Assembly: GCA_001787585.1 (NCBI GenBank)
Contig: MFXW01000029.1
Coordinates: 9,327-41,677, forward strand
Length of the DNA stretch: 32,351 nucleotides
Origin: Candidatus Peribacteria bacterium RIFCSPHIGHO2_02_FULL_53_20
GTDB taxonomy: Bacteria > Patescibacteriota > Gracilibacteria > Peribacterales > Peribacteraceae
Direction: 5' to 3'
Numbering within the stretch: position 1 is the stretch's first letter; every line of letters starts with the position of its first letter. Below are positions 1 to 32,351 of this stretch, one piece after another. The notes under the pieces were generated by a model, which saw only the letters and a program-made list of their open reading frames with translations, did not search any database and was not told where the DNA came from. The position numbers and the translations under genes are program-made.

Positions 1-5
1 GCGCC

Positions 6-689
6 ATGCAGCTTTCCATTGCACTGCCGTGTTTCAACGAGGAGGCAAATCTCCCTGCGACCATCGCGGATGTAGATGCCTGGATGGGCAAACGCAGCAT
101 TCGTGGGGATATTATTGCAGTGAATGATGGTTCCCGTGACGGTACGGGGGAGGTTCTCGAAGTATTACAAAAAACATACCCTCGCCTGCGCGTTGTCACG
201 CATCCGGAGAATCAGGGATATGGCGCTGCCGTGCGGTCCGGTTGCGATGCCGCAACCACGGAGTGGGTGGCATTCATGGACAGTGACGGGCAATTTCATG
301 CCGAGGATTTCGACAAGCTGCTGCCTTCCTGCGGTGCATTCTCCCTTGTCGTTGGTCGGCGCAGGAAGCGCGCAGATTCTTTGCTGCGGAAGGTGAATGC
401 GAAGTGCTTCGGATTTCTCACCTGGCTCGTGTTCCGGGTGTGGGTGCGCGATTTGAACTGCGCCATGAAAGTGTTCCGCCGCGATCTCTGGCAGCGCATA
501 CGACCACAGCATGCAACTGGGGCGCTCTTCAACGCAGAACTCTTCGTGCGCGCCCGGCAGACCGGTGTGCGGTGGAAGCAGGTGGATGTTTCCCATTATC
601 CGCGTACAAAAGGAAGTCAGACTGGAGCGAGTCCATTGGTGATTTTGAAGATGTTTCGGGAGTTGTGGACGTTGTGGAAAGCGTTGTGA
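6..689 (+). CDS. Glycosyltransferase family 2 (polyprenyl-phosphate sugar transferase-like)
   Basis: N-terminal SIALPCFNEEANLPATI, IAVNDGSRDGTGEVL and FMDSDGQFHAEDF (DXD-like) are typical GT2 motifs; no long TM tail. Confidence 0.9.
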   Translation: MQLSIALPCFNEEANLPATIADVDAWMGKRSIRGDIIAVNDGSRDGTGEVLEVLQKTYPRLRVVTHPENQGYGAAVRSGCDAATTEWVAFMDSDGQFHAEDFDKLLPSCGAFSLVVGRRRKRADSLLRKVNAKCFGFLTWLVFRVWVRDLNCAMKVFRRDLWQRIRPQHATGALFNAELFVRARQTGVRWKQVDVSHYPRTKGSQTGASPLVILKMFRELWTLWKAL

Positions 690-739
690 TAAAAGGTCAT
701 TGGTACACAAAAATGTCATCGGTTGCTTCTCAACGGACT

Positions 740-979
740 GGTACTTTCTTTTGTCTTGCCAAAAGAAAGTACCGCAAAGAAAAGCGTGGTCGCAGGTGGA
801 AAAGCGCCTACGCATCACTGCTCACAGGGCGAAAAGCGCGAACTCGCTCCTCGCTGCGGCTCGTCGCTCAGACAGCGCGCTTTTTACGCCCTGTTCACGG
901 GATGCGTGACGGCGCTTTTCCAATGCGACCGCCCCCTTTTTTTAGAGTGGGCTCCCCCTTCCTCCCGTGGAGGAAGGGG
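740..979. repeat. Composite nested inverted-repeat element in convergent intergenic region
   Basis: Perfect 14-bp stem 740-753/760-773 (GGTACTTTCTTTTG/CAAAAGAAAGTACC); arms 786-808/911-932; arms 824-840/876-894; perfect 10-bp stem 955-964/970-979 (CCCCTTCCTC/GAGGAAGGGG). Confidence 0.75.
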
Positions 980-1030
980 TCAGGGGATGGAGGAGTCTCT
1001 GAAGAGGAAGCAGCGAAGAGGAGGAAATTC

Positions 1031-2527
1031 CTACGGCTTTTGCACAAACGGACTCGTCTTCGCGCAATTCACGCAATGCAGATCCCACAGATCGGTGAGT
1101 GTACGTTTTGCAAATGCACCGTCACTGATGGGTTCATAGTTGCTGAGAGGGCGGTAGAATTCGTAGGAGGCAAAGATGACAAGAGTGAGAGCGAGGAAAG
1201 CTCCGAGTCTGCGCTCAGGTGTGACAGTCCATCTCCCGATTCTGCGGAGTTCCATGAGTACCAGAACAAGAACGCAGAAGCTGAAGAGCAACGGGAGGAA
1301 GTAGTGGTACAGGTACATCACGCGGCTGATTTGTGAGATGGCCGCTATGTAGGAGAAGTATAGACCCGTGAAGATCAGGAGCAGCGGACGATCCCGCAGC
1401 GGAGTTTTCATGTCGATCACAAACGAGGAGAGTAGCAAGCCTACTGCAGCGATGACTCCGGCGAAGGAGATCCACCATACCGCCGGGTTCACTTGCAGAT
1501 AGAGATACTGATAGAGTCCGCCGTCGGGGGTCTCCCAGCGGTAACTGATCGCGCGTCCACCAATCGGCCACAAAAACCACGGACTGCCATTCTCTTCCTC
1601 TTTGCAGAGATCCAGCTTCGGCACGCCGTTATTGTAATGCGAGACGAATTTCAGGGAATCTCTGAGCATCACGGGAAACCACCGCACGGATCCGTTCTTG
1701 CCGGCTGCAAGCACCGCTTTGTATTGCTCCGAGGTCTGATAGTAGCCCTGGTCGGGGAGAGCCGGATTGATCGTACTTCCGAGCGCGAAGTGGATCTGCC
1801 ATACGCCGACAAACGTCACAAAAAATGCCAGTGCGCCGATACCCAAAAATCTCTGGAGCAGATCCTTTTTGGACCAGAGGAGCCAACCGAGTGCCGGAAT
1901 CAGGAGAATCATCACCAGGCCGACAACTTTCGTAGTGAGGACGCAGCCGAGACTTACGCCAAAGAGCGCCGAATACCATCCAAAGCGTTTCGGATCTTTT
2001 TCTTCATGCAGGAGCAGGAACGCAAAGATCGTGAGCGCCGCGAAGAAAAGAAGCATGGGTTCGAGCATCGCGCCACGGAGATGCACAATGAGCGCATTAT
2101 CGAAGAGGTAGAAGGAAGAGAGAAGGGCGGCGGCGAGATCCGATTTCGTCAGTTTCCAGAAGATCAGGAAGAGCAGCGGTGCCGTGAGCCATGCGAGCAG
2201 TACGGGGAAAAACCGATAGCCGGCGAAGGAAAATCCTGCAGGAAGTTCCGTGCCGTAGTCCGTGCTGATGAACTGGTTGTCCAGTGCATTGCGATTGAGG
2301 AGTTTTTCTCCTGTGGCAATGAGAAGTTTCCCGAGCGGCGGATGCTGTTCCATGAAAAAGATGCCATTCAGATATTTCTGTGCGCTTGCGATGTGGTAGT
2401 TCTCATCCCAGAAAAATGCCGCCGGTTCGTTGTAGCGTTGCACATAGGTAAAGAATCCGATGGCGGTGACGAGAAGGAGCAAAAGCAGGGCGCGTTTTGC
2501 TTCGGGGGACTCAGGAAGGCGGGACAT
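1031..2527 (-). CDS. Multi-TM glycosyltransferase, PMT/GT39-like (dolichyl-phosphate-mannose-protein mannosyltransferase superfamily)
   Basis: Many TM segments; FFWDENYHIASAQKYLNGIFFMEQHPPLGKLLIATGEKL matches PMT-type first loop. ORF opens at 2554; ATG at 2527 (MSRLPES) preferred. Confidence 0.85.
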   Translation of the reverse strand: MSRLPESPEAKRALLLLLLVTAIGFFTYVQRYNEPAAFFWDENYHIASAQKYLNGIFFMEQHPPLGKLLIATGEKLLNRNALDNQFISTDYGTELPAGFSFAGYRFFPVLLAWLTAPLLFLIFWKLTKSDLAAALLSSFYLFDNALIVHLRGAMLEPMLLFFAALTIFAFLLLHEEKDPKRFGWYSALFGVSLGCVLTTKVVGLVMILLIPALGWLLWSKKDLLQRFLGIGALAFFVTFVGVWQIHFALGSTINPALPDQGYYQTSEQYKAVLAAGKNGSVRWFPVMLRDSLKFVSHYNNGVPKLDLCKEEENGSPWFLWPIGGRAISYRWETPDGGLYQYLYLQVNPAVWWISFAGVIAAVGLLLSSFVIDMKTPLRDRPLLLIFTGLYFSYIAAISQISRVMYLYHYFLPLLFSFCVLVLVLMELRRIGRWTVTPERRLGAFLALTLVIFASYEFYRPLSNYEPISDGAFAKRTLTDLWDLHCVNCAKTSPFVQKP

Positions 2528-2533
2528 CGCAAT

Positions 2534-2590
2534 AAAGCATAAAGCATAACGCAAAAAGGGTAAAAGTTTTTCCTGTATGCTCTATGCTTT
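2534..2590. repeat. 15-bp inverted repeat with one mismatch between two GT genes
   Basis: AAAGCATAAAGCATA (2534-2548) and TATGCTCTATGCTTT (2576-2590), 27-nt spacer. Confidence 0.6.
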
Positions 2591-2599
2591 TTGCTCTCG

Positions 2600-3955
2600 C
2601 TAATACGCTGGTATCGCATGATTCACAGTCACAAAGATCAATACTGCGCACAGGAGTCCCTGTTGCAGGAGGGGAATCCGGTGCCGAAGTATTTTTGGAA
2701 TCAGACGCTGATCCTGGAAGGCGCTTACGATCAGATAGGCAATTCCCCATATACTTGGAAGAACGTAGAGTCCTTTAGCGGGGTACCATCCCGCATAGGG
2801 AACACGGTAGATGTACTGGATCAATGCAGCACATTGCAGAAGCGAGAAGCCGACCAGAACCCAACCCAGGCGCACCCAAGGTGTTCTGCGCCGACTATGC
2901 ATCAAGAAGATGAAGAAGCCGATGAGCATCAGCCATGGGGCGATTTCCATGTATACCAGCCCCGCGCGCAGAGCGCCGGGCGTTGTCTTGCCTGCGAATT
3001 GATTCCGGATCCAGATATCCCGCCAGGTGTCTGCGAGACGATTTACCTGGGTATCGGCGAATGTGGGTCCTTGCGCCGCATGAACCGTGGTGGGTTTGAA
3101 GAGTTCGGCAAAGAAATGCACAGGATCTTTCTTTCGTAGAGTGATCGCATCTTCGACTGCACCTCCGGCATTCCATTCCGTATTGAGCGGGAAAAATTTC
3201 CCCTCCTGCATGTAGTAGCGCGCAAAGTAATACGGAAAGACGATCGCAATGGCGAGAGCGCATCCTAAAGCTCCCATGCTGCATCGTCTCCACCACCCAC
3301 GCCCATAGGGCTGAGCCCATGCGACAAATGCGGGAATAGCCAGAATCACTACTCCCGAGAATTTCGTAAGAGCAGCTCCGGCAAGAGCGCTACACAGTGC
3401 AATCATTGCTACGATGCAGTCGTGTATTGCTGACCGCACAAGGGGATCTGCCATTCCGAAACGCAGAGGCAGGGGTCTGTCCGGTTGAGAGGGATCTTCA
3501 AATATAGAACTGGGCCATAACATGTGAATGGAGGCACAGAGTACCGCCGCTGCCATAGAGAGAACGATGCCATCGAGATTGATGCTCGTGCTGACAGATA
3601 CCTGGATCGGCATGCTCGATGCGAGATAGAGGAATGCAATGCCGGATGGTTTATAGAGCAGACGACAGTGTCGCAGCGTTTCTCGCAGGAAGAAGAATGT
3701 CGCAAGTCCTGCGAGGAATGATGTCCATTGCACGCTGATTTCCGGGGAAATGCCAAACAGCATCTGGATGCTGTGAGGAACAAGAAAACCCAGCGGTGGA
3801 TGGTAACCATAGAAGCTTCCACGGATGTCGGTATCCGGATGTACCCAGCTCAGGATTTCGAGCATCTGGAAATGCGCCCCGGGATCGAAGCCAATCACTT
3901 CTCCCATCCGTCGGAGAAACACGGAAATGCGGCCGATGAGGAGGGTCGCAAGCAA
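2600..3955 (-). CDS. Multi-TM GT-C-like glycosyltransferase
   Basis: Long hydrophobic ORF; first-loop acidic motif FDPGAHFQMLEILSWVHPDTD and HPPLGFLVPH. Possible upstream in-frame ATT start at 4009 (see findings). Confidence 0.75.
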   Translation of the reverse strand: MLATLLIGRISVFLRRMGEVIGFDPGAHFQMLEILSWVHPDTDIRGSFYGYHPPLGFLVPHSIQMLFGISPEISVQWTSFLAGLATFFFLRETLRHCRLLYKPSGIAFLYLASSMPIQVSVSTSINLDGIVLSMAAAVLCASIHMLWPSSIFEDPSQPDRPLPLRFGMADPLVRSAIHDCIVAMIALCSALAGAALTKFSGVVILAIPAFVAWAQPYGRGWWRRCSMGALGCALAIAIVFPYYFARYYMQEGKFFPLNTEWNAGGAVEDAITLRKKDPVHFFAELFKPTTVHAAQGPTFADTQVNRLADTWRDIWIRNQFAGKTTPGALRAGLVYMEIAPWLMLIGFFIFLMHSRRRTPWVRLGWVLVGFSLLQCAALIQYIYRVPYAGWYPAKGLYVLPSIWGIAYLIVSAFQDQRLIPKILRHRIPLLQQGLLCAVLIFVTVNHAIPAY

Positions 3956-4061
3956 GATCCGCTCCCATCGGATCCATCCGCGGGCCGCTTTTGGTGTGTT
4001 TGTGTGAATCTAAGAATTATAGCATCTTACAGCCGAAAAATCTATGTTTTCCTCATGGCGA

Positions 4062-6737
4062 CTATCGCATTCTCTTGCGTAAAAAGAGAACTCGGTATCG
4101 GCGAACTTTCTGCCATATGTTCTTGAGTAGTGAGGGCGGAGAGATCTTGTGAGCAATCACTGCCACCCACAGAACGAAGAGCACAGTATGGGCAAAACCG
4201 ATGGTCCTCGGGAGATGGGGAATTTCAAAGAGCATACGGTCTGCTTCTGTCCAGTGGAGCACTCCGAGCAGATTCAGGAAGAAGAGTAGTGAGGAGAGAC
4301 CGTAGAGCCATGCCCCGAGGCGCGAGAAAAAGATGAAGCCGATGCCGAGCGCCATGAGCGGGAACAGATATCGTTCATGCATCTCTGTATTAAAAAGGAA
4401 AAATGCATATGCGGTGAGTGCGGGAAAGAGCAGCAACAACTCCTGATGTTTCTTTCGCTGCAAAGCGCTTCGGAGCCCCGGCGCAAAGCGATAGACCAAT
4501 ATAGCGATCACACCTCCGAAGATCATGATGCCGATATCGCGGTAGGAGAGAAGCCCTATAGCCATGTCCGTTGATGAGTGTGGGCTGCCATCGAAGAACG
4601 CTAACCAGGTGTTGTAAGCGCCGTAGGTGAGGCCGGGATAGTAGCCGATGGAATGTGTGTAGACGTGCCAAATGTCGCCGAGATAGTCGGGAAGGAAGGG
4701 GATGAGAACGAGCGCGGTCACGGCAAAAGCTCCAAAGATAATGCGAAGCGCCACTCTCCAATTCTGGAGCAACATGAGGAGTGCCACGAAAGGGAGGATC
4801 ACCACTGCTTGAAATTTCGTGAGCATCGCGAGTGCGGCAAATGTTCCCACGAGTATCCAGCGTTTCCAGGCTGTCGCTGCTATGGCGGCTACCATGAAGC
4901 AGGTGAAAATCCCGTCTGTCTGTCCCCAGACGGCGGAGTCATAGAGCACAGCAGGGTGGAATGCGTAGACAGCGGCTGCAATAATTCCCGCTCGTTCCGT
5001 ACGGATGCGGCGGAGCAGGAAAAAGAGAAGGGCTGCCGTAAGCAGATCGAAAAGGATCGCAGGTAATTTGATCAGGATATGGTAGAGCAATGGTGCTCCA
5101 TCAAATTCAGAAGCAATGAAGAACCTATACACATGGCCGACTCCCCCGAGGATCAGCATCGACATCGGAGGATAGTTCGGCAGCATGCTTGCACGGCCCT
5201 GGTCGCGGTAAGCTTCTCCCCCACCCATTTCTGTGATGTTCCACGCCCAGCTCTTGAATTCTCCCACATCGAAACTCCAACCAGGATTCTGTATGACGGA
5301 GAAGCGCAGAAGGAATCCCAAAAAAAGGATGATGCAGAGGAGTTGCAGTGGTGGTCTGATGCGGAGAACATTGTCGAGAGTGTGGGACGAGTACATGACG
5401 CTCCGAGACATTCGCTTTTGCACAGGAATGACCGCATTGCGGGCTGACTTGCGCAGTTTCTGCAGTGCTGATCTAGGGATGTGCGAGAGTATCCAAGCCG
5501 CTATGGCAAGCGGTAATCCTGCCATGATCAGATGATAGCGTCCGTCGTAGGCAGAGAGGGCGTTGCCGATTGCGGGAACGAGCCAGAGAGCAACAGCAAA
5601 CGCACTCAGGATGCGCGTTCTTTTGAAGAACAATCCGCAGAACAGCGTGACCATCGTCAGCCAGTCGATCATCCGAAGCACGATAGAGTCCGTGTCGGGG
5701 AAATTTGTGGAACGCATGAACCCTTCGCCGACGTTGCGGATCGTATCTACAGGTTGTGATAGCAGGAACGGAAGAGCGGCATCATCGAGCGATCGTACGA
5801 GATGTACGACATCGGTGGTTGCAGATTGTTCATGAAGGAAAGCCCACCAAGGTATGAATTCCCTATTCTCCTGATTGCAGAAATTCCATGGGATTGCGTT
5901 TTTCGGTGATCGTGCGCAGACAAAAGGCAGAAATGACGGGTACTTACCGGTAAGATGCAAACCAGCGCCACCCGATATCGATGCATCTCCCCAACGTATT
6001 GCATGAATGAAACTCTGTGTCAGAGGAGATACTATGATGCCTCCCACAAGGATTGCCGCAGCTGCCCATTGTCTTTTTTTGAGGAAAGTGGGTAGAAGGA
6101 TCGGCAGGAGCATCACACCAAACATCACCCACATCACTTTGAAGTGAGATGCAAGAAGGGTCAGAACGGCGATCCACATTGCAGCAGTGACCGGGCGTTT
6201 TGTGTCTTTTGTGAGGGAAAGTACAGGAATGAGCAGGAGAATGAGGAGCGCACGGAGGAACGGTTCGGCGAGGAATTTTTCCGTCAGGAGCCATTGCTGT
6301 GGCAGGAGAACCAGAATTGCAAGCATCAGTGCAGCGCGCGCCGTGCCGATCATTCTGGAAGTGAAGATAAAGAAGCAAAGAGATGAGCTTGCGAGCATCA
6401 ATACAAGGAACAGATGTGCTGATAGAGCTCTACTCAGACCGAATGCATCGAGGAGCAGATATGCCGTGCCGGCACCAAGATCGCGGAAGGGAACATTCTC
6501 GAGGACCGTCCCCCAGTAGCCGTGAAAATCCTCTGCGTATGTGCTGAGATCATGCGGGATGCCCCAGAAGTGCTCTGCGAGGTAGCGGTAATCACCTTCA
6601 TCACAGCACTGGATCTGCAGGGTATCTTGAAGCATTGGTTCTTCGCGCATAGCAAAGAGCGCAATTCCCGTTGCAATGATGATCAGTCCGAGAATGATCT
6701 CGAGTGAGAGAGAGAGACAGCGTTTCCGCGTTTGCAT
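4062..6737 (-). CDS. Large membrane protein with two GT-C-like glycosyltransferase halves
   Basis: N half with CDEGDYRYLAEHF loop; C half with FDVGEFKSWAWNI and AVWGQTDGIFTC (ALG6/8- or GT87-like). ATG at 6737 preferred over 6800; TATAGT -10-like box 7 nt upstream. Confidence 0.8.
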   Translation of the reverse strand: MQTRKRCLSLSLEIILGLIIIATGIALFAMREEPMLQDTLQIQCCDEGDYRYLAEHFWGIPHDLSTYAEDFHGYWGTVLENVPFRDLGAGTAYLLLDAFGLSRALSAHLFLVLMLASSSLCFFIFTSRMIGTARAALMLAILVLLPQQWLLTEKFLAEPFLRALLILLLIPVLSLTKDTKRPVTAAMWIAVLTLLASHFKVMWVMFGVMLLPILLPTFLKKRQWAAAAILVGGIIVSPLTQSFIHAIRWGDASISGGAGLHLTGKYPSFLPFVCARSPKNAIPWNFCNQENREFIPWWAFLHEQSATTDVVHLVRSLDDAALPFLLSQPVDTIRNVGEGFMRSTNFPDTDSIVLRMIDWLTMVTLFCGLFFKRTRILSAFAVALWLVPAIGNALSAYDGRYHLIMAGLPLAIAAWILSHIPRSALQKLRKSARNAVIPVQKRMSRSVMYSSHTLDNVLRIRPPLQLLCIILFLGFLLRFSVIQNPGWSFDVGEFKSWAWNITEMGGGEAYRDQGRASMLPNYPPMSMLILGGVGHVYRFFIASEFDGAPLLYHILIKLPAILFDLLTAALLFFLLRRIRTERAGIIAAAVYAFHPAVLYDSAVWGQTDGIFTCFMVAAIAATAWKRWILVGTFAALAMLTKFQAVVILPFVALLMLLQNWRVALRIIFGAFAVTALVLIPFLPDYLGDIWHVYTHSIGYYPGLTYGAYNTWLAFFDGSPHSSTDMAIGLLSYRDIGIMIFGGVIAILVYRFAPGLRSALQRKKHQELLLLFPALTAYAFFLFNTEMHERYLFPLMALGIGFIFFSRLGAWLYGLSSLLFFLNLLGVLHWTEADRMLFEIPHLPRTIGFAHTVLFVLWVAVIAHKISPPSLLKNIWQKVRRYRVLFLRKRMR

Positions 6738-6825
6738 GGCAGGCACTATACCCAACATCATTCTTTTCGTGCATTGCTTCGGATGCCTTGCATGATGCAT
6801 TCATCAGTTGCATCATGCGATTTCT

Positions 6826-8256
6826 TCAGGAGCAATGAGGGTTATGTGTCAGCAGAATGCGCGGATCATCGCTCACAACCTCATACAGTTTCATCCAGTT
6901 CTGCAGCACTTCCGGCGGCAGAAATGACCGGTCCCATCCCGTCAAGAAAATGGTGCAGGCGTCCTCCGCAAGCAAAAGAAATTGCGATGCATTGATGTGA
7001 TGCAGAGAAGACATGTGTGCGGTCGTAAAGCGGGTCGCACGGTATGGGTGTTGCGTCAGCTTTTTTCCCGCATCAATGGCATAGATTGGCTCCATGAAGG
7101 TGAGGACAGGCTCGGGATAGGTACGCAGCTGCGCGACGATTTGATGGTAGTCGCCTCCGCGATTGCCATTCCATTCGGCAAGCAGCGACGGGAGCGTACG
7201 ATCGATGTGGAGTGCGAGGATCAACAGAGCGATTGTCCAAGGGATGATGACTGTCCGCACAGGGAGCATTCTCCGAAGGAGAGTGGGAAGCAGCGCAGCA
7301 CCGACTGCGAATGCAAACGCCGCCGTAACGAAATAGTGCGGCCAGAACTCCGCTGGCAGAAAAATTGCGCCGATCATGCTCAGTGCGCATAGAGACAACC
7401 AACGATATCCTCGGAGGAGCGCGGTACTGAGGAGGAGGGAAGCCGTCGTACTGCCATAGAAGAAGAGATCGCGTGGATCACTATCCATGACCCATTGGAT
7501 GCGTCCCCAGCGCGACATCGTCGGAAGACCAAAATGCTCTAGGAATGTCTGATCGAAGCTCCCGGGTACCAATGCGTAAAAAAGGAGAAGGAAGGCAATG
7601 GTCACGGATCCTACAGCGGCGTAATGCCGGAGTTGCGCGGCGCGTTGTTGCTTTGTGCTTTCCCGAAGAATGATCAGGAGGGAAAGGAGAGCAATGTTTA
7701 CAGTTGCAGGATAGAGAAGTAATGCCGTCAGCGATGCCAATACGGTTTCTATGCTCGAGCGGTACTTCCATTGTCTGCACAGTATCCCCATCGACGCAAA
7801 AGCGATGACGAGCACATTACTCAGCTGCCGGAGCGCAAGAAAGCGAAAATCATGATGGACCATTTCACTGTATGTCAGATACATCATCACGCCGATCACG
7901 GCACCGAACCGGTCACCCGTGAGTCTGCGGAGGATGAGGAACAGTGGAATGGCACTTGTGACATTCAGCAGCAGATAGATAAAGCGGATCGGGTACATGC
8001 CTCCAAACAATTGGAGGCCGCTTCCTATAAGGAGCGGGAGCAGCGGCGGATGGGGATAGTAGAAATCACGGTATGGAGCAAAACCTTCAACAATCATGCG
8101 TCCGACTTCCGCGTGTGATCCCTCGTCTGTCACAGGGAATGCAGCCTCATGGAGATGGAGCACCTGCAGAAAAAACACCCCCACACAGAGGAGGATGACG
8201 AGGAGAAGGTCGCCGTGTGTACGCAGGAGATCGCGGAAACGATAGAGGCTGCACAT
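6826..8256 (-). CDS. Multi-TM GT-C (PMT_2/GT39-like) glycosyltransferase
   Basis: TDEGSHAEVGRMIVEGFAPYRDFYYPHPPLLPLLIG is a typical PMT_2 first-loop signature. ORF opens at 8436 but that overlaps ftsH; ATG at 8256 (MCSLYRF) preferred. Confidence 0.8.
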   Translation of the reverse strand: MCSLYRFRDLLRTHGDLLLVILLCVGVFFLQVLHLHEAAFPVTDEGSHAEVGRMIVEGFAPYRDFYYPHPPLLPLLIGSGLQLFGGMYPIRFIYLLLNVTSAIPLFLILRRLTGDRFGAVIGVMMYLTYSEMVHHDFRFLALRQLSNVLVIAFASMGILCRQWKYRSSIETVLASLTALLLYPATVNIALLSLLIILRESTKQQRAAQLRHYAAVGSVTIAFLLLFYALVPGSFDQTFLEHFGLPTMSRWGRIQWVMDSDPRDLFFYGSTTASLLLSTALLRGYRWLSLCALSMIGAIFLPAEFWPHYFVTAAFAFAVGAALLPTLLRRMLPVRTVIIPWTIALLILALHIDRTLPSLLAEWNGNRGGDYHQIVAQLRTYPEPVLTFMEPIYAIDAGKKLTQHPYRATRFTTAHMSSLHHINASQFLLLAEDACTIFLTGWDRSFLPPEVLQNWMKLYEVVSDDPRILLTHNPHCS

Positions 8257-8386
8257 TTCGGCTGCTATCGTAACATGACCCATCGATCCTAAGAGAAGTA
8301 GGGATGTCCCTGCAATACATGCTCTCCTTTTTCGTCTTATACTTGCTTCATATTTTCCTGTCTCGTCGCTATTCTGCCCTCCGTCC

Positions 8387-10252
8387 ATGGCTATCCAGCC
8401 CCCCGCAAAAAACCGGCAACAGTGGCTCCTGAGCATTCTGCTGTTCAGTTCCCTCTTGTTTCTTTCCGTCTATTCGGTCGCAGTGCCTGATAACTTCGGC
8501 GATCCCTACGCCGATGCCAAGGAAGTGCCAATTTCAGAGATCAGCAAAGGATACGCGGAAGGGACGCTCGAGAAAATCACCATCCGTGATAACAAGGTAT
8601 TCGCGGTCTCCGGAAGCGGCGGCGCTGTCCTCCGCTCGTATAAAGAGGACGGAGACAGCGTTGCTGAGCTCGGATGGAACGATCCCACAAATCCCACGAT
8701 TGTGGAAATCGAAGATAACGAGACCAGTAATCTCTTCCTTGCCATTTTGCCGGATCTCCTCTTTTTCCTTCTGGTGATTGGCGGCGTTGTCTGGCTCTTT
8801 CGCGGCATTGCCCGTAGCCAGAACAATGCGATGGCATTTGGCAAATCCAAAGCGCGTATCGCCGATGTGCGGCAAGTGAAGACACGCTTCAAGGATGTCG
8901 CCGGATGTGAGGAAGCCAAGGAAGACCTGATCGAAGTCGTCGATTTCCTGAAAAATCCGAAGAAGTATCTCAGTATCGGCGCGAAGATCCCGAAGGGCGT
9001 ACTGCTCGTGGGTCCTCCGGGAACGGGAAAAACCATGCTTGCGCGAGCGGTTGCCGGAGAAGCCAACGTACCGTTTTTCTCGATTGCAGGATCCGAATTC
9101 GTCGAGATGTTCGTGGGAGTGGGCGCTTCGCGCGTCCGTGATCTCTTTCTCCGTGCCAAGCGCAATGCGCCATGCATCATCTTCATCGATGAAATCGATG
9201 CGGTCGGCCGCCAGCGCGGTGGTGCTGGATTCGGCGGAGGGCACGACGAACGTGAACAGACCTTAAACCAGATTCTCACGGAGATGGATGGATTTGAGCA
9301 GGGGACCAACGTGATTGTGATGGCTGCTACCAACCGTCCGGACGTATTGGACATTGCTCTTCTGCGTCCCGGCCGCTTCGACCGCCGTGTCTTCATCGAC
9401 AAGCCCGATCTGGAGGCGCGTAAACTCATTCTCGAAGTTCATGCGCGCAACAAGAAAATGCACAAAGACGCTGATTTTTCCGTGATCGCGAAAAAAACCG
9501 TGGGCATGACCGGCGCGGATCTGGAAAATATCATGAATGAAGCTGCGATTTTCGCTGCCAAAAGAAAGCGCCGTGAAGTCACGCAGAAAGACATCGATGA
9601 TGCCGTGGAGAAAGTCACGCTCGGTTCCGAGAAGCGCTCCCGCAAGCTCACGCAGCACGAAAAGGAGATCACGGCCTATCACGAGCTTGGGCACGCAATC
9701 GTCGGGCACCTCTGTCCGGACAGTGATCCTCTCCACAAAATCTCGATTGTCTCGCGAGGGTCTGCGCTCGGCGTCACGTGGTTCCTTCCTCAGGAGGATC
9801 AGTACACGACCAGTCGCAGCAAGTTCCTTGATGAGATCTGTGGACTGCTCGGTGGTCGCGCCGCGGAAGCATTGGTCTTCTCGGAAATCACCACGGGGGC
9901 AAGCAGCGATCTGGAACGTGCATCGCAAATCGCGAGAAACATGGCGATGCGCTACGGGATGGGGGACAGTGAACTTGGGCCTGTAACCTATGGCGAAAGG
10001 CAAGGCGGATCCTTCTTCCTTGGCGCCGATCCCTCCGGAGGGCGCAATTATTCCGAGGAGAAAGCCCGCCAGATCGATACGTTTGTCCAAAAGACATTGG
10101 AGAAGCAATACGACCGAGCGCTTACAATGCTCAAGACACACCAGAAAAAGCTCGATGAGCTTGCAAAGATCATTCTCGAGAAAGAAACGATGACGGTGGA
10201 GGAATTTACGGCGATTTTTGAAGGAAAGGATACAGAGAAGAAAGAGGCATAA
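8387..10252 (+). CDS. ftsH: ATP-dependent zinc metalloprotease FtsH
   Basis: Walker [47 protein letters not shown], zinc site HELGH, two N-terminal TMs. Confidence 0.98.
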
Positions 10253-10278
10253 CACTTGGGCGAATGTTTACAGCATCC

Positions 10279-10306
10279 GTAGGGGCATAGCGCGCTATGC
10301 CCCTAC
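10279..10306. repeat. Perfect 28-bp palindrome GTAGGGGCATAGCGCGCTATGCCCCTAC
   Basis: Two exact 14-nt reverse-complement halves between ftsH stop and purB start. Confidence 0.9.
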
Positions 10307-10339
10307 CTCCGCAATCCTCGCAAACGGTCATCCGATTTC

Positions 10340-10348
10340 TGCTACACT
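10340..10348 (+). promoter_or_regulatory. Extended -10 promoter element TGCTACACT for purB
   Basis: TGnTACACT 8 nt before ATG at 10357; transcript predicted near-leaderless. Confidence 0.5.
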
Positions 10349-10356
10349 GCATCCCA

Positions 10357-11667
10357 ATGCTCGATCACGCCCTCTCCCCCCTCGACGGTCGTTACGCATC
10401 TTCCGTCGATAGTTTGCGTTCCTATTTTTCCGAAGAGGCGCTGATGCATGCGCGCGTCGAAGTGGAGATTTCGTACTTCATCGCGCTTGCAGAGCTTCCC
10501 GATGTGCGTGAACTGCGTCTGAATGCTCAGCAGAAAAAGGCATTACGTGGCGTTGTTGAGCGGTTTTCCGAACGCGATATCATAGAGATCAAGAAGATCG
10601 AATCACGGACGCGGCATGATGTGAAGGCCGTGGAGTATTACCTGCAGGAGCGGTTTTCGAAGATTGCCGGGCTCAAGGACAAAACCGCTTTCATTCACTT
10701 CGCATTGACGAGTGAAGACGTCAATAATCTCGCGTACGGCATTCTCATTCACCGTGCGCTGGAAGACGTCATCCGTCCGGGTGTCAAAACCATAACCAAT
10801 GCGATCACGCGTGTTGCCCGATCATGGTCCAAGGTTTCGCTCCTCAGCCTCACGCACGGTCAGCCGGCGACGCCGACGACCGTGGGAAAGGAGTTTCAGG
10901 TCTTCGCCGAACGATTGCAGCGCCAGTCCGATCAATTAAAGCGTTTCCGTATGCAGGGGAAGCTCGGCGGCGCAGTGGGTACGTTCTCCGCGCATGCAGC
11001 CGCATATCCCGATACAGATTGGCCGAAGTTCGGTGCGCGCTTCATCCGTTCCCTCGGGCTCATTCCCTTAAGCGCTACCACGCAGATCAATCCGCACGAC
11101 GATATCGCCGAGCTTAGCCATCTCCTCTGTCGCATCAATACGATCCTCCTCGATTTCTCAAGAGACAGCTGGCTCTACATCTCCCGCGGCGTTTTCAAGC
11201 AAAAAGTCGTTACAGGAGAAGTAGGTTCCTCCACCATGCCGCACAAAGTGAACCCGATTGATTTTGAAAATGCTGAGGGCAATCTGGGCGTCTCTACAGC
11301 GCTCTTCATGCACTTTGCCGAGAAGCTTCCGGTGAGTCGCTTGCAGCGCGATCTGAGCGATTCCACGGTGCAACGCAATATCGGCGTGGCATTCGGCTAC
11401 CACATGCTGGCATTGCATTCCCTCGCGCGGGGGCTCGGGAAGCTGTCTCTGGATCGTAGCGCTGTGCGCCGTGAACTCGAAGCGCATCCGGAAGTCATCG
11501 CCGAAGCCATCCAGACCGTCCTGCGCAAACACGGCGCTGCCGATGCGTATGAAAAATTAAAAAAACTTACGAGAGGTGAAACCGTGACCAAGGAGATTTT
11601 GTGGGATTACATTGAAGCTTTGCCGATTCCAAGAGGGGAGAGGGAGAGGCTGCTGAAGATGCTCTGA
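10357..11667 (+). CDS. purB: Adenylosuccinate lyase
   Basis: Starts MLDHALSPLDGRYAS; SRTRHDVKAVEYYL, SLTHGQPATPTT, GSSTMPHKVNPIDFENAEGN signature. ORF opens at 10297; ATG at 10357 fits the family. Confidence 0.96.
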   Translation: MLDHALSPLDGRYASSVDSLRSYFSEEALMHARVEVEISYFIALAELPDVRELRLNAQQKKALRGVVERFSERDIIEIKKIESRTRHDVKAVEYYLQERFSKIAGLKDKTAFIHFALTSEDVNNLAYGILIHRALEDVIRPGVKTITNAITRVARSWSKVSLLSLTHGQPATPTTVGKEFQVFAERLQRQSDQLKRFRMQGKLGGAVGTFSAHAAAYPDTDWPKFGARFIRSLGLIPLSATTQINPHDDIAELSHLLCRINTILLDFSRDSWLYISRGVFKQKVVTGEVGSSTMPHKVNPIDFENAEGNLGVSTALFMHFAEKLPVSRLQRDLSDSTVQRNIGVAFGYHMLALHSLARGLGKLSLDRSAVRRELEAHPEVIAEAIQTVLRKHGAADAYEKLKKLTRGETVTKEILWDYIEALPIPRGERERLLKML

Positions 11668-11746
11668 GTATCATCTAGATCAGCATCATTCTTCAATGAT
11701 TGGGGGATGAAGCCGATAGTACAGAATCCATCATGTACACTGACGG

Positions 11747-12730
11747 ATGATGATCGAAATTATTCTACGATTTGTCGCTTGGGGATTCAGCATCTTCTTT
11801 CTCGCTATAAGTGTTTTAGGTGCTCTGGCTGGCGATTTTTTCCCTTCATTAGGATTGCTGATTATAGGAATTTCATTGCTTCCGAAAATAAAAAACATTG
11901 GTAGTATTATCGTGAAGTGGTGGATGCGAGTGATAGGTTTTTTTGTCGGCATCATTATTTTTGTTTCGAGCGCTCCCACTGTAAAAAATTCTGTTTCGAG
12001 TGAGGTTTCTGTTAGGCAATCCTCCTCTTTAGCGGTAGCAACATCACAAGGGTCTTCATTGGCTGCGGCGGCTGATATGTTCCCAGTTACACATATTTCC
12101 GATGGAGACACCATCACAGTGAGTATTGGTGGCAAGGAAGAGAAAGTGCGGATTATCGGACTTGATGCGCCTGAGACAAGTCCGATGGAATGTTTTGGTA
12201 ATGAGTCCTCAGCGCAACTTTCCTTTTTCCTTACAGGCAAGAATGTAACCCTTGGCACTGATTCATCAGATGATCGAGATAATTTTGGTAGGCTTCTGCG
12301 GTATGTTTTCCTCGACGGACGGGATATCGGCGCAGAGATGATTCGAGAGGGGTATGCAGCAAGCTATCGCAAATATCCACATTCCCGTACAGATTCCTAT
12401 AATGCACTTGAGATGGAGGCAAAAAATATACGAGCTGGTTTGTGGGCTTCTTGTGGAGAATCGAGATCAAGCATTTCACTGGTTCCGTTGAGCATTGTTC
12501 CAGCCGCTGCTACTTCAAAGAAACCCAATGATTTAGAACAGGTGCAAGCTGCTGAAGGCAGTAGCTGCGTCATTAAAGGGAATGTGAATAGCAAAGGTGA
12601 AATGATTTACCATGTGCCAGGTTGTGGCTCTTACAAACGGACGCAGATTAAACCGGGAGAGGGTGATAAATGGTTTTGTTCGGAAGCTGAAGCGAAAACC
12701 GCAGGATTCAGGAGAGCCGGCAATTGCTGA
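11747..12730 (+). CDS. Membrane-anchored thermonuclease/SNase-like protein with small Cys-containing C-terminal domain
   Basis: N-terminal TM segments; SNase motifs SDGDTITVSIGGKEEKVRIIGLDAPETSP, DNFGRLLRYVFLDGRDIGAEMIREGYA; C-term MIYHVPGCGSYKRTQIKPGEGDKWFCSEAEAKTAGFRRA. Confidence 0.88.
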   Translation: MMIEIILRFVAWGFSIFFLAISVLGALAGDFFPSLGLLIIGISLLPKIKNIGSIIVKWWMRVIGFFVGIIIFVSSAPTVKNSVSSEVSVRQSSSLAVATSQGSSLAAAADMFPVTHISDGDTITVSIGGKEEKVRIIGLDAPETSPMECFGNESSAQLSFFLTGKNVTLGTDSSDDRDNFGRLLRYVFLDGRDIGAEMIREGYAASYRKYPHSRTDSYNALEMEAKNIRAGLWASCGESRSSISLVPLSIVPAAATSKKPNDLEQVQAAEGSSCVIKGNVNSKGEMIYHVPGCGSYKRTQIKPGEGDKWFCSEAEAKTAGFRRAGNC

Positions 12731-12753
12731 TCAGCCTATTCATTTTGTATTTC

Positions 12754-12840
12754 TGGTGCCCAGGAGAGGATTTGAACCTCCATAGGATTGCTCCCACACG
12801 CCCCTCAAGCGTGCGCGTCTACCAGTTTCGCCACCTGGGC
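12754..12840 (-). tRNA. tRNA-Leu(GAG), CCA encoded
   Basis: Reverse strand GCCCAGG...CCTGGGC acceptor stem, A + CCA; anticodon stem CACGC-TTGAGGG-GCGTG gives GAG; long variable arm; T-loop TTCAAAT. Confidence 0.95.
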
Positions 12841-12936
12841 ATCGGGCAAAGTTTACCCAAGGAAATGATGTAGCAACAGCGCATTCACAACAAATTGCCG
12901 GTATCTGCTCATGAATCATAGGAGTACATTTCCCAT

Positions 12937-13806
12937 GTGTTCTACGCCCTCGCTATCGGCTCCATGCTCGGCTCCATGCTGCAGAACCTTTTGCTTGTGC
13001 ATCATGCGCGGAAGATCGACGGACTCAGCCTCGCATTCTACCGCAATGTTGGGTTCTTCTTCACATTGCTGCCGCTGCTGTATGGCGCGTCTTCTCAGGA
13101 TATTACATTGGTCTTGGGTCACTGGAAGCTGCTGACAGTCTCCAGTGTCGCAGGAGGTGTGTCGCTTGCGCTCGCATATGCCTCGTTTCGGTATATCGTT
13201 GTCGGTGTTTCCACCACGATCAACAAAGCAGTTCTGACTATTGTCATGGTGATTCTGGGATGGCTCCTGCTGGATCAGCCACTCGCGCCTTCCGCATTGG
13301 CATTCATCGCACTGATTATTCTGGGAAGCGTTCTTCTCGGGCTGGAGCGCAATGCATTCCCTCATCTCGATAATCGTCATGCACTGGGTTTGGCGCTGTC
13401 CATTCTGAGCGCTCTTTCCATTGCGTTCGCGTTCTATGCGCTTGCAGTTCTTGCGACAGTCGCCGATCCGCTTGTCAGTAGTTATTTCTGGGAAACTTCC
13501 ATTGCGGTCGCCTGCGCCGTGCTCATCGCCATACGCTGGGCAGCATTCGGTACGGTACCGCAGAAAATTTCATGGAAGACATTTTGTATCATTGCTGCAT
13601 GCTCTTTTCCCACACTCATCGGGACGGGGCTTTTTAGTTTGGCTCTTCGCATGGGACCTATAGCTATCGCGAATGCCATCGGGAGCGGCTCGCTCGCTGT
13701 TACTGCCCTTCTGGCATGGGGCATGTATGGTGAGAAACTCAATCTCAAGCAATGGATGAGTATTGTGCTCATTCTCATCGGGGTGATCGCGATGCGGTTT
13801 GTGTAA
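12937..13806 (+). CDS. DMT-superfamily/EamA-like membrane transporter
   Basis: About 10 hydrophobic helices; GTG start; EamA-type second half ANAIGSGSLAVTALLAWGMYGEKLNLKQWMSIVLILIGVIAM. Confidence 0.85.
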   Translation: MFYALAIGSMLGSMLQNLLLVHHARKIDGLSLAFYRNVGFFFTLLPLLYGASSQDITLVLGHWKLLTVSSVAGGVSLALAYASFRYIVVGVSTTINKAVLTIVMVILGWLLLDQPLAPSALAFIALIILGSVLLGLERNAFPHLDNRHALGLALSILSALSIAFAFYALAVLATVADPLVSSYFWETSIAVACAVLIAIRWAAFGTVPQKISWKTFCIIAACSFPTLIGTGLFSLALRMGPIAIANAIGSGSLAVTALLAWGMYGEKLNLKQWMSIVLILIGVIAMRFV

Positions 13807-13839
13807 ATATTGTTTGCGACAATATCTTCCACATTCCTC

Positions 13840-13880
13840 TTGCCTTTTGCGATAGACTGTAATACAATTGTCATACAATT
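13840..13880 (+). promoter_or_regulatory. Predicted promoter/operator of the toxin-antitoxin pair
   Basis: -35 TTGCCT (13840-13845), 17-nt spacer, -10 TACAAT (13863-13868); ATACAATT direct repeats at 13862 and 13873, 11 bp apart. Confidence 0.5.
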
Positions 13881-13891
13881 CCAATCTTCCT

Positions 13892-14137
13892 ATGCGTTCC
13901 GTTCTCAGTATCTCCATTCCGCCAAAGAAGCTTGCTGCTCTGAAGAAAAGAGCAAAGTGCGAGGGCATGACCATCAGTGCCTACGTTTTGAGTTTTGTTG
14001 ATCAAGAGGAAAATCTTATCACCGAAGCGGAACTTCTGGAAGATCTCCAGCAAGGAGAACGAGATCTCGCTCAAGGAAAACAGAGGACTCTCGGTCCCAG
14101 TGATTCACTGGAAGAATTCTTTCCGATAAAGAAATGA
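13892..14137 (+). CDS. RHH/CopG-like antitoxin
   Basis: MRSVLSISIPPKKLAALKKRAKCEGMTISAYVLSFV is RHH-like; stop overlaps the next ATG (ATGA). Confidence 0.75.
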   Translation: MRSVLSISIPPKKLAALKKRAKCEGMTISAYVLSFVDQEENLITEAELLEDLQQGERDLAQGKQRTLGPSDSLEEFFPIKK

Positions 14138-14403
14138 GGATCCGGATTATCAACACTCTCCCAAAGTTTGACAAGAATTGGGACTCTCTTTCGAAGGAAA
14201 GTCAGACAAGAGCTTTCAAAACCATTGAACTTTTCCGAGTGAACCCCCTGCATCCCTCTCTTCGTTTGCACCGGCTGCACGGTCATCTCAAAAAATATTG
14301 GAGTATCTCTGTTGATTTACACATTCGTATTATTTTGAGATTTGAAGGTGATACAGCACATTTTTTTTCCATTGGCACTCACGCTCTGTACAAGAAGAAG
14401 TAG
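14134..14403 (+). CDS. RelE/ParE-superfamily toxin
   Basis: FDKNWDSLSKESQTRAFKTIELFRVNPLHPSLRLHRLHGHLKKYWSISVDLHIRIILRFEGDTAHFFSIGTHALY has the RelE/ParE layout; directly downstream of the antitoxin. Confidence 0.85.
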   Translation: MRIRIINTLPKFDKNWDSLSKESQTRAFKTIELFRVNPLHPSLRLHRLHGHLKKYWSISVDLHIRIILRFEGDTAHFFSIGTHALYKKK

Positions 14404-14422
14404 AGATTTCCTTATGGGAGTA

Positions 14423-15010
14423 TCATGTTTTTTTAAGCCCACTGAGTTCCTCCATCAGTTGCTGCGTCAACTGTTCCAATGCAGTCCGGATGTCCCCGTG
14501 CAGTTGGAGTAGTGCTTGTTCCATTGCCTTTAGGCTGTAGACATTTTGTAGCATGTCCGGCAGTTGACCATCGGTATCTTTGCGAAACTGATCGCGTGTC
14601 TGGCTGCAGAGCAAGGCGGCATTCGCATATGTTCCCGGGCAACGGGTGTTATGGAGATGCTTGCGTGTGTCGCGGATGGCGCGGTCGATACCTTGCAGGA
14701 GCTTTCGTTGTTTCCGATACTCCAGAATGTCGGATCGTCGGGATATTCCCGTTGCTTGTGTGAGGTGCATCAGTGCTCTTTCAATGGGGTCACTACATTG
14801 TCTGGCATCGTTGAAATGCGGACATGCGGGTCTGTGTAGTTTTACCTCTGCTGAGCACAGGGGATTGAGAAGGGTGGTATTGATGACTAGCAGACGAACA
14901 CAGCGGGCTTTGAGATGATCCAAGAGTTGCTCATGTCGCAGTCCGCAATCAGGGAAAAAGAAGCTGCCGAGTTCCTGCTGCAAATTGGTAGCTTCGGCGG
15001 AGGTATTCAT
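14423..15010 (-). CDS. Hypothetical protein (196 aa, Cys-containing, helical)
   Basis: Intact ORF; ATG at 15010 with -35 TTGACT (complement 15039-15044), 16-nt spacer, -10 TATTTT (complement 15017-15022). Confidence 0.65.
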   Translation of the reverse strand: MNTSAEATNLQQELGSFFFPDCGLRHEQLLDHLKARCVRLLVINTTLLNPLCSAEVKLHRPACPHFNDARQCSDPIERALMHLTQATGISRRSDILEYRKQRKLLQGIDRAIRDTRKHLHNTRCPGTYANAALLCSQTRDQFRKDTDGQLPDMLQNVYSLKAMEQALLQLHGDIRTALEQLTQQLMEELSGLKKT

Positions 15011-15069
15011 ATAGTCAAAATACACTTGAACGAAAATTAGTCAATATCCCTCTTTTTCTTATCCTGCAG

Positions 15070-15252
15070 CTACTTCTTCTTCGCCGAGCTCACGAACTGA
15101 TCTTCAGTCATCGCGGGAGAAACGCGGCGAACTTTTGCAAGGATCTGTTCTTTGGCGACACCGGTCGCGGAAGCGTACTGCTTGCGGAGACGCGCGAGCT
15201 TGGTCTTGCGTTTGCGGCGTGCGTGGATTTCACGTTGACGGATGCGGGACAT
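15070..15252 (-). CDS. Small highly basic conserved-type protein (60 aa)
   Basis: MSRIRQREIHARRKRKTKLARLRKQYASATGVAKEQILAKVRRVSPAMTEDQFVSSAKKK; resembles MGRIRQRE-type small basic proteins seen in several phyla (recalled, not searched). Confidence 0.7.
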   Translation of the reverse strand: MSRIRQREIHARRKRKTKLARLRKQYASATGVAKEQILAKVRRVSPAMTEDQFVSSAKKK

Positions 15253-15339
15253 GAGAAAAAGGGAAGAAGACCGGGGAACAGTATTGCAGATGCAGAGAGA
15301 AAGGGAAGGGTGATGAGCAGATAAATTCTCATGTGTTCA

Positions 15340-15368
15340 TTGCGCTTTCCTGACAGCTCTTTTACGAT
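15340..15368 (+). promoter_or_regulatory. Predicted promoter of the helicase-like gene
   Basis: TTGCGC (15340-15345), 17-nt spacer, TACGAT (15363-15368), ATG at 15381. Confidence 0.5.
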
Positions 15369-15380
15369 TAAGCACTTTCT

Positions 15381-18041
15381 ATGGCATTAGAAGCATTCGT
15401 GCCGCCGGCGAAGTCACTTCCCATGAAAAAGGGATCCAGAAAAACAGATGCCCACAGGATATTCGATGCCATGCACGGGCAGATGGATGCGGTGTACCCT
15501 GCGGATGATGCCGAGGCATGGAGCTGGACTGGAGAAGGCTTTTCCGAACACATCATTACGCCTCCCGTTGACGATTTCAGCTACTGGTTTTCCCATACAT
15601 TTGAAACATCTGATGAGTTTTCCCAAGCGTTCGTCCAGCGGATGTTTACGGTCTGGCACTCACTTGAGGAAGAAGGATTCCGGGCCAACGATCACGAGTT
15701 GTATGAACATCAGAAGGCACTCTTTGCATGGATCGCGCTGAGCGGTGTCACCGGTGTGCGCTTCAAGATGGCCAATCTCCTGATCCGTTCTCCATACGGA
15801 AGTGGCAAAAGTCTTGTCGCGGGACTCACAAGCCGTGCCATGTATGAATTGCAGGCGGAAATGATCGCACGCGGAGTGGATATCGCCTCTATTCCTACAG
15901 GCGCACTTCTTGGTCTTCGGAGGGAACACATGCAACAAAACGCTTTGGGGCAACAGTATGCGGTGCTCCAGCCGCCGTATACAGTGGAGCGCAGAGACGT
16001 GAATTCGTTTTGGCAAAGTCTCGGCAAAATGTATGGCGATGATTTTGCAGGGAGCTTCGCTCGTCCGGCAGGAAAGCAGCATCCGTTCTACAATCTCTTC
16101 CCCATTGCTGACGAAGCAGAGCATGCTCCTCCGGTTGCCACACGGCTGCAGAATTACTTTGAGCAAATGGACAGTAAGCGTGCGGCATCATGGAAAGGCG
16201 TGGCTCCAAAAAGTCAGAGGCACATTGTCGACACTTTGGAGGCATTAATGGAAGGACGCATTGTTCTCGTGCCTGATGCCTACAATGTTCCTCAGCCCGA
16301 GAAGCCGATTCCCTTGGCGGATGATCAGAAAGAACACGGGAATCGCTACCTCGGGGATTCGGCTCACGCACTTTTCGAGAGTGAACTGTACCACGTGAAG
16401 ACAACGCATCCGCACCTTGCACTGGATCGCAATGCGTATACCACACAACCAAATATGGAACATCCAGCGCACTTCTGTATCGCGTATGGCACGATGCTCA
16501 CGCGTGATCCAGAGCTCATCCGCGCGGATGTCCGAGAAGAAATTATGCGACGTCTCCGGTTCATGGCTCTGGATGAAGCGGGAAAATACAATCCTTTGTC
16601 CGTGACCGACTCGGCGGCGCAGGCCTCTGGGCAGCCGACTCTGCTATTGGGATTTACCGGCCAGGATCGTGGTATCGACGGGTGGACGGCTCGGTCACCG
16701 GTCCTCTCCATCCGGCAGATGATCCGTTTGGGTCTCATGAAGCCTATTGCCTTCTCCGGCATCGGCGATGCGCGCCATCCCGTGAAGCAGGGGACGGAAG
16801 AGGCGTGGGATGTGTATCGCGATGCGATGTTCCGGGACGAAAAAACCGCAAGCACACTCCATCTTCCACAGGCACACGAGCTCGATACCGTTGTCGTTCC
16901 GCCTGCTGGGCACGTCCGTGAATATGCGCATCGCATCATCGAAGCGCATAAGGAAGAAGGGAAGCCGGTCAAAGTATGGGCATTTGATCCCGAAGCCGGA
17001 GACAACCGCTGGGGGATCATCGCCAACGGCTTCAATGCGCCGAAGAAGGAAGGAGATTCGCGGCGCGTTCTTGTTGCTCCTCCTTCGCAAATTTCCGAAG
17101 CGCTTCATCTCGGCGCAGAATGTTATGACGTTCTCACGAATGTGCAGCGCCATGCACTTGATCAAATGCGCGGGAGACTGGGGCACATTCGCAATACCGG
17201 AGCATCGGAGCGAGAGCGGAAGAATGCCCGAACGCATTTTCGCATGCAGTGGCTGCGCGATGCCCCCGGGGAGGCCTATGTCCGTGATATGGCCCAAAAA
17301 ATGGGATACAAGCTCGATGATGAAGGAGCCACATGGAAGCAGCAGCAATGCATGATAGATGCCGAAGCTCATGATCGCGATCAGAAACGAAAAGGGATGA
17401 GCGCTCCGGAGTCGATTCCCGACATCAAAGCCATTCAGATGCGCAAAACCCGCAAACAATCGAAAGCAGAAGGAACTCCCTTAAAGCCCACGAGCTCATA
17501 CGTGATCGCGCGTGAAGCAAAGAAGTCTGAACGCGAAGTCAAACGCAGCTTGAAGCGAGCGCTGGAATTGCCTTCTGTCATGGCATCGCTTCCGCCCGCT
17601 TCGGTTGCGACTTCAGAGACGACGACACGTCTTCCCACAGAGTCGATCCCGTTACATCTAGCTACGAATCCACATCTTCGCATCGACACTACACCTTCGG
17701 TAAAACTTCTGGAATATTCCGCGACGGTCCGGAAGAAAGGTAAAGGGAAAAGTGCGAAACAGAGAGAAATTTCCGTAACGATCATCGTCGGGCCGGATGG
17801 TATGCCGACGAATCTTGGAACGCTTGCAAACATTCACGGAATCGGTGCCTATGCCAACAATTTGATGCGTAAGTCACGAGAAGAGCTCGCAAATGACGTT
17901 CAAAAAGCAGCCTTGGCCAAAGTGGTCGCACAGGAAATCCTGCGTTTACAGCAAGTAGTCGAAGATCGGAAGAATGGCGGAACGAAAAAACCAGATGCCG
18001 ACTCCAGTGGCCACTACATTGGTGTGAAACTGGTGAGATAA
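15381..18041 (+). CDS. Divergent SF2 (DEAD/DEAH-like) helicase-like protein, 886 aa
   Basis: Walker A-like RSPYGSGKS, Walker B-like FMALDEAGK, motif III-like LLLGFTGQD, motif VI-like QMRGRLGH in the correct order. Confidence 0.65.
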   Translation: MALEAFVPPAKSLPMKKGSRKTDAHRIFDAMHGQMDAVYPADDAEAWSWTGEGFSEHIITPPVDDFSYWFSHTFETSDEFSQAFVQRMFTVWHSLEEEGFRANDHELYEHQKALFAWIALSGVTGVRFKMANLLIRSPYGSGKSLVAGLTSRAMYELQAEMIARGVDIASIPTGALLGLRREHMQQNALGQQYAVLQPPYTVERRDVNSFWQSLGKMYGDDFAGSFARPAGKQHPFYNLFPIADEAEHAPPVATRLQNYFEQMDSKRAASWKGVAPKSQRHIVDTLEALMEGRIVLVPDAYNVPQPEKPIPLADDQKEHGNRYLGDSAHALFESELYHVKTTHPHLALDRNAYTTQPNMEHPAHFCIAYGTMLTRDPELIRADVREEIMRRLRFMALDEAGKYNPLSVTDSAAQASGQPTLLLGFTGQDRGIDGWTARSPVLSIRQMIRLGLMKPIAFSGIGDARHPVKQGTEEAWDVYRDAMFRDEKTASTLHLPQAHELDTVVVPPAGHVREYAHRIIEAHKEEGKPVKVWAFDPEAGDNRWGIIANGFNAPKKEGDSRRVLVAPPSQISEALHLGAECYDVLTNVQRHALDQMRGRLGHIRNTGASERERKNARTHFRMQWLRDAPGEAYVRDMAQKMGYKLDDEGATWKQQQCMIDAEAHDRDQKRKGMSAPESIPDIKAIQMRKTRKQSKAEGTPLKPTSSYVIAREAKKSEREVKRSLKRALELPSVMASLPPASVATSETTTRLPTESIPLHLATNPHLRIDTTPSVKLLEYSATVRKKGKGKSAKQREISVTIIVGPDGMPTNLGTLANIHGIGAYANNLMRKSREELANDVQKAALAKVVAQEILRLQQVVEDRKNGGTKKPDADSSGHYIGVKLVR

Positions 18042-18060
18042 TTTTTTTTACATTCTCTCT

Positions 18061-20289
18061 GTGCTTCGCAGCGAATTTCCAGCAGATTACGGCGAAAAGC
18101 TTTCTCTCGAAGAACCTGATTTGTGGGACATTAACGATTTTAAAGGTCATAAGCGAATGGCGGTTGCACGTGGCAATGCGATGCTGAGTGATATCTTCGA
18201 GACGCGGAAGACGGATCTCCCAAAACTCATTGCCGCAGTGCGGTGGTCTCTCTGCCAGATGCCATTTCGGGACTATGCGCATGGAGTTGGCTTAAGTCCG
18301 AATGGATACAGCCCCATGGAGAAGGATATGAAGAAGGAGGGACTGCTCAGCCGCTACAAGTACACCCTACTTCTTCGTGACTGGGAGCAGCGAGGAATTT
18401 CTCTGGGTATCCGCGAACAGATGATCGATGTACTCACAGCTCCGCATCTTCTTCAGATGGATGAAACATGCACGGATCTCCTGAGCAGTATCGAGTACAT
18501 CCGGAACCAATCGAAACATCTTCTTGGAGTCTTTGATATGAATGCATTTTACCATCGCATAGGTGTGGATCGTGGTCATGAAGAGGTAGAAAAGAGCTTC
18601 CCCCACCTCTTCAATACGATCTGGCAGCGGGAGCAAACAGATACAGTCCCGGACTGCCTTGAGGTCATCAGCATCGTGGATGCCATGTACGGTGGAAAAT
18701 CCAAATGTACGAAACAAATGCACGCGTTGCGGAAAGCCCAAGGGCTCGGTGTCTGGAGCGAAGTGCAAAAATGGAAGTATCGGGAATCCACAGTCGAGAG
18801 AACACTCGCAGATTTTCTCGTGGGAGTGGAACGTGATCTGGCATTGCGTTTTCATGTGCCGCTCACCGCAAAGGCGCTCCAAGATCATTACGGATTCGGT
18901 CCCCACGATGCGCAATTTCTCATTCAGTGCGAATGGATCGATCCGGCGAGTGCTGAGAAGGCAGTACGGCAGATACTGCCGCCCCGCGATGCCAAGAAAT
19001 TATTGCAAGGGTGGTCGGAGGAATATGCAGAGGAGAGCAAACGGGAAACATTCGGCAAGCTTGCCAGTGCTGCGATGGAGGATCGCGGTTACACGGCTGC
19101 CGATGTTGCAGAACTTCTCGGACTTAAGGCTCCCGAGGAGCGTGGCAAAGATACCGTTGAAAGAAAACAGCGTTATCGACCGGATGCGGAGGTGCGAGGA
19201 GTGCTGTTTGAAAATCATGTGAGCAAGCAAATTTCCGTGGAGGCATTGATTCAGGTCATTGCTCGTGATGAGGATCATCTTCAGCGACTGCGAAAAATGT
19301 ATGCCGATTACCGGACTCGTTTTTTCAGGCGCAACGGAGCAACACTGGAAGGAAAAGGGTTGCAGATGCGCACCGCACGCGAGCTTGCCAATGTCACCAT
19401 GCATGATCTCGCATTACATTTTCTTCCGAAGAAGTTGCATGACGATCGTACAGCCGTACGCAAAAAAGATCTCGAACTCCAGAAACTGGAACGCGACGAA
19501 GGGAGCATACATCCTATTCGATTTTCAAGTGTCTTCCGCATTCTCGAGCAGATCAGTGCGCAGCGCGTTGAAGAAGCAATGGCTCGTGTAAGCGCTCTGG
19601 ACATCATGGATGAGTCACTCAAACAATTCTCGACCGTGCGGGAGATGGCTTCCAATCTTGTCGTGGGGCTGAAGGGAGCCAATAAAATTTCCGATGCCAT
19701 GCGCGACATTGCGCGCAATGATTCCGAATGGCTGCGATCCGATCTCATCACCAAAATGGCAGAGGGCGCATTTGTGAGCGCCCTTCCTCCACTAAGGGTG
19801 ATGACCAAGTCGACGATTGACAAAGAACTTCCTGCAGAAGTCGTGCGGGATTGGCATGAGCGGTTCCCGGAACAATTGCAAAAAGGATTGATGGGTTTCG
19901 GGAAAGTCACAAGACCAATCGCACGCGTTCTTTGTACGCTGATTGCCCGGATCGAAGCCGAGCCCATGCAGTTCTACCAAGATCGTGTGCCGGGCATTGT
20001 GCCTACGCACGGAACAAAACACCTGCGGGACTTGGATGCGGGCTATCCAGTCGATTGGCGATACATTCACAAGGCTCTGTTGGGTGCGGGGATCCCAGCT
20101 GGGCACCCTTCGTATGTTCTCGTGAAAGAACTATATGACAACGGGGGAAATCTCGCAGCGGCACTGCTCAAAGTCATTCCTATACTTCAAGATGCGGGCG
20201 AAGAAATCCATCCGTTGAACTTGCAGGGATTAACATTCAATGAACTGAAGCCTTTTCAAAAAACCAATAAGAAATCTCCCAAAAAATAA
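18061..20289 (+). CDS. Large uncharacterised protein (742 aa) with putative HTH segments
   Basis: GTG start; HTH-like segments YAHGVGLSPNGYSPMEKDM, GYTAADVAELLGL and XRE-like MRTARELANVTMHDLALHF...LELQKLERDEGSIHPIRFSSVFRILEQ; co-directional 19 nt after the helicase gene. Confidence 0.65.
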   Translation: MLRSEFPADYGEKLSLEEPDLWDINDFKGHKRMAVARGNAMLSDIFETRKTDLPKLIAAVRWSLCQMPFRDYAHGVGLSPNGYSPMEKDMKKEGLLSRYKYTLLLRDWEQRGISLGIREQMIDVLTAPHLLQMDETCTDLLSSIEYIRNQSKHLLGVFDMNAFYHRIGVDRGHEEVEKSFPHLFNTIWQREQTDTVPDCLEVISIVDAMYGGKSKCTKQMHALRKAQGLGVWSEVQKWKYRESTVERTLADFLVGVERDLALRFHVPLTAKALQDHYGFGPHDAQFLIQCEWIDPASAEKAVRQILPPRDAKKLLQGWSEEYAEESKRETFGKLASAAMEDRGYTAADVAELLGLKAPEERGKDTVERKQRYRPDAEVRGVLFENHVSKQISVEALIQVIARDEDHLQRLRKMYADYRTRFFRRNGATLEGKGLQMRTARELANVTMHDLALHFLPKKLHDDRTAVRKKDLELQKLERDEGSIHPIRFSSVFRILEQISAQRVEEAMARVSALDIMDESLKQFSTVREMASNLVVGLKGANKISDAMRDIARNDSEWLRSDLITKMAEGAFVSALPPLRVMTKSTIDKELPAEVVRDWHERFPEQLQKGLMGFGKVTRPIARVLCTLIARIEAEPMQFYQDRVPGIVPTHGTKHLRDLDAGYPVDWRYIHKALLGAGIPAGHPSYVLVKELYDNGGNLAAALLKVIPILQDAGEEIHPLNLQGLTFNELKPFQKTNKKSPKK

Positions 20290-21618
20290 TCACACCCCTT
20301 CCACACAATCCCCATCTTTCAGCTCCGTCTCCACCGGTTTTTTCCTGCCGTTGATCCGCACAACGCGGATTGTTTTTGGGGTATGCGGACAGGCGATCTT
20401 CAGAAAATCCCGCGCAGTCGCCGGGCGGGGAATGTGATAGAGATTGTCCTGGGCGTCGAAGATGGCGATATGCGATTCGTCGAAATACGAACGCAGCGCT
20501 TTCTCAAACTGCGTCGGCGACCGTGCTTCCGCCCGCAACGTCTGCAGGTTGCGCCAGAGATCCACTGCTGTCCCGACACTATTCAAGGCATAGGTCATAC
20601 GTTTGTATTCCGCGTGCGACATCACGCCGAGCTCGCATTCGCGGTCCATTTCCTCCGTTCGGATCTGGATCTCCATTGGCTGTTCCGTGACCCCGGGCAG
20701 CGGCCAGATCACGGTGTGGATGGAGCGGTACCCGTTCTCCTTCGGCGCGCCGATGTAGTCCTTGAGTTTTCCCGGCACAGGATGCATGCAACGGTGGACG
20801 ACACCGAGTGTGCGGTAGCAGTCATCAAGCGATGGAACGATGATGCGCAGCGCGAGCCGGTCCGTGAGCTCACGGAATGGACGTCCTTTCACCACGATTT
20901 TGCGGTACGTGGAGTAGAGCCCCTTGATGCGGTGACTGAGGTCCGCGGAGATGCCGACACTCGCCAATTGTTTCCGGAGAAACGCCGTCGTTCGATCGAT
21001 GCAGATCATATCCACCGCGCTCATGCGCGCGAATTCCTCCTCCAGTGCTGCGGCATTTTTCGGCTGCAGTATCTGGAAACAGATGTCTTCCATTTCGTGG
21101 CGCCACCGGTGGAACCCGAGTCTTCCGGCGATCGCCGTGTACATGTGGAGCGTCTCCCGGGCGATCTCACGCTGGCGCTTCGGGGAGAGTGTCCGGATGT
21201 GGCGGATGTCGATGAGACGGTGTGCCATGCGGAGCAGAAGCAATCGGCTGTCATTCGCGAAGGAGCGGATGACGCGATCGAGATCTTTTGTATTTTCATC
21301 AATGTGCAATTTGCGCAGCTTGTGCATGCCGTGCGCGAGTGACCGTTCCTCCGATGTGAGCGGAGAAGCTTCCATGATCGCTTTTCCGTCGGGAAGAACG
21401 AGAAGGTCGTGTGCCATGGCCGCCGCAAGCAGCGTGGTATCCGCAGTGATCTCACGGAGTGCCTTCACTATCTGCTGCCCGTGCTCGAAGTAACTTTCTC
21501 CGGTATGTCTGCGGAGACCAGCAAGGTGCGTACGCGCAAAATCCAACACCATTCTCAGATGCGTGGCAGACGCAGGAGAGAGGCATTCGACGACGAGAGT
21601 ACTGGCGGATGTGTTCAT
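20290..21618 (-). CDS. RelA/SpoT-family (p)ppGpp synthetase with degenerate HD domain and TGS domain
   Basis: RIKGLYSTYRKI, DRLALRIIVPSLDDCYRTLGVVH, PKENGYRSIHTVI, MEIQIRT; C-terminal TGS-like IAIFDAQDNLYHIPRPATARDFL. Confidence 0.92.
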   Translation of the reverse strand: MNTSASTLVVECLSPASATHLRMVLDFARTHLAGLRRHTGESYFEHGQQIVKALREITADTTLLAAAMAHDLLVLPDGKAIMEASPLTSEERSLAHGMHKLRKLHIDENTKDLDRVIRSFANDSRLLLLRMAHRLIDIRHIRTLSPKRQREIARETLHMYTAIAGRLGFHRWRHEMEDICFQILQPKNAAALEEEFARMSAVDMICIDRTTAFLRKQLASVGISADLSHRIKGLYSTYRKIVVKGRPFRELTDRLALRIIVPSLDDCYRTLGVVHRCMHPVPGKLKDYIGAPKENGYRSIHTVIWPLPGVTEQPMEIQIRTEEMDRECELGVMSHAEYKRMTYALNSVGTAVDLWRNLQTLRAEARSPTQFEKALRSYFDESHIAIFDAQDNLYHIPRPATARDFLKIACPHTPKTIRVVRINGRKKPVETELKDGDCVEGV

Positions 21619-21692
21619 GCCTGAATGCAGTATACGGGATCATGGTCTGTGCAAGATCAGAATGAGCGGGTATTCGCAATATCAGAGAAACC

Positions 21693-25750
<4,058 letters not shown>

Positions 25751-25774
25751 TTAAAGACACATTCCCACATCTCT

Positions 25775-26797
25775 ATGCCTTCAGGACTCGATCAACTCTT
25801 CGCTGCTGCGGCAAAAGCAGGTGCATCCGATATTCATTTGGCTGTCGGCAGCCCTGTCGTTTTCCGTATCGACGGTGACCTCGTAGAACAGGGAAAGAAA
25901 GCGCTCACGGCAACGGATCTGGAACGCGCGGTGCGTGGAGTCCTTGGCGCAGAGCGATTCAAGGAGTTTGCACAAAAATTAGAAATGGATAGCGCGTATG
26001 CCGTAGGCGATGTGCGCCTGCGTGTGAACTGTCACTATGAAAAAGGCGTGCCGGGTCTCGCTGCGCGCATCATTCCCCAGGAGATTCCGGGGATCGCCGA
26101 TATCGGTCTTGCAACGGTTGCTCCTTCGCTCTGCAATCTCACCGATGGTCTCGTGCTCTTCACCGGTCCCACGGGCTCTGGAAAATCCACTTCCCTTGCG
26201 GCGATCATCCAGCAGATCAATCAGGAACGCTCGGAGCACATCGTCACACTGGAAGATCCCGTGGAATTTCTCTTCCCCGAAGGCAAGGGAATCATCCGCC
26301 AGCGCCAGTACGGTTCAGACTTCCTCTCATTTCCGGAGGCTCTCAAGCACGTCCTTCGCCAAGATCCGAATATCGTCATGGTCGGGGAAATGCGCGATCT
26401 CGAAACAATCGCCGCAGCGCTCACCATCGCCGAAACCGGCCACCTTGTCTTCGCCACGCTCCACACGCCCAATGCTGTCCAGACTGTGGACCGCATCGTC
26501 GATGTCTTCCCTCCGCACCAGCAGCAGCAAGTGCGCATCCAGCTCTCACTCGCGCTCAAGGCGATCGTCGCGCAGCGCCTTCTTCCGAAAGTCGGTGGCG
26601 GCAGAGTCGCACAGCGGGAAATCCTCGTCATGAACCCCGCCGTCGGTCACATCATCCGTGATAACCGTTCGCAGGAACTCAAGTCCGTCCTCCAAACCGG
26701 TCGCGATACGGGCATGACGACGTTTGAGAATGATGCAAAGAGGCTTCTCAAAGAAGGGTTGATTAGTAAGGAGACGTGGGAGTGGGCGAGGGTGTGA
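25775..26797 (+). CDS. pilT: Type IV pilus retraction ATPase PilT
   Basis: SDIHLAVGSPVVFRIDG, Walker A GPTGSGKST, LRQDPNIVMVGEMRDLETI, ETGHLVFATLHTPNAVQTVDRIVDVFP. Confidence 0.95.
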   Translation: MPSGLDQLFAAAAKAGASDIHLAVGSPVVFRIDGDLVEQGKKALTATDLERAVRGVLGAERFKEFAQKLEMDSAYAVGDVRLRVNCHYEKGVPGLAARIIPQEIPGIADIGLATVAPSLCNLTDGLVLFTGPTGSGKSTSLAAIIQQINQERSEHIVTLEDPVEFLFPEGKGIIRQRQYGSDFLSFPEALKHVLRQDPNIVMVGEMRDLETIAAALTIAETGHLVFATLHTPNAVQTVDRIVDVFPPHQQQQVRIQLSLALKAIVAQRLLPKVGGGRVAQREILVMNPAVGHIIRDNRSQELKSVLQTGRDTGMTTFENDAKRLLKEGLISKETWEWARV

Positions 26798-26846
26798 GGT
26801 TCTCTCCTTCCCCCGTTCCCTTTCTCCACGTACCATCGGCCTACGT

Positions 26847-27341
26847 ATGACAAATATACGAGAATATCGACCAGCGGATGACGATGCTCTTATGGCACTG
26901 GTCCAGTCGCTGCAGGATCATGTGGCTGCACTTGATCCGCTGAAGCTGAATAAATATGGACAGGCATTTCTTGTTGGGGAATACATCAAGTACTTGGTCG
27001 ACCGCGTCTCTCGGGAAAATGGCATGATCTATCTTGCAGAGCAGAATGATCACATCGTCGGTTGTATTGCCGGTGTGGTTCAACAGCCGCAAGATGATCT
27101 CGAAACGTACGCATCTCTGGATGGCAGGATCATGGATCTGGTCATCGCGCCGGAGCATCGTGGCAATCAGATCGGTAAACATTTAATTGCTGCTCTGGAG
27201 CAACATTTTCGAGCGCATCATTGTGCTCACGTGCGGGTCGAATGCTTTGGATACAACCACGGCGCTTACAAATTCTATGCAAAATGCGGCTATCATGATC
27301 GCTCGATGGAGATGATCAAGAAACTCTCAAAGAGGGGGTGA
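26847..27341 (+). CDS. GNAT-family N-acetyltransferase
   Basis: IREYRPADDDALMALV, LVIAPEHRGNQIGKHLIAALEQHFRAHHCAHVRVECFGYNHGAYKFYAKCGYHDRSMEMIK. Confidence 0.92.
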   Translation: MTNIREYRPADDDALMALVQSLQDHVAALDPLKLNKYGQAFLVGEYIKYLVDRVSRENGMIYLAEQNDHIVGCIAGVVQQPQDDLETYASLDGRIMDLVIAPEHRGNQIGKHLIAALEQHFRAHHCAHVRVECFGYNHGAYKFYAKCGYHDRSMEMIKKLSKRG

Positions 27342-27376
27342 TCAGCAAGGAGACGTATGAGTGGGCGAGGTTGTAG
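27326..27376 (+). pseudogene. Relic of a second pilT 3' end
   Basis: Frame reads LKEGVISKETYEWARL*, matching pilT C-terminus LKEGLISKETWEWARV* (26747-26797) with high DNA identity. Confidence 0.75.
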
Positions 27377-27393
27377 GGTTAAGGGTGGGGTCT

Positions 27394-27413
27394 GTTCCAT
27401 GCCACCATGGAAC
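27394..27413. repeat. Short perfect hairpin GTTCCATG-CCAC-CATGGAAC
   Basis: 8-bp perfect stem with 4-nt loop in the intergenic region. Confidence 0.5.
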
Positions 27414-27522
27414 GCCAGGAAATGGCTTATTCATGCCGCAATTCCAGCGAGAATGGCAAATACTGAAATAGGTGAATCCATCATGTCCTTGCGTTCTGTA
27501 AAGACCTTGGTAGCATACGAAA

Positions 27523-29775
27523 TTGCCGATGACCCAGTTGCCCGCTTCTATCGAGCAATACCTTCTCGAGTCCGGATTCTCCGGAACGGAGATCTTCATT
27601 CTCAAGCATTTGCTTGCGGGAGGTTCCATGACATTACGCGAGCTTGCCGCGAAGACCGGGAAAAGCACGGGGGTGCTGGATTCTGCGAGTAAAAAGCTTC
27701 TGAAGAAGGGGATTTTAGGTCGCGAAGTGATCAATGAGACGCCAAAGCTCACACTCTCTTCTTTAGGCGCTGTTGTCGCATGGGTCCATGAAGACAGCGA
27801 ACACAAGCACAGAGCCATGGAGCGCCGCGAAAAGGATCTGCAATCCTTCGTGGATTCACTTTCCGTCGAAGTCAGCCGCGCCGATATCCAGCATTACGAA
27901 GGATTAGCAGGATTGGAGCAGACCTACACGAAACTCCTCGAAGAGTGCGGCGGACACATGCTCCACTTCCTCCCCGTCCGTCATACGGAGGTCGAAGATC
28001 CACTCCGCGACTTCCTCGTTTCCTACTTCCGCCTCCGCCGCCGTAATGGTGTCATCACGCGCGTCATCGCTCAAGACACCCCCCTCGGTCGCCGCTATCA
28101 ATCTCGTGATGTCTTCGAGTATCGCCAGACGCTCCTCGTCCCAGAGTCCGTTTACGCCTTCAATACCGAAAAGGTCGTCGCCGGCGACTGGGTCGCAACG
28201 ATCAATCACGAAGAAAACAAAGCGTTCCTCATCCGCAGCAAAGAAATGGCGCATACCGAGAAAGCGATGTTTGAGGCGATTTGGAAGCAGGAGATGGTGA
28301 AGCAGAAGGAGAAAGTGGGGGCAGCGGCTCCTACCACAGTGAAGGAATTGGATGTGGGAACGAGGGTAGCGTCGACCGTAAGAGATTTTCTTCTTAGCAA
28401 GCGCAGCATTGCTGCCTTTGCTTTCTGTGGCGTTCTGGCAGGTGTTCTTACCTTTGCTCTCTACAAGAATAACGAGAAACTTATCCTAAAGCGAGTAGAG
28501 GAAAAAATTCTTTCGGTTGCTGCTACAGGTGCTTTGCAATTCGATGCGAATGATCTCAATCAATTACGTACATCGGCAGACATCACTAAGCCGCAATATG
28601 CTAAAGTTATCCGCCAGCTCAATGCGATCCGGCAGCAGAACGAAGGTATCCAATACATTTATATCTTGCGTCCAACGGAGGAATTTGGCATTTGGGAATT
28701 TGTCGCAGATGCCGATTCATTGGATCTCTCTGCGCAAAAAGATTTGAATAAAGACGGAAAAATTGATGAGGCAGATCATCTCTCGCCGCCCGGAGAAAAA
28801 TACGACCCCATGAACTCAATGAATGAAAATAGTCTCGCATTAATTAAGCCCACCATCATCAGTGCATTGGCAGACCAGTGGGGCAATCTTATTGCCGGGT
28901 GGGCTCCCATTAAAGACAGCATGGGGAAAACAGTAGCTGTTCTCGGAGTGGATAAGTTTGCCAGCGATGTAGGGAGTCTTACGAATGCGACGTTTAAGCC
29001 TGTTCTATATTTCCTGAGCCTATTTTTCCTTTTTGCCTTCATTCGTCTGGCTGCGCTTAATCGTTCTTTGCTTAAAGAAATACTTTCCTTGAGTAAAACA
29101 AAAGCTTTTTTAACAGCAGCAGGTGTGTTGGTTATTTTGTTTATAGGGGTTTCCTATGCGATGTATCTGCAGACCTTGAATTTAATTAAAGAACAGACCG
29201 CAGAGCGTTTAAGAGCAATCGCAGCCACAACTGCTTTGCAAATTGATTACAAAGATCTTGAACCACTGCAGTTTGCGGCTGATATGAAGAGATCTGAGTA
29301 CCAAAGAGTTTTTGAAATTTTAAATAATGTGAGAAAAGAGAATCCAGATGTGAAATGGGCTTTTATTCTTCGACCAACCGGGAACGAGGGGATTTGGGAA
29401 TTTGTTGTAGATGCAGATGCAAATTATTTCTTGCCATCAGGAATCGATGAAAATCAGGATGGCGTTATATCGGAATCAGAAGAGAACGTTTTTCCGGGGT
29501 TTCAGTATGATGTGTCTGAGGATCCTATTATGAGAAGTGCGTTGGAAGGTCCAGTAGCAGCGAAAGAATTTCATTCGGATCAATGGGGTACATATGTTTC
29601 AGGATTTGCGCCTCTTTTTGATACTAACGAGACTGCGGTAGCAATCATCGGATTTGACATTACTGTGTCAGATGTTTTAATAAAAGCCAGAAATAAATTC
29701 CTTAGCAATCTACTATTCATAGTTATTTTGTTCATAGGGTTCATTATTTCCAAAAATATGACTATATTCAAATAG
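27523..29775 (+). CDS. TrmB-like HTH regulator fused to two tandem membrane-bound extracytoplasmic sensor domains
   Basis: N-terminal HTH (ILKHLLAGGSMTLRELAAKTGKSTGVLDSASKKLLKKG) and TrmB-like effector region; TM; two homologous sensor units each ending DQWG...AVxGxD. Confidence 0.8.
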   Translation: MPMTQLPASIEQYLLESGFSGTEIFILKHLLAGGSMTLRELAAKTGKSTGVLDSASKKLLKKGILGREVINETPKLTLSSLGAVVAWVHEDSEHKHRAMERREKDLQSFVDSLSVEVSRADIQHYEGLAGLEQTYTKLLEECGGHMLHFLPVRHTEVEDPLRDFLVSYFRLRRRNGVITRVIAQDTPLGRRYQSRDVFEYRQTLLVPESVYAFNTEKVVAGDWVATINHEENKAFLIRSKEMAHTEKAMFEAIWKQEMVKQKEKVGAAAPTTVKELDVGTRVASTVRDFLLSKRSIAAFAFCGVLAGVLTFALYKNNEKLILKRVEEKILSVAATGALQFDANDLNQLRTSADITKPQYAKVIRQLNAIRQQNEGIQYIYILRPTEEFGIWEFVADADSLDLSAQKDLNKDGKIDEADHLSPPGEKYDPMNSMNENSLALIKPTIISALADQWGNLIAGWAPIKDSMGKTVAVLGVDKFASDVGSLTNATFKPVLYFLSLFFLFAFIRLAALNRSLLKEILSLSKTKAFLTAAGVLVILFIGVSYAMYLQTLNLIKEQTAERLRAIAATTALQIDYKDLEPLQFAADMKRSEYQRVFEILNNVRKENPDVKWAFILRPTGNEGIWEFVVDADANYFLPSGIDENQDGVISESEENVFPGFQYDVSEDPIMRSALEGPVAAKEFHSDQWGTYVSGFAPLFDTNETAVAIIGFDITVSDVLIKARNKFLSNLLFIVILFIGFIISKNMTIFK

Positions 29776-29825
29776 AACTATCAAAATGACATTGTGCATC
29801 GGTAGCAAAAATCAAGATAAAGGGT

Positions 29826-29831
29826 TATAAT
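29826..29831 (+). promoter_or_regulatory. -10 box TATAAT of the histidine kinase gene
   Basis: TATAAT 7 nt upstream of ATG 29839. Confidence 0.45.
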
Positions 29832-29838
29832 GCTTTGA

Positions 29839-31281
29839 ATGAAAATAAAAAAAATAATTGAAAGCTATTGGGCCCACGGAAGAGTTCTTATGGCACTTAG
29901 TACATGTGCCCTTTTGGCAGCAACAATTACATATGTATTATTCATACAAACACAGCAAATTTTGAAACAAAGACTTCAAGAACGAATTACGGCAATAGTT
30001 TCTACCATTGCCAATGAAATTAGTGCAGTAGATGTAGAGAGCGTTAAAGATGTAACTGATCTAAACACACCTCAATTGGAAAAATTGGTTAAACAATTAG
30101 AAAGATTAAGATTGGCAAATGCTAACATTCAATATGCATATATCATGAGGCGGACTAAGGAGTCTAATATTTTGGAATTTGTAGCTGATGCAGACTCTTT
30201 GGATTCAATAGCAGAGCTAGATTTAAACGAAGATGGAGAAGTGTCAGAAGATGAAGTAGCACCTTTGCCCGGAGATCCCTTTGATATATCTGCATATCCT
30301 ACCCTAAGAGATGAGGCTTTTTATCATCCGGTAGCAGCGAATGAATTAGAGCAGGACCAGTGGTCAGTACAGCTTTCTGCATATGCTCCGATTTTGGATG
30401 AAAGTGGCAATGCAGTTGCAATCGTTGGTATCGATGTGATCATGGATGATTTCAACGAGAGAACGCAAGCAATGCTTCGTCCTTTTCTATTGTTCATTCT
30501 TTTTCTAATTCTTTTGCTTTCCCTTTTAACTGTAACACTTGTGCGTGTTTATAATGAACGAGTTGAGGCAGTAAAAGAACTTGATCGTCAAAAAGATGAA
30601 TTACTTGGCATCGTTAGTCATCAATTAGCCACTCCTATTTCTGCGTTGAAATGGGATTTTGAGATGTTGCTGGATGGAGATATCGGAACATTTACGGGAG
30701 AACAAAAAGATTTCTTCCAAAAACTACAAGGAGTGGCCGCACACCTTTCTGATCTCGTTTCGATGATTCTCGATGTGTCACGTATTCAATTAGGACGTAT
30801 GAAGGTAGATCGAACAGATCTTGAGCTCAATACATTCTTTGATGAGCTTTTGAATATCATGTCCGCTAAAGCAAAAGAGAGGAATGTGAATCTTACATCA
30901 TCTATACCAAAAGGCCTTCGTACTGCTCAGTTAGATAAACGTCTTATGTTGATGATAACAGAAAATCTTATGAGTAATGCAATCAAGTACACCCCCGAAA
31001 AAGGAAATGTAAAATTAGATGTGAAAGTGGAGAATAAAGTTCTAAAAATAGTAGTTAGCGACACAGGTTGCGGAATTCCAAAACAGGATCAAGACAAAAT
31101 TTTTGGGAAATTATATCGTGCTAGTAATGTCCGGAGTGTTGATGGAAATGGATTTGGTTTGTATGTAGTTAAAGGTGCAACAGAGGCTCAAGGGGGAAAA
31201 ATTACTTTTAAAAGCCAGGAAAACCAAGGAACATCTTTCTATGTAGAATTGCCCCTAAAGGAAAATCAAGAAACCAAATAA
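29839..31281 (+). CDS. Membrane sensor histidine kinase
   Basis: TM-flanked sensor domain; HisKA ELLGIVSHQLATPISALKW; HATPase ITENLMSNAIKYTPEKG, VSDTGCGIPKQDQDKIFGKLYRA, GNGFGLYVVK. Confidence 0.95.
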   Translation: MKIKKIIESYWAHGRVLMALSTCALLAATITYVLFIQTQQILKQRLQERITAIVSTIANEISAVDVESVKDVTDLNTPQLEKLVKQLERLRLANANIQYAYIMRRTKESNILEFVADADSLDSIAELDLNEDGEVSEDEVAPLPGDPFDISAYPTLRDEAFYHPVAANELEQDQWSVQLSAYAPILDESGNAVAIVGIDVIMDDFNERTQAMLRPFLLFILFLILLLSLLTVTLVRVYNERVEAVKELDRQKDELLGIVSHQLATPISALKWDFEMLLDGDIGTFTGEQKDFFQKLQGVAAHLSDLVSMILDVSRIQLGRMKVDRTDLELNTFFDELLNIMSAKAKERNVNLTSSIPKGLRTAQLDKRLMLMITENLMSNAIKYTPEKGNVKLDVKVENKVLKIVVSDTGCGIPKQDQDKIFGKLYRASNVRSVDGNGFGLYVVKGATEAQGGKITFKSQENQGTSFYVELPLKENQETK

Positions 31282-32156
31282 ACACCCAATATCATCATTG
31301 AAAGTGCCAGATATTTTTTCCAAAGATTCAAAAAGACTTGGGTGTCATACTTAACTTTAAAAAATGAAACAATCAGTAAGCCAATAATAAATGTAAAACC
31401 CGGCATTGTTGTTTCTACTGCTGCAACGAGTGAAGGAATGCCTTCTTGAATAGATTTTTGCGCAAATGCCAAAGCTGCAAGGTTTATAATTTCTATACAA
31501 ATAAATAATTTAAATGAAGAATTTAACAAACCACTTCTGATAGCTAAGACAGATCTTACTTTTGTAAAAATAAGAGGGATCACACCGACTAAAATAATAC
31601 CACAAGTTAGTAGAGTGAATCCGGTAACGTATTGAGTATTTTCATATACAAAATCTTGAATAAGATAGGAAATAGCTTGAAGCAATGAAGCTCCAACCAT
31701 AAAAATGAAGGCAGATGTTCGTGTCTCTAAATTATGATCAGAAAGCAGCATCATATTAGATGCAAAAATTAAAATAACGATTCCAATATATTGGTAAGGT
31801 GTAAGTATATTTCCAAATATTGAAAAACTAAGAATTGGTAAAATTGCTGGAATAATATTCCAGTAGGCAGCAACAATTCCTGCGTTGGTGTTCGCAAGCG
31901 CATTAAAATAAAGTAGCTGGCTGATTTGTATAAGGATTCCAGCACCGATGGCCAATAACATTATTGAGTTACTCGGCCATTCCCATCCTATTATTGGCAA
32001 AACAAAAGGTAACGGTGCAATGACTACAAGCGACGCAACAGCACTTGTAATAACACCTATCCAAGGTCTTTCAAAAATCTCGTCAATGCAATATTCATCG
32101 AGCAAATGTACAACCGCAAAACAGACAGCAGCAGCCAGCGCTAGGAATACCCACAT
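31266..32156 (-). CDS. EamA/DMT-family membrane transporter
   Basis: About 10 TM helices; NALANTNAGIVAAYWNIIPAILPILSFSIFGNILTPYQYIGIVILIFAS; TGtTATATT box 6 nt upstream of ATG. Confidence 0.85.
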   Translation of the reverse strand: MWVFLALAAAVCFAVVHLLDEYCIDEIFERPWIGVITSAVASLVVIAPLPFVLPIIGWEWPSNSIMLLAIGAGILIQISQLLYFNALANTNAGIVAAYWNIIPAILPILSFSIFGNILTPYQYIGIVILIFASNMMLLSDHNLETRTSAFIFMVGASLLQAISYLIQDFVYENTQYVTGFTLLTCGIILVGVIPLIFTKVRSVLAIRSGLLNSSFKLFICIEIINLAALAFAQKSIQEGIPSLVAAVETTMPGFTFIIGLLIVSFFKVKYDTQVFLNLWKKYLALSMMILGVYLVS

Positions 32157-32262
32157 ACTAGAAATATAACATTTTTTAGAAAAAATACAAACATCATTAA
32201 AAATCCATTATTAATGCAATAATGGCGTGCAATAGTCATTTTGGCATTTGCTGCGTACCACA

Positions 32263-32351
32263 ATGCACCGACCCGTACCCCCAAATCAACTCCCTGCAGT
32301 CGATTCCAATAACCTCTCTTTCGGGGAAGCTTTTTGCCAAAACCCCCAAAG
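32263..32351 (+). CDS. Possible 5' end of a truncated CDS
   Basis: Open frame from ATG to window end: MHRPVPPNQLPAVDSNNLSFGEAFCQNPQ. Too short to confirm. Confidence 0.2.
   Translation, partial: MHRPVPPNQLPAVDSNNLSFGEAFCQNPQ

Follow-up and report, generated by a model that had tools for sequence, protein, structure and literature searches.

An undescribed, exchanged two-gene module of a predicted SF2-type ATPase and a putative multi-HTH protein in Candidatus Peribacteria

The gene pair

The stretch of DNA that was analysed (the window, 32,351 nucleotides) comes from a Candidatus Peribacteria (CPR) bacterium with a genome of 1.13 Mb. Two long, adjacent and co-directional ORFs separated by a spacer of 19 nucleotides were reported there by the initial annotation, and their coordinates were confirmed. 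The genes and flanks of the locus are:

15070..15252, - strand: left flank, DUF6800 protein of 60 aa; in G002 and G003 it is conserved next to the cassette, in G004 about 1.5 kb away
15291..20296, no strand: exchanged cassette; DNA similarity to the same-genus genome G003 ends at 15290 and resumes at 20297
15381..18041, + strand: gene A, 886 aa, ATG start; SF2-type ATPase
18061..20289, + strand: gene B, 742 aa, GTG start; all-alpha protein predicted to have several HTH domains of XRE type
20290..21618, - strand: right flank, RelA/SpoT-family gene, its stop directly adjoining that of B; in G003 and G027 it likewise neighbours the cassette

Both A and B are regarded as real genes because their codon composition is like that of other genes of the same genome and because dN/dS in homologous pairs (0.13 for B of G004 and G001, 0.12 for A of G220 and G221) indicates purifying selection. 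A of the window has no match in Pfam, NCBIfam or PADLOC, and neither A nor B has a significant match among the defence HMMs of PADLOC-DB 2.0. The initial annotation had put the block forward as a candidate for an undescribed system; no strong match to a known family was found for either protein, and the genes co-occur and co-evolve in relatives, their adjacency being conserved. The pair is an undescribed, exchanged two-gene module that fits no described system, possibly but not provably one of defence against foreign DNA.

Gene A: a predicted ATPase with an altered motif VI

The motifs of A, all on the + strand, are:

GSGKS, residues 140-144: Walker A, plus Q111
DEAG, residues 398-401: Walker B
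GFTGQ, residues 424-428: motif III-like
RRVLVAPPSQISEAL: motif V-like
QMRGRLGH (R599, H602): motif VI

The helicase-like motifs initially read from the 886-aa protein are kept in its homologues. In an alignment of 17 sequences, G140, G142 and K143 of the Walker A GxGK are present in 16 of 16 relatives, as is D398 of the Walker B DExx, and E399 is present in 15 of 16. The histidine of the Leu-Gly-His variant of motif VI is likewise conserved: R599 and H602 are each found in 13 of 13 relatives, which are all those that cover the motif. Motif VI of A is GRxxH and departs from the consensus QxxGRxxR with its arginine finger by a histidine that replaces the second arginine. Active SF2 helicases have an arginine at this position.

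An SF2-like nature of A, also proposed at the outset, is borne out by profile comparison. Against a profile of Peribacteria proteins from the same bacterial family, which we take to be RecG from our reading of their sequences, A gave a hhalign match of 73% over motifs II to VI and another, likewise collinear, over Walker A, so that motifs I, II, III, V and VI of A are collinear with those of RecG; GFTGQ pairs with AMTAT, and RVLVAPPSQISEAL pairs with DILVSTSVIEVGI, so that the order of motifs III and V is that of SF2 proteins. Unrelated profiles (B, ligA, the TPR protein and XRE) gave at most 0.2%, and UvrB-like and other SF2 sets, several of them incomplete because certain loci had been taken on the wrong strand, at most 5%. 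Pfam ResIII was found in four of the 17 A sequences (best E 1.2e-6). A shares with the SF2 RecG/ResIII (PF04851) group the Walker A motif, the DExx Walker B motif and the order of the III-, V- and VI-like motifs, but differs in the invariant histidine, and A of the window is too divergent for a Pfam or NCBIfam match. The AlphaFold2 model of A, made with seven sequences and examined for the two RecA-like domains of an SF2 fold, has a pLDDT of 53.8, and a Foldseek search with this model returned no meaningful match; because structure prediction failed, the SF2 assignment rests on sequence profiles. By these profiles, A is classified as an SF2-type ATPase with intact Walker A and B motifs and an altered motif VI (GRxxH).

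Gene B: a large protein with several probable XRE-type domains

The HTH domains of B, all on the + strand, are listed below; hhalign values refer to a compiled XRE profile, some sequences of which are generic and resemble a consensus:

18202..18438, residues 48-126: N-terminal XRE-type HTH, hhalign 93%
19033..19323, residues 325-421: probable XRE-type HTH, hhalign 45%
19363..19536, residues 435-492: XRE HTH; Pfam HTH_31/HTH_3/HTH_19 at this position in relatives L022 and L069
19732..19836, residues 558-592: XRE HTH; Pfam HTH_31/HTH_3 at this position in relatives L065 and L069

At residues 48-126, unrelated profiles gave 0.2-0.6%. Curated HMMs found no XRE HTH in B of the window itself, but they matched three relatives at homologous positions. 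The HTH-like stretches initially noted in the 742-aa protein are supported as XRE-type by profile and by Pfam in relatives; the one stretch quoted as close to XRE corresponds to residues 435-492, where two relatives carry a Pfam XRE HTH. Three further HTH units are weak and in-register, with profile values of 2-12%, and comparison of internal repeats within B gave at most 23%. The model of B is all-helical at moderate confidence (pLDDT 61), best at about residues 160-515; a Foldseek search with it gave no usable match, and the B profile matched nothing among PDB sequences. By model and profile, B appears to be all-helical and to carry three or more HTH domains of XRE type, probably more than three, and it may comprise about seven XRE units. 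It shares such domains with XRE regulators (Pfam HTH_3/HTH_19/HTH_31) at two or more positions by Pfam in relatives and at a third by profile, but whereas classical XRE proteins usually have one, B is a chain of some 740 aa in which one helical unit follows another, several of these units being degenerate.

Sigma regions 2 and 4 were not found in B of the window, and in the B family they occur only in a relative from genome G202. There, a 1214-aa ORF (G202:C27, L069:8133-11777) consists of a full-length B-like region, in which Pfam finds two XRE HTHs, fused to an entire sigma-70 with regions 1.2, 2, 3 and 4; the same genome has a separate, normal rpoD. No B-type N-terminus was found on other long sigma ORFs (G027, G215). 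The fusion protein matches PADLOC MzaA (PDLC02203) over 261 C-terminal residues, a match due to the sigma part alone: MzaA, which is defence-associated, has a C-terminal sigma-like part in common with the fusion, but the match leaves out the B part, and A and B of the window have no sigma-like part.

Distribution and joint divergence

The relatives found by the alignment search come from metagenome-assembled genomes. Of the 74 genomes of the family, 16 have A, 14 have B and 12 have both (hypergeometric p 7e-9, uncorrected for kinship); A is absent from 58. The two genes are neighbours in 11 of these 12 genomes and lie on separate short contigs in G231. The order is mostly A then B on the same strand, with divergent orientation in G027 and G002, and B is present in two copies in G004, G002 and G209. 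A occurs without B in G003, G021 and the pair G220/G221, and B without A in G202, G215 and at a second locus of G027. In G001, G002 and G231 the A gene runs off a contig end, and masked bases are present in B of G210. In G215 (L068:6839-11347), two divergently oriented B-family genes are found with no A nearby. In G221 (L071:10658-11897) and G220 (L072:2182-3427), the place of B after A is taken by two other proteins, one of ArsR type that has two HTH stretches and an unknown one of 153 aa; these two genomes share 80% identity in A and 98% in the adjoining RNR gene.

No A or B was found outside the family in a class sample of 358 genomes, nor any A in a phylum sample of 382 genomes searched for A alone. 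A single-sequence search of genome contigs gave no match, and an alignment-based search of them gave six Peribacteria/Peregrinibacteria loci.

The pairwise identities of A and of B are correlated with r = 0.91 (Mantel p 2e-4). The question raised initially, whether the two genes go together across related genomes, is answered in the affirmative. Their correlation with ligA identity is r = 0.00 for A and r = 0.04 for B. AU tests rejected a single A clade in each of the genera g1, g5 and g18 (p at most 5e-4); the A tree has long branches, which make exact placements uncertain. Composition gives no evidence of transfer, because A and B share the GC content of their surroundings. By these comparisons of sequences, the pair diverges jointly and is exchanged as one cassette at a favoured site in the chromosome.

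The exchange site

Within g1, the genus of the window, the cassette sits between the DUF6800 gene and relA/TPR/ligA. Between the window and G003, which lacks B, LigA is 84% and A is 17% identical; across five g1 genomes, A at the same site is 17-49% identical and ligA 76-85%, the closest A pair being that of G001 and G004 (their B proteins are 74% identical). Of the 16 genomes with A, 11 have the cassette at this region or close to it: near TPR or ligA in G000, G001, G003, G004, G014, G021, G229, G231 and G210, beside relA in G027, and with the same upstream flank in G002. Genomes free of the cassette have other variable genes in the same region, among them, as named by sequence, a putative toxin-antitoxin pair together with a pair of HTH and metalloprotease-like genes; repetitive ORFs of very large size occur there too. 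Three loci (L111, L116 and L117, from G200, G202 and G034) have repetitive ORFs of 2700-4500 aa near TPR, ligA or relA, which are possibly surface proteins. Upstream of the cassette in the window, a putative toxin-antitoxin pair at 13892-14403 looks RelE-like by eye and has no match among PDB sequences. No convincing shared operator-like repeats were found upstream of A; TTGTCA-like promoter elements were seen there by eye at several loci.

Two assemblies contain two copies of ligA each, G002 (C47, C8) and G199 (C82, C16), those of G002 being 83% and 63% identical to ligA of the window; either duplication or contamination may account for them. Within the window, G+C drops from about 53% to 34-39% in 29001-32000, which spans an ORF at 29839-31281 and a - strand ORF at 31266-32156. 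At the end of a Peribacteria contig (G027:C14, L022:17315-18496) lies what we take to be a DUF1559-like protein of planctomycete type, a product of contamination, chimera formation or transfer.

Possible function

The hints to function conflict, cassette behaviour pointing to defence and the sigma fusion to promoter recognition; the common denominator is a motor accompanied by HTH domains that read DNA. Defence genes are usually patchy, fast-diverging and exchanged as cassettes, and in this analysis the patchy spread, co-divergence and cassette exchange of A and B resemble those of defence or conflict modules. A role against mobile DNA, or in conflict more generally, is tentatively preferred as quite possible. 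B would read a long or composite DNA sequence and place A upon it, and A would use ATP to translocate on, or remodel, a DNA-protein complex rather than act as a processive helicase, so that replication or transcription of foreign DNA (a phage, a plasmid or a competing element) would be blocked or cleared. Ca. P. riflensis has no CRISPR-Cas (PMC4736985). Counting against a conflict role, neither a nuclease nor any other effector domain was recognised, PADLOC has no match to A or B of the window, the cassette lies among housekeeping genes, without an integrase and outside any clear defence island, A without B and B without A exist in some genomes, and the fusion in G202 points to transcription. 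Hachiman HamAB and Druantia III DruHE likewise combine an SF2 ATPase with a dedicated partner, but no nuclease or partner of those families was recognised, nor any significant PADLOC match.

Transcription, a role that the initial annotation had not considered, is the main rival because a full-length B relative and a complete sigma-70 share one 1214-aa frame. B, large and with multiple HTHs, would then read promoters, and A would be an SF2 ATPase that remodels either RNA polymerase or complexes on promoters, for which RapA and the poxvirus VETF heterodimer are models, and the pair would control host genes and be exchanged like other regulators. This is somewhat unlikely. It accords with the occurrence of B alone, but the sigma fusion was found once only, other long sigma ORFs (G027, G215) have no B-like N-terminal part, and extreme divergence with cassette exchange at one site is unusual for a host regulator. 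VETF follows the same logic of an SF2 ATPase with a large DNA-binding partner, and its subunit VETFS was the sole helicase that the A profile matched among PDB sequences; the match is collinear but very weak and not significant (E 0.4), and B has no shown homology to VETF. A leftover of a mobile element, in which a replication, partition or maintenance module would consist of B as origin binder and A as helicase or loader, is distinctly unlikely. A helicase-like motor, a multi-HTH DNA binder and horizontal movement would fit a replicon module, and five A relatives weakly match the phage DNA-helicase family PHROG 16 (best E 2.4e-5), but 50,697 phage and 72,556 plasmid records contain no relatives of A or B of the window, both genes are under purifying selection, and among the genes next to the inspected cassettes (a minority of these genes being searched in family libraries) none was recognised as an integrase, relaxase, phage structural or partition gene. 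The RecG-like profile of A and the position near ligA in many genomes might suggest a fast-evolving host pair for DNA repair or recombination, a very doubtful reading that is already disfavoured, as the AU tests and the zero correlation with ligA reject fast vertical evolution and most of the family has no A.

Returning to conflict with foreign DNA, a more specific and unlikely version may be considered, in which B is a modular reader of long DNA sequences, made of about seven degenerate XRE units, that would guide an SF2 motor of non-canonical type to specific DNA. The two would form an exclusion system that works without a nuclease, and on one occasion a sigma factor would have taken over this reader, giving rise to a giant transcription initiator. 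To our knowledge, a read-out architecture of about seven degenerate XRE units has no precedent.

With an invariant GRxxH in motif VI and a multi-XRE partner, the pair has a mechanism that can be tested directly. Few defence genes are recognised in CPR bacteria, and a pair that is absent from all family libraries tried, co-evolves and is exchanged at a preferred site is a candidate for a system invisible to current catalogues.
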